Origin: a virus
Virus record (IMG/VR): IMGVR_UViG_3300020433_000003
Location: 1-64,000 of that record
Reading direction: 5' to 3' (one strand)
DNA: 64,000 nucleotides
The first letter of the stretch is position 1. Every line of letters begins with the position of its first letter. The translations under genes and the position numbers were made by a program. This document shows positions 1-64,000 of this stretch, one piece after another. The notes under the pieces are model-generated. The model did no database searches. It saw nothing but the letters and a program-made list of their open reading frames with translations, and was not told where the DNA came from.

Positions 1-2
1 TC

Positions 3-548
3 TACTTTGAAACATATCTACCTGAGTATGCTGCCATATATGATAAGTTACCTATCAGTGCATTCGTCAGTCGCCCCGAGACACCTTCTCCTGATATGGA
101 TTTACCTAACTTACAGTTCTGGAATTGTATGGACTATGGGGTAACTGCTATATGTAAACAATTTATAGGGAGTATGGATTATGAGATATACAGTAGAGAT
201 TATGGGAATATGCATGGTAAGTACGTTGTTACACTGGATAATTATCATGAGGATATAGATAGAGTCGATTACAGCACTGCTGAGACTCCTGCTGAACACA
301 AGAGTCATAACTTAATAGAACTTGACAATGGTCAGTTTGCATTGTATCCTAATAACAGGTTAAGGATATATGATAACTCTCTTACACCTAAGAATCCTAA
401 GATGCCAGATTTCAAAGTGTCTACTAGGGTATTCAGTGTAGAGAGAGGACACATGGAACGCTATGGAGACACCGATGACTACCACTATGGACTACGAGAG
501 ACCGTCAATGGAGATGATGAGGAAGACATACTCGCAGTGGGTGGATAG
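3..548 (+). CDS. Unknown phage protein, 5'-truncated by the window edge
   Basis: The reading frame is open from base 3, so the gene begins before the window; the first ATG inside it is at 96. I do not recognise the family. The visible part is about 180 residues, rich in Tyr, Asp and Asn, with no membrane segment, repeat or catalytic motif that I can name. Its 3' end overlaps the probable start of the downstream NlpC/P60-type gene by about 40 bases, which suggests translational coupling. Its place upstream of the spike and baseplate genes hints at a structural or tail-assembly role, but that is inference only. Confidence 0.6.
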   Translation, partial: YFETYLPEYAAIYDKLPISAFVSRPETPSPDMDLPNLQFWNCMDYGVTAICKQFIGSMDYEIYSRDYGNMHGKYVVTLDNYHEDIDRVDYSTAETPAEHKSHNLIELDNGQFALYPNNRLRIYDNSLTPKNPKMPDFKVSTRVFSVERGHMERYGDTDDYHYGLRETVNGDDEEDILAVGG

Positions 549-1011
549 ACCATGGATTAAGGAGAAGATGAAGGTTGGTGATTGTTATGGTATATGCATG
601 GAGTTCTATGATAAGTTCTTTGATTTAAACCTGAGAGACTATCCAAACATTAATAGGAAGGCATTGTTTATGCCTGAGTTTATCGCTGATCAGGCAGACC
701 GATGGGAGGATGGTGTAATACATGTTTATGAGGGAGATAGGGATGTACCACCACCTAGTTTAGATGATCTGATGTTCGGTGACATGATGGTCATGAAACT
801 GTACTTAAATCCCCTACAAGGCGGTTATGCGAGTAAGGATGGGCGAATGTGTAACCACAGTGGCATTTACTTAGGACATGGTTATATGCTCCATCATGCA
901 TGGTTAGATCCAAGTAACATAGTAGACTTAAAGATTGATGGGTATTTGCTAAGGGCGGTAGAACTTGTTCTCAGATCCCCACATGTTGCAAACTATACAA
1001 ATCCTATATAA
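508..1011 (+). CDS. NlpC/P60-like cell-wall peptidase, probable tail-associated
   Basis: Protein of about 167 residues. Near the N-terminus a GDCYGICMEFY segment matches the NlpC/P60 nucleophile motif (Asp-Cys at the start of a helix). Near the C-terminus NHSGIYLGHGYMLHH matches the His-containing strand pair of the same family, seen for example in lambda tail protein K. Known members cleave peptide bonds in peptidoglycan. Here the likely role is local wall opening during tail penetration. The start is uncertain: ATG 463 is the longest option, while 508-517 places a weak GAGAG ribosome site at proper spacing. The gene overlaps its upstream neighbour, and its stop overlaps the next ATG (TAATG). 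Family call moderately sure; role inferred from context. Confidence 0.65.
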   Translation: MEMMRKTYSQWVDRPWIKEKMKVGDCYGICMEFYDKFFDLNLRDYPNINRKALFMPEFIADQADRWEDGVIHVYEGDRDVPPPSLDDLMFGDMMVMKLYLNPLQGGYASKDGRMCNHSGIYLGHGYMLHHAWLDPSNIVDLKIDGYLLRAVELVLRSPHVANYTNPI

Positions 1012-1199
1012 TGATGACACACATTTGTAACAATATGAGTAGACGATTCACATTACCTGTTGAGGTTGATGATTTCGGTGACATGTCGATAACATTCCCA
1101 GCAGAGTTAATGACTGAATTGGGATGGTACGAAGGAACCGAGATAGAATATACTGAGGAACTCGATGGGTCGATTATATTAAGAAAAGCAGAAAAATAA
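1011..1199 (+). CDS. AbrB/MazE-like small protein
   Basis: Protein of 62 residues if it starts at 1011 (TAATG overlap with the previous gene), or 54 residues from ATG 1035, where the conserved part begins. The order of features fits the swapped-hairpin AbrB/SpoVT fold: a strand ending in a Gly-Asp, a short strand with FPAELMTELGW, then EGTEIEYTEE, then a final strand IILRKAE. In bacteria this fold binds DNA as a dimer in transition-state regulators and antitoxins. No partner toxin is visible next to it. A DNA-binding or structural role is possible; the fold is judged by eye only. Confidence 0.5.
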   Translation: MMTHICNNMSRRFTLPVEVDDFGDMSITFPAELMTELGWYEGTEIEYTEELDGSIILRKAEK

Positions 1200-1211
1200 C
1201 CCCTTGACATT

Positions 1212-1880
1212 ATGAAGAGCGTGAATCAACAGATGCAATGGTTCGGAGTCGAGTCATGTGCAGGACGAGTAAAATACGATGATCCAAGAATGTATCATTT
1301 TAGGAGTTGGGAACCTCAGACTCCTTTTGCTCCAAGGTTCGATTGCCCGATGTGGTTAGATCAGGTAGAACCAGAAAAATGTAAAAAAATCCTAGAACAA
1401 TGGGAAGAAGAAAAACGTCCGTGGGCGACGTATAACTTCTTTGACGAGCAAATAGAAAATAACCTCTTACCTGAGATCCACTTGATGACTGGGGCATTCT
1501 GTGATATACTTGAAGTAGAAATGCCTGAGAAACTATGGATTCGTGGTTGGATTCATAAACTTACTGTCGGGCAACACTTACCAACTCATCATCATAGTAT
1601 TCATGAGAATACTTTCTTGTCAGGTAATATGTTACTTACACATAGTAAGACACCTACTGAGTATTACATTCCTGGATACTCTCTATATGGTGGCAACCTA
1701 ACTCCTGCCCCTATCCCTGGTATGACTACGATCTTTCCTTCTTGGGTAGAGCATAAAGTAGGTACAGTCAGTGAAACAAGGATTGCTCTGGCATGGGACA
1801 TATATACACAGGAAGCAATGGACTACTGTAAGAAGAGTTCACCTTCTAATGAAATGATGATGTCAATTCCTTTTGAATAA
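1212..1880 (+). CDS. 2OG-Fe(II) oxygenase-like protein (jelly-roll fold)
   Basis: Protein of 222 residues. The C-terminal half resembles the putative 2OG-Fe(II) oxygenase family common in marine T4-like phages. It has an HHH cluster (TVGQHLPTHHHS), an FLSGNMLL strand, then FPSWVEHKVG with the distal His, and a following Arg in ETRIALAWD. In the family, two His and an Asp/Glu bind iron and the Arg binds 2-oxoglutarate. The usual HxD is not obvious here because the first site reads H-H-H, so activity is uncertain. The substrate is unknown; such genes often sit next to tail genes. Its stop overlaps the next start (TAATG). Confidence 0.6.
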   Translation: MKSVNQQMQWFGVESCAGRVKYDDPRMYHFRSWEPQTPFAPRFDCPMWLDQVEPEKCKKILEQWEEEKRPWATYNFFDEQIENNLLPEIHLMTGAFCDILEVEMPEKLWIRGWIHKLTVGQHLPTHHHSIHENTFLSGNMLLTHSKTPTEYYIPGYSLYGGNLTPAPIPGMTTIFPSWVEHKVGTVSETRIALAWDIYTQEAMDYCKKSSPSNEMMMSIPFE

Positions 1881-2119
1881 TGAATGAAGAGTTCCTAAAC
1901 GCTTATAAAGAACACATGGATATGATCTCCAAGGCATTGGAGAATCTTGCTGCTCGTATACAGACAATAGAAGGTGCTATGGGTAAGATGCCCCCACCAG
2001 GGTCAGATATGATAAAGTACAAACCAGATGGGTATGAAGATCACCTCAATATGAAGGAACTTTTAGATGATATCTATATGAAGATAAATATGTTGGAAGA
2101 CCGTGTTGATAATCTTTAA
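1880..2119 (+). CDS. Small coiled-coil protein of unknown function
   Basis: Protein of 79 residues with heptad-like hydrophobic spacing at both ends (about residues 5-35 and 58-79), separated by a Pro/Gly-rich break (MPPPGSD). No family recognised. It is joined by TAATG overlaps to the oxygenase-like gene upstream and to the large virion gene downstream, so it is probably co-translated with them. A chaperone or adaptor for the following large protein would fit the position, but nothing in the sequence proves it. Confidence 0.6.
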   Translation: MNEEFLNAYKEHMDMISKALENLAARIQTIEGAMGKMPPPGSDMIKYKPDGYEDHLNMKELLDDIYMKINMLEDRVDNL

Positions 2120-5100
2120 TGGCAATATACATCCTCGAAACAGGTAGAGGATTCCCAAACGTAGATGCAGGAGGCGAATATCAACAGACATGGGAACGAC
2201 CATCGTCTAGTAGATACAAGTCACATAAGTTTCATTCGGGACCTGGCACCAACTACAACATAACCTTCAATGACGATGGACCTGGGTCCAGTATCTTCGG
2301 TCAGGACAAGGTGTATTATATTGGGGAGACAGAAGAGATATGTGTAGGTAACTGTGATAATGAAAGAGTAGGGATCTATCGCTTCTATCGTTCTGACGGT
2401 GGTAACCAAGATCACAAGTTTGTTCCTCAGAATGCACTCAGATATCCAGAGGACTTCCCTGGTGCCACCAGAGGTAATAGAAGAAACTTAACACATTCAT
2501 ATAACAAAGAACCAAGGAACGGTCAAGCAGTATTCTACATGGCACGCTCGAATGTGCCTGGTACGACACAACTATATCATTGGTATAACGCAACTTTAAA
2601 AGATAGTGCACTCAGTACATCAACTTCATACCTAAGTGGGTATGTCAATGTAGGCACAGTTGGATACATTTACACATCTGCATCAAATGCATCGACCTAT
2701 GCTGACACTGGTGAGACAGCAGTGCCACTATATGAGTATTATAAGAATAGAAACAACAGTTCACGAGATCACTTTTACACAGCAGACACTACAAGAGAAG
2801 TAAATTTACAGGCAAATGTTCCAGGAGTACCTAACTCACCACAACCTCGTGATCAAGAGTACACATATGTGGGTATTGTAGGGTATGTCTTTAAAGAAGA
2901 TCTAGGACAAGGTAACAGAAAGACAGTAGAAGGTGTAGGAATCATAGGACCGACTGGTTATGGTAGTCCAGTATCCTATGGAACAAGATCAGGATGGTAT
3001 AATTGGGACGCAACTGGTGCTGGAATCTATACTCAGCAGAATTATGAGTATCAATATGATGCAAATTCTGGTCCACTCAACCCAACTCCGACTCAAAGAC
3101 GTAATAATCGTTGGAGTGGAACTCCTTCTACCTCTGCATTTCCTAATTTTGGTTGGGGAGATCCAACTCTCTGCCCAAATTTAAACACAGATGCATTATT
3201 TGAGTGGGTCTATGGTAAAAGTGGAGCAGTCAAAGCAGCAGTTCCAAGATATTTGGAGTTTCATACTCTCTTTGACAGTCAATTTACCTATTATGTGTAC
3301 GATACTTCCTATCCATGGAAGGGTCCGATCTTCGGAATCCAGTATGCGACCTCAGATCGTAACTGTGGACCCAACCAAGAGGTCAATGATGACTGTATTT
3401 TAAACGAAACACTCCTTAATATTGATTACTACTCTCATTTTTATGAAATTAGAGAGGATTCTTGGAAGACTACACGTTCTAAGATGGCAATTACAGGTGC
3501 ACCTGGTGGAACTGGGGTCAATGAGTCGTTCAAAACTGTCGACACAGACACAAAACGTATACTTTTCCGTTACACATCCCGATTTGGTGACTCATTTAGC
3601 GTAGGTGACACCGTAAATGGGTGGGAAATTAGTGAAGTTGCATATTTTGGCAACAAACTAAGAGCAGGATATCTAGAATTGAAGGGTGATGGCAAGAAAT
3701 TTACCTATCAACAGGTCATAACTGCGAATGGAGAGAACGGAAAAGAGGCACAAGTCATATGTGGGTATGGAATACAGGACAAAGCGGGGTTCTTTGGAGT
3801 ATATGAGTTCCCTAAACGTGTATCTTACTACCGAGTTGAGATAGATAAGACCGCATTAGTCAGTAAACAGTCGATTGATATCGCAGATGTGGAGTGTATC
3901 GTCAATAAGAACGGAGAAATTCAGTCAATTCAGATAATCAATGGTGGAAGAGGGTACATAAATCCAAAAATTGTTATAGAAGAACCCGCACAACTCACAG
4001 AAGGTGGTGCGATGGACAATGTAAAAGAGAATATGAGGCAATTAGATGGTTGGGAAGGTGCATCTTTGCGTTCTCCTACCTCTACATTAGACAATCCTGA
4101 CGGAACTAAGCACAATTTTACCTTCAATACGATCAAAGAGAACCAAAAAGACTCGGAAAGAAGCATAGAATCCGATATGAACGAGCGTGAAGCGAAGGTT
4201 CCTTATGGAAAAGACTCAAATACACAGATTGTTGGCGCGGATGATGAACCAGATGTGGATGAACAGAGCGTAACTATGAACGATAGATCAAAAGTAAGGA
4301 CAATCAGTGCGGAACATAGGAGGAAAGGTAAGTTCAGACAGGCAAAAGTGGAGATTTTATCCCTAACTGCCGACGGAGCGATAGATGAAATCGTGATTAG
4401 AGACCGTGGATTTGGTTATGACACCGATCCTAACCGCAAACCAAAGGTTTGGATCATCCAAACAGAGGATGAACAGTATAAAATGCGTGGTCCTAATACA
4501 AAACAACAGCAAAAAGGGTTCAAGAATACCGTAGACGCTAATCAGAAGACCGAAGACCTTACTGAAAGGATGCGTGGAACTGGTGTAGAACCCTCACAGG
4601 GGTCACAAGAGGTCACTGGTATCAAAGGAGAGGTGCGTACAAAGAGTGGAGCGAAGGAAAATCAACTTTCTATCATGGATGATGGTGTCATGGGATCATT
4701 TGAGAGCATGATGGAAGGGTTTACTGCCGAATATCCCACTGGATACATCAAGATGACCAGTCCTGATGACGTTGAGAAGACTAAACTCTGCAATAATTTA
4801 CCAGCAGGGTGTGTAAACATCGAAATGCCATCAGTTGTGGGTAAAGCATTGTTCCCAGTAGAGACTGTACAGGGGATTATAGAGGTCAATAGCAGTTTTA
4901 AGAGTGTAATGGAGAATCAATACCCAGAAATGAAACGTGGTGCAACCACATCTGACGAGTCTACGACCTCTCTGAGCGATTTGTACGGGTGGAACAGTGG
5001 TGATGAGTGTATTTCCATAGCCCAACCCAAGTTTAAGACCGTTACACGTCTCCAAGACCTACCTTGTCCCTATGTTGATGAAGATACTGGTAAGAATTTT

Positions 5101-6207
5101 GGGTGGATGATCTACAAATACTGTGCAGCAGAGGGTGACAACGCATCATTTAAGGTTTCTTTGTCTGTTGAGGGCAAAACAACAGGTCCACAGGGTGAAG
5201 CATTCATGGAATTCATGCAAAAGTTGGCAAGACCCCAAGTTCAACCGACTAGACCTGTCATTGATAGTGGAAATAAGAAGAAAATGTGGAGATGTACTCG
5301 TCAAAACATTGAAGGAAGGTGTTATTGGGCACCTAGCGGATCGGATGACGTAGTTTTCGTACCAGTTGGACTTGATGAGAACACTTTTAACTGGGATGCG
5401 GGTAATTTTTCGGAAGTACAGCAACTTCAACTCTGGTTAGGCAACAATTTTGTTCATTCTACTAAGAGTATAAGTGGATCTGGTAATAATTTCAACCAAA
5501 CGTCCAACGTAATATCGGTTTCTGCGCTTTCTAATGGAGTTCCACCTAATGAATGTTGGGATACATACCTTAGACACGGTAATAATGCTAACGGAGTGCT
5601 AGATGTTTACTCTGCGTACTACAATAACAACAATACGCAAGGTAAAACACCAGGAGGAGGGTACTGGACGAGTAGCGGACTGTACAATGGGTACACTTGC
5701 GGGTCTAATCCATGTGGAGGGAGTTATAATTACTCATACGGAACACCTGGATTCAATAATAACAACGCTTGCGGTCTTGAATTCGTTAATGACATCTCTA
5801 TTGCTGTTGATCCGCGTATGTTTACGCAACTTGGTATGCGTATGGGACCATATACAGGAACCGTGAACGTGAAAAACTGGAACACGGGCTCTAACATCGC
5901 ATTTGGGCAAGCAGTGCAGAATATGGGCAACCCATTTTTCGCAGAATGTGAAGGAGAGGCATTTGGTCAGTCTCCTGCACAGATAAATCCACAACCTCCA
6001 CTAAGAAGACGTCGAGTTCACAAAGCGTCGCATGATCCAGGTGATGCTGAACTGTTAAAATCACAAGCACGCGATATTAACGACCTAGAATTTGAGGATG
6101 ACTCATGGAGAGAAAATTATGACCCTGATTTTGACTATGAAGCAGAAATAGCGAACAATCCAGTTTCTGATTTCTCAACTAACCCTATAACGGACATGAC
6201 ACAATAA
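2119..6207 (+). CDS. Large virion protein with DUF5648-like repeats
   Basis: Protein of 1362 residues. Residues about 50-260 contain degenerate copies of a module resembling DUF5648: LYEYYKN, then DHFYTAD, then VGIVGYVF. Two GxGY-type repeats follow (around residues 605-625 and 755-780), the same beta module that fills the gp7-like protein. The middle is charged and low in structure; the C-terminal part is rich in Asn, Gly, Tyr and Cys and ends in an acidic tail. It lies immediately upstream of a PAAR-like tip gene (TAATG overlap) and two genes before gp25, where T4-like phages often keep hub and spike genes. A baseplate hub or spike accessory role is inferred. I see no lysozyme domain. Confidence 0.65.
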   Translation: MAIYILETGRGFPNVDAGGEYQQTWERPSSSRYKSHKFHSGPGTNYNITFNDDGPGSSIFGQDKVYYIGETEEICVGNCDNERVGIYRFYRSDGGNQDHKFVPQNALRYPEDFPGATRGNRRNLTHSYNKEPRNGQAVFYMARSNVPGTTQLYHWYNATLKDSALSTSTSYLSGYVNVGTVGYIYTSASNASTYADTGETAVPLYEYYKNRNNSSRDHFYTADTTREVNLQANVPGVPNSPQPRDQEYTYVGIVGYVFKEDLGQGNRKTVEGVGIIGPTGYGSPVSYGTRSGWYNWDATGAGIYTQQNYEYQYDANSGPLNPTPTQRRNNRWSGTPSTSAFPNFGWGDPTLCPNLNTDALFEWVYGKSGAVKAAVPRYLEFHTLFDSQFTYYVYDTSYPWKGPIFGIQYATSDRNCGPNQEVNDDCILNETLLNIDYYSHFYEIREDSWKTTRSKMAITGAPGGTGVNESFKTVDTDTKRILFRYTSRFGDSFSVGDTVNGWEISEVAYFGNKLRAGYLELKGDGKKFTYQQVITANGENGKEAQVICGYGIQDKAGFFGVYEFPKRVSYYRVEIDKTALVSKQSIDIADVECIVNKNGEIQSIQIINGGRGYINPKIVIEEPAQLTEGGAMDNVKENMRQLDGWEGASLRSPTSTLDNPDGTKHNFTFNTIKENQKDSERSIESDMNEREAKVPYGKDSNTQIVGADDEPDVDEQSVTMNDRSKVRTISAEHRRKGKFRQAKVEILSLTADGAIDEIVIRDRGFGYDTDPNRKPKVWIIQTEDEQYKMRGPNTKQQQKGFKNTVDANQKTEDLTERMRGTGVEPSQGSQEVTGIKGEVRTKSGAKENQLSIMDDGVMGSFESMMEGFTAEYPTGYIKMTSPDDVEKTKLCNNLPAGCVNIEMPSVVGKALFPVETVQGIIEVNSSFKSVMENQYPEMKRGATTSDESTTSLSDLYGWNSGDECISIAQPKFKTVTRLQDLPCPYVDEDTGKNFGWMIYKYCAAEGDNASFKVSLSVEGKTTGPQGEAFMEFMQKLARPQVQPTRPVIDSGNKKKMWRCTRQNIEGRCYWAPSGSDDVVFVPVGLDENTFNWDAGNFSEVQQLQLWLGNNFVHSTKSISGSGNNFNQTSNVISVSALSNGVPPNECWDTYLRHGNNANGVLDVYSAYYNNNNTQGKTPGGGYWTSSGLYNGYTCGSNPCGGSYNYSYGTPGFNNNNACGLEFVNDISIAVDPRMFTQLGMRMGPYTGTVNVKNWNTGSNIAFGQAVQNMGNPFFAECEGEAFGQSPAQINPQPPLRRRRVHKASHDPGDAELLKSQARDINDLEFEDDSWRENYDPDFDYEAEIANNPVSDFSTNPITDMTQ

Positions 6208-6740
6208 TGGCAGCAGGAGTTTTACTACCAGTAGCACCTATTACAGGTTTACCTTGCTCGGGACATGGTATTTGTATCCCAAGTACGGTTCACTCTGTGC
6301 AATCTTGTGGTTCACCACCTATTCCTTACACTATTAAGATAAAAGAGTGGACATGTTGGTGGCCACCCACTCCATTGGTGCCTTTCGGACCACTTAGTCC
6401 ATTGAAAGCAATGGTATTGACCAATGGATTGCCTACAATGACATTTGGTGATAGATTCATACCACATATTTCACCATGTACCAATATTATCATCTATATG
6501 TGCCCATGTGGTAAATCTTTATGTCCAGTTCCGACTCCAATCCCTTGTAGTATACTTACAACCGAAGATATGGGTGGTGTAGGTCATATAAGAATCTTAT
6601 TTGCAACCTCTTTGACTGTATATGTTACCAAGTTGCCAATCGGACGTGTTCTAGACCCTCTGGGGGTAGGTACGTTGGCATATAGTTATCCATGTAACAG
6701 TGTGGTTGCATATGGGTCACCAAATGTGCTATCATCATAG
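6207..6740 (+). CDS. PAAR-like spike-tip protein
   Basis: Protein of 177 residues, rich in Pro, Gly and Cys, lacking charged helices. It has the feel of PAAR and PAAR-like proteins that cap phage and type VI secretion spikes: GHGICIPSTVHSVQSCG near the start, TFGDRFIPHISPC in the middle, and a terminal SVVAYGSPNVL resembling the closing PAAR strand. His and Cys residues in these places could bind a metal at the tip. About ten Cys are present, far more than in T4 gp5.4 (97 residues). It directly follows the large virion protein and precedes gp25, a fitting site for a central spike tip. Family call is by pattern only. Confidence 0.6.
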   Translation: MAAGVLLPVAPITGLPCSGHGICIPSTVHSVQSCGSPPIPYTIKIKEWTCWWPPTPLVPFGPLSPLKAMVLTNGLPTMTFGDRFIPHISPCTNIIIYMCPCGKSLCPVPTPIPCSILTTEDMGGVGHIRILFATSLTVYVTKLPIGRVLDPLGVGTLAYSYPCNSVVAYGSPNVLSS

Positions 6741-6759
6741 AATATTCAATTTTTAAGTT

Positions 6760-6912
6760 ATGCCAGTCAGAACAAAGACAGGAAATTTCGGATCTCAGGT
6801 AGTTTCGGACACAATCCCAAAAAAGACAAGACAGGGTGCGTCACAAAACACAAAAGTTAGTGCTACATCGAGAAATAAGGCGAAAAAGAAGTATAGAGGG
6901 CAAGGTCGCTAA
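6760..6912 (+). CDS. Small basic protein of unknown function
   Basis: Protein of 50 residues (ATG 6760, TAA 6910-6912). It is strongly basic, with a Lys/Arg-rich C-terminus (RNKAKKKYRGQGR) and Ser/Thr/Gln-rich middle, and no hydrophobic core. I believe similar short basic proteins occur beside gp25 in related phages, but I cannot verify this here. Only 19 bases separate it from the spike-tip gene, and a late promoter element follows within 10 bases, so it probably closes the upstream transcription unit. Possible nucleic-acid or virion binding; function unknown. Confidence 0.65.
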   Translation: MPVRTKTGNFGSQVVSDTIPKKTRQGASQNTKVSATSRNKAKKKYRGQGR

Positions 6913-6918
6913 AACTGC

Positions 6919-6926
6919 TATAAATA
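6919..6926 (+). promoter_or_regulatory. T4-like late promoter, upstream of gp25
   Basis: Perfect TATAAATA, the T4 late promoter element recognised in T4 by the gp55 sigma factor. It ends 25 bases before the gp25 ATG. A second, weaker CTAAATAA lies at 6939-6946. Confidence 0.75.
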
Positions 6927-6951
6927 AAACTGTAACGACTAAATAATCGTA

Positions 6952-7365
6952 ATGTCGACATACAGATTCCGATCAGAAAAGTTCTTATCTCGTGGATTCA
7001 AAGATTTAGCGATTTCTTTTGAGGCAAATCCTAATACTAATGACTTCTCAGCAGTAACAAACGAAAATGCTATCAAGCAATCGATTCGGAACCTTGTATT
7101 GACAAGTTTTGGTGAAAGACCTTTCCAACCGACCATTGGGTCAAGAGTGAGAGGTCTATTATTTGAACCGTTTGATGTTTTCATGTCAGAAGACTTGAAA
7201 GATGAAATATCAAACACAATAGAACGATTAGAACCAAGAGTAGAGTTGGTTAACGTTGACGTGAGACTTTCTGAGGATGAACATAGTATAGACGTTGGTA
7301 TTGAGTATGCCATCGTTGGACAACCGCAAACACAAGTGGTTGAATTCCTTTTAGAGAGAACATAA
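6952..7365 (+). CDS. 25: Baseplate wedge subunit gp25
   Basis: Protein of 137 residues, close to T4 gp25 (132 aa). It has the gp25/GPW lysozyme-like family signature in the middle: an ENAIKQSIRNLVLTSFGERPF helix-turn and then GSRVRGLLFEPFD. Despite the family name these proteins are structural; gp25 joins the gp6-gp53 part of the wedge and links baseplate to sheath. A late promoter lies just upstream, and gp6 follows after one base. This order (gp25, gp6) is conserved in T4-like phages. Confident call. Confidence 0.93.
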   Translation: MSTYRFRSEKFLSRGFKDLAISFEANPNTNDFSAVTNENAIKQSIRNLVLTSFGERPFQPTIGSRVRGLLFEPFDVFMSEDLKDEISNTIERLEPRVELVNVDVRLSEDEHSIDVGIEYAIVGQPQTQVVEFLLERT

Positions 7366-7366
7366 C

Positions 7367-9466
7367 ATGCCTGCCACCCCATCGAATCTAACGTCATTAG
7401 ATTTCTTCGAGATAAAGGAGTCCATTAAGTCATATCTCAGAACAAGAACTGAGTTTAGTGATTATGACTTTGAAGGATCTAGTGCATCGTACCTAATAGA
7501 CACATTAGCGTACAATACTTATTACAGCGCATTCACCGCTAACATGTCGATGAATGAAGCGTTTTTAGAATCAGCGACGGTAAGAGATAACGTTGTAAGA
7601 CTTGCAAAGCAGTTAAACTATACACCTAGATCAATAAAGGCAGCAAAAGCATGTGTTCGTATTACTGCACAGGCAGCATTATTACCTGGTGCTCAGAGTT
7701 ACCCTGATAGTATCATTATTAAGAAGGGTGATGTGTTTATATCTGAGATCAATGGTGAGACATTTACATATGCTCTTACAAGAGACACACAAGCAACAGT
7801 TGACCAAACTACTGGATTAGCAACATTCTCACAACTCGTAATCTATCAAGGTAACTTTGTTACTTTCAATTATACAGTTGATGATACTGCTAGGGCAAAC
7901 TATGTAATTCCTGCTGAGGGAGTTGATACTGAGTTACTTACAGTATCTGTAAAACCAAATGAACAGTCTGCTGAAATTGATGAATACTCTCTATCATCAA
8001 ACGCAACAGCATTGACTGCAACTTCTCGTGTTTACTTTTTAGAAGAGACAGAAGATCTTAGATACAAGGTAATATTTGGTGATGGAGTTCTAGGACGTAA
8101 GTTAATTGATAATGAGTTTATTGTATTAGAGTACATTACTACTGATGGACCAAAAGCAAACGGTGCTAATAAGTTTAGTTTTATAGGTCAAGCAGTAGAT
8201 GTAACAGGACGTGCTGTGTTACCCTCTCAGATGTCCCTAGCAACGATTGACAGCAGTCAAAGTGGCGAGGAGAGGGAATCTGCTCTGTCAGTTAAGTTTC
8301 GCGCTCCTAGGGCATTCTCGACGCAGAACAGAGCAGTTACAGAGAATGACTACGCTCACATTGTTCAAGACATCTATCCCCAGGCAGCAGCAGTAACTGC
8401 CTATGGTGGTGAGAAACTCTCACCCCCTGAGTACGGTAAAGTGTTTATCGCAGTTAGATCAAAATCTGGTGTAAACTTAAACACTACAACAAAGAAACGT
8501 ATTCAGAATCAACTACTTGCATACTCCATGGCGTCGATTCAACCAGTAGTTGTTGATCCACGCATTTTCTACTTGTCACCTAAGATCTATCCATCATTTG
8601 ATGGTAACAGTACAACAAGGTCTGCTAACGAATTAGGATCTGCTATTTTGAAGTCAGTTGACAAGTTTAACTCACAGAATAGAGATGACAGATTTGGTGG
8701 TCGTCTTGAAATGTCAAAATTCAATAGTATGATTGACTCTGCTGATAATGCTATCGCTGGTACAACGACACAGATGACTATTGGTCAGAATTTAGACCAG
8801 TTTACATTTGGTAACGTATTTACTCAGTGTCTTGACTTTGGTAATGTCCTAACAGACCCCAGTTCATTAGGTGGTGGTGAAGGTGCTGATTGTGATCCTA
8901 AGTTCTCATCTGTTAAGTCTGGTTCATTCTATGCAACTGGTTATACAGAAGAAGTAGCAGACTTAATTGCTGCTGGTGAAGCAGCAGGATCCCTTACGAC
9001 GCAACAACAGTCAAGTGGTCTTGAATCAGCAGTATTTAATGGTACCCTAGTAGAATCACAAACCTTAGTACCAGTAAATCTTCGTGATGATGGAAAAGGT
9101 AACCTATTGATGGTTACTAATAGAAATGAAAAAGAGGTCATCCTTTCTTCATCAGTTGGTACAGTTGATTATGCCACTGGAAAAGTCTGTGCTGGACCGC
9201 TAAATATTGCAGATACCCCTGACAGTACAACTCGTGTTCCTATTGTAGTATTACCTGACGGTGATGGACTAACAATCCCACCAGGTGTCGATCCTACGTT
9301 ATTTGATCCGAAAGTTTATCCTGTTGATTATATTACTAACCCATCAAACGTAAGTGGATTTGATCCTTACAACTTTGGTGGTTGGAACTATGGTGGAAGC
9401 ACCATAAATACAATTAATTACCCGATAGATGCGTTTACCTATCCAGAAATCGACTCCTGTTTCTAA
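7367..9466 (+). CDS. 6: Baseplate wedge subunit gp6
   Basis: Protein of 699 residues, similar in length to T4 gp6 (660 aa). The N-terminal part (DFFEIKESIKSYLRTRTEFSDY, then SSASYLIDTLAYNTYY, then ESATVRDNVVRLAKQLNY) is typical of gp6 of T4-like cyanophages. The middle (ERESALSVKFRAPRAFSTQNRAVTENDYA) carries the baseplate J/gp6 motif. gp6 forms the inner ring that ties the six wedges together. The C-terminal ~120 residues are rich in Asp, Pro, Gly and Tyr and may be a lineage extension. It lies one base after gp25 and six bases before the giant gp7-like gene. Confidence 0.92.
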   Translation: MPATPSNLTSLDFFEIKESIKSYLRTRTEFSDYDFEGSSASYLIDTLAYNTYYSAFTANMSMNEAFLESATVRDNVVRLAKQLNYTPRSIKAAKACVRITAQAALLPGAQSYPDSIIIKKGDVFISEINGETFTYALTRDTQATVDQTTGLATFSQLVIYQGNFVTFNYTVDDTARANYVIPAEGVDTELLTVSVKPNEQSAEIDEYSLSSNATALTATSRVYFLEETEDLRYKVIFGDGVLGRKLIDNEFIVLEYITTDGPKANGANKFSFIGQAVDVTGRAVLPSQMSLATIDSSQSGEERESALSVKFRAPRAFSTQNRAVTENDYAHIVQDIYPQAAAVTAYGGEKLSPPEYGKVFIAVRSKSGVNLNTTTKKRIQNQLLAYSMASIQPVVVDPRIFYLSPKIYPSFDGNSTTRSANELGSAILKSVDKFNSQNRDDRFGGRLEMSKFNSMIDSADNAIAGTTTQMTIGQNLDQFTFGNVFTQCLDFGNVLTDPSSLGGGEGADCDPKFSSVKSGSFYATGYTEEVADLIAAGEAAGSLTTQQQSSGLESAVFNGTLVESQTLVPVNLRDDGKGNLLMVTNRNEKEVILSSSVGTVDYATGKVCAGPLNIADTPDSTTRVPIVVLPDGDGLTIPPGVDPTLFDPKVYPVDYITNPSNVSGFDPYNFGGWNYGGSTINTINYPIDAFTYPEIDSCF

Positions 9467-9471
9467 ATTAG

Positions 9472-12400
9472 ATGTTTGCTGACAAAATAAACATTTCGGA
9501 CAGAGTTAGTAATCAACTCCCAGAGTTTATAAGGGATGAAGATCAACAACTCGTTAACTTTCTCTTTGAATACTACAAATCACAAGAGAAGACTGGTCGT
9601 GCGTATAATGTATTAAACAATTTACTTGAATATCTTGATATTGATGCTTATGATCCTAAGATCTTAACATCTAATACAATTTTGATCAAAGATGTTGATA
9701 CAAGTGTAGAAAAAATTGAAGTAGAACAGATAGATGGATTCTTACCGAAAGATGGTTCGGTAATGATCGATAATGAAGTAATATACTACCAAGAAACAGT
9801 TCGTGGTCCTGATGCTATTCTAACACCAGGAATTTCACTAGAAGAATTTAATAAAAAGCGTCAAAACCTAGAAAGTCCTATAACATTGTTCGATGGAGTC
9901 AAAACTACCTTCGATCTTAAATTCTTAGGCACCCCAGTCTCACCTGTCTCAGCAGATCACCTTGTTGTCACTGTTTATGGGACAATGATGCAACCAACTG
10001 TTGATTATACAATCAGTGGTTCTCAAATTGTCTTTACAACACCTCCAAGAGCAAAAACTGGTACTGACCAAACTGAATTTACACAAATTCTGTATTATAT
10101 TGGTTTCGCTGACTCAGTAATCAAAAAATTAGAATATCCTGACGTTGCGACTCTTGCTGGTGATGAGTCCATGCCTATTTCTTATAATAGTCAACCTTAT
10201 TCACCTATTTCAGAGATTGGTCTAATTATTAATCGTAATGGTACTTTACAAAGACCATATATCGATTATGTACTAACTGACAACAACACAAGGATCAAAT
10301 TCTTTGTAAATATCACCTCACAGGATGTTTACCATATAAGATCTATCGAATACGTCTCTCCGTCCGTTGGATCGGGTGCTGAGGCGGTTACAAGGATAGG
10401 AGTCAATGGTGAGATTGAAGCAATCATAATCAAAAACGGAGGATCAGGATATGAACTTAACTTTGCTCCAAAAGTTTCTATATACAGTTCGACTGGTGTC
10501 GGTGGCAACTCAGCTGCAAGATCACTTGTCTCGGGAATCAAAAACATCCAACTCATAAGTGGTGGACAAGGATATACATCATATAACCCTCCACTTATTA
10601 ATATCACACCCCCTAGTGATCTAGTCAACGGTTCAAGGGCAACTGCTGCCATTACAGTTGATGATACAACTGGTCAGGTAGATAGCGTTACTATTACAGA
10701 CTCTGGTTCTGGGTATGACTTTATTCCAGCAATCACTTTCCAAAACCCAGGTGGTGCATCAATTAGTGATCCTACTATTGATGGTGAGGGTAGATTAAAC
10801 GTTGATTCTATCACAGTTACTTCAACAGGTATAGGATACAGCAACCCTCCAACAATTTACATTGATCCTGCTCCTGTTGATGGTATTGATGCAGAAGCAT
10901 CATGTACAGTATCACCTGATGGACAGGTTGTTCAAGTTACTATCAATAATAGAGGTAGAGGATATTTAACTCCACCAAGAGCAAGAATTATACAACCAGT
11001 TGGTGCACAGGTTTTAGATGTAACTGTTGCTAACGGTAGTGTTACCAATATCAACCTATTGACTGGTGGTGCTGGATATACAGACGCACCTTCTGTTTAT
11101 ATTGTAGATGATCGTAAAGGACCACTAGGAGAAGCAATCGGTGGTACAGGAGCATTAGCAGCAGCGACTATATTCAACGGAGAGATTACTGATATCAATA
11201 TCATCAGTTTTGGAACAGGTTACTCTGAAAGTTCGCCACCCAAAGTGTACATAGCCGAACCTTTATCTGCTGCATCGTCCTGTGACGTTGGATTTGGTGA
11301 AATTACTGGTTGTAAGATTTTAAGTGCTGGTTCTTACTATGAACCCTCTGCATTCCTTAATTGTGCTCGTGGTGTATCTGATGTAGTACAATTTGACAAC
11401 TATGGTAATCAGATATATGCAAAAGAGGCACAACTAGCACAAAGTAACCATACAAGTGGTGCTGTTGTACATAACCTTGACTCTCAGATCATTAGACAAG
11501 TATTTGACAAGTTTAGACGTCAATATATGCCTACTATCAACATTGACTACTCACAGGTCAATCCGATACAGGTTATTAAGACTATTAAGGACTTCTATAT
11601 CTCTAAGGGTACGAAAACTGCTGCACAGTACCTATTCAAGATATTATTCGGTGAACAGGTTGATGTTTACTACCCAAGAGAAGAATTAGTCACACCATCT
11701 GCTGCTTCATGGATAGTTGACACTATTTTAAGAGCAGAGTTGATATCTGGTGATCCTGCTGACTTACCTAACTCACAACTTAATCAATTTGCTGATGATG
11801 TTGATCCAAACATCGGAGATGCTAATGTATTGATTGAAAACGTCATTTCAATCATAGAAGGTACAGATACAATCTATGAATTAGCAATATCAGAAGAAAC
11901 ATTATCAGGGGTATTCAAGATTCCCTATAAAACAGTTCTTGCAGAACCATTAACAACAACAGAGAACATAATAACAGTTGACTCAACTATTGGGTGGCCC
12001 GAGAAGAACGGAACTATCATTATTGGTGATTCTGAGGTTGTACAGTATAAAGAAAAATCACTAAACCAGTTTATCGAGTGTACACGTTCTAAAAACGGTG
12101 TGGTAGAAGACTGGGACCCAGGAACTACTATATTCTCTGACATATTTGTATATGTCAACCGTGACACACCAACAGAAGTCAAACTTCGTGTTCTAGGTAT
12201 TGCAGAAGCGGGTACAACAGTCTTAGAAGACAGTGGATCATATTATCTACCTGGTGACAAGTTAAATGTTGCTGCGTTAGGTTCTACTGCTAATGATAAG
12301 CGTCTAAACTCATGGTTATATAACGTTAAGAAATTAATATCTGTTACACAGATCACTCCTACACAAAACAACAACTCAGTAAGTCAAATTGCTAACGTTG

Positions 12401-15400
12401 TTTGTGCTAACCCACATGGTTTACTTGTAGAAGACAAGGTTACCATTTATGGTGCTAACCCTGCTGTATATAATGGCACGTTTGAAGTAACATCACGTCT
12501 TGATGAGTTTACCTTTACATATAACTTACCTGTTCCTACTGATATTATTCCACAAGGTAATATTCTATTATCAGTTGACCTTAACAGAGGTAAGTCAACT
12601 GTAAATTCTATTAATGAAGTTATATCACTCTTTACATCTAATATACAGAACTCATTCTTTAATAGTGCTTATGTTTATATTGCTGCATCTGGATTACCCA
12701 ACTATAAGGTTGGACCATTCACAGGATCTGCACTTATTCCAGGAAACCAACGTAAGTTACTAAGATTCCCTAGAACAGTTGAGACAGTATCTACAAGAAC
12801 AGTAGTTGCACCTAACACTCCTATCGGATCATGGGTAAATGGTGTTGCTGCATGGTCTTACAAGTCTGCTGAGGTTGTAACATTCGGACCTCTAACCAGT
12901 ATTAATATTCTTACAAATGGACAAGACTATGATGCTGGATCAAAACCAGCATTAGAAATATCTGGTGGTGGAGGTACAGGTGCTGCTGCTACGGTAACTG
13001 TTAATGGTTCTCTATTCTCTATTGCTGTAACTAATGAGGGATCTGGTTATACAGAACAACCATTAATCTCTATTGTTGGTGGTGGTGGATTTGGTGCAAC
13101 TGCACAAGCGGTTGTTACTAACGGTAGAGTAACTAGAATACTTGTAGAGAACGCTGGAACAGGATACACTTCTCAACCTACTATATCAATTACTGGTGGT
13201 GGCGGTACAGGTGCTCTTGCATCTGCACAAGTTCGTGGTCCTATATCAGGTGTGACACTAACATCTCCTGGTGCTGGATATACATCAACTCCTACAATTA
13301 GACTAAACTCTGGTGAAGGTGCTCTGGCACAACCTATTGTTATTAATGGTCGTATTGTATCAATCGCTATTATTAACTCTGGTTCTGGATATACAACTGC
13401 ACCTACTATCTTCATTAATGGTGATGGATTTGGTGCTCAGGCAGTTGCTGTTATTGGAACATTAGGAGAAGATAAAGGTAAAGTTATATCTGTAACAATT
13501 ACAAACAGAGGTGTTGGATATACACAAGGAATGACAACTGTACGTTTAGAAGCAGTTGGTCAACTAGCAACATTCCAAGCAAACGTATTCCAGTGGAATA
13601 AAAACCTTGAATATGAATTAGATACAAAGTATGACGTAGCAAGAGGATATGTATTTACTGGATTCAATAACCAGTATGGTGGTGAGTATGCACATATATC
13701 AGATCCAAAAGAACTAAGATATGTTGTTGGTGATAACGTTGTATTAGATCCAGTTACACAATCATTCAGAGAGATAGGTGTTAATGAAGCACACTCTCCT
13801 ATTATTGGTTGGGCATTTGATGGTAACCCAATCTACGGTCCATATGGATATATTGACCCAACTGATCAGAACAGTGGACTAAGAAGAATGCGTTCATCTT
13901 ATAAACTTAAAGATGAAGTTGTATATGATGTAGATACTAACCCAACACCATCAAGAACAGACGGTCCTGCATTATCAGAGTATCCTGCTGGTATATTTGT
14001 CAATGACTATGAATACACATTCCAAAGAGGTGACTTAGATCCTTACAATGGTAGATTCTGTAAGACACCTGATTTCCCTGCTGGAACATATGCATATTTC
14101 ATTACTATTGATGAATCAGATGAGGGTTTACCAGTATTCCCTTATATTATTGGTCCACAGTTTAACTCTGTTGTTGATACATGGAATTTATCACTAAATG
14201 CAGTTCAAGAGAATATACCTCTTGATGTTTCTCGTTTCAGAGATCCATATGCCAATGTTGACATTGATATTGAACGTCAACCTAACCAAGAGTCAGATCA
14301 GTTCGTTACTGAGAAAGAAGGTGATGTGCTTATCTTTGAAATAGAGGATATCGATGGTGATGGTATAATTACACCTGTTGAGATTGCAAATCAACAAGCA
14401 ATTACAGAAGAAGCAGCATTACAGATATATGATTACTTCCCATTAGTATCTGCTGAGTCAAGAGTTGATATTGAAGTAGAGACAACTACAAAATTTGAAT
14501 CTGCACAAATTGATGGGTTTGTTATTGAAAACCCAGGTGTATCATATCAGGTTAATGATACATTGTTCTTTGACAATACAGGAACAGGTGGATTTGGTGC
14601 ATCTGCACAAATTGAGTCAGTGGTAGGTCAAGGTATTGCATCTTATCAGAAAGAAATTATAAATGACATACCATACGGTAAAATTGTTACTTCTGCTAAC
14701 CATGAACTTATTGCACAAGATGAAATCATCGTAAGTTCACGAGTTATTACAGAAAACACAAATAAGAGATTCTACATGTCAGTTGTTACTGGTATTGAGA
14801 CAATCTCTGTTGATCAGATAGGTGTTGGTTATAATGAGCAGATTCCTGCAACTTATGAGATTATTGCAAGTCAAGGACAAGACGTAGAACTAGATGTCGT
14901 TCTTGACACTACTACTGGTAAGATTGATACTGTTAATATCATTAATTCTGGTTATGGATACTCAGTAGATGCTATACCTCAGATAAGAGTATCACATCCA
15001 CAACAATACAAGAAAACTTACTATTGGGTTAACCAGTATGCTGAATCTTCTGCATCATTTGAAATATTTGACATTCAACCAGCAGATGATCGTACATGGT
15101 ATGTGTGTGGTGAACTTACAGAGACAAATGGCAATAGTTCTGCATTCTTAGCTAAGTTCTCTGATCTTGGTGGTGTAATTTGGGATAGAACACTTTTACC
15201 AAGTGCAAGTATCAAGAAAGCAAGATTTAAACGTATATACTTAGATCAAACAACTGCTGATGACCATATCATCTATGTTCTTGGTGAAACAGAGTCACAA
15301 TCAACTGCTGCATACAATCCTGACATATTAGTTGTCAAATATCAATCTGGTCTTGATAATGCTAACAACCCAGAGGGTATTGTTGAGTGGCAGAAGGAAA

Positions 15401-18400
15401 TTGCTGGTGTATCAGGTTCAACAAGGTCTGATTATGCTGGTGACCTCTATATGGACGATGAACAACGTCTATACATCTGTGGTTGGACAGATACTAACTC
15501 AGTTGACCCAGATGACATCTGGATCATGCAACTTAACAGTTTAGGTGATGTTATTGAGAAACGTAAGTTTGCTTCACCTAATCAAGGTGAACAATTACAT
15601 CAGATTCATTATATTGGTGATGATAAGATTATATTCACTGGTATTGACTTAGATAACAACGATCTCATGTTTGGTGAAATGATCTATGATGGATCTAACA
15701 TTGAAATGAGATATGTTAAAAAATTAGCAGTATCTGGTGGTCAGGTAAGAAGACCACAGTTTGTTATTGATTCTTACAATGATTTGTTCTTCACATGCGA
15801 TATGTGGAACGGAACTAAGCATTATGGTGTTGCATTGTTCAAAATTGCAATGTCACAGGTTGAAACTACTGCTGCTAACCCAACATGGATATTCTCGAAG
15901 ATTATTGCACCTAGTATTGCTTTTGAGTCAATTACACATGCTGGTATCTCTCTTGATGAGTTTGGTAACATTAATCTTGTTACACATGTCTTATATGAAG
16001 ATAATAACCAACAAGCAGTCATTAATTACATCAAATACGATGGAACGACTCTTAAAAAGTCAAATGTCATTTCTGGTGCTTGGAATAGTGGAACTTCATC
16101 AACAGATTACGGTTTAGGGTTTACTGCACATAATCATACCGTTGATAACTCTGGTGATGTCATAATTCCAGCAAATATTCAAAAATCAGTCCAAAGTGCT
16201 GTATATCGTTTTAATGACACTAACGATCTTTACTTTGACTCTACAAAACAGAAAAAGGCGATTCCTACGATTGTAAACAGTGCACAACTTGTTTATGATA
16301 GTACTGTTCAAAAATTTGGTACTGGATCACTTAAATTCCAACAATACGGTTCATTATCATGGGCAGACCTTGATAACAATGATGATTGGACTGTTGCGAT
16401 GTGGGTTAAGATGGATACGTCTCATGACTCCAATAATCCAATAATGGAGATGGTTACAGTCATAGATGACGCTGGTTCGACTGTAAAACTCAATATTATT
16501 GGTGCAGCATCAGATGCTAACTTTGGTAAGATCAGAATGGTGATTGCACCCCAAGGTGCGAGTGCAGTGACTGTTGATTCAGTTGGATCAACATATTTCA
16601 ATACAATGGACGCTGGTAACTGGCATCACATTGCATTTGTTAAAGAAGAACCTAGTTTGGGTTCATATGACTATTCTGTTTATTTTGATGGTGTAAGAAC
16701 AAATACTGCGACTAGCACTGCTGATATTGCAATGGATGACCTTACAATCGGTTGTGCAACATCAGGACAAGCAATTACCAATTCATTCCTTGGAAATATC
16801 GATGATATCGCTATTGAACCAAGAGCAGTCTATACTGGATCATCTTTACAGGTTCCTACCGAAAGATATCGTATTACAACAGTTAATAGCAATACCGACT
16901 ACATTAAGTTTGATAGAGAGCATAGTAAGCGTGCTGATTACCAAACATCAACAGATGGCATCGTATTTACAGAAAATACAAATCTCAACATTAATAATCT
17001 TAATAATCCAGTAATTACCGTTTGGAACGAAGGTGCAAGTGGATTACAGATATTAGACTACTCTGACGTTACTTCTCAACTAAGTCCAGGAACTTATACG
17101 TTCTCAGAGACAATTACAACATTTGCGTCTAAAACTTCGACTATTCCAACTCCATTAGGTAAGAGACTACTTATTACACCTAATGTTGTTGCAAAATACT
17201 ATATTAGGGATGCTGGGTATTCTAAGATTGATAACGTCCTAGAATTCACATTTAACCAAGATATCAAGTATTCTAAGGGAAGTATTATTCAACAGTTCAA
17301 TTCCCAAGGTGTAACACAAGCATTCGGTACTATTGTTGAAGTTCCAACAGGAACACTTAATAATCCTGGATTAGGCAACAAATACAAGATTGGTAAGATA
17401 TATGGTAACTTTAACGATTCAGACAGATTTAGAAACGATACTGGCGAAGAAAACACTATTGACAACGTAGAGTTCAATGTTAAGCGTCCACAGGAACAAT
17501 GGGTAACTGGTAAGGCATATGTCGTTGGAGATCAGGTTTATAGTGCTGGTAAGATATATGCTGCTACAAACTCTGCTACATCAGGTGTAACTGCTCCTAC
17601 ACACTCTATTGGTATAGTTACTGATGGTGCTGTCACATGGAACTTTATTAGTGTATCTGGAACATTACAAGTTAATCTTGCAGACTATGCTTGGCCCAGA
17701 CCATCAGAACCAGAATGGGAAGAAAATAGATCTTATTCTGCTAATGATTTTGTTTATTATGGTAGATACAAGTATCAGGCACAAGCAGATGGTATTGCTG
17801 GACCAACTGCTCCTGTACACACAACTGGTACTGTTAGTGATGGAAATGTCGACTGGGCATATGTTTCAACATATACAGGATTAGATTCGTTTGCTAGATT
17901 TAGACCATACGCTGAAAACGATTATCGAGTACAAATTATGGGAATCTACACAGATTCCGATTTCATAGTTGGTGACGTAATTTCGCTAGGTAATAGTATC
18001 ACGGCTATACCAAACGCAGATAATCCAAAGATAGCAGATATCGATGGAATTGGATCTGTAAGTAAGATTAGATTTACTGTAAACCTTGATAAAGACATTA
18101 TTAGAACTGCTAATGCAAGAACTGACTTAATATATGCAACTGCTACTACTGCACATAATTTAAACGCAAATGACATTCTATATGTTGAAGGATTCACAAC
18201 TGCTGAATTTAATGGATCATTCTTTGTACAAGAACTATTCTCTTCAAGGGATTACACATATAGACTTCGTTCAACTGCAAGTGCTGATCCAGCATTTGTA
18301 AACAATGGTATTGCGAATGTCAAGATATCATCTAAGCACCCAACATTATTGTTGGTTAGAAATCATTCTTATATCTTTGATATGAGTGATGCATCTAACT

Positions 18401-21400
18401 TTGGATATTTCTTATCATTCTCACAAGATAACCAGTTTAAACTTGAATACTCATTTAACGTTATTGAAAGAGAAGGAACTCCTGGTGTAGCATCTGCAAC
18501 TGAGACACCTACTGTTCAGTTTACAATCGGTGGAGAAGTTACTAATATTACTTACTACTTTGACCCATCAAGACTTGGTTCTAATTCACCTGTTGGTGCA
18601 AACTCATTTATTGATGTTATCAAAACACCGTTTGATGGTACATTTAGAATTTCTGAGGTTCTAAGTGATACTGAGTTTAGATTCCCATTATTATATGAAC
18701 CAGAATTTACGAATGCTAATATAGGACTTGACGATCAAGATCAACCTAATTCCAAATACTCTACTACATCAGTAAAAGCGATTGGTCCTATTAACAATAT
18801 CAAACTGATATCCCCAGGTGGGTTCTATCAGAGACTACCTGTTGTATCTGATATTGCATCAGATCGTAAGATTGAGAAAGTCAGAATTGGTAATGGTGGT
18901 ACTGAATATGCAGTTGGTGTCTATACACAGGTTCCTATCCTAGGTGATGGTGAAGGTGGTCTTGTTCAAATCACTGTTGAAGTTGATGAAGAGATTGGAT
19001 CAGGAACTATCACTGATGTTGCACTAACAGACCCAGGAAAAGGATATACAGAAGCATCTATTGACGTAGATGGTATCGAAGGTATTCTTGGACCCACATT
19101 ATCAGGTTCTGGTGCAGAATTAAATGTTATCATTCCTGCTGAGGGTTCTGGTGCTGCTGTATTCTTAACTGGTAGACAGATTGGTAAGATCAAGACTCTT
19201 AAAAACAATGAGTTTGGTTATGGTTATTCACATGACTATACCTTACGTCCTGAGATTGCATTCCCAGTCAACTTACAGTTATTCAATACATCTATTCTTT
19301 CACAGATTACGATTACAAATCCTGGTGCTGGTTATACATCTCCTCCTTCTGTTATCATCGAAGGTGGTGGTGGATCAGGTGCTGAGGCAGAGGCAATCGT
19401 TAAGAACAATAGATTATCAGAGATTCTAATTAAAAATCCTGGTGCTGGATATAGTTCACAACCAACAGTCACACTTAAATCAGAATTTACATACGTTGTA
19501 AACCTTGATTTGAACTACTTACAGTTCAACTTCCCACATGGTATTACAACTGGTGCTGCTGTACAGTTTAGAGCAGAAGATATTGGTTCTACTGTCGGTG
19601 TACTACCAAAACCAAGTTCAGTTGGTTTGACATCATTATCATCTACACAGACATACTATGCCATCACTGGTGATGCTAACTCACTAGAATCTGACCAGTT
19701 AAGATTTGCTTTGACACCTGTTGATGCACAGTCTGGTAACTTTATCACATTCTTGACACAGGGTGATGGTCGTCAGGTTCTTCTTACTGAGGTATTTGGT
19801 GGTCAAGCAGATGCTATTGTAGAGACATCACGTTTCTTAGAAGGTGAAGAAGTATTCCAAGGTGAGACATATGAATTAGCAAGTGCATTTGGTTTTGTAT
19901 CAGAAAACGAAGGTTGGCAGATACAACCTAAGATCTTAAAGATTACTAACCCAAGAGGAGACTTTGTTGTTGGTGGTAAAGTACAAGGTGTGATATCTCG
20001 TGCATCTGGTATTATTGATAACTTGAATATTGCTAAGGGTGTTCTTAATATTGACGCTCTTACTAAAACTCCTGGTAGATTTATTGATGACGTTGGTAAA
20101 CCATCAGAAATTGTACAGAAGATTCAAGACTCTTACTTCTATCAGAACTTCTCTTATGTTATTAAGTCTAAGATTCCTATCAATAGATGGAAAGAGCAGA
20201 TATTAGAGAACAACCATCCTGTTGGATTCAACATGTTTGGTCAGTTAGAACTAACTGGTGGTAAGGACGTATCTGGACGTAAAGTTATTGCTGGATTTAC
20301 AAAACAGGTAAACATTAATGAGTATACTAATGTAAACCAGATTACATCCTTTGGTGCTGCACAACCCATCTACTCTACATTTAATAACTCTGAGGTTCTA
20401 TTCCGTAAGAAGAGATTAACTAACTCTGAGGAAATTCTAACTTCTATTGTTAAGAAGATTGATAATATTGCATCACAATTTGATGGATCTAGAAAGTCAT
20501 TCCCAATCGCTGTTGAAGGTGAAAACTTAGTTGTAAATGAGAACCAGTTACTAATTACACTCAATGGTATTATACAGGCACCTGGAACTTCATATAGTGT
20601 TGTTGGTAATAACATTGTATTTGCTGAACCTCCAAAACCTGATTCTAAGGTTGTATACAGAAATGTAGAAGTTGACCTATATCCAATTACAAGATTTAAC
20701 TTGAATACTATCGGTGGTATATTCCCATCAATAGGTGATACAGTATTTGGTTTTGTTTCTAATGCAACTGCAAGAGTTGTTGCAACTGGTGCTACATCTA
20801 TTGATGTTGTAGATATTCAAAATGGTCCATTTGTACTTAATGAAAGAATTGATGTTAGCAGAACAGGATTCAGTGCTCTTATTGGATCAATAGATGACTC
20901 TATTACTAAAATATTCTTACAGAATATAGGTGGTGAATTTACACAAAGTGCACTTGCTGGTGACAAAGTAACTGGTGCTACAACAGGAGCAACCGCTACT
21001 ATACAAACTGTTGATGCTGTTAATCAGACTATTGACGTTGTTGATATGGCAAATGGTTACTTTGATAGAGGAGAGGATGTATCATTCTTTACTGCTGGAT
21101 ATGGTGCTAATGTATTAAACGTAGATAGTGTAAACTATAAAACTATCTTTGAGTTTGGTGAAACAGTAACAAGTCTTGATGGTAATACTGCTGTAATTGA
21201 AGAGAACAACCTTGACCTTGATGGTGTTATTGATGATAAGTTAGTTCTTTCTAAAACATCAGGTACATCTGAATATGAAACAGGAACATACAGTATATTC
21301 TTAAACGATATAATCTACTCAGCAAGTTCTAATATTGCTGCTAAGATTACAAGTATTTCTCCATATAGAGATCCTATTGTTTCTATCAACTTAGTACGTC

Positions 21401-24400
21401 CTGTTGGTAGTACATCTGGATCATGGTCTACTTTTGAAGAAGGTGATAAATTCCAAGGACCAGGTGGAACTGCTACTGGTGAAATTGTAAGAATTGACTT
21501 TGAAGCGAACCCTGTAAGATTATACTACTTAAAGTCTAGTGAAGCAGAGATTCAAGATGGAGAAACAATACAGAGATACTTCCCTGATGCACAAGGAAAT
21601 AGATTACTAGATTCTCTTACAGAAGTAGTTTCTGGTGATAATGTATTAGGAGATATTGTTGATACTCTTATCATTAACAAAGGATCTACATTCAACGGTA
21701 TTATATTTGAAAGACTTATATCTCTAACTAACCAGAACGTAATTCTTGACAATATTGCTGAGACTACAATTACACCTACTACATTAGATGACCCTGATAA
21801 TCGTATTAATGCTGACTTCCTAGACTTTGAAGAAGTAAGATCTACTGAGATTGAATATGAAAATCTAACTGGTGGTACAATCGCAGCAAATGATTTACTT
21901 CGTTCTATTACATTTGAGTATGGCAACCAAGTAACTAACGCTAAGAATAGATGGCAAGATGGTGGTCGTATGATCGCCCTAAACAAGGACGAGATCGTTG
22001 ACTTTGCTAATGCACAGATAGCAGTTGAGCACCCAGGATTCTACTATCCAGGTGATAACATGACTGATGCTTGGAGTAGATATGCTGACGCTTATCGTCT
22101 AATCATCAGAAATATAGATTACATTGCTAACAAAGCATATGCGTTGATGGTTGCACAATATCCATCATTAACAATTCCATCTGGACCTAAGTGTATTAGA
22201 GATACCAAGTATATGATCGAAGCATTGGCATTCGACGTTTATAGTGGTGGTACGAAATACACACGCAAATTGTTACAAAAGTATTTCTCAACTGATGGTA
22301 CGACATTTTTATATGTAAATAATGAGGCAGAGGCAACTAACTATGCATTTGGTCAAGCAGTTAGTTTGATGAAACAGGCATTGAGCAATATGCTCACTGG
22401 TTCTGAAACTGTTGATGGTGTGACCTACGTTAAGTATAATGAAAGAACTGCTGGCGGTTCCAGCGGAACTGGGATTACTGCTGACCCTTCACCAGGTAAT
22501 CCTTATGGAACTGCTGGCACAAATACTGTAAACTACGGTGCTACTAATTGTTCAGATGTTCAGTCAGCTTTACAAACTTTATATGACAACGTTTCTGTTG
22601 TACTTACTTCTGGTTCTCTCGCTGATTTACTTGACGAGGTAACTATCACACAGTACACTGCACATGAAATTAAGTGCAGAAGAGACATAGGATATCTTGT
22701 AGATGCATTATCAGCAGATATCACAAGTGATGGTAACTTCCAAACTGTCAAGTTTATCAAGACATACTTTGATAATCTTGGTGTTCCTATTACTAACGGA
22801 TTTGTAGGAGAGGTAAAAGAATATCTATCTGCATTTAAGCATGTAGCAGAATTATGTAAGAAAGCAATCAATAATTTATTATATGTACAGGTCAACACAA
22901 GAACACCTGAGACAGGTTATATGTTGAAAGATCCAACAACATATCAAGGTCCTTATCTTGGTGCTGCTGGAACTACACTAACACAATTTACACCAACTGC
23001 TGTCACATATACTCCTGCTAATGGTCAATTAGTAATGACTATTGGTAGTCATAGTTTGACAACATCAGATACTGTTAAGATCAGACCTTACAGTTTGAAC
23101 TTTACATGTACTATGGACGGTGGAGCAACATTCCATCCATATCCTAGAACAGGTGATCCAGCATTTAACGCTGATCTAAATATATCTGCTACAACACCTA
23201 CATCCATTACTGTTGATGTTGGTGCATCACCTCTTGTACAATATACACCTACTGGTGCAACATACGACCCAGCAACAGGTGTGATGGTATTGACTATTGG
23301 ATCTCATTCACTTGATATAGGTGATCCAGTTACGATTGCAAATAATTCAATCACATTTACTTGTACACAAGACGACAACGCTACCAACCATACATATCCA
23401 AGAACAACTGACCCTGCATCTGGTGCGTCTTTACCAGTTGTTGCTAAGGATACAAATACTATATCTGTAAACGTTGGTGCTTCTGCTCAGACTGATCAAT
23501 ATGCACATACATTTGTTTCTGCCTCTTCTAACGCTGTTAGCAGTGGTGGTGGTTTCACTCATACATTTATTTCTGCTGAACCTAATGCTGTATACAATGG
23601 GGGCGGAACCGAAGCAGCATATTATGATCCTAATTATTACAGTGGAGTTAACGAAGGTCTTGGTAATTGTGCAGACGTTCAAGCAGGCATTCATACATTA
23701 ATAACACACGTTACTACTGCAATAGGTGCAGGATCACTTAGTGCTGTTCCTACTGGTGCTGCTCTAAATGATGGTGGATATGTAGAGAATGAAAACCTCA
23801 GAGTATTTAAGATTGCATATAAAGATCTAGAAGGTAATGGATTCTTCCTTCCTGGTGAAACAATCAGAGGTGCAACTTCTAATGCTAACTTTGTATGTAA
23901 GGGAACAAATGCTGGATTGAAGTGGTTGTTCACTAACGCTGTTACTGGAACATTCCAAGATAGAGAGTATGTTTCTAACTCTAAATTAACTGTTAATGGT
24001 TCTGCTGTTCTAACAAAACTACAAAAGAAAGCAGGAACACAATCAATAAGATTCGACGCTGGTTCTTACTTAGCACATACATTATCTGATCGTCAGAAGT
24101 TTGGTACTAATGACTTCACGATTGAAATGTGGATACGTCCTAATGCAGTGACTGGTACACAGTTCTTATACGACACAAGAACTACAAGTGCAACATTGGT
24201 AGGATCTCCTGTATTATATCTTGATGGAACACAAATCAAATACTGGTACAATAGCACAGATCAAATTGCTGGTGCACATAACTTAACTGCTAATGTTTGG
24301 AGTCATATTGCTCTTACCAGAACAACAGGTATTACTAAGTTATTTGTAAATGGTACACAAGTTGGTGGTGATTACAATGATACTAATGACTACCTAGAAA

Positions 24401-27400
24401 GACCATTTACTATTGCTGCTGATTGGCAGGGTGCTAATGGATTTGTTGGACATATGGATAACTTCCTACTCCATACAGAATCTAAGTACTCAAATACATT
24501 TACCCCAGGATTTACATATCCAACAGATACTTCCAAGGTAACATTTGGATTAGACTGTGAGTCACCAATAATTATCAGTACAGAAGACTGCTTCGGTATA
24601 TACACAGGTCAGACAAACTCTACTGCTACAAGTAAGAAAGTTAATTATGATACTAAGGAAGTTATCATTGAAGATATTGACCTAGGTAGAGACGCATATA
24701 GAGAAGCAGCAGATATATTAGAACTTAACTTAGACTGGATGGCAGAAACTGCTGTTGGTTTAATGGCAGCAAAATATCCTGATTTTATAATTCCAGGTGA
24801 CAGTAGCACTAGCACAACTGGTACTGCCAAGTGTATTAGAGATACTAAGGAATATATCGCAAAAGCAATCATTGCTGACCTTAGATATGGTGGTAATTAT
24901 AACAGTACAATATCTGGTAGAGGATATCTAACCAAGGCGGGTGGTTTAGATTACGTTGGTAATGAACTTCTACAATCTGTATATGCTTGGAATGAACTTG
25001 CTAATGTAATGAACTATATCATTACAACTACAAGTAGTGATCTTGTAAATTATCCTGCTGCTGGAACTAAGTATACAGAGGTTCTAAGAGTTCCTAATAA
25101 CTTCTCTTCTCCTGCATCTCAGGCAATACAAGATGAGATAACAAGTTTAGCAGATCAAATAATTAATATTCTTGCTCCTACTGGCGATAGGTTTAGGGAC
25201 GCTGGTGATGCATTATGGAAGAATAGAGATTACATTGCAGAAGAAGTTGCTCTTAAAATACAAGATGACTATAAAGCAAATATCAATGGCACAGATTATG
25301 ACTTCTTAGTAATGCCTGGATATGGTCAACCATATTGTGAAAGAGATATTAAGGTTTACATTCTTCCTGCTGTTGTTACTGATTTACTAACAGGTGGTAA
25401 CTCTGCTACACAATATGCTATTGATCAATACATCAATCCTTCTAGTCAGATTATTCATGTAGAAGATCAATTAAGTGCTATGTTGGATGCATTTGAACAT
25501 ACTAAGAAATTAGCACATCATGCAATCAACCAAACACTATTAACATTTGGTACAACTGCATCTAGTCTTGGAATCTCAGCTGAATATGTAGATGATTACT
25601 ATGTTGCTCAGTACACACAGATAGAAGCATACAGAGATACAACAGTCACAATAGACACACAAGCACCTGATCAAAGTAGAACTTCTCCAAGTCATAATAT
25701 CTGGATGGATACTGCTGATCTACTTGAAGCAAACAAACATGTTATTGCTTGGGAAGCAGTTCATACAATGAACGATATGTCTTACTTCCTAGACTTCAAA
25801 GTTCCTGGTGGTAGGATGAATTGTGCTGATGACTTGGTAGATGTCATAGAAGCAATGGTTCATGATATTAGACTTGGTGGTAACTCTAAGACTTGGGATG
25901 CTGCTGCACTATATCTTGATCCAGAAGATAGTAGTCTTATCCATGTAGAGGGTGAAGATAAAGCATCTAAGTGGGCAATGACATGGGCGATGGAAATGGC
26001 AATCCTTACCATGAGAAATGGATTTGGTAGAGAGAACCTTTACATCTATGATCCAGAAGATAACTCTGGTGCAACAGAAGGTGGAGAGGCAACTGGTGGT
26101 GGCGGTGCTTCTGAATCATTTAATGAAGTTGAGACAAGTACATATGAACAGAATGCTGTAATTGATAGATTTATTGATGCTGCAAATATAATTGAAAGAA
26201 ATATTAGATTCATTGCAGAGCAAGCAGTACATGAAATGCTTGTACAATATCCAACACTACACAACACTGATTGGGTAAGTGGCGTGGGTCCATTCACCCC
26301 AGCAGCAGGAAGCATGACATATGATGCTGCTACTGGTGTTATAACATATGACCATGGTTCTGCTCATGGACTAACAACAGGGCGTAAGATCTATGTACGC
26401 CAAGAGTCATTAGTATTCACATGTACTAAGGATAATAATAATTCTGAGCATGCATATCCTAGAACAACCGATCCTTGGTATAACAAAGGTATTGCGATCA
26501 CATCAACAGGTACAAATACATTTACATTTAATGTTGGTGCTGCTGGTGCAAACGATCAATACGCACATACATTTGTAAGAGCAGAACATGAAGCAATCAC
26601 TGTTGCTGGTAAGCATGACTGTGTACAAGACGTTACTGATGTTCTTGATGCAATGCAGTGGAACTTACGCCATGGTGGTAACAACAAAGTATTCCATGCT
26701 GCTGAAATGTACACAGATGGAACTGCACTTGCACACGTCTCTGGTTACGTTACAGAAGTAACTTGGGTAATGAATAAAGCAAGAGATCTTGCTATACAAG
26801 TAATGAGACAAGAGACTGTTAATACTACTGGTTCTACACATGGATTCTCACAGAAATTATTCACTGATTTAGACTTCTTCCCATACAATCAATCAAACTA
26901 TACTATTACTGCTGATGGTAGTTCACCTCTTTGTGCTGACGTAGCATCTGCCCTAACAACATTTACATCTATCGTTACTGATACACTTGCTAATCCTGTA
27001 CAGATAACTGATGGTACAATTCAGAAATCACTACCAAACATTTGGCCAATCAAGTATGCCAATGACATGGCAAATCGTGACACAACAATCACATTTGATG
27101 AAAATGGTGGTACATCTGGTTGGAACAATACTTGTGCACAGGCAGCATCTGGTATTGAGACATTGTTCAATCTTGTAATGGATACAATAGAGAAGGCAGC
27201 ATCTTCAAGTCCTGCTCCTAGTCATCTAACAACTGTTACTAGAACAACTCCATACAATAGTAATACAAACTATCAGTTATATACATGTTATAACGTTGTA
27301 TCTGCATCTGATACATTATTTGATCTAATGATTGATACACTTGGTGGTGGTAATTCTCCACACACAGGTGGTAACTATTCTGAACGTTTCATTGCAAGAT

Positions 27401-30400
27401 ACCTAACATTTAATAAAGGAGCAATCTCTCGTAAGGCATTTGCTGAGACACAATCACAATATCCTACAACTAACGCTGAAATAGGATTTGCAGAAACTAT
27501 AATGGATGCTATTATCTACGACTTGAACACTCGTGGTAATGCTGGAATGATGAAGTATGTAAATACATGGTTTGATGGTGAAGGTAACTTTATTGCATTC
27601 CCAACTGTTGTTAGACAACACTTAGTATTCTATCTCTTGCGTATTGCAGAGGCAGCAAAACGTATATCCTATGACCAGAATAATACAGCAGAATGGGGAG
27701 CACAAAATACTTATGATGCATACTTTGATACTACTCTTTCTGCTGCTATACTCAATCGTATTGAATATCAGAAGGAATCTACTGAGTTCTTCATGGACGC
27801 ATCAATCAACGTTGCTGAGTTTGCGTTAACCAGAGGTACACCTCCAACAAATAATACTATTACATGGATCAATAATACACATGCAACCAATGATCGCAAC
27901 TTATATGATGAAGGTAATGACTGGAACACTGACCCTGATCTTGTTCTTAATACACCAACAGTCGAGGTTGGATTCGAGAGAAGAGAACATAGAGTTAAGA
28001 TTACTCGTCCTAATTTCTATTCTCGTGGTGATGTATTAACTTACGTTCCTGCATCAGCAGATATTGAGCAAGGATTACAAGGACAGAATTGGTTCTATGT
28101 TCTTAATGCAACTCCTACATATTTCGAGATTGCAAGAGAGATTAGACACGATGCAAGATACTCACGTTTCCGTGTAGACACTCTTACAACTGGTCAACAA
28201 CAGTTTGCTGTTGATGTAAGATCTGGTATCGAAAGAGCAACTACAACATTTGGTGTCAGAGATATTGACACACCTATAAGTGGTGGATTTAATATTGCTG
28301 ATGTTGTTACTGGTATCACATCTGATTCTCGTGCTGACGTTATAAGAACTAGAAACAACGAAGCAAAAGTTATTAAGTTGTACAGCAAGTTCTTTATCGA
28401 CGCTGCATCTGGTAGATTTACAAATGGAGAAACTATACAGGTTCAAGGTTCTGCGTCTAACAACGGTCAAATTGTTCAGACATCTGTATTGACAGGTGAT
28501 AATAGTAACGAAGGTTATATTTACGTTGAAAATATTACTGGTGCATTCAGTAACGATGATGTATTAGAAGGTGTAGACAGTGGTGTTACTGCTAGTGTAA
28601 ATGGCACAGGTAAGACTCGTATGTTGGTCAACCTAGACAGAGGAGCATTTGCTGTTAACGAAATGATATTCAACAAAGCAAACTCCGCTGAGGCAGATAT
28701 CGTTCTTTATGAAAACTCTGCTGGTGCTCTTACAAGTAACACAGGTGGTAGAATCAGTATTGATATTGAATCACTAGATCAAGACTTTGTTGATGGTGAT
28801 ATCATCTATGGTTCTGTAACAGATAGGATTCTTGATATTGCAGATATTAGAGTATCAGGATTAGATCAAATTGAACTTAATCAGTTTGTACATGGTACTA
28901 AGACTGTTCAGTATCAGGTTGCTAGTGTTACAAGAGACCAAGGATTTACAGGTGATTTTGCCCCAGGAGATTTAGTATATCTCTTACAAGGAACTATTCC
29001 AAAAGAACCAGGTTGGACTGCTGTTGTAACCGAATATAACTACGATCCTGATAATAGTATTCATAACATATATCTTGCTAACTTTACACCATATGGTCAG
29101 GCACCAGATGGTTCAACAGTTGATGATCCAAACCTAGCAGTCAATGGTGCTATCGGTAAATTTGAGAACCTTAATAACTTCCCAATTATATTTGCTAACC
29201 TAAGCAGTAATACAATTACTAACTACACATCTTATGGACGTGTTGCTGGTAAGGCAATCTCTGGTACAACTGGTAGATTATGGTTAGAAGATGTAAGTGG
29301 TGACTTCCCAAGTAATTTAAGTATTATATCTGACTATGGTTGGACTGCTGGTGTTACACAAAGTAAAGGATTACTCGGACGCTGTGATAGATATTTCAGA
29401 GGATTTGATGGGGTTGCAACAACATTTAAGTTGACCGTCAACAATGGCGAAAGATACTTCCCCGACCCTGCTGGTCATATCCTCACATTTATTAATGGTG
29501 TTCTACAACCCCCAGGTGCAAACTTTGCATACACTGCCTTCTCAGACCAGATCCAATTTACAGAACCTCCAACTATCGGATCTGAGTTTATCGGATACTA
29601 TGTCGGTAAGTTACGCCAGTTGGACGACATTAGTTTTGAATTTGATTCACTTCGTTCGTCCTTCAACCTCAAATACCTTGGAGGATTCTACTCACTAACA
29701 TTAACAGAAGGTGTTTCATCTAACACTATTCTTCCAGAGAACAATATCATCTGTTCATTGAACGGTGTTATACAGGAACCTGGAATAGGTTACGAACTTG
29801 TTGGTTCGAGAATAATCTTTGCTGAAACTCCTCGTGCAGGATCTACATTCGTAGCATTCTCATATATTGGTTCTGATGCTGACGTTATCGCTGCAACTGT
29901 CGTACCTCCTATCGAAGCAGGAGACGTATTAGAGATTGACGGAGAAGGTTCTCCTCGTGAAGTTGCGTTGATTGAATCTTCAAACTCCTTAATTACTTTT
30001 GAGTACACAGGAACTGTTAAGGGTCGTGACGCTGCTGCGTTATCAACAATCAAATCTGGTGAAATAACAAAAGCAATAATTACAACTCCTGGTGATGGTT
30101 ATTCATCACGTCCACAAGTTGATGTTATATCATCTACTGGATTTGATGGTCGTGTTCGTGCGTTGATGGGTATATCAAGTATTGTTGTTAAGAACGCTGG
30201 TATTGGTTATGCATTACCTGATGTTGTTGTAGAGACAACTGTTGAGGATGATTTCGTTGCACCTACTGGTGGTGGTGTTAACGGTGGATTTGATACATAC
30301 CTCGGACAAGGTACAGATGCAGATGGTAATCCAATCGTTATCGTTGCTGGTTATATTGTTATCAACGCTCAACCAACAAACGTAACTGTTAACCAAGGTC

Positions 30401-30705
30401 AGACTGCATCATTCACAGTAGACGCATCATTCAGATTACAATCTGATAACAGTGTAGGAACTACACCTCTCAACTATCAGTGGCAGCGTAAGCAATACGG
30501 TGAAACTTCATGGGCAAACATCACTGGTTCTACACAAGCAGTTTACACATCTAACGCTGCTGAACAGGCAGATGATGGTGATGAGTTCAGAGTTGCTATC
30601 ACCGCTGCTGGTGCACAACCTGTTTACTCCAACTCTGTAATCCTAACAGTACAGACTGGTGCTACTGTAATTTCTAACTTCACACCTAATCAACTCTTCC
30701 AATAA
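9472..30705 (+). CDS. Giant gp7-like baseplate wedge protein, 7077 aa, multidomain
   Basis: One uninterrupted 21.2-kb frame. The N-terminus and a conserved block around residues 640-775 (FDKFRRQYMP, IKTIKDFYISKGTK, AQYLFKILFG, VYYPREEL) look like wedge proteins of cyanophages, and the slot between gp6 and gp8 is that of gp7 (T4 gp7, 1032 aa). The rest is an array of modules: GxGY repeats (about 287-624, 1137-1364, 3120-3337), a YHYH-like domain (1377-1565), a beta-propeller-like part (1847-2223), LamG-like domains (2280-2467, 4853-5023), two W...PTH...W modules (2677-2804), TSGAT-type repeats (3747-4010, 6263-6510), alpha-helical repeats (4187-6077) with inserted beta modules, and a C-terminal Ig-like domain (6960-7063). 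The domains suggest many surface-binding elements hung on the wedge. No internal stop or frameshift is seen. The gp7 identity rests on position and the N-terminal blocks. Confidence 0.85.
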   Translation: MFADKINISDRVSNQLPEFIRDEDQQLVNFLFEYYKSQEKTGRAYNVLNNLLEYLDIDAYDPKILTSNTILIKDVDTSVEKIEVEQIDGFLPKDGSVMIDNEVIYYQETVRGPDAILTPGISLEEFNKKRQNLESPITLFDGVKTTFDLKFLGTPVSPVSADHLVVTVYGTMMQPTVDYTISGSQIVFTTPPRAKTGTDQTEFTQILYYIGFADSVIKKLEYPDVATLAGDESMPISYNSQPYSPISEIGLIINRNGTLQRPYIDYVLTDNNTRIKFFVNITSQDVYHIRSIEYVSPSVGSGAEAVTRIGVNGEIEAIIIKNGGSGYELNFAPKVSIYSSTGVGGNSAARSLVSGIKNIQLISGGQGYTSYNPPLINITPPSDLVNGSRATAAITVDDTTGQVDSVTITDSGSGYDFIPAITFQNPGGASISDPTIDGEGRLNVDSITVTSTGIGYSNPPTIYIDPAPVDGIDAEASCTVSPDGQVVQVTINNRGRGYLTPPRARIIQPVGAQVLDVTVANGSVTNINLLTGGAGYTDAPSVYIVDDRKGPLGEAIGGTGALAAATIFNGEITDINIISFGTGYSESSPPKVYIAEPLSAASSCDVGFGEITGCKILSAGSYYEPSAFLNCARGVSDVVQFDNYGNQIYAKEAQLAQSNHTSGAVVHNLDSQIIRQVFDKFRRQYMPTINIDYSQVNPIQVIKTIKDFYISKGTKTAAQYLFKILFGEQVDVYYPREELVTPSAASWIVDTILRAELISGDPADLPNSQLNQFADDVDPNIGDANVLIENVISIIEGTDTIYELAISEETLSGVFKIPYKTVLAEPLTTTENIITVDSTIGWPEKNGTIIIGDSEVVQYKEKSLNQFIECTRSKNGVVEDWDPGTTIFSDIFVYVNRDTPTEVKLRVLGIAEAGTTVLEDSGSYYLPGDKLNVAALGSTANDKRLNSWLYNVKKLISVTQITPTQNNNSVSQIANVVCANPHGLLVEDKVTIYGANPAVYNGTFEVTSRLDEFTFTYNLPVPTDIIPQGNILLSVDLNRGKSTVNSINEVISLFTSNIQNSFFNSAYVYIAASGLPNYKVGPFTGSALIPGNQRKLLRFPRTVETVSTRTVVAPNTPIGSWVNGVAAWSYKSAEVVTFGPLTSINILTNGQDYDAGSKPALEISGGGGTGAAATVTVNGSLFSIAVTNEGSGYTEQPLISIVGGGGFGATAQAVVTNGRVTRILVENAGTGYTSQPTISITGGGGTGALASAQVRGPISGVTLTSPGAGYTSTPTIRLNSGEGALAQPIVINGRIVSIAIINSGSGYTTAPTIFINGDGFGAQAVAVIGTLGEDKGKVISVTITNRGVGYTQGMTTVRLEAVGQLATFQANVFQWNKNLEYELDTKYDVARGYVFTGFNNQYGGEYAHISDPKELRYVVGDNVVLDPVTQSFREIGVNEAHSPIIGWAFDGNPIYGPYGYIDPTDQNSGLRRMRSSYKLKDEVVYDVDTNPTPSRTDGPALSEYPAGIFVNDYEYTFQRGDLDPYNGRFCKTPDFPAGTYAYFITIDESDEGLPVFPYIIGPQFNSVVDTWNLSLNAVQENIPLDVSRFRDPYANVDIDIERQPNQESDQFVTEKEGDVLIFEIEDIDGDGIITPVEIANQQAITEEAALQIYDYFPLVSAESRVDIEVETTTKFESAQIDGFVIENPGVSYQVNDTLFFDNTGTGGFGASAQIESVVGQGIASYQKEIINDIPYGKIVTSANHELIAQDEIIVSSRVITENTNKRFYMSVVTGIETISVDQIGVGYNEQIPATYEIIASQGQDVELDVVLDTTTGKIDTVNIINSGYGYSVDAIPQIRVSHPQQYKKTYYWVNQYAESSASFEIFDIQPADDRTWYVCGELTETNGNSSAFLAKFSDLGGVIWDRTLLPSASIKKARFKRIYLDQTTADDHIIYVLGETESQSTAAYNPDILVVKYQSGLDNANNPEGIVEWQKEIAGVSGSTRSDYAGDLYMDDEQRLYICGWTDTNSVDPDDIWIMQLNSLGDVIEKRKFASPNQGEQLHQIHYIGDDKIIFTGIDLDNNDLMFGEMIYDGSNIEMRYVKKLAVSGGQVRRPQFVIDSYNDLFFTCDMWNGTKHYGVALFKIAMSQVETTAANPTWIFSKIIAPSIAFESITHAGISLDEFGNINLVTHVLYEDNNQQAVINYIKYDGTTLKKSNVISGAWNSGTSSTDYGLGFTAHNHTVDNSGDVIIPANIQKSVQSAVYRFNDTNDLYFDSTKQKKAIPTIVNSAQLVYDSTVQKFGTGSLKFQQYGSLSWADLDNNDDWTVAMWVKMDTSHDSNNPIMEMVTVIDDAGSTVKLNIIGAASDANFGKIRMVIAPQGASAVTVDSVGSTYFNTMDAGNWHHIAFVKEEPSLGSYDYSVYFDGVRTNTATSTADIAMDDLTIGCATSGQAITNSFLGNIDDIAIEPRAVYTGSSLQVPTERYRITTVNSNTDYIKFDREHSKRADYQTSTDGIVFTENTNLNINNLNNPVITVWNEGASGLQILDYSDVTSQLSPGTYTFSETITTFASKTSTIPTPLGKRLLITPNVVAKYYIRDAGYSKIDNVLEFTFNQDIKYSKGSIIQQFNSQGVTQAFGTIVEVPTGTLNNPGLGNKYKIGKIYGNFNDSDRFRNDTGEENTIDNVEFNVKRPQEQWVTGKAYVVGDQVYSAGKIYAATNSATSGVTAPTHSIGIVTDGAVTWNFISVSGTLQVNLADYAWPRPSEPEWEENRSYSANDFVYYGRYKYQAQADGIAGPTAPVHTTGTVSDGNVDWAYVSTYTGLDSFARFRPYAENDYRVQIMGIYTDSDFIVGDVISLGNSITAIPNADNPKIADIDGIGSVSKIRFTVNLDKDIIRTANARTDLIYATATTAHNLNANDILYVEGFTTAEFNGSFFVQELFSSRDYTYRLRSTASADPAFVNNGIANVKISSKHPTLLLVRNHSYIFDMSDASNFGYFLSFSQDNQFKLEYSFNVIEREGTPGVASATETPTVQFTIGGEVTNITYYFDPSRLGSNSPVGANSFIDVIKTPFDGTFRISEVLSDTEFRFPLLYEPEFTNANIGLDDQDQPNSKYSTTSVKAIGPINNIKLISPGGFYQRLPVVSDIASDRKIEKVRIGNGGTEYAVGVYTQVPILGDGEGGLVQITVEVDEEIGSGTITDVALTDPGKGYTEASIDVDGIEGILGPTLSGSGAELNVIIPAEGSGAAVFLTGRQIGKIKTLKNNEFGYGYSHDYTLRPEIAFPVNLQLFNTSILSQITITNPGAGYTSPPSVIIEGGGGSGAEAEAIVKNNRLSEILIKNPGAGYSSQPTVTLKSEFTYVVNLDLNYLQFNFPHGITTGAAVQFRAEDIGSTVGVLPKPSSVGLTSLSSTQTYYAITGDANSLESDQLRFALTPVDAQSGNFITFLTQGDGRQVLLTEVFGGQADAIVETSRFLEGEEVFQGETYELASAFGFVSENEGWQIQPKILKITNPRGDFVVGGKVQGVISRASGIIDNLNIAKGVLNIDALTKTPGRFIDDVGKPSEIVQKIQDSYFYQNFSYVIKSKIPINRWKEQILENNHPVGFNMFGQLELTGGKDVSGRKVIAGFTKQVNINEYTNVNQITSFGAAQPIYSTFNNSEVLFRKKRLTNSEEILTSIVKKIDNIASQFDGSRKSFPIAVEGENLVVNENQLLITLNGIIQAPGTSYSVVGNNIVFAEPPKPDSKVVYRNVEVDLYPITRFNLNTIGGIFPSIGDTVFGFVSNATARVVATGATSIDVVDIQNGPFVLNERIDVSRTGFSALIGSIDDSITKIFLQNIGGEFTQSALAGDKVTGATTGATATIQTVDAVNQTIDVVDMANGYFDRGEDVSFFTAGYGANVLNVDSVNYKTIFEFGETVTSLDGNTAVIEENNLDLDGVIDDKLVLSKTSGTSEYETGTYSIFLNDIIYSASSNIAAKITSISPYRDPIVSINLVRPVGSTSGSWSTFEEGDKFQGPGGTATGEIVRIDFEANPVRLYYLKSSEAEIQDGETIQRYFPDAQGNRLLDSLTEVVSGDNVLGDIVDTLIINKGSTFNGIIFERLISLTNQNVILDNIAETTITPTTLDDPDNRINADFLDFEEVRSTEIEYENLTGGTIAANDLLRSITFEYGNQVTNAKNRWQDGGRMIALNKDEIVDFANAQIAVEHPGFYYPGDNMTDAWSRYADAYRLIIRNIDYIANKAYALMVAQYPSLTIPSGPKCIRDTKYMIEALAFDVYSGGTKYTRKLLQKYFSTDGTTFLYVNNEAEATNYAFGQAVSLMKQALSNMLTGSETVDGVTYVKYNERTAGGSSGTGITADPSPGNPYGTAGTNTVNYGATNCSDVQSALQTLYDNVSVVLTSGSLADLLDEVTITQYTAHEIKCRRDIGYLVDALSADITSDGNFQTVKFIKTYFDNLGVPITNGFVGEVKEYLSAFKHVAELCKKAINNLLYVQVNTRTPETGYMLKDPTTYQGPYLGAAGTTLTQFTPTAVTYTPANGQLVMTIGSHSLTTSDTVKIRPYSLNFTCTMDGGATFHPYPRTGDPAFNADLNISATTPTSITVDVGASPLVQYTPTGATYDPATGVMVLTIGSHSLDIGDPVTIANNSITFTCTQDDNATNHTYPRTTDPASGASLPVVAKDTNTISVNVGASAQTDQYAHTFVSASSNAVSSGGGFTHTFISAEPNAVYNGGGTEAAYYDPNYYSGVNEGLGNCADVQAGIHTLITHVTTAIGAGSLSAVPTGAALNDGGYVENENLRVFKIAYKDLEGNGFFLPGETIRGATSNANFVCKGTNAGLKWLFTNAVTGTFQDREYVSNSKLTVNGSAVLTKLQKKAGTQSIRFDAGSYLAHTLSDRQKFGTNDFTIEMWIRPNAVTGTQFLYDTRTTSATLVGSPVLYLDGTQIKYWYNSTDQIAGAHNLTANVWSHIALTRTTGITKLFVNGTQVGGDYNDTNDYLERPFTIAADWQGANGFVGHMDNFLLHTESKYSNTFTPGFTYPTDTSKVTFGLDCESPIIISTEDCFGIYTGQTNSTATSKKVNYDTKEVIIEDIDLGRDAYREAADILELNLDWMAETAVGLMAAKYPDFIIPGDSSTSTTGTAKCIRDTKEYIAKAIIADLRYGGNYNSTISGRGYLTKAGGLDYVGNELLQSVYAWNELANVMNYIITTTSSDLVNYPAAGTKYTEVLRVPNNFSSPASQAIQDEITSLADQIINILAPTGDRFRDAGDALWKNRDYIAEEVALKIQDDYKANINGTDYDFLVMPGYGQPYCERDIKVYILPAVVTDLLTGGNSATQYAIDQYINPSSQIIHVEDQLSAMLDAFEHTKKLAHHAINQTLLTFGTTASSLGISAEYVDDYYVAQYTQIEAYRDTTVTIDTQAPDQSRTSPSHNIWMDTADLLEANKHVIAWEAVHTMNDMSYFLDFKVPGGRMNCADDLVDVIEAMVHDIRLGGNSKTWDAAALYLDPEDSSLIHVEGEDKASKWAMTWAMEMAILTMRNGFGRENLYIYDPEDNSGATEGGEATGGGGASESFNEVETSTYEQNAVIDRFIDAANIIERNIRFIAEQAVHEMLVQYPTLHNTDWVSGVGPFTPAAGSMTYDAATGVITYDHGSAHGLTTGRKIYVRQESLVFTCTKDNNNSEHAYPRTTDPWYNKGIAITSTGTNTFTFNVGAAGANDQYAHTFVRAEHEAITVAGKHDCVQDVTDVLDAMQWNLRHGGNNKVFHAAEMYTDGTALAHVSGYVTEVTWVMNKARDLAIQVMRQETVNTTGSTHGFSQKLFTDLDFFPYNQSNYTITADGSSPLCADVASALTTFTSIVTDTLANPVQITDGTIQKSLPNIWPIKYANDMANRDTTITFDENGGTSGWNNTCAQAASGIETLFNLVMDTIEKAASSSPAPSHLTTVTRTTPYNSNTNYQLYTCYNVVSASDTLFDLMIDTLGGGNSPHTGGNYSERFIARYLTFNKGAISRKAFAETQSQYPTTNAEIGFAETIMDAIIYDLNTRGNAGMMKYVNTWFDGEGNFIAFPTVVRQHLVFYLLRIAEAAKRISYDQNNTAEWGAQNTYDAYFDTTLSAAILNRIEYQKESTEFFMDASINVAEFALTRGTPPTNNTITWINNTHATNDRNLYDEGNDWNTDPDLVLNTPTVEVGFERREHRVKITRPNFYSRGDVLTYVPASADIEQGLQGQNWFYVLNATPTYFEIAREIRHDARYSRFRVDTLTTGQQQFAVDVRSGIERATTTFGVRDIDTPISGGFNIADVVTGITSDSRADVIRTRNNEAKVIKLYSKFFIDAASGRFTNGETIQVQGSASNNGQIVQTSVLTGDNSNEGYIYVENITGAFSNDDVLEGVDSGVTASVNGTGKTRMLVNLDRGAFAVNEMIFNKANSAEADIVLYENSAGALTSNTGGRISIDIESLDQDFVDGDIIYGSVTDRILDIADIRVSGLDQIELNQFVHGTKTVQYQVASVTRDQGFTGDFAPGDLVYLLQGTIPKEPGWTAVVTEYNYDPDNSIHNIYLANFTPYGQAPDGSTVDDPNLAVNGAIGKFENLNNFPIIFANLSSNTITNYTSYGRVAGKAISGTTGRLWLEDVSGDFPSNLSIISDYGWTAGVTQSKGLLGRCDRYFRGFDGVATTFKLTVNNGERYFPDPAGHILTFINGVLQPPGANFAYTAFSDQIQFTEPPTIGSEFIGYYVGKLRQLDDISFEFDSLRSSFNLKYLGGFYSLTLTEGVSSNTILPENNIICSLNGVIQEPGIGYELVGSRIIFAETPRAGSTFVAFSYIGSDADVIAATVVPPIEAGDVLEIDGEGSPREVALIESSNSLITFEYTGTVKGRDAAALSTIKSGEITKAIITTPGDGYSSRPQVDVISSTGFDGRVRALMGISSIVVKNAGIGYALPDVVVETTVEDDFVAPTGGGVNGGFDTYLGQGTDADGNPIVIVAGYIVINAQPTNVTVNQGQTASFTVDASFRLQSDNSVGTTPLNYQWQRKQYGETSWANITGSTQAVYTSNAAEQADDGDEFRVAITAAGAQPVYSNSVILTVQTGATVISNFTPNQLFQ

Positions 30706-30712
30706 ATAAATC

Positions 30713-32314
30713 ATGGCAGGGACCGCAACCTACAATCCAGCAACACGAATCATAGATGTATCAGCAGATGGTTTACCAAACCCTGTACTCTATGGTACGT
30801 TTCCTAATGCGAATAATCCTAGTTCTGTAACTGAGCAAGACTTTGACCATGACTTTTATTTTAGAGGTGGTACATTTGGTGTTACAAGAACGTTTGATAC
30901 TGCAACATACACACAGAATGGATACCTAGTATCATTACCACTCTCAGCTAACGACAATACGCTGCTCGGAACAGAATCTAGTGGACAGATTAGAGTTGGT
31001 GATAGGATTCTATTTGTATTCGATAAGGACACTGCTAACGAACGTAAACAAGTATTCATATACAGAGGGACAACTCAGACTGCTATTGCTGGGGAGTTTT
31101 GGAGAGAGACAAGTAATAATTTACAACTTATTGTAGACTTTGCTTCTGATCAAAATGGTACAGTAGAGTATTATGATCAAAGAAATGCTCGTGTTGCAAC
31201 ACCTCTTGGTGCTATTGGTATAGCATCTAATGGTGTAGTATTCTTTAATCCTAGTGCTGGTGATGGAGGTAATCCCCCAGCAGGATTTAATTGGAATGCA
31301 CACTTTGAAGATGCTGTGGTAAGTTTTGGAGATGATAATTGTGGTGGACACCCAGAACAGACAGGACAATATCATTACCATGACACTGACTTTTTGGCAT
31401 GCTGGAAATCAAATGCTGTCATGTCAACATACAATGATTACTATGGTTCATCACAGTATAATGGTGACAATCTAAGGCACCCAGATGGGCACTCAAAGAT
31501 GGTTGGAATAGCATTTGATGGATTCCCTATCTATGGACCTTATTTCTACACAAGTCCTTGGAACAATGGATCTGGTATATCATTAGCAACAAGTTCTTAT
31601 AGAGTAAAAGCAGAAGAGGTTGCAGGCAGACCTACCTATGGCACTACTCAACTTAATCCTCCTGCTGGTGCTCTAATGCAAGACTGGGAGTATGCAGAGG
31701 GTCTTGGTGTATTAGATTATCACAATGGTAGATTCTGTGTAACACCAGAATATCCAAATGGAACATATGCATATTTCTTATCTACTGAGTTAGATAGTGA
31801 GTCAAATTTGAAAGCAATATTCCCATACTTGATGGGTTTCACATGTAGGGAATCAATAGATCAACCACCTAACAACGGAGCACAGGCACCCCCACCACCT
31901 CCATCAGGAGGAGGAGAAGCACCTCCTGCTACTATTCAGATTGGTGCACAACCAGCAAACGCAACTGCTGCTGCTGGAAACACAGTCACATTCGTTGTTA
32001 CTGCTGCTATATCACCCGAAGATGGTCCCAAGTCTTATCAGTGGTTTAGATCAACAGACGGTGGATTCTCTTTTGCTGTTGTTACTGGTGCAACAAGCAA
32101 TTCATATTCATTCACTGCATTATCATACATGACAGGATACAAATTCCGTTGTGTAATTGCAGGACCTATTGGACAAACACCAGCAACAAACTCACCATTA
32201 ACAACTGAAATCGCTACATTAACTGTTACTGGTGTTGGCGGTGGAACTGCTGAGGACTTCTCATCAACTAACGTGAAGTTGGATAGCACACAAGTTTCCT
32301 TCGACGCCACATAA
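30713..32314 (+). CDS. YHYH-domain plus Ig-like virion protein
   Basis: Protein of 533 residues. The central part is a YHYH domain: the literal YHYH is at residues 220-223 (GQYHYHDTDF), followed by GIAFDGFPIYGPYFY, the DYHNGRFCVTPEYPNGTYAYF block and IFPYLMGF. A Pro/Gly linker (PPPPPSGGGEAPP) leads to an Ig-like domain (about residues 405-510: AQPANATAAAGNTVTF, then YQWFRS, then YKFRCVI). The YHYH domain occurs in many marine phage and bacterial surface proteins with no settled function; Ig-like domains on phage virions are thought to bind surfaces weakly. The same two domain types occur in the preceding giant protein. It starts seven bases after that gene. Confidence 0.75.
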   Translation: MAGTATYNPATRIIDVSADGLPNPVLYGTFPNANNPSSVTEQDFDHDFYFRGGTFGVTRTFDTATYTQNGYLVSLPLSANDNTLLGTESSGQIRVGDRILFVFDKDTANERKQVFIYRGTTQTAIAGEFWRETSNNLQLIVDFASDQNGTVEYYDQRNARVATPLGAIGIASNGVVFFNPSAGDGGNPPAGFNWNAHFEDAVVSFGDDNCGGHPEQTGQYHYHDTDFLACWKSNAVMSTYNDYYGSSQYNGDNLRHPDGHSKMVGIAFDGFPIYGPYFYTSPWNNGSGISLATSSYRVKAEEVAGRPTYGTTQLNPPAGALMQDWEYAEGLGVLDYHNGRFCVTPEYPNGTYAYFLSTELDSESNLKAIFPYLMGFTCRESIDQPPNNGAQAPPPPPSGGGEAPPATIQIGAQPANATAAAGNTVTFVVTAAISPEDGPKSYQWFRSTDGGFSFAVVTGATSNSYSFTALSYMTGYKFRCVIAGPIGQTPATNSPLTTEIATLTVTGVGGGTAEDFSSTNVKLDSTQVSFDAT

Positions 32315-32317
32315 ATA
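32310..32317 (+). promoter_or_regulatory. T4-like late promoter-like element
   Basis: CATAAATA overlapping the stop codon of the YHYH gene, ending 22 bases before ATG 32340. One mismatch to TATAAATA. Confidence 0.6.
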
Positions 32318-32339
32318 AAACTGTACAAACTGTAAAAAG

Positions 32340-33827
32340 ATGGCAAAACAAACGATTGGGATTGGATCTTCTGCAAATGATGGCACAGGTGACACCCTGC
32401 GTGATGGTGCTATCAAGGCAAATGCTAATTTCACAGAAATTTACGATAAACTAGGGGATAGTACAAATGTTCTCATAGACATCGCTGGGGGAATAACTGA
32501 GGGACAAGTTCTTAAATGGACTTCATCTCCGACTCCTGCTTTCCGTGGTTCAGATTATAATTTACTAAGCAGTAATTTAGACACTAATGGTAATGATATT
32601 GTTTCTGACGGAACTGATGATATTACAATACATCAAACAGGAACTGGGAATATTAATTTTAGAGGTGGCGGTTCTGGATCAGCGTATACAAGAATAGATG
32701 GCACAACAGGTTATCTAACTTGGTATGCACCATATGCAACCGAAGGAGACCTTCCTAGTGCAACAGACCAGCATGGTATGTTTGCACATGTACATGGCAC
32801 AGGTAAAGGTTACTTCGCTCATGCTGCTGCATGGGTTAAGTTGGTGGACTATAACGATGGTATATCTGCACTTACTGATGTAGATACAACTGTCAACGGT
32901 GGTCCTTCTGATGGACAAGTTCTAAAATGGAACGACTCTAATAGTAAGTGGGAACCAGCAAACGACCAGCAATCTGGTGGTGGAGGTGGTGGAACCACAC
33001 AAAACTTATTTGAAACTGTTAACGCAGACACAGGAACAACAACTGCATCTGCTGCAAACGACACTTTAATTATTGCTGGTGGTACAAATATTGAAACTTC
33101 ACTTACAGGAGACACATTAACCATCAACATGACAGGTTCACTAGGTGCACCTGATCAAAACATATTTGCAACGCTAGGTGCTGACAACGCAACTATCACA
33201 GCAAACACTACAACTGATACATTAACATTTACTGGTGGAACAGGAATTACCACAAATGCAAATGCTGGTGCTATCACCATAACAAATGATTCACCTAACG
33301 TAGTACAGAATGTATTGCAAGCAATATCAGGTGATAGTGGTAGTTATACTGCTGCTGCTTCTGATTCTTCTGTAACTATTGCTGGTGGTACTGGTGTTTC
33401 AACTGCTGTGTCAGGTAATACTCTTACAATCACAAATACAGTTGCTCTTCCCAGTGCAAGTGAAGGACAGTCACTTCTATATGGTACAAGTTCATATGAG
33501 GCAGTTGCATCACCAACAGTGTCATATGCATTCACATCAGATGGTAACTCAAACTATTATATCGTTAATGGTCCTGGAATATCTAATGGTCAAGATACTA
33601 CAATCTATGTGTACAGAGGATTTACATACAGATTTGATAATGTAACTGGAAGTGGACACCCACTAGCAATCAGGGTATCTGATGGTGGTTCATCTGTTTC
33701 TAATGTTAGTGGTTCAGTGAATGGTGTTCAGTTCTGGACAGTCCCACAAACACTTGCTGCTGGTACAACGTATGTTTATCAGTGCACTATACACGGTAAT
33801 ATGAAAGGAGACATAGTAGTAGTATAA
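32340..33827 (+). CDS. Virion protein with C-terminal cupredoxin-like domain
   Basis: Protein of 495 residues. The N-terminus (IGSSANDGTGDTLRDGAIKANANFTEIY) is common at the start of marine phage tail-fibre-like proteins and may be the attachment part. The middle has repeats of the ADNATITANTTTDTLTFTGGTGI type (about residues 220-370), which probably form trimeric beta structure. The last ~110 residues resemble a cupredoxin: a strand with GHP (His440), then YQCTIHGNM with Cys482, His485 and Met488. That spacing, C-x2-H-x2-M, is the type 1 copper loop of amicyanin. Copper binding is not proven. The stop overlaps the next ATG (TAATG). Confidence 0.7.
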   Translation: MAKQTIGIGSSANDGTGDTLRDGAIKANANFTEIYDKLGDSTNVLIDIAGGITEGQVLKWTSSPTPAFRGSDYNLLSSNLDTNGNDIVSDGTDDITIHQTGTGNINFRGGGSGSAYTRIDGTTGYLTWYAPYATEGDLPSATDQHGMFAHVHGTGKGYFAHAAAWVKLVDYNDGISALTDVDTTVNGGPSDGQVLKWNDSNSKWEPANDQQSGGGGGGTTQNLFETVNADTGTTTASAANDTLIIAGGTNIETSLTGDTLTINMTGSLGAPDQNIFATLGADNATITANTTTDTLTFTGGTGITTNANAGAITITNDSPNVVQNVLQAISGDSGSYTAAASDSSVTIAGGTGVSTAVSGNTLTITNTVALPSASEGQSLLYGTSSYEAVASPTVSYAFTSDGNSNYYIVNGPGISNGQDTTIYVYRGFTYRFDNVTGSGHPLAIRVSDGGSSVSNVSGSVNGVQFWTVPQTLAAGTTYVYQCTIHGNMKGDIVVV

Positions 33828-35710
33828 TGACAAGAACTGTACCTGGAAGCGGAGCATCAATTCGACCTGTATTCAATAGTGTATACGGTGTGAAGGATGT
33901 TATTGTGACTGCACCTGGGTCAGGTTATAGTGCTGCGGATCCTCCTAAATTAACTATTGGTAATTGTGGTACTCCTATTCGTGATGCTGTATTAGCAGCG
34001 AATATTGCTGATAATGGTGAAATATTATCAGTAGATGTTATAGATCCTGGTGAGGGATATAACCCACTACGTCTTATTATTGAATCTGACGAAGATAATA
34101 TCGTACAGGCAGATGCAAATATTATATTGAATGAGAGTGATATTATAGATCAACAGGGTAACATAATTGCTCCTGCTGGTTCTATAAACTACATCCAAGT
34201 TACTAGACCTGGTGATGGTTATTTTAGTGCTAGTGCAAGACTAGAAGGTGGTGGTGGATCTGGTGCTGAACTTGTACCTACTGTTGGACAGGTAACAGGT
34301 TTATCTGTTGAGAACAATGGTAGATCATACACAGCAGAAGATATTACTCTGGTTATATCTGGTGGTGGTGGGCAAAATGCTACTGGTGTTTGTGAGGTAA
34401 ATCAATTTGGTACAGTTGAGAGTATAACAATATCAAACCCTGGTGAGTTCTTTGAGACACCTCCTCTTATCCAACTTATTGGTGGTGGTGGATCTGGTGC
34501 TCAGGCAGAGGCAGAAATAAATCTTGGTAAGATTACTGCAATTAATATATTGAACCCTGGTGGTGGATATACTTCTCCTCCTAGTGTAATCTTTACAAGA
34601 GATACAAACTTAATCAGAACTCAGAGAAATAGAACATCATTAGTATCTGCATTCTTTGAGATAACTGCATTGATTCGTAATGCAACTGCGACTGATAGCA
34701 CAATATATGTTGAGACAACTGATGCTTTCCCTGGATCTGGTAAGTTCCAAATAGGCAGAGAGATTGTCAGATATACAGGTAAGACTCCTATATCATTTAC
34801 TGGTTGTGATAGAGGTATTAACTTCCGATATGACCAGCGTGTTATTCTTGATGCTCTTGCTGATGATCCTGTAACTGGTATATCTGGTTATAATTTTACT
34901 GTGTCTGATAGAGTTAGAAGAGTACAGGAAGATAAAACCAATAAAGTTGCTATTGTATATGACTGGCGACCAGAAACAAAAGAACTATTCTTAATTTTCC
35001 AAGTTGATGAATTAGCATTTATTGATGGTGGTAGATCTAATGAAAGAACTGCTGTTATTCAATTTATTGGTGGTACTGCATCATCTACTGAGACAGGAGA
35101 GGCACCACACGTTCTTATTGATGATGAGACATCTTCTATTGTTACATTCGAGAGTCCTCTTGGTGTATTAGAAGGAAAGAGATTTGAGGATGATGATGAA
35201 TTACAAGGTGCTGGTGATGGAATACCTGACCTAGTAAATACTGGTACAGATTATGAGAATGAAATCAGTCTTGATGGTGGTATAGCATCATCACTATATG
35301 GTATTGAGGAAACTGTTGGTGGACAGAACACTACACTGTTCCAGCAAGCAGACCAATTATATGATTCAAGTTTAGTTCCACTAACTGCATCTGTGCAGCA
35401 AGCAGGAGCATTAGATGATGGTATTGAGCATACTTCTCTATCAACTATTAAGTTGAGAAATGTTCAGAATGCTTACACTGTTGGTGAGACAATAACTGGT
35501 TCAACAACTGGTGTTACTGCTATCGTAGCAGAGGCACAATCTGCTGTTGATGACTTTGGATATGTATTTTTAAAAGTACAAACCATAACTAATAGCGGAT
35601 CAAATTACAAATTTACAACTTCTGATACACTAAACGGAGGCAGTTCGGGTGCCAACGGTGTGTTTGTATCACAAGAATATACTAACCTTGTCAGAAAAGA
35701 GCAAGAGTAA
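33827..35710 (+). CDS. Virion protein with GxGY beta repeats
   Basis: Protein of 627 residues. Residues about 15-260 are five to six GxGY/GGGGSGA repeats like those in the giant gp7-like protein. Residues about 285-350 hold a short strand-rich module (STIYVETTDAFPGSGKFQIG, then IVRYTG, then CDRG) shared with gp15 and gp18 of this phage. The C-terminal part has a TSGAT-type module (ETITGSTTGVTAIVAEA, then LNGGSSGANGVFVS). No enzyme motif is seen. It is joined to the cupredoxin-like gene by TAATG and lies just upstream of the gp8 promoter. Likely a baseplate- or fibre-associated structural protein. Confidence 0.7.
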   Translation: MTRTVPGSGASIRPVFNSVYGVKDVIVTAPGSGYSAADPPKLTIGNCGTPIRDAVLAANIADNGEILSVDVIDPGEGYNPLRLIIESDEDNIVQADANIILNESDIIDQQGNIIAPAGSINYIQVTRPGDGYFSASARLEGGGGSGAELVPTVGQVTGLSVENNGRSYTAEDITLVISGGGGQNATGVCEVNQFGTVESITISNPGEFFETPPLIQLIGGGGSGAQAEAEINLGKITAINILNPGGGYTSPPSVIFTRDTNLIRTQRNRTSLVSAFFEITALIRNATATDSTIYVETTDAFPGSGKFQIGREIVRYTGKTPISFTGCDRGINFRYDQRVILDALADDPVTGISGYNFTVSDRVRRVQEDKTNKVAIVYDWRPETKELFLIFQVDELAFIDGGRSNERTAVIQFIGGTASSTETGEAPHVLIDDETSSIVTFESPLGVLEGKRFEDDDELQGAGDGIPDLVNTGTDYENEISLDGGIASSLYGIEETVGGQNTTLFQQADQLYDSSLVPLTASVQQAGALDDGIEHTSLSTIKLRNVQNAYTVGETITGSTTGVTAIVAEAQSAVDDFGYVFLKVQTITNSGSNYKFTTSDTLNGGSSGANGVFVSQEYTNLVRKEQE

Positions 35711-35714
35711 CCAC

Positions 35715-35722
35715 TATAAATA
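35715..35722 (+). promoter_or_regulatory. T4-like late promoter, upstream of gp8
   Basis: Perfect TATAAATA five bases after the stop of the previous gene and 20 bases before ATG 35743. A purine-rich AAGGAAGG ribosome site lies between the element and the ATG. Confidence 0.75.
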
Positions 35723-35742
35723 AAAGGAAGGTAAACTAAACA

Positions 35743-37278
35743 ATGGCACTCCTAACCGACCAATTTAGAATTTTCACTGCTAAAAGATTCATAAAATCTT
35801 TGGAGGGTGCTGATGCGACTCAATCTGACTTGCAAGCAGGATCCAACAGAGATCGTTTGTATGTTTTCATAGGACGTCCACAAGAGTGGGATAATGAAAA
35901 CGCACCTCCGACTCCCGTTGATTCTTTCCAAGAGTTTAGTGATACATTCTCAGACATGATTTCACTGAAACGTGTACTAGCAAATGACACGATTCAAGTG
36001 GTAAGACGAATTGACTGGACTCCCCCAGAGCAGACTACTGGTGGACTTGGTTATGTTTATGATATGTATCGTCATGATTATAGTTCCACTAAGACCGCAT
36101 CCAGTGGTGCTACCAAGTTATATGACGCAGATTTTTACGTTGTTAACTCGCAGTATCAGGTCTATAAGTGCATTTACAATGGTACAAGTCCTAGTGATCC
36201 TAACGGTAAACCTTCTACTGTTGAGCCAACTGGCACCTCTACATCTATTATTACGACTTCCGATGGTTATCGTTGGAAGTATCTGTATACGATCCCTGTT
36301 GGTCAGGTCTTAAAATTCTTCTCGAATGACTACATGCCTGTGCTTTCAGACGTTGCTGTTACAGGTGACGCGGTTGGAGGAGAGATTGACACTGTTGTTA
36401 TCCAAGCATCTGGTACAGGTTACAACAATGGTACATATGAAAACGTACCAATAAAAGGTGATGGAGTTGGTGGTAGAGTTTCACTTGTTGTTGACGGTGG
36501 TAAGGTTGTATCCGCTACTGTGACATCTGGTGGTTCTGGTTACACCTTCGGTAAAATCATCATTGATGAGGTTAATGGTATTGGTGCTGGTACAGGTACT
36601 GGTGCTGCTATTGACGTTATCATTCCCCCAGAATTAGGTCATGGTTCTGATCCTACCAAAGAACTTGGTGGTTACAGAGTTATGATCAACACGAAGTTCA
36701 CTTATGATGAAGGATCAGGTGACTTCCCAACTGATAACGACTACCGTCGTATCGGTCTTGTTATAAACCCAAACCAGTATGGTACGACAGAACTGACATC
36801 TGCTATTACGTTGTCTGCTACTCGTGCTGTTATCTTCTCACCTACCTTCACAGGTACGTTCTCAACTGATGAGATTATCACACAGTCAAGAACCGTAGGT
36901 GGACAACAGGTAACTGCAAGAGGTCGTGTTATATCATGGAATACCACAACAAAAGTTTTGAAGTATTATCAAAACAGAATTGATGGTGTGTTCCCAGAAA
37001 TTACTGGTAACCTAACAGAATTTGAAGGAGGTAACCCTGTCACAGGTGCTACTTCTGGTACATCCGCTGATCCTGATATCAACTTCCCAGTTGTATCTGG
37101 TATCTCGACCCGAGTCATCAACAACACTGAATATGACTTAGGTATGTCCTTTACTAATGGTTATGCGAAACCAGAGATCGATCCTAACTCAGGAGAGATT
37201 ATCTACATAGATAACAGAGGAGCAATCTCTCGTGCTGGTGACCAAATTGAAGATATTAAAATCGTAATCGAGTTCTAA
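35743..37278 (+). CDS. 8: Baseplate wedge subunit gp8, enlarged by inserted repeats
   Basis: Protein of 511 residues; T4 gp8 has 334. The N-terminal ~200 residues are typical of gp8 in T4-like cyanophages: RFIKSLEGAD, YVFIGRPQEWD, then DMISLKRVLANDTIQVVRRIDW and DGYRWKYLYTIPVGQVLKFF. Residues about 205-295 are two GxGY repeats (TVVIQASGTGYNNGTY and VTSGGSGYTFGKIIID), which seem to be inserted and explain part of the extra length. The C-terminus returns to gp8-like sequence (FTNGYAKPEIDPNSGEIIYIDNR). gp8 is a dimeric wedge protein binding gp7 and gp10 in T4. It has its own late promoter, and the next gene starts one base after its stop. Confidence 0.9.
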   Translation: MALLTDQFRIFTAKRFIKSLEGADATQSDLQAGSNRDRLYVFIGRPQEWDNENAPPTPVDSFQEFSDTFSDMISLKRVLANDTIQVVRRIDWTPPEQTTGGLGYVYDMYRHDYSSTKTASSGATKLYDADFYVVNSQYQVYKCIYNGTSPSDPNGKPSTVEPTGTSTSIITTSDGYRWKYLYTIPVGQVLKFFSNDYMPVLSDVAVTGDAVGGEIDTVVIQASGTGYNNGTYENVPIKGDGVGGRVSLVVDGGKVVSATVTSGGSGYTFGKIIIDEVNGIGAGTGTGAAIDVIIPPELGHGSDPTKELGGYRVMINTKFTYDEGSGDFPTDNDYRRIGLVINPNQYGTTELTSAITLSATRAVIFSPTFTGTFSTDEIITQSRTVGGQQVTARGRVISWNTTTKVLKYYQNRIDGVFPEITGNLTEFEGGNPVTGATSGTSADPDINFPVVSGISTRVINNTEYDLGMSFTNGYAKPEIDPNSGEIIYIDNRGAISRAGDQIEDIKIVIEF

Positions 37279-37279
37279 G

Positions 37280-40200
37280 ATGCCACAGAATACCAATCTG
37301 AATATAGCTCCTTATTTTGATGACTTTGATAAGGACAAAAACTTTTACAGAGTTCTCTTTCGACCAGGATTCCCAATCCAAGCGAGAGAACTTACCACTA
37401 TGCAATCTATTTTGCAGAACCAAGTGGAAGCAATGGGATCACACCTCTTCAAGGAAGGTGCAATGGTTATCCCAGGTCAAGTTGGATATGACCTTAACGT
37501 AGATTGTTTAATAATCCAGCAGTCATTTTTAGGAGTAGACGTAGAGACATATCGTACACAGTTAAATGGAAAAATTGTAGAGGGTCTTACCACTGGCATC
37601 AAGGCAAAGATTCTTTTCTCTATTCCAGCAACAACAAGTACAAGAGGATATATCACATTCTATATTAAGTATGTTGAGTCAGGAGACACAACATCTGACG
37701 CTACTACAAAGAAGTTTGGTGATAATGAACAGTTAATATGTGAGAATGAGATAACTTTCGGTAACAGTTTGATCGAAGTTGGATCACCATTTGCACAATT
37801 ACTTCCAGTAAATTCTACTGACATTGGATCTGCTGCTTATATAAGTGAGGGTGTATATTTTATAAGAGGACACTTTGTAGATGTTCCTACTGAATACATT
37901 ATATTAGAACAGTATGATAACAACCCATCATACAGAGTCGGTTTTGATATCTCAGAATCTATCATCACGCCAGAAGATGATCCATCATTAACAGATAATG
38001 CTATTGGTTCGTCTAACTATTCTGCACCTGGTGCACATAGATTTAGAATTAAAACACAGTTAGTTAAGAAACCTATTAATGATGATACAGATAAGAACTT
38101 CATTGAACTTCTTCGTATCAGAAATTCTACTGTTGAAAACTTTGTTGACACAACATCATACAACGAGATTGAAAAATCTATTGCTCGTCGTACATTTGAG
38201 ACACATGGTGACTATGTTGTTAACTCATTCGAGGTTCGTGCAAGAGAACACTTAAACGATCAGTTTAACAATGGTGTGTATCTTCCAGGAACTTCATCAC
38301 CTGATGATCAGGTTGCTAGTGAGAACTTTGCTGCACTAGAAGTAGGACCTGGTAAAGCATATGTAAAAGGTTATAGAACTCAATTACTTGCATCTACATA
38401 TGTTGATGCTCCTAAACCAAGGACATTTATAGGACGTCAGAACCAAATCATTCCTATTGACCTATCACAGTCAGTAGAGGTATATGACATTTGGGGGTGG
38501 CCAAGTATTGCAGGAGAAGGTGTTACTAACTGCTATCAGGTTGTTGATCTTAGAGACAACTGGTTAGGAACTGGTGCTTCTAATGCTGCACAAGGAAATA
38601 AGATTGGTAAGGCAAGAGTCTTACAACTAGAAACTGATGGAACAAAATATAACTTGTTCTTATTTGATATACAGATGTTTACTGCAATTAACTTTGCAAG
38701 TTCACAAACTATAAATGATGGAGAGGTAATTGTAGGACGTTCATCTGGTGCCAGAGGATATGTGTATGAAGCATCTGGTGACTCTGCTGTTGTTCATCAG
38801 GTATCTGGTGAGTTCCAAATAGGAGAAGTTCTAGAAAGAGATGGTCGTGTATTAGATACATGTTCTGCTGTATTCAACTATGAACAATCTGATGTACGTC
38901 AGGTGGTTGGATATGAAGACCCATCAACTTCTGCTACTGTGACATTTACTGCATCATTAGCATTGAATGAATCAATATCATTAGTTGGTAAAACAGTTAC
39001 AGTTGACCAAGCATCTTCTACTAAGACAATCACTGGTTTCGATACTGCATTCTCTGCTGATATCAGACCTGGTGAAGTTATATCTCCTGTTGCTACTACT
39101 AACAAAGGTCAGACATCACTTAGAGTTAAGAGAATAGATTCTACTAACATTGCATTTACTGCTGCTAATAGAAAGAGCAGTGGTTCAACTCCTATATTTG
39201 ATTTTGGATTACAGACTGCTGTATTAGATTCTAGTTTAACAAAAGGTAGTATAACTGACGCAGAATATCCTGCTATCCAGTTTACACGTTTACGTCCTAT
39301 CTTTACACAGAAGAATGTAAGAGACGGTGAACTTGTAATTGATATGCCCAAGAAGGCAATCAAGTCTATCGCTGATGAATCATTTACATCTATCAAGACT
39401 TTCTATAACAAACAGTTATCATCTGGTGACGTTACATTTACACTACCAGAGAACGAACAGTTTACTACATTAGATAACGAAAACTATAACTTAACTATCG
39501 TTACTGGATCTAACTCTCACACAGGATATGGTTGGTCCCCAGGTACTAACCTTGACATTGAGAATGAATCCACAAAACAATCACCTACTATCTCAGTTTC
39601 ATTTGGTGCTAACAGACAGTCATTACAAATTACTGGTATCAACAATGGTTCTGGTGGTAGTGCTAATATTACTCGTGTTACACTGACTGCTGCTGTATCT
39701 GTAAACACTGTATCTAAGAAAATTAAAACTGCTGCTAAGATGAGAACCATGAAGGTTATCAGAACCAGAGAGCAGAATGATGTGATGAATTACGGATTAG
39801 CATTTGGTAACTTGTATGGTACAAGAATTGAAGATGAAGAAATATCTTTTGCATTGAATGACGTTTATAAAGTGCATGCTGTATATGAATCTACTGATGA
39901 CAATGATGCACAAGTCCCTTACGTTGTACTAACAGAAAACGTATTCTTCGACAACGGTAGTGTTGTTGTAGGAAGAACATCTGGTGCAAGGGCAAGGGTA
40001 GTATCATTCAACTCCAACAACAATAGGTTGTATGTAGTTCCATTAAGTTCTGATTACTTTGGAACTGGTGAAACTATTGATGGATTTGATGCTGACTTGA
40101 ATGCACTTGTCGGTGTTACTGAGGATGGTGATGGAGCAATCGAAAGAGGATCCAGAGACATCTCAGGTAATTTTGACCTAGATTCAAACCAAACACCATT

Positions 40201-43200
40201 CATGTATGGTGTATCAAAAATTGTTAGGAAGGCAGGAACCAGCGAACCAAAGAGAAAACTCGCTGTTGTATTTGACTACTTTATTCACGAACCATCTGGC
40301 GATTATTTCTCTAACCAATCTTACTCTGGTATATCATTCTCTGAGATACCTAGGTATAGATCTGAACGCAACTCAAAGTACTTAACAGATGGAATCGATT
40401 TCCGTCCTGGTGTTGGTGAACTTGCTAGTGGTTCTGGTACTGTGGAGCAACCGTACTTCACAAATTGTAAGTCTCTTGACTTCGACTCTCGTATTTTTAC
40501 AAGCACAGGTGGTGCTGGTGGTTCTACTATTTTTAATATACCCAAAGTAGAAGAATTCTTCCGTGCCGACTACGACTACTATCTACCACGTCAGGACAAA
40601 CTCTTCATGACACATGATGGAGATCTAAAACTCTCCATGGGTGTTCCTAATGAAGATCCCCCAGAGGCAGATAACATTGATAAAGCAATGTTACTTGCCA
40701 AAATTCAATACGAACCTTATGTGTATGATGTAGAAGAGGACATCTTAATTACACTAAACCAGCAACGTCGTTACACTATGGAAGACATAGGTAACATGGA
40801 CAGACGTTTACAGTCTCTTGAATACTATACATCATTATCATTACTAGAAGCAGACGCTAGAAATACAAGAGCGTTTGACTCTGATGGTTTTGATAGATTG
40901 AAAAACGGTTTCATGGTAGATGACTTTACAGATCATTCTACTTCTGCTGTTGAGAACATAGACTTCAAGTGTTCTATGGACTTTAATAATGGTATACTAC
41001 GTCCTTCACATTACACCTCTAATATATCTCTTGAATTTAGTGGTAGTGCATCAAGTAATATAACAGATCATAATACTAGACAACTTCGTTCTGGTAAGAC
41101 AGGTGCTAACATATTGACTCTTCCTTATGAAGAAGAAGCAATCATTATCCAACCTTACGCTTCTAGAATGGAGAACGTTAACCCATTTAACGTATTCACA
41201 TTCATAGGACGTATTGACTTACTTCCAGCATCTGATGACTGGACAGATACAAGACGTGCTCCTACAAGAGTTACATCTATTGAAGGTAACTTTACTGCAA
41301 CAAGACGCAGATTCAGAACTAACAATGCTGGATTTGCTCCTATACAATGGAATGCATGGAGAACTAACTGGACAGGTACTAGAAGGTCAGAGACAAGAAG
41401 ATGGAGGGAAACAACATTTGCTAGGGGTACACCTAGAAGAGTCCTAGCGGGTGAGACTATTACTACGACTCGTCGTCAGGTAAGATCTGGTACTCGTATC
41501 AGAGTTGTACCTAGAATTGACAGACGTTCACTTGGTGATAGTATTATTGATAGCACATTTATACCATGGATCAGATCTAGGAACGTTGCATTTGATGTAG
41601 AACGTGTAAAACCAAAAACAAGAATGTATGGATTCTTTGATGGTGATAGTGTAATGAATTACATTACTCCAAAACTAATTGAATTAGTTAAGAACTCATC
41701 AGAAGATCCTAAGACAAATGAGACACCATTTGTTATTGGTGAAACTGTTATTGGATTGAACTCAGGTTGTCGTTTAAAAGTTGTAGCACCTAATAATGGT
41801 CTAACAACTAACCCTTATACAGCAACTAATGATTCATTACCAGACTCTTATGCATCACAAACCGCAGTCTTAAATATTGATACAACTGAGATTGCAAGAC
41901 AAACAAGAGGAGACTCTTACGGAAATATAGCAGTGGGAGAAGTATTACTAGGTCAAACATCTGGTGCTCGTGCTGTTGTCAAAGATCGTCGTCTCATCTC
42001 CGATCTCTTGGGTATTGTAAAAGGAACATTCTTTATACCTAACCCAAGAAGAGACGCGAACCCAAGATGGGCAACTGGTTCCAGAACTATGCGTTTAACA
42101 TCTTCTGAGCAAGATAGTAGGTTACCAGGTGCTGTTGATTCTGCTGCTGAGGCAGAATATACTGCAAGAGGTACATTGAATACGTTACAAGAAAACGTAC
42201 TTGCAGTTAGAAACGCATCTATCGTTCGTGATACTGTCAATGATAGAAGGACAGTAAGGTCGGTGAGAACAAACACAAGACAAGTTGGTTGGTGGGATCC
42301 ACTAGCACAATCATTCCTACTTGAAGCACAAGGTGGTATGTTTGTAACTGGTGTTGATATCTACTTTGCAACTAAGGATCAGAAGATCCCTATCTCTATG
42401 CAGATCAGACCTATGGAGAATGGTTATCCTACTAAGGACATTCTACCTTTCTCTGACTGTACATTGATTCCATCACAGGTTGAGATATCAGAGAACGCAT
42501 CTATTGCAACTAGGTTTGAGTTCCCTGCACCTGTGTATATTCCAGAATCAGAAGAACATTGCTTTGTTCTATTCTCTGACTCTAACGAATACAAGGTATG
42601 GATATCTCGTATGGGTGATATTGATATCACAGGTACAAGAACTATATCTGAACAACCTTATGCTGGTGTTCTATTCAAATCACAGAACGCATCTACATGG
42701 ACTGCTGACCAATATGAAGATTTGAAATTCAATCTTTATAGAGCGAAGTTCAATACAAGTGTAACTGGTAGTGCTGTATTCAATAACGCATCACTTGGTG
42801 CTGGTAATGATGGTCTTGCATCGCTTGTAAACAATCCTATTACAACGATACAACCACAACAAAACATTACATTAGCAACTGGTGTAACTTACGCATTCAC
42901 TGTGGGTGCAAGAGTTATACAGTCACCATCTAATGCACAGGGTACAGTTAAAGAATTTGATTCTACATCAGATCCACAAATCCTAACTGTTACAGATATC
43001 AGTGGTACATTCGTACAAGGTATTGTAGATAACTCTGGTAATATTACCAACGCAATGAAGTCATCACAGTCATCCGCTACTATTGTTTTATCAGCAATAT
43101 CTAACGGTGTGTTTGAAGTTGGTGATGTAATCACTGGATCATCTTCTGGTGCTACTGCAACTGTTACTGCATATGATGTTGGTACATCTACTATAACTGC

Positions 43201-44725
43201 TAACTATGTTTCCAAAGCATTTGACGTTGGTAACGATACACTGTCAGAACCTGGTGGTGTAAGTGGTACTATCTCATCTGCATCATATAGTGGTGACTCA
43301 TATACAGGATACCCTGTATCACAACCTACTGTAAGAGCAGGAGACAAGAAAATTATTGTATACCAACCTAATCATGGTATGCACAATAGAGCAAATAACG
43401 TTGAGTTAAAGAACGTTGTTTCAGAGATACCAGCAACTACATTAACATCTAACTTATCATCTACTGCTACTACATTGTCAGTAAATGATGCAGGAAGTTT
43501 CCATAAGGTAGTTAACGGTAAACCTATTAGTACAACTAACCCAGGATATGTGATGTTAGTTGGTGAGAGTTCAGATAACCTTGCTCTTGATCCTCCATCA
43601 CCTCCTGGTGGTGACGATGATGCAACAGAGGCATGGAGAAGTATTATGCATGTTGTTTCTGCAAAAGAGATTATTGCTTACTCAGCAATATCAGATAACG
43701 GTAAAGAGATTACTGTTGCACCATCTGGTAGAGGTATTACATCTGCTGTTATGAACACAGGTGCTGCACTCACATGGCCATCAGAGACAACTGTAAGATG
43801 TTATAATCTTGATGGTATACCACTAACAGAAATCAACAAAGTTCATACTGCTATCGGAGATCCTACTCTTGATACTTACTCACTATCAACACAATCTGTT
43901 GCTAGTGTCGGTATAGCAACTGGTGGATCTAACGTTAGTGCATCACAGAACATACCATTTGAACTTATCACACCTACTATACAGGTTCTAAATTTCAAAG
44001 AAACTGATATAGCACCTACCTTGAATACCACATCTGGTACATCTATTGGTACTGGTGGACAAGTTGTTGACCAAGCATCATTTGTAAACAATGGTCAATA
44101 TGATGAGATCCAGTTGAATGAAGAGAACTATTATGATAATCCTAGAATTATATGTTCCAATATTAATGAAGCAAATAAACTAGAAGGTTCTAAGTCTCTA
44201 ACTATGAGAATTAACATGATGACTGAGAAGGACAATCTAACTCCTGTTATTGACCTTGATCGTGTCTCTGTAATTACTACATCAAATAGGATCAACAAGT
44301 GGCCAGGTGGTCCACAAGTCTTGGGAATACAGAGTGAGATAGATACCACAGGTGATGTTTCATTACTCGCTGGTGGTGATCAAAACGAAGCAATTTACTT
44401 GACTAAGATAGCAAAACTTGCTAACATATCAAGAAGTATTCGCCTCATGATTTCCATGCAACGTTATGGAGATTCTACTATCGACATATATTACCGTATT
44501 CAAAAAGCAGGATCTGACAAACCAATGAATGAAGTTGGATTTGTTAAGATACCTGTACCAGATGTCGGTTCAACCAATGTCGGTGAGGAAGAATGGGAAG
44601 ACTTTGAATACACAGTTGAAGGTCAGGAGTTCCAAGCATTCCAGATTAAGATTGTTATGAAAGCGATGAACCAAGCAAAAGTTCCTCTCATCAAAGATCT
44701 TCGTGCTATTGCCTTCGCATCGTAA
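37280..44725 (+). CDS. DUF4815 large baseplate/tail-fibre-type protein, 2481 aa
   Basis: The N-terminus (APYFDDFDKDKNFYRVLFRPG, then QARELTTMQSILQNQVEAMG) is the DUF4815 signature of virion proteins found after gp8 in many T4-like marine phages. At least five TSGA-type modules are spaced through it (nt about 38720, 39955, 41735, 41935 and 43110). An Arg-rich stretch covers residues about 1320-1440. A conserved C-terminal beta domain (nt about 42290-42770: WWDPLAQSFLLEAQGGMF, then FATKDQKIPISMQIRPM, then LFKSQNASTWTADQYEDL) follows. Position suggests the role played by gp9/gp10-type proteins in T4, joining wedge and fibre, but I see no direct gp10 signature. Its stop shares bases with the next ATG. 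Confidence 0.8.
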   Translation: MPQNTNLNIAPYFDDFDKDKNFYRVLFRPGFPIQARELTTMQSILQNQVEAMGSHLFKEGAMVIPGQVGYDLNVDCLIIQQSFLGVDVETYRTQLNGKIVEGLTTGIKAKILFSIPATTSTRGYITFYIKYVESGDTTSDATTKKFGDNEQLICENEITFGNSLIEVGSPFAQLLPVNSTDIGSAAYISEGVYFIRGHFVDVPTEYIILEQYDNNPSYRVGFDISESIITPEDDPSLTDNAIGSSNYSAPGAHRFRIKTQLVKKPINDDTDKNFIELLRIRNSTVENFVDTTSYNEIEKSIARRTFETHGDYVVNSFEVRAREHLNDQFNNGVYLPGTSSPDDQVASENFAALEVGPGKAYVKGYRTQLLASTYVDAPKPRTFIGRQNQIIPIDLSQSVEVYDIWGWPSIAGEGVTNCYQVVDLRDNWLGTGASNAAQGNKIGKARVLQLETDGTKYNLFLFDIQMFTAINFASSQTINDGEVIVGRSSGARGYVYEASGDSAVVHQVSGEFQIGEVLERDGRVLDTCSAVFNYEQSDVRQVVGYEDPSTSATVTFTASLALNESISLVGKTVTVDQASSTKTITGFDTAFSADIRPGEVISPVATTNKGQTSLRVKRIDSTNIAFTAANRKSSGSTPIFDFGLQTAVLDSSLTKGSITDAEYPAIQFTRLRPIFTQKNVRDGELVIDMPKKAIKSIADESFTSIKTFYNKQLSSGDVTFTLPENEQFTTLDNENYNLTIVTGSNSHTGYGWSPGTNLDIENESTKQSPTISVSFGANRQSLQITGINNGSGGSANITRVTLTAAVSVNTVSKKIKTAAKMRTMKVIRTREQNDVMNYGLAFGNLYGTRIEDEEISFALNDVYKVHAVYESTDDNDAQVPYVVLTENVFFDNGSVVVGRTSGARARVVSFNSNNNRLYVVPLSSDYFGTGETIDGFDADLNALVGVTEDGDGAIERGSRDISGNFDLDSNQTPFMYGVSKIVRKAGTSEPKRKLAVVFDYFIHEPSGDYFSNQSYSGISFSEIPRYRSERNSKYLTDGIDFRPGVGELASGSGTVEQPYFTNCKSLDFDSRIFTSTGGAGGSTIFNIPKVEEFFRADYDYYLPRQDKLFMTHDGDLKLSMGVPNEDPPEADNIDKAMLLAKIQYEPYVYDVEEDILITLNQQRRYTMEDIGNMDRRLQSLEYYTSLSLLEADARNTRAFDSDGFDRLKNGFMVDDFTDHSTSAVENIDFKCSMDFNNGILRPSHYTSNISLEFSGSASSNITDHNTRQLRSGKTGANILTLPYEEEAIIIQPYASRMENVNPFNVFTFIGRIDLLPASDDWTDTRRAPTRVTSIEGNFTATRRRFRTNNAGFAPIQWNAWRTNWTGTRRSETRRWRETTFARGTPRRVLAGETITTTRRQVRSGTRIRVVPRIDRRSLGDSIIDSTFIPWIRSRNVAFDVERVKPKTRMYGFFDGDSVMNYITPKLIELVKNSSEDPKTNETPFVIGETVIGLNSGCRLKVVAPNNGLTTNPYTATNDSLPDSYASQTAVLNIDTTEIARQTRGDSYGNIAVGEVLLGQTSGARAVVKDRRLISDLLGIVKGTFFIPNPRRDANPRWATGSRTMRLTSSEQDSRLPGAVDSAAEAEYTARGTLNTLQENVLAVRNASIVRDTVNDRRTVRSVRTNTRQVGWWDPLAQSFLLEAQGGMFVTGVDIYFATKDQKIPISMQIRPMENGYPTKDILPFSDCTLIPSQVEISENASIATRFEFPAPVYIPESEEHCFVLFSDSNEYKVWISRMGDIDITGTRTISEQPYAGVLFKSQNASTWTADQYEDLKFNLYRAKFNTSVTGSAVFNNASLGAGNDGLASLVNNPITTIQPQQNITLATGVTYAFTVGARVIQSPSNAQGTVKEFDSTSDPQILTVTDISGTFVQGIVDNSGNITNAMKSSQSSATIVLSAISNGVFEVGDVITGSSSGATATVTAYDVGTSTITANYVSKAFDVGNDTLSEPGGVSGTISSASYSGDSYTGYPVSQPTVRAGDKKIIVYQPNHGMHNRANNVELKNVVSEIPATTLTSNLSSTATTLSVNDAGSFHKVVNGKPISTTNPGYVMLVGESSDNLALDPPSPPGGDDDATEAWRSIMHVVSAKEIIAYSAISDNGKEITVAPSGRGITSAVMNTGAALTWPSETTVRCYNLDGIPLTEINKVHTAIGDPTLDTYSLSTQSVASVGIATGGSNVSASQNIPFELITPTIQVLNFKETDIAPTLNTTSGTSIGTGGQVVDQASFVNNGQYDEIQLNEENYYDNPRIICSNINEANKLEGSKSLTMRINMMTEKDNLTPVIDLDRVSVITTSNRINKWPGGPQVLGIQSEIDTTGDVSLLAGGDQNEAIYLTKIAKLANISRSIRLMISMQRYGDSTIDIYYRIQKAGSDKPMNEVGFVKIPVPDVGSTNVGEEEWEDFEYTVEGQEFQAFQIKIVMKAMNQAKVPLIKDLRAIAFAS

Positions 44726-44973
44726 TGGATAAACCTAGATTCCTCCCTGTTGAAGGAGAAGAAAATAAGGGTTTGTTTCGTGATACTGAAAGTAATGCGA
44801 TTGTGTATCGGGACTCTGACGAGTACGATAAATATATGCAGTCGTATAATCAAAGGCAAAGGAAGAAGAGGGAATTTACTGATCTGCAAGGTGAAGTAAA
44901 AGAACTTAAATCTGATGTTTCTGACATCAAAAATTTACTACTGAAACTTATTAACAAAGAAAATGACAGTTGA
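44725..44973 (+). CDS. Small coiled-coil protein
   Basis: Protein of 82 residues. The first half is charged (FLPVEGEENKGLFRDTESNAI); the second half is a heptad coiled coil (about residues 50-78: LQGEVKELKSDVSDIKNLLL). It starts on the last base of the preceding stop codon and overlaps the next gene by 11 bases. No family recognised with certainty. A virion-assembly adaptor between the large DUF4815 protein and the tail fibre would fit but is speculative. Confidence 0.7.
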   Translation: MDKPRFLPVEGEENKGLFRDTESNAIVYRDSDEYDKYMQSYNQRQRKKREFTDLQGEVKELKSDVSDIKNLLLKLINKENDS

Positions 44974-45193
44974 TGTGAAAGAAAACAGTTCACCTGATGA
45001 ACTACTTGAAGGGTTCAAGACCCGCTACCAAAAGATACTTGATGAGAACAAATCATTAAGTAATAAGATTAGAGACAATGAAACTACTGCACTAAAACTG
45101 TTGGGTGCAATAGAAACTTTGGAATATCTTTATCCACATACACCAGAAGCAAAGACAGAGGAATCGCCAGGAACACCAGCATCAGTCGAGTAG
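44963..45193 (+). CDS. Small coiled-coil protein
   Basis: Protein of 76 residues: an acidic start, a central coiled coil (about residues 18-52: YQKILDENKSLSNKIRDNE), and a Pro/Glu-rich tail (TPEAKTEESPGTPASVE). It overlaps the preceding small coiled-coil gene by 11 bases, so the two are probably co-translated and may act as a pair. A late promoter for the tail fibre gene follows 14 bases after its stop. Confidence 0.7.
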   Translation: MTVDVKENSSPDELLEGFKTRYQKILDENKSLSNKIRDNETTALKLLGAIETLEYLYPHTPEAKTEESPGTPASVE

Positions 45194-45207
45194 CATCGTA
45201 TTTGCGG

Positions 45208-45215
45208 TATAAATA
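45208..45215 (+). promoter_or_regulatory. T4-like late promoter, upstream of tail fibre
   Basis: Perfect TATAAATA in the gap before the fibre gene, ending 34 bases before ATG 45250. An ACAGGAGAC ribosome-site-like sequence lies just downstream of it, unusually far (about 26 bases) from the ATG. Confidence 0.75.
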
Positions 45216-45249
45216 ACAGGAGACATCCTTGTGTCATTCGATATAAACA

Positions 45250-48200
45250 ATGGCAAATAGACTACAACTACGACGTGACGGTGCACAGCAATGGGCAAAC
45301 GTCAACCCAATTCTTGCACAGGGCGAACTTGGTATTGAACTAGATACCTCGCGTCTGAAAATCGGTGATGGTGTTACACCATGGAACTCACTGAAATATG
45401 AGCGTCCACTAGAAACTGAAAGTAATACTGCAAATACACTTGTTAAGCGTGACGCTGACGGTAACTTTGAAGCGGGTGCCATTACTGCTTCAATCGTCGG
45501 TAACGCTGCTACTGCGACTAGACTTGCTAACGCTAGATCATTCACCCTAACAGGTGACATGACTGGTTCTGCTAGTTTTGATGGTTCTGCAAACATCAAC
45601 ATTACTGCTGAACTAAACTACCAACCAGGTCTACCACACTATGACGCAAACGATCTTAGCGCGACTGGAACTTATACTCAAATTACACTTGACTCTCGTG
45701 GTCGTGTTACTACTGCTTCTAACCCTACAACACTAGCAGGATATGGTATCACTGACGCGACACCAAGTGACCCAGATCTAATCGCACTTGCTGCTATAAC
45801 ATCTCTTGGTTTATTATCAAGAACTGGAAATGGAACTGCTGTAACTAGACAGATTACAGGTGCATCTGGTCAAATTGTTATGACCAATGGTTCTGGTGCA
45901 ACAGGTGACCCACAGGTAGGACTTGCTGATACACCAGTTGTTGTTGGATCATACAACCCAACAGGATCTGTATCATTAGATCAACCTCAGTTATCTGTAT
46001 CAGAAACATCAAGTATTCACCAAACAGTTAATACACCTGACTTTACAGTAGACAGATATGGTAGATTAACATATGCAGCAACAGCACCTATTGCTACTGC
46101 TACACAGGGTACAGAATCAGCAGCATGGAACTCAGGAACAACATATGCACGATATGCAAAGGTTAAAAATTCAAATGATCGCCTCTATGAGGCTATCGCT
46201 CCTGTTAACAGTGGTGGCAGCGAACCTACACACACCGACACCAGTGATACAGGATCTTGGAGATATCTCGGATCTGCTCTAAGTCCACAGAAAGGTCTAG
46301 CATCATTCAACCAAGAAGATTTTGATGTAACATCATGGAATGCTGCTGGTAACTACGAAGGTGGTTTCGTTACTATTGCACAGGCAGGGGTAGATAATAC
46401 ACAACTACAAAATAACAGAGTTTCATTTGCAGACGGTAATACAAAAGAAGACTTTGAACTAGATCAAGAATTAACTGCAACCACAGGTTACAGAGGATTC
46501 AATTACTTAAACTATATTAAAATTAATGATACCAGTGGTAACCTATTAGTTGGTGCTAATAACACTGGTGATAGTGGAGCAGGAGAGATTGACATAAACG
46601 TCAGATCATATTATAGTGATCCTGACATTACACTTGATGGTTCTGTTGATCAGAAACTTGATAAGACTGGTGATGGTAATTTAACATTCCAGTTAACTCA
46701 AAACAGTTCTAGTGCTAGAACAGTCTTAATCAACGCTACAAACTCTGGTGCTGGTGATGCAAAGATTGATATCACATCAGAAAATGATATTACGATCAAT
46801 GCAACTAACGTTTCTAATAGAGTAAACGTAGAAGGTTTCCAATTTCAAGATGATACTCTAAGTAGCACTGCTGCTACTATGATATTAGACCCAGGTGATG
46901 ACGACGCTGCAACTGGTAAAGTTCAGATTCGTGGTGACCTACAAGTAGATGGTACTACAACAACTGTTAACTCAACTGTTGTAACTATTGATGATCCTAT
47001 CATTGTATTAGGTGGAGATACTACACCTGTATCAGATGACAATAAGGATCGTGGTGTCGAGTTCTCTTATTACGATACACAGGCAAGAAAAGGATTCTAT
47101 GGGTGGGACGAAGATTATGCGAACGCTAACATGTGGTCTGGCACTGGTGGGTATCGCTTCCTCTACAACGCGACTAACACAAGTGAAGTTTTTACTGGTA
47201 CTGATGCTCCTATCATCGCTGGTAACCTCAGACTAACAACAAACACAGGATCTACTTGGAAAACACCTACAACAGGTACATTAGTTGTAACTGGTGGTGC
47301 AGGAATTTCTGAAAATCTTAACGTTGGTGGTACAACCCACTTGAATGGTAATGTTGAGATAGATGGCACAGTTGATATTGATGCAAACTTTGCAGTAAGA
47401 TCTGGTACAACTGATAAATTTACAGTCGCATCAAGCACAGGTAATACAGTAATCGAAGGTACATTAGATGTACAGTTAGAAACTGAGATAACAGATAACT
47501 TAATAATAAAAGCAGACAATAAAAAGTTTGATATTCAAACTGCTGCTGGTGTCAGTAAGTTTGAGGTAGATACTGACAATGGTAATATACACACAGATGG
47601 TACTCTTGATGTAGACAGTGGTGTTACACTCAACAGTACTCTCGATGTTGATAACAACGTTACATTAAATGCAGAATTAGATGTTGATGGCAACTCATTA
47701 TTCCATAACAACATCACTCTTGATACAACTGGTAAGAACTTTAAGATCACAAATGGATCACAAGATAAGTTCTCTGTTCTATCTACAAATGGTAATACAG
47801 ATATCAGAGGTACATTAGATGTAGGATCTAATGCTATCTTCGAGACAAACCTAAGTGTAAATGGTAATACTACATTAGGTAATCAAGCATCTGATAATCT
47901 TACAGTAAATGCTGACGCTGTATTTACAGATAACCTTACAGTTAATCAGGCAGTAGATTTTGATTCTACTCTTAATGTAGATCAGGCAGTAGACTTCAAT
48001 TCAACTCTTGTAGTTGATGGTCAAACTACAATTTATGATTCTCTAATCTTACAGTCTGACAACGAAGTATTCAACATTAATAATGACGCTGCACAGACAC
48101 AGTTCTCTATTGACTTTGATAATGGTAATACAATCATTGGTAGAAGTGGACAAGGCACAGGTACATTAACAGTCCATGGTAATTCTACATTCAATGATCT

Positions 48201-51200
48201 AGCAACATTCACTGACAATGTAATTGTTGGTAATGCAAATACTGACACTCTCACAGTAAATTCTGTTTCACAATTTACAGATAATGTCACAGTTGATGGT
48301 AGTCTAACTGTAAATACAAACGCATTAATAGAAGGTAACCTAACAGTTAATGGAGTCACTACAACCGTTAACAGCACTACGGTTACACTAGATGACCCTA
48401 TCATTACATTGGGTGGAGATACTGCTCCTGCATCTGACGACGCAAAAGATCGTGGTGTGGAGTTCCGTTATTTCAATTCTTCTGCTAAAATAGGATTCTT
48501 CGGGTGGGATGATTCTGCACTAAGATATGTATTCTTACATGATGCAGCAAACAACTCGGAGGTGTTCAGTGGTACCAAGTCAGGAATTGACGCAGGGTCC
48601 ATAAAATTATTTAATACAACAAATGCAACGAATAGTGCTACTGGGACTCTCATCGTTGGGGGCGGTGCTGGTATCGGATTGGATCTATACGTCGGTGATG
48701 ATCTCACAGTCGGAGACAATGGATCGTTTGGTGGAAATGTCGATATCACTGGCACGCTCGATGTAACAGATGACTTCGCTGTTGCTTCTACATTTACAGT
48801 TGATGCCCAGACAGGTAACACATTTGCTAATGGTACATTCACTGTCAATGGTAACGCTACGATTGGTAATCAGGCGGGTGACTCACACGCTGTTACTGGT
48901 ACTGTACAGTTCAATCAGGCAGTAACTGGTAATGCAAGATTCAACATCAGAAACCTTAAAGTTGGTACTGATGCTGCTAACGAAATATCTACATCCTCTG
49001 GTAATCTAATATTAGATTCTGCTGGTGGTACAGTAAACATAACAGACCACGCTGACGTGGATGGAGACTTAAATGTTGACGGTAATACTAAGGTTGATGG
49101 CACTCTTACTGTCGATGGTAATACTACTATCGGTAACGCATCAGGAGATAGTCACTCAGTTACTGGAACAGTCCAGTTTAATCAAGCAATCACCTCCACA
49201 GACATCACCGCAGACGCGATCAAAATCGGGGTCGATGCTAACAATGAAATTAGTACCACAACTGGTAACCTTATCCTCGACTCACAAGGTGGTAAGGTAC
49301 ACATCACAGACAATGCTGAGGTAGATGGAAGTTTACAGGTAGACGGAAATACAACTCTTGGTGATGCTAGTTCAGATTCATTGACTGTCAATGCAACATC
49401 TGATTTTAACGCTGCTATTACATCAGAACAGATCACTGCTAAGAACATCAAGATTGGTGTTGATGGTACATCAGAAATCAGTACATCAACTGGTAACCTA
49501 ACTATTGATTCTGCTACTGGTGAGACTATTATTGATGACAACCTCACAATCAATGGCACACTTGACGTTGATAACCTAACAACAATTACAGATGGTTTAA
49601 CTGTCAAGGCAGACAACAAAGTTGTTGCAATCCAGACTGCTGGTGGTGTTAATAAACTTACAGTTGATACTGATAACGGAAATACAGATATACGAGGAAC
49701 CTTAGATGTAAATGGTGCTACTACCATTACCAATACTCTTAACGTTACTAACAATGTTGACCTTGATCAACAGTTAAACGTAGATGGTAATGCTACATTC
49801 CAAAGCAATGTAAACATCAACGGTGACAACTTACTCTTTACAATAGAGAACCAAGCAGGAACTGATCAGTTTACTGTTGACTCTGACAATGGTAATACAG
49901 TTATAGGTGGTACATTAGTTGTTGATGAGACCATAGATGCAACTGGTATTATCACATCTAATAACTTCTTAAAAGCAGTTAACTCTACCAACCCAGCAAA
50001 CCTATCTGCAAATGCTGCATTGATGGTTACTGGTGGTGCAACTGTTGGTGCTGATTTATTCGTTGGTACAGGATTTAAAGTTGGTGCAAACGCTGCAACT
50101 AAATTCTCAATCGCTGGTGGAACAGGTAACACAGATATCACTGGTACATTAGATGTCACAGGAAACACAACTCTAACAACTCTCGATGTCTCCACAATAG
50201 ACACCACTGGTGCTACAACTATCGGTGGTACATTCAACGTTGGTTCAAGTAAGTTTACTGTACTATCCAACTCTGGTAACTTGGATATGGCAGGAACACT
50301 TGATGTTGCTGGTCGTACAATTATTGATGATACTCTACAAGTTACACAGAACGTAGACTTTGATTCTGATCTTAATGTAGATGGTAATGCACAGATTGAT
50401 GGTACACTTACTGTTGATTCTGCTACAACAATCAAAGACAATGTAATTGTCAGAGGATCTACAAAGACTCTTAAATTACAAAACGGTTCTAATCAAGACA
50501 AGATTACATTCCACTCAACAAGTGGTAATGCAGAGATCACTGGTCTATCTACACTTGGATCTCTTGGAGTTACAAACAATACAACTATCGGTGGCACACT
50601 TGGAGTCACAGGTCAGATCACTGGTAACGTAACTGGTGCGTTGACAGGTAATGCAGACTCTGCATCATTAGTTGATGTTACTGAGACTGCTGCTACTAAC
50701 TTAGACTTCTTCCCAACATTTGTTTCTGCAACATCTGGAAACACTGAGATAAGAACTGACTCTACTAACCTAAGATATAATCCATCTACTAACAGACTTA
50801 CTGTTACAAACTTCCGATCAACAACTGACTTTGAAGTTCAAGGTAACTTGACTATTACTGGTGCTATTACTTACGGTCAGGCACAAGTTGGTAGTATCGC
50901 AAACCATGATACTGATGCTCTTGCTGAGGGATCTACAAATCTATACTTCACTAACGAAAGAGTTGATGATCGTGTTGCTGCACTAATTGATGGTGGCACA
51001 GGTATATCTGCAACTTACAATGACTCAGGTAATATTCTATCAATCTCTGCTGACTTTACAGAGTTTGATACAGACAACGTTGTAGAAGGAACTAGCAACA
51101 AGTATCATACACAAGCAAGAGTTCGTAACTCATTTACATATGGCACTGGTATTCAGCATGATGGTAGTGGTGGTCTTCAAGTTACACAGTCAGATATCAA

Positions 51201-52071
51201 TACTGACAACATAACTGAGGGTAGCACAAATCTATTCATTACTGCTGCTAGAACTCGTGGACATTTAAGTGCTACTGGTGATCTATCATATAACGCTTCC
51301 ACTGGTGTATTCTCATACACAATACCAACAACTATTGCTTCTCTTTCTAATCATGATACAGCAGATTTAGCAGAGGGTACTAACCTCTACTTCACTAACG
51401 CTCGTGCTGATGCTAGGGCAGATGCAAGAATCGCTGCTGCTGACACAGATGATTTATCAGAAGGTTCTTCTAACTTATACTTCACTAACGCTAGGGCAGA
51501 CGCTAGAATCGCTGCTGCAACTACAAGTGATCTAACAGAAGGAAGCAACCTATACTTTACTAATGCAAGAGCAGACGCAAGAATTGCTGCTGCATCTACA
51601 AGCGATCTATCAGAAGGAACTAATCTTTATCACACAACTGCTCGTGCTCGTGCAGCAATCAGTGCTGGTGGAGACTTATCATATAATGCTTCAACTGGTG
51701 TGATGAGTGTCACATTGCCAACAGTATTCTCTGGGGCATACAATGACCTAACTGGTAAACCTACATTATTCTCTGGTGCATATGCAGACTTAACTGGTAA
51801 ACCTACATTATTCTCTGGTGCATATGCAGATCTAACTGGCGCACCTTCTCTTGGTGCTGTTGCGACATCTAATGATTATGATGATCTAAGCAACAAACCA
51901 ACACTAGGTACTGCTGCTGCTACTAATAGCACTGCTTATGCTACTGCTGCACAAGGTGCTCTTGCTGCATCTGCATTACAGGCAGAAACAATTACATTAG
52001 CAACACTGAAATCTGTTACAGCAGCGTCTACTGACTTTGCTGACTTCCAATCTAGAATCGCTGCTCTATAA
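45250..52071 (+). CDS. Long tail fibre protein, 2273 aa, repeat-rich
   Basis: The N-terminus (NRLQLRRDGAQQWANVNPILAQGELGIELDTSR split over residues 3-35) is the phage fibre N-terminal domain also seen in major tropism determinant-type proteins. Residues about 290-345 carry a W...PTH...W module also found in the gp7-like protein. A duplicated block (nt 46930-47240 and 48346-48620) has TTVNST, DDPI, LGGDT and KDRGVEF. Between about 47340 and 50470 many degenerate 30-45-residue repeats of the type NGNTDIRGTLDV fill the shaft. The C-terminus has LYFTNARADARI repeats and three copies of a GAYADLTGKPTLFS repeat. No peptidase, chaperone or lectin tip is recognisable, so the receptor-binding end may be small or carried by another protein. 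Likely the main host-recognition fibre. Confidence 0.85.
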   Translation: MANRLQLRRDGAQQWANVNPILAQGELGIELDTSRLKIGDGVTPWNSLKYERPLETESNTANTLVKRDADGNFEAGAITASIVGNAATATRLANARSFTLTGDMTGSASFDGSANINITAELNYQPGLPHYDANDLSATGTYTQITLDSRGRVTTASNPTTLAGYGITDATPSDPDLIALAAITSLGLLSRTGNGTAVTRQITGASGQIVMTNGSGATGDPQVGLADTPVVVGSYNPTGSVSLDQPQLSVSETSSIHQTVNTPDFTVDRYGRLTYAATAPIATATQGTESAAWNSGTTYARYAKVKNSNDRLYEAIAPVNSGGSEPTHTDTSDTGSWRYLGSALSPQKGLASFNQEDFDVTSWNAAGNYEGGFVTIAQAGVDNTQLQNNRVSFADGNTKEDFELDQELTATTGYRGFNYLNYIKINDTSGNLLVGANNTGDSGAGEIDINVRSYYSDPDITLDGSVDQKLDKTGDGNLTFQLTQNSSSARTVLINATNSGAGDAKIDITSENDITINATNVSNRVNVEGFQFQDDTLSSTAATMILDPGDDDAATGKVQIRGDLQVDGTTTTVNSTVVTIDDPIIVLGGDTTPVSDDNKDRGVEFSYYDTQARKGFYGWDEDYANANMWSGTGGYRFLYNATNTSEVFTGTDAPIIAGNLRLTTNTGSTWKTPTTGTLVVTGGAGISENLNVGGTTHLNGNVEIDGTVDIDANFAVRSGTTDKFTVASSTGNTVIEGTLDVQLETEITDNLIIKADNKKFDIQTAAGVSKFEVDTDNGNIHTDGTLDVDSGVTLNSTLDVDNNVTLNAELDVDGNSLFHNNITLDTTGKNFKITNGSQDKFSVLSTNGNTDIRGTLDVGSNAIFETNLSVNGNTTLGNQASDNLTVNADAVFTDNLTVNQAVDFDSTLNVDQAVDFNSTLVVDGQTTIYDSLILQSDNEVFNINNDAAQTQFSIDFDNGNTIIGRSGQGTGTLTVHGNSTFNDLATFTDNVIVGNANTDTLTVNSVSQFTDNVTVDGSLTVNTNALIEGNLTVNGVTTTVNSTTVTLDDPIITLGGDTAPASDDAKDRGVEFRYFNSSAKIGFFGWDDSALRYVFLHDAANNSEVFSGTKSGIDAGSIKLFNTTNATNSATGTLIVGGGAGIGLDLYVGDDLTVGDNGSFGGNVDITGTLDVTDDFAVASTFTVDAQTGNTFANGTFTVNGNATIGNQAGDSHAVTGTVQFNQAVTGNARFNIRNLKVGTDAANEISTSSGNLILDSAGGTVNITDHADVDGDLNVDGNTKVDGTLTVDGNTTIGNASGDSHSVTGTVQFNQAITSTDITADAIKIGVDANNEISTTTGNLILDSQGGKVHITDNAEVDGSLQVDGNTTLGDASSDSLTVNATSDFNAAITSEQITAKNIKIGVDGTSEISTSTGNLTIDSATGETIIDDNLTINGTLDVDNLTTITDGLTVKADNKVVAIQTAGGVNKLTVDTDNGNTDIRGTLDVNGATTITNTLNVTNNVDLDQQLNVDGNATFQSNVNINGDNLLFTIENQAGTDQFTVDSDNGNTVIGGTLVVDETIDATGIITSNNFLKAVNSTNPANLSANAALMVTGGATVGADLFVGTGFKVGANAATKFSIAGGTGNTDITGTLDVTGNTTLTTLDVSTIDTTGATTIGGTFNVGSSKFTVLSNSGNLDMAGTLDVAGRTIIDDTLQVTQNVDFDSDLNVDGNAQIDGTLTVDSATTIKDNVIVRGSTKTLKLQNGSNQDKITFHSTSGNAEITGLSTLGSLGVTNNTTIGGTLGVTGQITGNVTGALTGNADSASLVDVTETAATNLDFFPTFVSATSGNTEIRTDSTNLRYNPSTNRLTVTNFRSTTDFEVQGNLTITGAITYGQAQVGSIANHDTDALAEGSTNLYFTNERVDDRVAALIDGGTGISATYNDSGNILSISADFTEFDTDNVVEGTSNKYHTQARVRNSFTYGTGIQHDGSGGLQVTQSDINTDNITEGSTNLFITAARTRGHLSATGDLSYNASTGVFSYTIPTTIASLSNHDTADLAEGTNLYFTNARADARADARIAAADTDDLSEGSSNLYFTNARADARIAAATTSDLTEGSNLYFTNARADARIAAASTSDLSEGTNLYHTTARARAAISAGGDLSYNASTGVMSVTLPTVFSGAYNDLTGKPTLFSGAYADLTGKPTLFSGAYADLTGAPSLGAVATSNDYDDLSNKPTLGTAAATNSTAYATAAQGALAASALQAETITLATLKSVTAASTDFADFQSRIAAL
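47340..50470 (+). repeat. Fibre shaft repeats (NGNTxIxGTLxV type)
   Basis: Degenerate in-frame repeats of about 30-45 residues built around NGNT/GNTDI, GTLDV and FTVD strands, with short Asn/Thr/Asp-rich turns. They probably form a trimeric beta shaft. Copies differ at the DNA level, so recent perfect expansion is unlikely. Confidence 0.75.
50930..51650 (+). repeat. LYFTNARADARI repeats in the fibre C-terminus
   Basis: Near-identical repeats of about 23 residues: SEGSNLYFTNARADARI then AAATTSDL. Four to five good copies lie at about 51370-51650 and earlier, more diverged copies begin near 50930. This repeat type is common in tail fibres of T4-like and other phages. Confidence 0.75.
51728..51845 (+). 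repeat. Tandem 42-bp repeat, GAYADLTGKPTLFS
   Basis: Three 14-codon units near the fibre C-terminus; the second and third are nearly identical in DNA. The third ends in GAPSLG, closing the array. Such arrays can gain or lose units by slippage or recombination. Confidence 0.8.
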
Positions 52072-52075
52072 GTAA

Positions 52076-52876
52076 ATGGCATCTCCAACCTCAAAATCTG
52101 AACTAAAAGAATACTGTCTCCGTAGACTCGGTAAACCAGTATTAGAAATCAACGTGTCTGATGATCAGATTGATGACAATATAGATTACGCTATACAGAA
52201 ATTTCAACAGTATCACTATGAAGGTGCTGAACGTGTTTATCTAAAACATAAGTTTACTGCTGCTGAGATCACTGCTGGTAAAGCAAACTCAACAACATTA
52301 GCAACAGATGGTACTACCGAATGGTCAGAACAGAATGCATTTGTTCCTGTACCAGAACATATAACATCTATTGAAGGTATCTTTAAATTTACAGACAAAG
52401 GTACTAGAAACATGTTTGATATTAGATATCAAATGCGTTTGAATGACTTGTATGATTTTACATCTACACAGTTCTATCATTACTATATGATACAACAACA
52501 CTTAGAGACTATTGATTTCATACTAGAAGGTATGCACCCAGTAAGATATCAAGCAGTACAGGATAAAGTTTACTTAGACTTTGATTGGTCACAAGATGCA
52601 CTAGAAGATCAATATATTGTTATCAAATGTTGGAGAGCATTACAACCTGAGACATGGACTGAGATATACAATCAGTTGTGGTTAAAGGACTATGCTACTG
52701 CAAAGATAAAGAAACAGTGGGGTCAGAATCTTACTAAATTTACTAGCGTTCAAATGCCAGGTGGTGTCACTCTCAACGGAGAGATGATTTATAATGATGC
52801 TGTTGAGGAATTAAAGATCCTTGATGAGCAACTTCGCACCACATGGGAAACTCCTCCATTAGACATGATAGGATGA
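52076..52876 (+). CDS. 13: Neck protein gp13
   Basis: Protein of 266 residues (T4 gp13, 309 aa). The start (SKSELKEYCLRRLGKPVLEI, then NVSDDQIDDNIDYAIQKFQ) is strongly typical of gp13 in cyanophages and other T4-like phages. Conserved later parts include MRLNDLYDF and ALQPETWTEIYNQLWLKDYA. gp13 and gp14 form the neck that closes the filled head and lets the tail attach. It begins four bases after the fibre stop, and gp14 begins one base after its own stop. Confidence 0.92.
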   Translation: MASPTSKSELKEYCLRRLGKPVLEINVSDDQIDDNIDYAIQKFQQYHYEGAERVYLKHKFTAAEITAGKANSTTLATDGTTEWSEQNAFVPVPEHITSIEGIFKFTDKGTRNMFDIRYQMRLNDLYDFTSTQFYHYYMIQQHLETIDFILEGMHPVRYQAVQDKVYLDFDWSQDALEDQYIVIKCWRALQPETWTEIYNQLWLKDYATAKIKKQWGQNLTKFTSVQMPGGVTLNGEMIYNDAVEELKILDEQLRTTWETPPLDMIG

Positions 52877-52877
52877 T

Positions 52878-53753
52878 ATGGCAACTAACAGTTACTTTAC
52901 CAACGGTACAACAGGAGAGCAAGATTTACAAGAGTCTCTTGTCACAGAGCAAATTAAAATGTTCGGCAAAGATGTCTACTATATCCCGAGAACTCTTGTT
53001 AAAGAAGATAGCGTCTTCGGGGAGGATACCCTCTCTAAGTTTGAAGGAGCACATTTAATTGAAGCGTACATTGAAGATGCTGGTGGTTTTAGGGGCGACG
53101 GTGATATTTTCTCTAAGTTTGGAGTCAGAATACAAGACCAGATCACCTTTGTTATATCAAGGTCAAGATTTACAGCAGCAGTAGACGATAATGCAACTTT
53201 AATTGTAGAGGGTAGACCTAACGAAGGTGACCTAATACATTTGCCTATGGCAAATAAAACTTTTGAGATACAGTTTGTAGAGCACGAACAACCTTTCTAC
53301 CAGTTTGGTAAGAACTATGTTTGGGGTTTACGCTGTGAGTTGTTCGAGTACAGCGACGAGGATATCGATACTGGTGTGGCAGCAGTAGATGCATTAGAAC
53401 AGAACTTTGCCAATGCTATCACAGTTGGTCTAGTTGCTGGTGGATCTGGTGCGTTCACTGCTGGTGAAACTGTAACTGGTGGTACATCTAATGTTACTGC
53501 TGAGGTTAAGTCATTTGATAGTTCAACCAATACTTTGATAGTGATTAACAGATCAGGCACCTTCACGGTCCCAGAAACGATCACTGGTGGCACATCTAGT
53601 GCATCGTTCACAACTGCATCATATAATACAATAAATAATACTAACTCCGAATTTGATATTAATGCGTCTATTGAGACGACTGCCGATGGTATACTAGACT
53701 TTACACAAGGCAATCCATTCGGTGAATTTGGAAATAGTGGAGGTTCTATCTAA
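52878..53753 (+). CDS. 14: Neck protein gp14 with added TSGAT-type repeats
   Basis: Protein of 291 residues (T4 gp14, 256 aa). The first ~170 residues match gp14: EQDLQESLVTEQIKMFGKDVYY, IPRTLV, then EAYIEDAGGFRGDGDIFSKFG and KNYVWGLRCELFEYSDEDI. Residues about 179-255 are two copies of the AGETVTGGTSNVTAEVKS type module seen in several other proteins here, apparently added to the gp14 core. The last residues (FTQGNPFGEFG) return to a family-like C-terminus. Its last base is the first of the gp15 start codon. Confidence 0.92.
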   Translation: MATNSYFTNGTTGEQDLQESLVTEQIKMFGKDVYYIPRTLVKEDSVFGEDTLSKFEGAHLIEAYIEDAGGFRGDGDIFSKFGVRIQDQITFVISRSRFTAAVDDNATLIVEGRPNEGDLIHLPMANKTFEIQFVEHEQPFYQFGKNYVWGLRCELFEYSDEDIDTGVAAVDALEQNFANAITVGLVAGGSGAFTAGETVTGGTSNVTAEVKSFDSSTNTLIVINRSGTFTVPETITGGTSSASFTTASYNTINNTNSEFDINASIETTADGILDFTQGNPFGEFGNSGGSI

Positions 53754-54793
53754 TGCTTGGTTCATACAATTACAACGGTATAATAAAGAAGACCGTTGTA
53801 GGATTTGGTACGTTATTTAATAATATAGAAGTCAGACGTACGTCTGGTTCTAAGACAGAGGTCATGAAAGTGCCCCTTGCTTATGGACCTAAACAGAAAT
53901 TCTTAGCACGTTTAAGACAGTTAGGTGACTTGACAACAAGGGATCAGGTACAGATTACATTACCTAGAATATCATTTGAGATACAAGGTATTAATTATGA
54001 TCCTACTAGAAAGGTATCACCAACACAATATATTAGACATAAATCAGGCACCAAAGAGAACAAAGGATTCATGCCTGTTCCTTACAATATTAATTTTGAG
54101 TTAGCAATATTAAGTAAAAACCAAGATGATGCTCTACAAATACTAGAACAGATACTTCCATTCTTCCAACCAAGTTTCAATATCACAATGAATCTTGTAC
54201 CAGAATTAGGAGAGACAAAAGATTATCCTGTAACACTGACAAGTATTGATTACGGAGACGAGTACGAAGGAGACTACGATACCAGAAGAACGTTAATATA
54301 TACATTGCAATTCATTGCTAAGACATACATGTACGGTCCAGTAGTTGATAACTCTGGTCAACTTATCAAGAAGACTATTATCGACTACTCTACTGAGGCA
54401 GTTAGAACTGCACCAAGAGAGGTACGTTATGTTGCTACACCTAGATCTCTTGTTGAAAGAGATAACAATGCAGTCACAACTGTATCAGCAGATATAGATG
54501 ATAATGATGGCATTATAAATGTAACAGACGCATCTGGAATATCATTGAAAGATGACATTCAGATAGATAGTGAGGTAATGCGTGTCACAAAAATTGTTGA
54601 CAACAAACTATATGTTGCTCGTGCGTTTAATAATTCAACCATAGCAGAACATGTAGCGAGTTCAAATGTATTCATCATAACAAGTGCAGATCATGCATTG
54701 TTAGACTCTGATGATGACTTTGGATTCAACGAACTTTATAGTGAGTTTACTGATGGAAAATCAAGAAACCCAACCACAGGAGCAGACGAGTAA
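53753..54793 (+). CDS. 15: Tail sheath stabiliser and completion protein gp15
   Basis: Protein of 346 residues (T4 gp15, 272 aa). The start (YNYNGIIKKTVVGFGTLFNNI, then VPLAYGPKQKFLARLRQ) and the central DALQILEQILPFFQPSFNITMN block are clear gp15 features. gp15 forms the hexameric ring at the top of the tail that stabilises the sheath and joins the neck. Residues about 242-316 hold a strand-rich module (DGIINVTDASGISLKDDIQI, then EVMRVT, then YVARAF) that also appears in gp18 and the gp7-like protein, and may be an addition. Its end overlaps the probable gp16 start. Confidence 0.92.
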   Translation: MLGSYNYNGIIKKTVVGFGTLFNNIEVRRTSGSKTEVMKVPLAYGPKQKFLARLRQLGDLTTRDQVQITLPRISFEIQGINYDPTRKVSPTQYIRHKSGTKENKGFMPVPYNINFELAILSKNQDDALQILEQILPFFQPSFNITMNLVPELGETKDYPVTLTSIDYGDEYEGDYDTRRTLIYTLQFIAKTYMYGPVVDNSGQLIKKTIIDYSTEAVRTAPREVRYVATPRSLVERDNNAVTTVSADIDDNDGIINVTDASGISLKDDIQIDSEVMRVTKIVDNKLYVARAFNNSTIAEHVASSNVFIITSADHALLDSDDDFGFNELYSEFTDGKSRNPTTGADE

Positions 54794-55202
54794 GTTTGCT
54801 GGTATCGAGGATGCCCTCGATGTCAAGACTGAAATTATGCAGACAGACACTTCTATTAAGAAGGTGGAACCTAGTGCAGATATATCAGATAAACAACAAC
54901 TTAAAAAAGATTATGAATATACCAGAGGCAACTTGTACACACTAATTGATAAAGGACAAGAAGCAGTAGATGGTATTTTAGAACTTGCACAGGAGTCTGA
55001 TCAACCAAGAGCATATGAAGTTGCAGGACAACTCATAAAGCATGTTGGTGACGTGGCAGACAAGTTAGTTGATCTACAAAAGAAGGTCAATGAAATAGAA
55101 AATCCAGGCAAAGGAAAACAAACAGAAGTCACTAACAATACCATGTTCGTTGGTAGCACTGCTGATCTTGCAAAATTCTTAAAGCAAGAAAAGGATAAAT
55201 AA
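54753..55202 (+). CDS. 16: Terminase small subunit gp16
   Basis: Protein of about 149 residues from ATG 54753; T4 gp16 has 164. FAGIEDALD near the N-terminus and a central helical region (KKDYEYTRGNLYTLIDKGQEA, then AGQLIKHVGDVADKLVDLQKK) fit the gp16 family, whose coiled-coil core forms rings that regulate the packaging motor. The chosen start overlaps gp15 by 41 bases; an ATG at 54711 would give a longer N-terminus, which looks unlike the family. Its partner, gp17, lies 5.8 kb downstream behind accessory genes rather than adjacent as in T4. Confidence 0.85.
   Translation: MENQETQPQEQTSKFAGIEDALDVKTEIMQTDTSIKKVEPSADISDKQQLKKDYEYTRGNLYTLIDKGQEAVDGILELAQESDQPRAYEVAGQLIKHVGDVADKLVDLQKKVNEIENPGKGKQTEVTNNTMFVGSTADLAKFLKQEKDK
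55194..55201 (+). promoter_or_regulatory. T4-like late promoter-like element
   Basis: GATAAATA overlapping the gp16 stop codon, ending 24 bases before ATG 55226, with TAGGAGAA as a ribosome site in between. One mismatch to TATAAATA. Confidence 0.6.
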
Positions 55203-55225
55203 CATAGTAGGAGAATTTTTACCCA

Positions 55226-55765
55226 ATGTCAGTATTAAATGTAATTGACACCCAAACAGTATCAGGAAGTGGCACAAGCTATATCGTGGTAAAAAGTGGT
55301 GTGCTTAGATGCTATGCAGCATCCGCGTCAACGTTAGCGATAGACGGTGGTCCCGCTATAACTTTGGCAGCAGGAGAAGCATTGCTAGTTTCCTGTGGTA
55401 AATCTAAAACCGCAAAGATCGCTGCTGCGACCAACGCTGCTACTATGGTAGTAACAGCAGAAGGTTTCTCAGGTGGTGGTCGTCATACATTCAGTGTTGG
55501 TGATTTTATCCAGACTGTTGATGGTGGAGACACAGATGGATTTACATCTGATTTTGAATCCGCAGCAGCATCTGGGAAGAAAGTTACCGCAGTCACTGGT
55601 TCTACTATTACAACAGACTATGACGCATCAGGAGCAGGATCTGCATACACTCTTAGTGCAGCAGATGCAACAGCAGGAACTGTGCCAGTCATACAACGAG
55701 TTGCAAAACTTGTCGCTGGTTCTAACGCAGTTGTTGTTGAACAAGTTCAAATTGTCGGAGGATAA
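55226..55765 (+). CDS. Beta-rich unknown protein, probably structural
   Basis: Protein of 179 residues, very rich in Ala, Gly, Val, Ser and Thr with few charges: strand-like segments such as YIVVKSGVLRCYAAS, LAAGEALLVSCGK and AATMVVTAEGF. The C-terminal half (FSVGDFIQTVDGG, then FESAAASGKKVTAVTGSTI) resembles the strand-rich modules found in this phage's tail proteins. No membrane segment or enzyme motif. It has a good ribosome site and its own late promoter-like element, and the next gene starts on the following base. A virion surface or decoration role is plausible but unproved. Confidence 0.65.
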   Translation: MSVLNVIDTQTVSGSGTSYIVVKSGVLRCYAASASTLAIDGGPAITLAAGEALLVSCGKSKTAKIAAATNAATMVVTAEGFSGGGRHTFSVGDFIQTVDGGDTDGFTSDFESAAASGKKVTAVTGSTITTDYDASGAGSAYTLSAADATAGTVPVIQRVAKLVAGSNAVVVEQVQIVGG

Positions 55766-58120
55766 ATGCCCGCAGTCTCAAAGAAACAACAAAGGTTCTT
55801 CGGGATGGTTAGAGCGTTTCAAAAAGGGGATTCGACGCAAGCTCCCTCATCTGAGGTTGCCAGAGTTGCTTCCAGCATAAAAATGAAAGATGCAAAGAAG
55901 TTTGCATCAACTAAACATAAAGGATTACCAGAAAAGAAAGTGAAAAAAGAATCAGTAGAGCATGTAGGTAATTCTGATTTTAGATCATCAGCAGAGTTTA
56001 TGAACACCTTTGCTAAACTAAAAAGACTTCGTAAGAAGAACGACAAAATCGGCACAGGTAATACAGGTCTACCACAAGGTGTCGCCCAAACTAATAGGAG
56101 AGGTAAAATGCAAGGTGTCGAAGAGGCAGCAATAGGTACAGCAGCAGGCGGTGGTGCTGTTACTGGGAGCACCTCATATACAGGACCTAACAAAGCAGAC
56201 AGAAAAGTTATCAAGAAAATGGATAACAAAAAGTTTGCTGCTAGACTAGCAGATTACGAAAAGAACATGGATCCTAAAAAGCGTGAAGCACTTAAAGACA
56301 AAGCAACTAAGGGTATGAAATTTACACACGAAGGTACATCATATGGTCTCTACAAAGGTGATGGTAAACCTAAGATGCAGTTTGCAGCATTTGTAAAGAA
56401 AGTTAAACCACCAGAAACAAAGAAGAAATCTGTAAAGAAAGAAGAAGTAGAACAGATTGCTGAATTAGATACAACAACATTACATAGTTATGTAACCAAA
56501 GCATCATCTGACGCAGTTAAGACAGGAGTTGATGCTGGTATTGCAGGCATGGCGGGAAAAGATAAGAAGAGAGATAAAAAGTTAGATAAGGCATACAAGA
56601 GGTCAAGAGGAATCAATCGTGCTGCTACTAAGTTAGCAATGAGAGCAATCAAAAAAGAAGAAGTAGAACAGATTGATGAATTAAGTAAGACAACTACTGC
56701 GAACTATCTTTACCGAGCAAGGTTTGATAAAGATTATGTTCACGGTGGTAAGATGGGTAAGTATGGCAAAGCGAGAGATAAAGGAATAAAAAGAGCAGAG
56801 AAAAAATTAGGAAAAAAAGCAAGTGATAGACTTAGATATGTTGCAAAATATGATTCTGATGCAATGAGACAAGATTCAAATAAATCAGAATATCCTAGAA
56901 AAATTAAGGTCAAAGAAGAACCAGAAGTATATTGGTCAAGTAAAGCATTAGATCAGTTAGATCAATTAAACGAAAGACAAAAGGATAGTGACAACCAGAG
57001 ATTAAGTCAGGAACGTGGTCGTTCTAATTATGGTAAAGCATCTATTAGAAACGTAAGACACACAGGTGAGGGTGGTAATGCTGCTGATCCTGCTGAGAGA
57101 CTTGTGGCAATGGATAAGAGACACAAAGCACACAAGGAAAAGCGTGGTGTAAAAACCCTATCAAAATATAAGAAGGTTGTAAAAGAAGAGGGTTACGATC
57201 ATTACAGAGACAACATTCTTATGAAAGGTGGAGACCACAGGTCAAAAGAGACTAAGAATAGAGTCAATACCCCTGGTCAACCTATGAAAGGTAAGACTGC
57301 TGCACAGAAAGCAGCGAAGGGAAAGACTGCATTAGAACTGGTAAAAGCGAACATTAGACAAAAATATGGAAAAGGTGCTATAATGGGTGAGGCACTTAAT
57401 CCAAAACTGCAAGCAGTCCAGGATAAGGCAAAAGCGAACGTAGCAAAGCAAGCAGCGAAAGCTGCTGCTGACAAGAAAGCGAGAGCAGATTCTGCTGCTA
57501 AGTTCCAAGCACATAAGAAGAGTGAAATGGCAAAGGGCAAACGTCCTGACCAAGCACTTGACTCGTGGCAACAGAAAAAGTTAAAGAAAGAGGATGTAAT
57601 GTCATTCTCTGATTTCCTTAAAGAAGGAAATGATCGTGCTCGTATGATGTCAAAAGCAAAGAACCAGACTACTGGTAGTATTGCAGCAGACAGAGGTACA
57701 GACGAAAAAAAGAACCGAGAGAGTCGTAAGAGTCTCGAAAAGGATCTTAAAAAGAAAGGGATTGGTTATAAAAAATCAGTCGGTAGTTATAAGTATGATG
57801 ATGGATCTACTGGTAGGGAAGTATCCTACCAAACAAGTCCTGGCAAGGGAATGTCTAAGCGTAGGTTTGGAAAACTTACACGTCGTTTAGGACGTAAGCA
57901 TGGACAGGAATCAGTGATTACTAAGAAGGCAGGGAAACCCGCTAGATTACATGATACTGAATCTAAGAAACCTGGCAAGTCATACAATCTCGGCAAAGAA
58001 GTAAAGAAAGGTAAGAACCCCTCTGGTGAAGGTGAAACATCCGCAACCAAAGTAAGGGGCGGTAAACTACCTAAGAAAACTAAACCTAACTCAACTTATC
58101 ACTATGGCAAAAAGAAATGA
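55766..58120 (+). CDS. Lys-rich DUF3008-type protein, possible processed head protein
   Basis: Protein of 784 residues, extremely basic. Residues 1-58 match DUF3008 (VSKKQQRFFGMVRAFQKG, then KKFASTKHKGLPEKK). Two near-identical segments, KKEEVEQIAELDT and KKEEVEQIDELSK, lie about 72 residues apart. The middle is Lys/Ala-rich helix; residues 612-621 are MSFSDFLKEG; the C-terminal ~150 residues contain a compact block (SYKYDDGSTGREVSYQTSP, then RRFGKLTRRLGRKHGQESV). Several sites fit the T4 gp21 protease rule (Leu/Ile-x-Glu). I infer a DNA-binding or core protein of the head that may be cut during maturation. The family is common in marine phages but its role is not established to my knowledge. 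Confidence 0.7.
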   Translation: MPAVSKKQQRFFGMVRAFQKGDSTQAPSSEVARVASSIKMKDAKKFASTKHKGLPEKKVKKESVEHVGNSDFRSSAEFMNTFAKLKRLRKKNDKIGTGNTGLPQGVAQTNRRGKMQGVEEAAIGTAAGGGAVTGSTSYTGPNKADRKVIKKMDNKKFAARLADYEKNMDPKKREALKDKATKGMKFTHEGTSYGLYKGDGKPKMQFAAFVKKVKPPETKKKSVKKEEVEQIAELDTTTLHSYVTKASSDAVKTGVDAGIAGMAGKDKKRDKKLDKAYKRSRGINRAATKLAMRAIKKEEVEQIDELSKTTTANYLYRARFDKDYVHGGKMGKYGKARDKGIKRAEKKLGKKASDRLRYVAKYDSDAMRQDSNKSEYPRKIKVKEEPEVYWSSKALDQLDQLNERQKDSDNQRLSQERGRSNYGKASIRNVRHTGEGGNAADPAERLVAMDKRHKAHKEKRGVKTLSKYKKVVKEEGYDHYRDNILMKGGDHRSKETKNRVNTPGQPMKGKTAAQKAAKGKTALELVKANIRQKYGKGAIMGEALNPKLQAVQDKAKANVAKQAAKAAADKKARADSAAKFQAHKKSEMAKGKRPDQALDSWQQKKLKKEDVMSFSDFLKEGNDRARMMSKAKNQTTGSIAADRGTDEKKNRESRKSLEKDLKKKGIGYKKSVGSYKYDDGSTGREVSYQTSPGKGMSKRRFGKLTRRLGRKHGQESVITKKAGKPARLHDTESKKPGKSYNLGKEVKKGKNPSGEGETSATKVRGGKLPKKTKPNSTYHYGKKK
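56438..56683 (+). repeat. Direct repeat of 30 bp, 216 bp apart
   Basis: Positions 56438-56467 and 56654-56683 are identical except for one base; both encode KEEVEQI(A/D)EL. The 216-bp spacing equals 72 codons. It marks an internal duplication or a repeated processing/binding motif in the Lys-rich protein. Confidence 0.8.
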
Positions 58121-58229
58121 CAATGGCGTTTATGAATGCCAATACTGTGGACTGACTGCACCGTTAGGACACGCACGTCCAAGAACTTGGATGGAAAAAC
58201 ACGAAATGAATTGTGCTAAGAAACCATGA
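58104..58229 (+). CDS. Zinc-finger microprotein, 41 aa
   Basis: Small frame of 41 residues (ATG 58104, TGA 58227-58229). CQYCG, then H23, then HEMNC supply Cys12, Cys15, His33 and Cys37, a plausible single zinc site of C2HC type. The rest is basic. It starts inside the 3' end of the Lys-rich gene (17-base overlap) and its stop overlaps the next start (ATGA), so coupled translation is likely. Function unknown; nucleic-acid or protein binding would fit. Confidence 0.65.
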   Translation: MAKRNDNGVYECQYCGLTAPLGHARPRTWMEKHEMNCAKKP

Positions 58230-58591
58230 TCCTATCATTTAAAGAGTATTTACAAGAAGCATCCAACTGCCCTGACGGTAAAAAGTATTGCCCGAAGTGT
58301 CAGATGTGTGTTGAGAAAACTTGTGAAGAAAAGAAAATGATGAAGGAAGAAGCATGGCAAAGAAAGGAAGGTAAGAACAAATCTGGTGGTTTAAATGAGA
58401 AAGGGAGGAAATCTTATGAGAGAGCAAATCCTGGTTCTGACTTAAAAGCACCAAGCAAGAAGAAAGGTAATAAGAGAAGAGCAAGTTTCTGTGCTAGAAT
58501 GAAAGGTATGAAACGAAAACTTACATCAGCAAAAACTGCTCGTGACCCTGACTCTCGTATAAATAAATCACTACGAGCGTGGAACTGCTAA
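58226..58591 (+). CDS. DUF6321-like basic protein with capsid-targeting-like N-terminus
   Basis: Protein of 121 residues. The C-terminal ~75 residues (KSGGLNEKGRKSYERANPGS, then RRASFCARMKGMKRKL, then DPDSRINKSLRAWNC) match the DUF6321-type domain of phage proteins as I remember it. A Cys cluster (CPDGKKYCPKCQMCVEKTC) could bind zinc. The N-terminus MILSFKEYLQE-AS resembles the T4 capsid-targeting sequence MKTYQEFIAE and ends in Leu-x-Glu, the gp21 cleavage rule. This suggests an internal head protein packaged with DNA. It starts by ATGA overlap with the zinc-finger microprotein. Confidence 0.75.
   Translation: MILSFKEYLQEASNCPDGKKYCPKCQMCVEKTCEEKKMMKEEAWQRKEGKNKSGGLNEKGRKSYERANPGSDLKAPSKKKGNKRRASFCARMKGMKRKLTSAKTARDPDSRINKSLRAWNC
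58558..58565 (+). promoter_or_regulatory. T4-like late promoter inside the end of the DUF6321-like gene
   Basis: Perfect TATAAATA within the last codons of the upstream gene, ending 27 bases before ATG 58593. It would drive the membrane-protein/PTOX/PcyA segment late in infection. Confidence 0.65.
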
Positions 58592-58592
58592 T

Positions 58593-58958
58593 ATGAATTA
58601 CTCCTATCACGATGTGATGGAGGTGTACCGAGGAAACGGTCACCCTCCGTCGGTTAAACACATACCTAGAATTTTTACATGGTCAGTCATACTTGCCTTT
58701 ATATTTGGTATGACACAGGTTGCATATGCTGATGTACCAGTATTGTATGTACAGGTTCCACAATGGACAGATGACTGGGCAGTATGTGCAGTAGATATAC
58801 CTGACGCTCGTTGTCATTGGTATGTGCAGCAGGCAGATAATACATTCGGAGAAGGGTTTGACTGGGAAACCGCACCATGGTTTGATGCAAATGGTTTATA
58901 TGATATACCCAGTATGTCGGCATCAACACAATTAGAGAAGTTACAGAACCACGGATAA
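58593..58958 (+). CDS. Small secreted or membrane-anchored protein
   Basis: Protein of 121 residues. Residues about 26-47 (IFTWSVILAFIFGMTQVAYADV) form one hydrophobic segment ending in an Ala-x-Ala-like site (AYADV), so it could be a signal peptide or anchor. The rest is Trp/Asp/Tyr-rich and acidic, with two Cys (CAVDIPDARC) that could pair outside the cytoplasm. No family recognised. It follows the 58558 promoter and precedes the PTOX gene group. Confidence 0.65.
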   Translation: MNYSYHDVMEVYRGNGHPPSVKHIPRIFTWSVILAFIFGMTQVAYADVPVLYVQVPQWTDDWAVCAVDIPDARCHWYVQQADNTFGEGFDWETAPWFDANGLYDIPSMSASTQLEKLQNHG

Positions 58959-58965
58959 GTAAATT

Positions 58966-58984
58966 TACCTATATAATATAGGTA
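58966..58984 (+). promoter_or_regulatory. AT-rich palindrome containing a TATAAT box
   Basis: ACCTATA-TAA-TATAGGT, a perfect 7-bp inverted repeat (8 bp with the flanking T-A pair) around a three-base centre. It contains TATAAT at 58972-58977, so it may be a host-type -10 box or an operator. A clear -35 box is missing. It lies in the only gap of this gene block, 16 bases before the next ATG. Confidence 0.35.
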
Positions 58985-58999
58985 GTTTAAAAAAGTTAA

Positions 59000-59086
59000 A
59001 TGAAAGATTTACCAATCAGATCATCATGTATTTTGTTTGGAACAGTTAGTCTTGCTCTTTTCTTTTCACAGTATGCATGGGTATGA
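59000..59086 (+). CDS. Hydrophobic microprotein upstream of PTOX, 28 aa
   Basis: Frame of 28 residues, ATG 59000 to TGA 59084-59086, with one hydrophobic stretch (CILFGTVSLALFFS) that could span or enter a membrane. Its stop overlaps ATG 59083 of the PTOX frame (ATGA), so it may serve as a coupling leader or as a real small membrane peptide. Too short to assign; kept because of the coupling and hydrophobic character. Confidence 0.4.
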   Translation: MKDLPIRSSCILFGTVSLALFFSQYAWV

Positions 59087-59583
59087 AACAATTTAACACT
59101 TGGGTATTAGACACCACGATTTACATCTTGGATTTTCTTTACAGAGGTAGAGACTTTCAAAGATTCTGGGTATTAGAAGTTATTGCAAGAGCACCCTACT
59201 TCTCTTTTATATCTGTTCTTCATTTTCGTGAGTCATTAGGACTTAGAGGACCAGAACATATTTACTTAATGAAAGAACACTTCTATCAGGCACTAAATGA
59301 GACAGAGCATCTTGAAGAAATGGAAAAACGTGGTGGTGATGAACACTGGATTGACAGGTTTTTTGCAAAGCACCTTGTTCTTATATATTATTGGATCATG
59401 GTTGGGTACTACCTTGTTAATCCTCTTGCTGCTTATGATATTAATATGAAGATAGAGAAGCATGCATACGAGACGTATATAAAATATTTGGCATGGCATC
59501 CAGAGGATAAGAAGATACAGGAAATAGCAGAAGACGAACTAAAACACGCACACGAATTACACCAAGCAATGTCTATGATCTAA
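59083..59583 (+). CDS. ptox: Plastoquinol terminal oxidase (PTOX, alternative oxidase family)
   Basis: About 166 residues from ATG 59083 (ATGA overlap); ATG 59077 adds two residues and is used for numbering here. All six di-iron ligands of the alternative oxidase family are present: Glu34 in WVLEVIARAPYFSF, Glu75 and His78 in NETEH, Glu127 in KIEKHAYETY, and Glu154 and His157 in EDELKH. PTOX passes electrons from plastoquinol to oxygen, making water without pumping protons. In cyanophage-infected cells it is thought to relieve an over-reduced photosynthetic chain while the phage keeps photosystem II running. It is short compared with plant PTOX but complete in motifs. No transit peptide. Confidence 0.9.
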   Translation: MKQFNTWVLDTTIYILDFLYRGRDFQRFWVLEVIARAPYFSFISVLHFRESLGLRGPEHIYLMKEHFYQALNETEHLEEMEKRGGDEHWIDRFFAKHLVLIYYWIMVGYYLVNPLAAYDINMKIEKHAYETYIKYLAWHPEDKKIQEIAEDELKHAHELHQAMSMI

Positions 59584-59759
59584 TGGTTGTAGTTCATTCA
59601 GTTAACATTATGGTTCTCATACTTGTAATAAGTGTGACAATTCTTATTGCCTATATAATGAAGTATGCCTATGAGGAAATGAACGATGGGAGCAATGACA
59701 CCCCCAAGCAGGAAGAGTTGTTACAACTTTCGAGTGACCGAGATAGTAAAGGTAGTTGA
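59583..59759 (+). CDS. Small single-span membrane protein, 58 aa
   Basis: Frame of 58 residues starting by TAATG overlap with the PTOX stop and ending at TGA 59757-59759. Residues about 8-26 (NIMVLILVISVTILIAYIM) form a strong transmembrane segment; the C-terminal half is polar and acidic. It overlaps the nuclease gene by 74 bases in another frame. No family recognised. Immediate coupling to PTOX suggests co-expression at the membrane. Confidence 0.6.
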   Translation: MVVVHSVNIMVLILVISVTILIAYIMKYAYEEMNDGSNDTPKQEELLQLSSDRDSKGS

Positions 59760-60147
59760 TGGTGATACTATTGACGTAGTAATAGACTTAGGATTTGATA
59801 TCTACAAACACGAACGTGTAAGAATAGCGGGTATCGATACTCCTGAGAAAAGAACGAGAGACCTTGAAGAAAAGAAACTAGGTATAGACGCTACAAACTG
59901 GATGAAAGGAACATTGGAGGACACGATTAATGGAGAACATGAACTCACTATACGAACTGAACTCAAAGGCGGGGTTGGTAAGTATGGTCGTCTCCTTGGT
60001 TGGTTATATGTGGGTGACGCGGAGAAGTCGCTCAATGAACAGATGATTGACGAAGGATACGCATGGTGCTATGATGGTGGTACCAAACGTAAAGACTTTG
60101 AGACACTCAAAGAGATTCGCAGAAGTCAAGGAACGTTAATAGAATGA
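59686..60147 (+). CDS. Thermonuclease-like (staphylococcal nuclease fold) protein
   Basis: Protein of 153 residues. VVDGDTIDVVIDLGF, then ERVRIAGIDTPE, then GKYGRLLGWLYV reproduce the nuclease signature: the metal-binding Asp residues, the catalytic Arg of VRI, the Glu of DTPE and the second Arg of KYGR. Known members cut DNA and RNA with calcium. No obvious signal peptide; a charged N-terminus (PPSRKSCYNFRV) precedes the fold. It may help degrade host nucleic acid or act in DNA processing near packaging. The start at 59686 has a GAGGA ribosome site at good spacing; ATG 59695 is an alternative. Its stop overlaps the next start (ATGA). Confidence 0.88.
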   Translation: MGAMTPPSRKSCYNFRVTEIVKVVDGDTIDVVIDLGFDIYKHERVRIAGIDTPEKRTRDLEEKKLGIDATNWMKGTLEDTINGEHELTIRTELKGGVGKYGRLLGWLYVGDAEKSLNEQMIDEGYAWCYDGGTKRKDFETLKEIRRSQGTLIE

Positions 60148-60371
60148 TACCATCTATGAGAAAAACAATTCTTAACGCTCTTAAAGCGCATGCTATGGGT
60201 GACATCAAGAAGCACTTAGCAAACATTGAAATATATTTGGAGAACCCTGCTGGCATTGGAGAACACTCTGATGTTATGGAGGCAATCCAAGTTGAACTAG
60301 ATCAGGTGGCAAAATACCATGACCAACTCGAAGTCATCAAAAACTACATTGACAGGGAATCTAGTTCATGA
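60144..60371 (+). CDS. Small helical unknown protein
   Basis: Protein of 75 residues, nearly all predicted helix (MRKTILNALKAHAMGDIKKH, then VMEAIQVELDQVAKYHDQL). I think a similar short helical protein is common in T4-like cyanophages, but cannot check. It begins by ATGA overlap with the nuclease and overlaps the bilin reductase start by 53 bases, so the three genes are likely translated together. Function unknown. Confidence 0.7.
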   Translation: MIPSMRKTILNALKAHAMGDIKKHLANIEIYLENPAGIGEHSDVMEAIQVELDQVAKYHDQLEVIKNYIDRESSS

Positions 60372-61056
60372 AGTCTCTTCATTAATTAGACATAAGATAT
60401 TAACTTTACCCGCACTTAAACCATTAGATAATCCACATCCCATTGTAGAGAATGAGGATGTGTTTATTATTAATGAAATGAATAAGTGTAAGGGTCTAAG
60501 AAAAGTACATTTAGAAACTGGATATACAAAGAACATTGAGGTCATGCACTGTGTGTTCTTTCCTAATCCAGAATACCCTTTACCTATATTTGGTGCTGAT
60601 ATAGTTGCAACACCGAAGATAATTACTGCTGCGATCTGTGATATATCTCCTGTACATAAGGCAAATAGTATATACTATGGTCTAGATTTAATTGCACAAC
60701 AGTATAAGTTTAAAGAAAGAAGACAGTTACCAGAGTGGGCAGATATATTTTCAGACTATGTACAGTTCATGCGTATACGAGACAACAAAGAGAAAGATAT
60801 GTTTGTCGAGTTAGTCAGTAGATACCTAGACATCTACATTGAGCATGTATATGGTGCCAAGAGAGATCAGAACTGGATAAATAATATGAAGAGAATGGAT
60901 GATCAGATCTGGTATTGTAAACAACAAAGGCAGAACAAGAAAACCAAGGCAGTCCTTGGACAATGGTTCGATCCTGAGTGGGCAGATGATTACATCAACA
61001 ATACTTTATTTGATGTACCTAATAGTAATTGGCAATGGTGGATGAATGGCGACTGA
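60319..61056 (+). CDS. pcyA: Phycocyanobilin:ferredoxin oxidoreductase (PcyA)
   Basis: Protein of 245 residues, the usual PcyA length. It aligns along its length with cyanobacterial PcyA: LRKVHLE, MHCVFFPNPEYPLPIFGADIV, AAICDISPV, RQLPEWADIFSDY, WYCKQQRQNKKTKAVL and NNTLFDVP. The catalytic residues of Synechocystis PcyA (His74, Glu76, His88, Asp105) correspond to His64, Glu66, His77 and Asp94. PcyA reduces biliverdin to phycocyanobilin with four electrons from ferredoxin; Glu76 is the residue tied to the extra vinyl reduction, which argues against PebS/PebA. No heme oxygenase gene is in the window to supply biliverdin. The start overlaps the preceding gene; the end overlaps gp17 by 11 bases. 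Confidence 0.93.
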   Translation: MTNSKSSKTTLTGNLVHEVSSLIRHKILTLPALKPLDNPHPIVENEDVFIINEMNKCKGLRKVHLETGYTKNIEVMHCVFFPNPEYPLPIFGADIVATPKIITAAICDISPVHKANSIYYGLDLIAQQYKFKERRQLPEWADIFSDYVQFMRIRDNKEKDMFVELVSRYLDIYIEHVYGAKRDQNWINNMKRMDDQIWYCKQQRQNKKTKAVLGQWFDPEWADDYINNTLFDVPNSNWQWWMNGD

Positions 61057-62695
61057 ACATCAGTATCTAGGTAACCCTAATTTAAAAAAAGCAAACGTTG
61101 CACAGAGTTTTACTCCGTCACAGGTGAAAGAGTTCGTCAAATGTTCTCAGGACCCTGTGTATTTTATTAAGAAGTATATTAGAATCGTCTCGCTAGATAA
61201 AGGTCTTATACCATTTGACTTGTATGACTTCCAAGAAGATATGGTCAACAAGTTTAATGACAATAGATTCAATATTGCTAAGTTACCTAGACAGTCTGGT
61301 AAGTCTACCGTTGTTACATCATACTTATTATGGTATGTAATCTTTAATGATAATGTGAACGTAGCAATCCTTGCAAACAAAGCAGCGACTGCTAGGGAAA
61401 TGCTACAACGTCTACAATTAAGTTATGAAAACCTCCCAAAATGGATGCAACAAGGAATCAACCAGTGGAACAGAGGTTCTCTGGAACTTGAAAACGGCAG
61501 TAAAATCATGGCTGCTTCTACTTCCGCTTCTGCTGTCAGGGGTATGTCATTTAATATTATATTTCTGGACGAATTCGCGTTCATTCCGAATCACATTGCT
61601 GACCAGTTTTTCAGTTCTGTGTATCCTACTATATCTTCTGGTAAATCAACAAAAGTTATTATCATATCTACACCACATGGTATGAACATGTTCTATAAAC
61701 TCTGGCATGATGCTGAGAGACAGAAGAACGAGTACGTTACCACTGAGGTACACTGGTCACAGGTGCCAGGTAGAGATGCAGTATGGAAAGAACAGACCAT
61801 AGCGAACACATCAGAGGAACAGTTCAGAGTTGAGTTTGAGTGTGAGTTCCTGGGATCTGTTGATACTCTTATCTCCGCATCTAAGTTGAGGATGATGACA
61901 TATGATGACCCTATACAGAAAAACAAAGGACTAGATGTATATGAAAAACCAGAGAAAGATCACCAGTATTGTATAACTGTTGACGTAGCAAGGGGTGTGA
62001 CGAAAGATTATAGTGCGTTCTGTGTCATAGACACAACAACAATACCATATAAGGTGGTAGCAAAATATAGAAATAACACAATTAAACCACTACTATTTCC
62101 TAATACCATATATGATGTCGCGTGTGCGTACAACCATGCGTTTGTATTGGTGGAGGTAAATGATATTGGCGGGCAGATTGCGGACATGCTGCACTATGAT
62201 TTGGAGTATGACAATATCCTTATGGCATCTATGCGCGGACGTGCAGGACAGGTAGTAGGACAAGGGTTCTCTGGTACTAAGGTACAACTAGGAGTCAAGA
62301 TGAGTACAACTGTCAAGAAGACAGGGTGTTCTAATATGAAACAGTTGATAGAAGATGATAAGTTACTGATATCTGACTACGACATCATTGCAGAACTGAC
62401 TACATTTATACAGAGAGGTCAGGCATGGGAAGCAGAAGAGGGTTGTAATGATGACCTTGCTATGTGTCTGGTTATGTTTTCATGGTTAGCAACATCAGAT
62501 TACTTCCGTGAACTACATGACAATGACGTCAGAATGAGAATGTATCAGGAGCAGAAGGATCAGATCGAAGCAGACATGGCACCTTTTGGTTTTATTGACA
62601 CAGGCATGGAGGAGGAAACCATAATTGACAATGAGGGTCAAGTATGGCATACTGATGAGTATGGCGATATGTCTTACATGTGGGATTACAGATGA
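61046..62695 (+). CDS. 17: Terminase large subunit gp17
   Basis: Protein of 549 residues (T4 gp17, 610 aa). Walker A is PRQSGKST at residues 81-88; Walker B with the catalytic Glu is IIFLDE at 171-176; motif III is IIISTP at 205-210. The RNase H-like nuclease follows: ITVDVARG gives the first Asp, VLVEVND the Glu, and CNDDLAMCLVMF the last Asp. gp17 is the ATP-driven motor and headful nuclease that fills the prohead with DNA. It overlaps pcyA upstream and the next membrane protein downstream (ATGA). Confidence 0.95.
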   Translation: MATEHQYLGNPNLKKANVAQSFTPSQVKEFVKCSQDPVYFIKKYIRIVSLDKGLIPFDLYDFQEDMVNKFNDNRFNIAKLPRQSGKSTVVTSYLLWYVIFNDNVNVAILANKAATAREMLQRLQLSYENLPKWMQQGINQWNRGSLELENGSKIMAASTSASAVRGMSFNIIFLDEFAFIPNHIADQFFSSVYPTISSGKSTKVIIISTPHGMNMFYKLWHDAERQKNEYVTTEVHWSQVPGRDAVWKEQTIANTSEEQFRVEFECEFLGSVDTLISASKLRMMTYDDPIQKNKGLDVYEKPEKDHQYCITVDVARGVTKDYSAFCVIDTTTIPYKVVAKYRNNTIKPLLFPNTIYDVACAYNHAFVLVEVNDIGGQIADMLHYDLEYDNILMASMRGRAGQVVGQGFSGTKVQLGVKMSTTVKKTGCSNMKQLIEDDKLLISDYDIIAELTTFIQRGQAWEAEEGCNDDLAMCLVMFSWLATSDYFRELHDNDVRMRMYQEQKDQIEADMAPFGFIDTGMEEETIIDNEGQVWHTDEYGDMSYMWDYR

Positions 62696-62979
62696 TTTCT
62701 TTTCTTTTTGCTAGTGCTGGTTTATTAAACCTTATGTTCTATGTTTTTGCAATAGGGTTCGTGGTATCTTTGATACTAGAACAGATTGTTAGAGCAAAAC
62801 CATTATCACCCTTTGACGAAATAAATGAGAGAAATCTCTATATAGTACAGACCAACCGTAAATACTGTTGGAGACAAGCGTGGATAACAAATGTTTTCTG
62901 GTTCCTATGCAACATAGGTTTATATATTATATCTCGTAATATGCAAACACCCTCAGACACATTTTGGAACGGAATCTAA
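62692..62979 (+). CDS. Small membrane protein of unknown function
   Basis: Protein of 95 residues from ATG 62692, which overlaps the gp17 stop as ATGA; a GTG at 62680 would add four residues. Residues about 1-33 (FLFASAGLLNLMFYVFAIGF and onward) form one or two membrane segments, and a second lies near residues 65-82 (NVFWFLCNIGLYII). Short polar loops between. No family recognised. It lies between gp17 and gp18, a place where related phages carry small open frames. Confidence 0.7.
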   Translation: MISFLFASAGLLNLMFYVFAIGFVVSLILEQIVRAKPLSPFDEINERNLYIVQTNRKYCWRQAWITNVFWFLCNIGLYIISRNMQTPSDTFWNGI

Positions 62980-63116
62980 TGGTAGTAAAAGTAGACAAAT
63001 CAGAAGAGTTTAAAAAAAGTGGTAAGAGACTCATATCAGAGTATCCTCCACAAAAGAATCCTACTGAACGGTTACACGATGATATAAGAGAATGGACCTC
63101 GAAGGAGACTTCCTAG
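62979..63116 (+). CDS. Small charged protein, 45 aa
   Basis: Frame of 45 residues, ATG 62979 (TAATG overlap with the previous stop) to TAG 63114-63116. Basic start (VVKVDKSEEFKKSGKRL) and a mixed-charge end (PTERLHDDIREWTSKETS). It overlaps the zinc-finger gene by 25 bases. No family known; kept because of the tight overlaps on both sides that mirror neighbouring real genes. Confidence 0.55.
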   Translation: MVVKVDKSEEFKKSGKRLISEYPPQKNPTERLHDDIREWTSKETS

Positions 63117-63322
63117 AATTAGAACATCTTATCCTAAAACAACGTGTCTGTAAGACATGTGGGGTAGAGAAAGATCTATTGACTGACTATTATAAGACTA
63201 GAAAAGACAGAGGTGCTATGCCCTCTGCTTTTTCGTATGAATGCAAATCATGTACAAAGATAAGAATTAAGAAAAGACGCAAAAACCCTGATATATCTGC
63301 ATACTCCTACCCTGACTGGTGA
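63092..63322 (+). CDS. Zinc-finger protein, 76 aa
   Basis: Protein of 76 residues. CKTCG and CKSC, about 30 residues apart, give a four-Cys zinc site, followed by a basic tail (RIKKRRKNPD). The spacing is like that of small phage zinc-ribbon or HNH-associated proteins, but no His-Asn-His catalytic motif is present. It ends the terminase-side transcription unit: a hairpin terminator and the gp18 promoter follow. Confidence 0.7.
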   Translation: MDLEGDFLELEHLILKQRVCKTCGVEKDLLTDYYKTRKDRGAMPSAFSYECKSCTKIRIKKRRKNPDISAYSYPDW

Positions 63323-63333
63323 TGTTCACGTCC

Positions 63334-63361
63334 TGTTTCCCCACTGGAAACATACGTTTTT
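63334..63361 (+). terminator. Hairpin plus T-run terminator before gp18
   Basis: Stem TGTTTCC (63334-63340) and GGAAACA (63346-63352) around a five-base loop, then TACG and a run of five T. It lies 11 bases after the stop of the zinc-finger gene and just before the gp18 promoter, which supports a transcription-unit boundary. Confidence 0.7.
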
Positions 63362-63368
63362 CTAAATA
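63361..63368 (+). promoter_or_regulatory. Late promoter-like element, upstream of gp18
   Basis: TCTAAATA, one mismatch to TATAAATA, 43 bases before ATG 63412. It directly follows the terminator T-run, so sheath expression seems to be set independently of the terminase unit. CGAGGAG before the ATG is a ribosome site. Confidence 0.55.
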
Positions 63369-63411
63369 TTAGTAGCATCCGAATTGAAATTTATCCGAGG
63401 AGTATACCCAG

Positions 63412-64000
63412 ATGGCATCCACACAAATTTCCCCAGGTGTTGTCGTCCTAGAAAGAGATCTAACTAATACCGTAAATGCTACTGTTGATAACATAGCAGC
63501 GGTAGTTGGAACTTTTGAAAAGGGACCAGTAGATGAGGTTAGAACTATCTCATCCGAGAGACAACTGGTTGAAGAGTTTGGTAAACCAAACGACAGTAAT
63601 TACGAGTATTGGTTCTCTGCTGCACAATTTATGTTGTACGGTGGATCAGTAAAAGTAGTTCGTGCAACAAGCACATCATTAAAGAACAGTATTGACACTA
63701 CTACTGTAACCGATACAACATTCTCAGCAACAGACACTACACTAACAGTCGCTGAGTCAACAGACTTTGACACAGGAGATCTTTTAAAGATCGACTCAGA
63801 AATCGTCTCAATCACAGGAATCTCTGGATTGGACATCGCTGTGTCTCGTGGACAACTTAATACATCTGCGGTATCACACGCTGCATCCTCTCAGATCATG
63901 TTGATCGAGGCAGCAGGAACTACCACAACTATTAATGAGGGTGGTACCTTCTCTGATAGTGATACAACTCTAACTGTTACTAACGCATCTACATTAGGTG
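63412..64000 (+). CDS. 18: Tail sheath protein gp18, 3'-truncated by the window edge
   Basis: The first 196 residues are visible. The N-terminus (QISPGVVVLERDLTNTV, then NIAAVVGTFEKGPVDEVRTIS, then LVEEFGKPNDSNYEYWFSAAQF) is diagnostic of contractile-tail sheath proteins of the gp18 family. From about residue 95 onward there are strand-rich modules (TTLTVAESTDFDTGDLLKID, then VSITG, then AVSRG, with a second copy starting at about residue 182) of the kind also found in gp15 and the gp7-like protein, which look like insertions into the sheath surface domain. The sheath contracts to drive the tube into the host. The remainder lies beyond the window. Confidence 0.93.
   Translation, partial: MASTQISPGVVVLERDLTNTVNATVDNIAAVVGTFEKGPVDEVRTISSERQLVEEFGKPNDSNYEYWFSAAQFMLYGGSVKVVRATSTSLKNSIDTTTVTDTTFSATDTTLTVAESTDFDTGDLLKIDSEIVSITGISGLDIAVSRGQLNTSAVSHAASSQIMLIEAAGTTTTINEGGTFSDSDTTLTVTNASTLG

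Follow-up and report, generated by a model that had tools for sequence, protein, structure and literature searches.

Two basic proteins encoded by a T4-like cyanophage are probably cargo of a T4-type head-loading system. Both would be cut by the prohead protease gp21 and injected with the DNA. The DNA analysed, which we call the window, is a stretch of 64,000 nucleotides at the start of a virus record 79.85 kb long. Each protein carries an element resembling the T4 capsid-targeting sequence (CTS), ending in a gp21-type cleavage site. In a Lys-rich precursor, this element is internal and directly precedes a putative SAM-lyase domain. In a DUF6321 protein, the element is N-terminal. Since the tagged precursor belongs to an enzyme family that destroys SAM, the methyl donor of the host, the virus probably injects a counter-defence enzyme together with its DNA. 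The initial annotation had pointed to CTS-like elements on these two basic proteins, and to a nested start codon as the source of one of them. The former part of that reading stands; the nested start is not supported. Both genes lie between gp16 (54711-55202) and gp17 (61046-62695), and a 41-aa ORF separates them. The relevant features are as follows.

55766..58120, + strand: Lys-rich precursor (784 aa, pI 10.2, 18.5% K), comprising mosaic N-terminal modules (residues 1-611), an internal CTS-like element and a putative C-terminal SAM-lyase domain
57599..57601, + strand: candidate nested ATG, with AAAGAGG 5 nt upstream; not conserved and probably not needed
57605..57625, + strand: CTS-like motif F614-S-D-F617-L618-K-E620, kept in 87/89 loci
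between 57625 and 57626, + strand: predicted gp21 cut of the Lys-rich protein, after E620
57626..58117, + strand: predicted mature product G621-K784 (164 aa, basic), with the putative SAM-lyase (PII-like) domain
57818..57820, + strand: codon for the counterpart of catalytic Glu69 of Svi3-3, numbered E74 in the 173-aa reading and E685 in the full protein
57905..57913, + strand: codons for Q103-E104-S105, equivalent to Gln104-Glu105-Ser106 of Svi3-3
58226..58591, + strand: DUF6321 protein (121 aa, pI 9.9, 7 Cys)
58238..58258, + strand: N-terminal CTS-like motif of the DUF6321 protein, F5-K-E-Y8-L9-Q-E11, with a predicted cut before Ala12 (58259)
58370..58582, + strand: DUF6321 domain (residues 49-119), matching PF19846

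The T4 internal proteins IPII and IPIII start MKTYQEFIAE↓A, and IPI starts MKTFKEFTSTTTPVSTITE↓A (NC_000866; arrows mark the cut or predicted cut). Mutants of IPIII assign residues 4 and 7 to targeting, and residues 8 and 10 to processing; gp21 cleaves after (L/I)xE (PMC9026906). As first annotated, MSFSDFLKE-G occupies residues 612-621 of the Lys-rich ORF, where ATG 57599 is codon 612, and the DUF6321 ORF begins MILSFKEYLQE-AS. In the latter, F5, Y8, L9 and E11 have the T4 spacing, shifted one residue later. The proposed likeness to a CTS is borne out, in that FLKE↓G and YLQE↓A are both gp21-type (L/I)xE↓A/G/S sites following the tag. Similarly, both proteins are indeed basic (pI 10.3 for the 173-aa form and 9.9 for the DUF6321 protein). 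Hence, the window proteins have in common with IPI, IPII, IPIII and Alt the Y/F4, F7, I/L8, E10 spacing, the (L/I)xE↓A/G site, a basic mature protein, and a gp21-type S77 protease and gp22 scaffold in the genome. Genes for portal, S77 prohead protease gp21, scaffold gp22 and gp23 are found in the last 16 kb of the record, with matches for the protease and scaffold to PF03420 (E = 8.5e-36), PF25623 and PF07068. We conclude that a T4-type cleavage system is present. There are also differences. The element of the Lys-rich protein is internal (residues 614-620), whereas T4 CTSs are N-terminal, and the cargo is a putative SAM-lyase domain, for which family scans reported no T4 sequence match. Since the element is internal, and a nested start is unsupported (see below), we liken the Lys-rich protein to T4 internal proteins but do not class it as one.

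Conservation of the internal tag was counted by anchoring on the downstream domain and reading the preceding residues in 89 loci. Note that these loci are related (59 distinct 29-mers). The pattern [FYW]xx[FY][ILVM]..E↓G falls directly before the C-terminal domain in 87 of the 89, though the linker varies. E↓G is present in 89/89, and the two loci without the full aromatic-x-x-aromatic-[ILVM] element are near misses. Among 39 directly spaced variants, column entropy is 0.79 bit for the first aromatic, 0.48 for the second and 0 for E. Position 8 shows intermediate conservation, and most neighbouring columns are at ~2-3 bits. The conserved positions are those used for targeting (4, 7) and processing (8, 10) in the T4 CTS. 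Internal matches to [FYW]xx[FYW][ILVM]xE[AGS] are rare, with just 1-4 per genome (25,000-77,000 residues). The search of cyanophage N-termini suggested in the initial annotation was productive: six genomes gave 8 matches, compared with 0.42 expected from the internal density (Poisson P about 2e-8). In T4, the expression has 5 matches, including ipII, ipIII and an internal gp23 site.

Judged by homology and a structure model, the domain following the tag is a SAM-lyase (PII-like) domain with its active-site residues kept. The 173-aa region itself scores below the cut-off of 28 against Pfam family S-AdoMet_lyase, PF23780 (E = 3e-5, 24.4 bits). Hence, the domain was assigned through homology to members that score above it. 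These are P-SSM2_114 (32.6 bits; 54% identical to the window domain) and S-CREM2 gp6 (70.1 bits; 36% identical over 168 aa, E = 1e-11). The SAM-binding residues of Svi3-3 are Gly56, Tyr58, Glu69, Gln104, Glu105 and Ser106 (PMC7877911). Their counterparts, G62, Y64, E74, Q103, E104 and S105, are invariant in cyanophage alignment A1, and E74 and Q103-E104-S105 are invariant in A1, A2 and A3. Note that equivalence to Svi3-3 residues was set by spacing and motif, with the E and Q regions bridged by an alignment of S-CREM2 gp6 to T3 SAM lyase (sequence match, E = 0.02). An AF2 model of the domain has b-a-b-b-a-b (ferredoxin-like PII) order, with a modest core pLDDT of 72-86. The top PDB match in Foldseek is a phage SAM lyase, 6ZNB, with an E of only 5e-3; the T3 lyases 8bb1 and 7ock are in the first ten, also with modest scores. 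A PDB profile search with the domain found no SAM lyase by sequence, so the bridges are the fold search and the S-CREM2 homolog. An NCBIfam search gave no useful match. Compared with Svi3-3 and T3 SAMase (PF23780), the b-a-b-b-a-b core and the Gly, Tyr, Glu, Gln, Glu, Ser set are alike. Conversely, the window protein has very basic Lys-rich tails and a CTS-like leader, and its domain is fused to long mosaic N-terminal modules. The substrate of the putative lyase may be SAM or SAM-AMP (PMC12255297). The initial annotation missed the SAM-lyase identity, which gives the released piece a likely function.

Elsewhere, the same domain is encoded alone. In P-SSM2, it is a separate gene, PSSM2_114, starting MRTFQEFLQLCE↓G. 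Contigs L243-L256 have comparable stand-alone genes with the motif at the start. Remoter homologs begin MKTFKEFLEE↓S, MKNFEEFKDQAQEELEE↓S, MKTYKEFIQDIQE↓S and MKDFDSFLEEFDRDQESLEE↓S. These keep the head of the tag and the cut site while the spacer varies, as it does between T4 IPI and IPIII. Since stand-alone genes start with the motif, and the spacer is variable, the ancestral position of the element was most likely N-terminal. The Lys-rich protein of the window looks like a fusion that made this N-terminal element internal. The element would then be a leftover from the start of an ancestral stand-alone gene.

The DUF6321 protein matches PF19846 strongly (E = 7e-23, 81.4 bits, gathering score 28.5). 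A similar N-terminus is found in 13/16 closed DUF6321 ORFs shorter than 200 aa. Other DUF6321 proteins (PF19846; T4-GC 119; S-CREM2 gp137) have the C-terminal domain in common with ours, but are usually long mosaics, whereas that of the window is short and CTS-led. A structure model (pLDDT 78) matched no solved fold, and a literature search on DUF6321 found nothing.

Homologs of both window proteins have been detected in virions of S-CREM2, which lends further weight to the proposed tags. Published mass spectrometry (MS) detected the SAM hydrolase gp6, with 19 peptides, as well as kinase gp14, cytidylyltransferase gp154, Cas9-like gp12, and gp13, gp136 and gp137 (PMC10665884). Read from the sequences, gp6, gp13, gp14, gp136 and gp154 have a CTS-like element at the start. 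Furthermore, RFASFMAE↓A is found at residue 18 of gp12, and the C-terminal end of gp137 is a DUF6321 domain. Note that P1' is Q, E or D, rather than A, G or S, in some of these proteins. The alignment between gp6 and the window protein begins at the motif, the N-terminus of gp6 being MKDFDSFLEE. Unlike the window protein, gp6 is encoded by a stand-alone gene in another genome region, and has additional C-terminal sequence, for a total of 414 aa. Across the genome, an element at residues 3-5 occurs in 5/50 detected and 0/169 undetected S-CREM2 ORFs (P = 5e-4). A looser test, biased towards the undetected group, gave 7/50 and 3/169 respectively (P = 0.0015). The cytidylyltransferase has been detected in virions of three phages, S-SM1, S-SZBM1 and S-CREM2. 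Almost every complete relative read, to as low as 42% identity, keeps its N-terminal element; the one exception is L328, where F replaces L at position 8.

Virion MS of S-SZBM1 gave a different result. The 30 proteins detected, which we assigned to genes by protein length, include neither the 707-aa SAM-lyase fusion (_194) nor the DUF6321 protein (_192). Also missing is _191, which starts MKSFKSFLSE. The mature forms of _194 and _192 are K/R-rich, with few tryptic peptides of usable length. This excuses non-detection just partly, and we regard it as a real negative. Separately, the annotation 'similar to Synechococcus phage S-SM1 protein' is found on gp13-15 and T4-GC 119, 190 and 403, but not on gp16 or gp17. 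While this set looks like one defined by MS, that is our own inference, and the annotation was dropped as evidence of detection.

We propose the following course of events. During prohead assembly, the CTS-like [FYW]xx[FY][LI] would bind the scaffold core, and gp21 would then cleave at the adjoining (L/I)xE↓(G/A). The Lys-rich precursor would have to be targeted by an internal CTS, which is a point against the proposal, T4 CTSs being N-terminal. A cut at E620↓G621 would separate the basic SAM-lyase domain (164 residues) from the long stretch preceding it. In the DUF6321 protein, the N-terminal element would be cut off just ahead of Ala12. Once mature, the two basic proteins would be packed with the DNA and later injected. 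Injected lyase would be expected to break down SAM, weakening defences that depend on it, among them restriction-modification and BREX. Precedents for injected counter-defence are T4 IPI (anti-GmrSD) and IPIII, needed on ECOR17 (PMC9391042; PMC3012670).

The initial annotation instead envisaged a separate 173-aa protein that is translated from ATG 57599 and has a CTS of its own at the N-terminus. Local DNA reads AAAGAGG-ATGTA-ATG, and the frame from ATG 57599 to the stop has 173 codons for amino acids. The ATG and GAGG are found in the window and close relatives, locus L029 has a stronger AGGAGGAG, and an internal start is known, and annotated, in T4 gene 21 (PMC9026906). However, a start codon no more than 5 codons upstream is present in just 18/42 motif variants, and a Shine-Dalgarno match of at least 4 in 6/42. 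The motif is also kept in fused versions that have no start codon. Nor is the ribosome site, previously described as good, better than those at other internal ATGs. Matches of at least 4 occur at 6/26 gene starts and 28/245 internal ATGs in the window, and at 3/20 internal ATGs within the Lys-rich gene, so the site at 57599 is close to background (likelihood ratio about 2). We consider the nested product quite unlikely and, on the grounds of non-conservation and background ribosome-site rate, ruled it out as the main route. An internal gp21 cut at E620↓G621 is a better fit. Since this is the sole [LI]xE[AGS] site in the 784-residue protein, a single cut would release the domain, and no nested product is needed. 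Note that, with a mean of 0.8 sites in shuffled sequences, the count of one is not significant by itself.

The Lys-rich protein could also have a scaffold or core role, as gp22 does, in which case the motif would be merely a gp21 site, the pieces would leave the head and nothing would be injected. Non-detection of the homolog in S-SZBM1 virions agrees with such a role, and the internal FGSFLTE↓A of T4 gp23 indicates that the motif can be a cut site without being a tag. Even so, a core role is unlikely. The motif borders a conserved enzyme domain, and a homolog was detected in S-CREM2 virions by 19 peptides. Shredding in the manner of gp22 was rejected, because there is just the one [LI]xE[AGS] site (shuffled mean 0.8). 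We also think it improbable that the lyase is cytoplasmic and made only during infection, with its detection in S-CREM2 due to carry-over and its motif an ancestral relic. The S-CREM2 authors do caution that the enzymes found in virions could reflect CsCl carry-over (PMC10665884), and T3 SAMase is described as expressed early, within the cell (PMC8406200). Conversely, the N-terminal tag is common to the S-CREM2 virion enzymes, and not to undetected proteins. Furthermore, the motif is kept in all lineages seen and, in most phages examined, the gene has head, neck and packaging genes around it. Finally, the motif is short and degenerate, and its regular expression was composed only after looking at sequences. 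Nevertheless, its rarity, N-terminal excess and conservation place it beyond chance, and coincidence or a generic amphipathic helix is a very remote explanation.

Head loading by a T4-style tag may extend beyond the window. We lean towards the view that marine T4-like cyanophages load an enzyme arsenal into their heads in this way, and that head cargo can be predicted by the tag from sequence. On this reading, the arsenal would rather likely include SAM lyase, NMN-adenylyl/cytidylyltransferase, an APH-like kinase, a Cas9-like protein and DUF6321 proteins. Some tags, we are inclined to think, would be internal, inside a mosaic precursor cut by gp21. Cyanophage virion proteomes repeatedly contain enzymes, which may be cargo or CsCl carry-over, and by their own account the authors cannot tell. 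A short tag in which the residues for targeting and processing are known provides a directly testable rule for which proteins enter the head. While a virion SAM hydrolase, S-CREM2 gp6, is already known, we found no discussion of its tag in the available parts of that study (PMC10665884). Our literature search found no paper joining cyanophage virion enzymes with a T4-type head-targeting tag; the nearest was a T4 review with 'capsid targeting', where 'cyanophage' occurs only in the reference list. The analysis suggests that some widespread marine phages may inject a SAM-destroying enzyme before any phage gene expression. In T3, by contrast, SAMase must first be expressed.

The cyanophage cytidylyltransferase/NMNAT-like virion protein has a strongly conserved N-terminus resembling the T4 capsid-targeting sequence. 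Examples are MKKFSAFLKE/A and MKSYRDFLSE/A (slash, predicted gp21 cut).

L240:693-1844 and L273-L330 (compared loci), cytidylyltransferase/NMNAT-like virion protein, T4-GC 190
L337:4705-7314, S-CREM2 gp12, 'Cas9-like', reported in virions
L003:5501-5761 (PSSM2_115) and L006:6131-6448, small proteins without annotation

In S-CREM2 gp12, RFASFMAE/A lies close to the N-terminus; from this sequence, a nuclease might be head cargo. The two small proteins, encoded adjacent to a SAM-lyase gene or region, begin MKSFKQFLEE/A and MKSFKSFLSE/S, respectively, and are candidates for further head cargo.

55766-57598, + strand, N-terminal mosaic modules of the Lys-rich gene, also in L001, L008, L012 and L242
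58104-58229, + strand, 41-aa Cys-rich ORF, zinc-ribbon-like, MAKRNDNGVYECQYCGLTAPLGHARPRTWMEKHEMNCAKKP

Modules MPAVSKKQQ.., YTGPxKADRK.. and VYWSSKALD.. are exchanged among proteins ending in either SAM lyase or DUF6321. Precursors look as if assembled from exchangeable basic modules. The Cys-rich ORF overlaps the 3' end of the Lys-rich gene and, via ATGA, the DUF6321 gene start. S-WAM1 has a homolog in the equivalent position, where S-SZBM1 has a 45-aa gene.

L337:2246-3136, S-CREM2 gp8, DNA adenine methylase

This methylase gene is two genes away from that for the virion SAM lyase, and the same holds in S-H34 and S-N03. Such proximity of SAM-using and SAM-destroying enzymes suggests that they act at different times.
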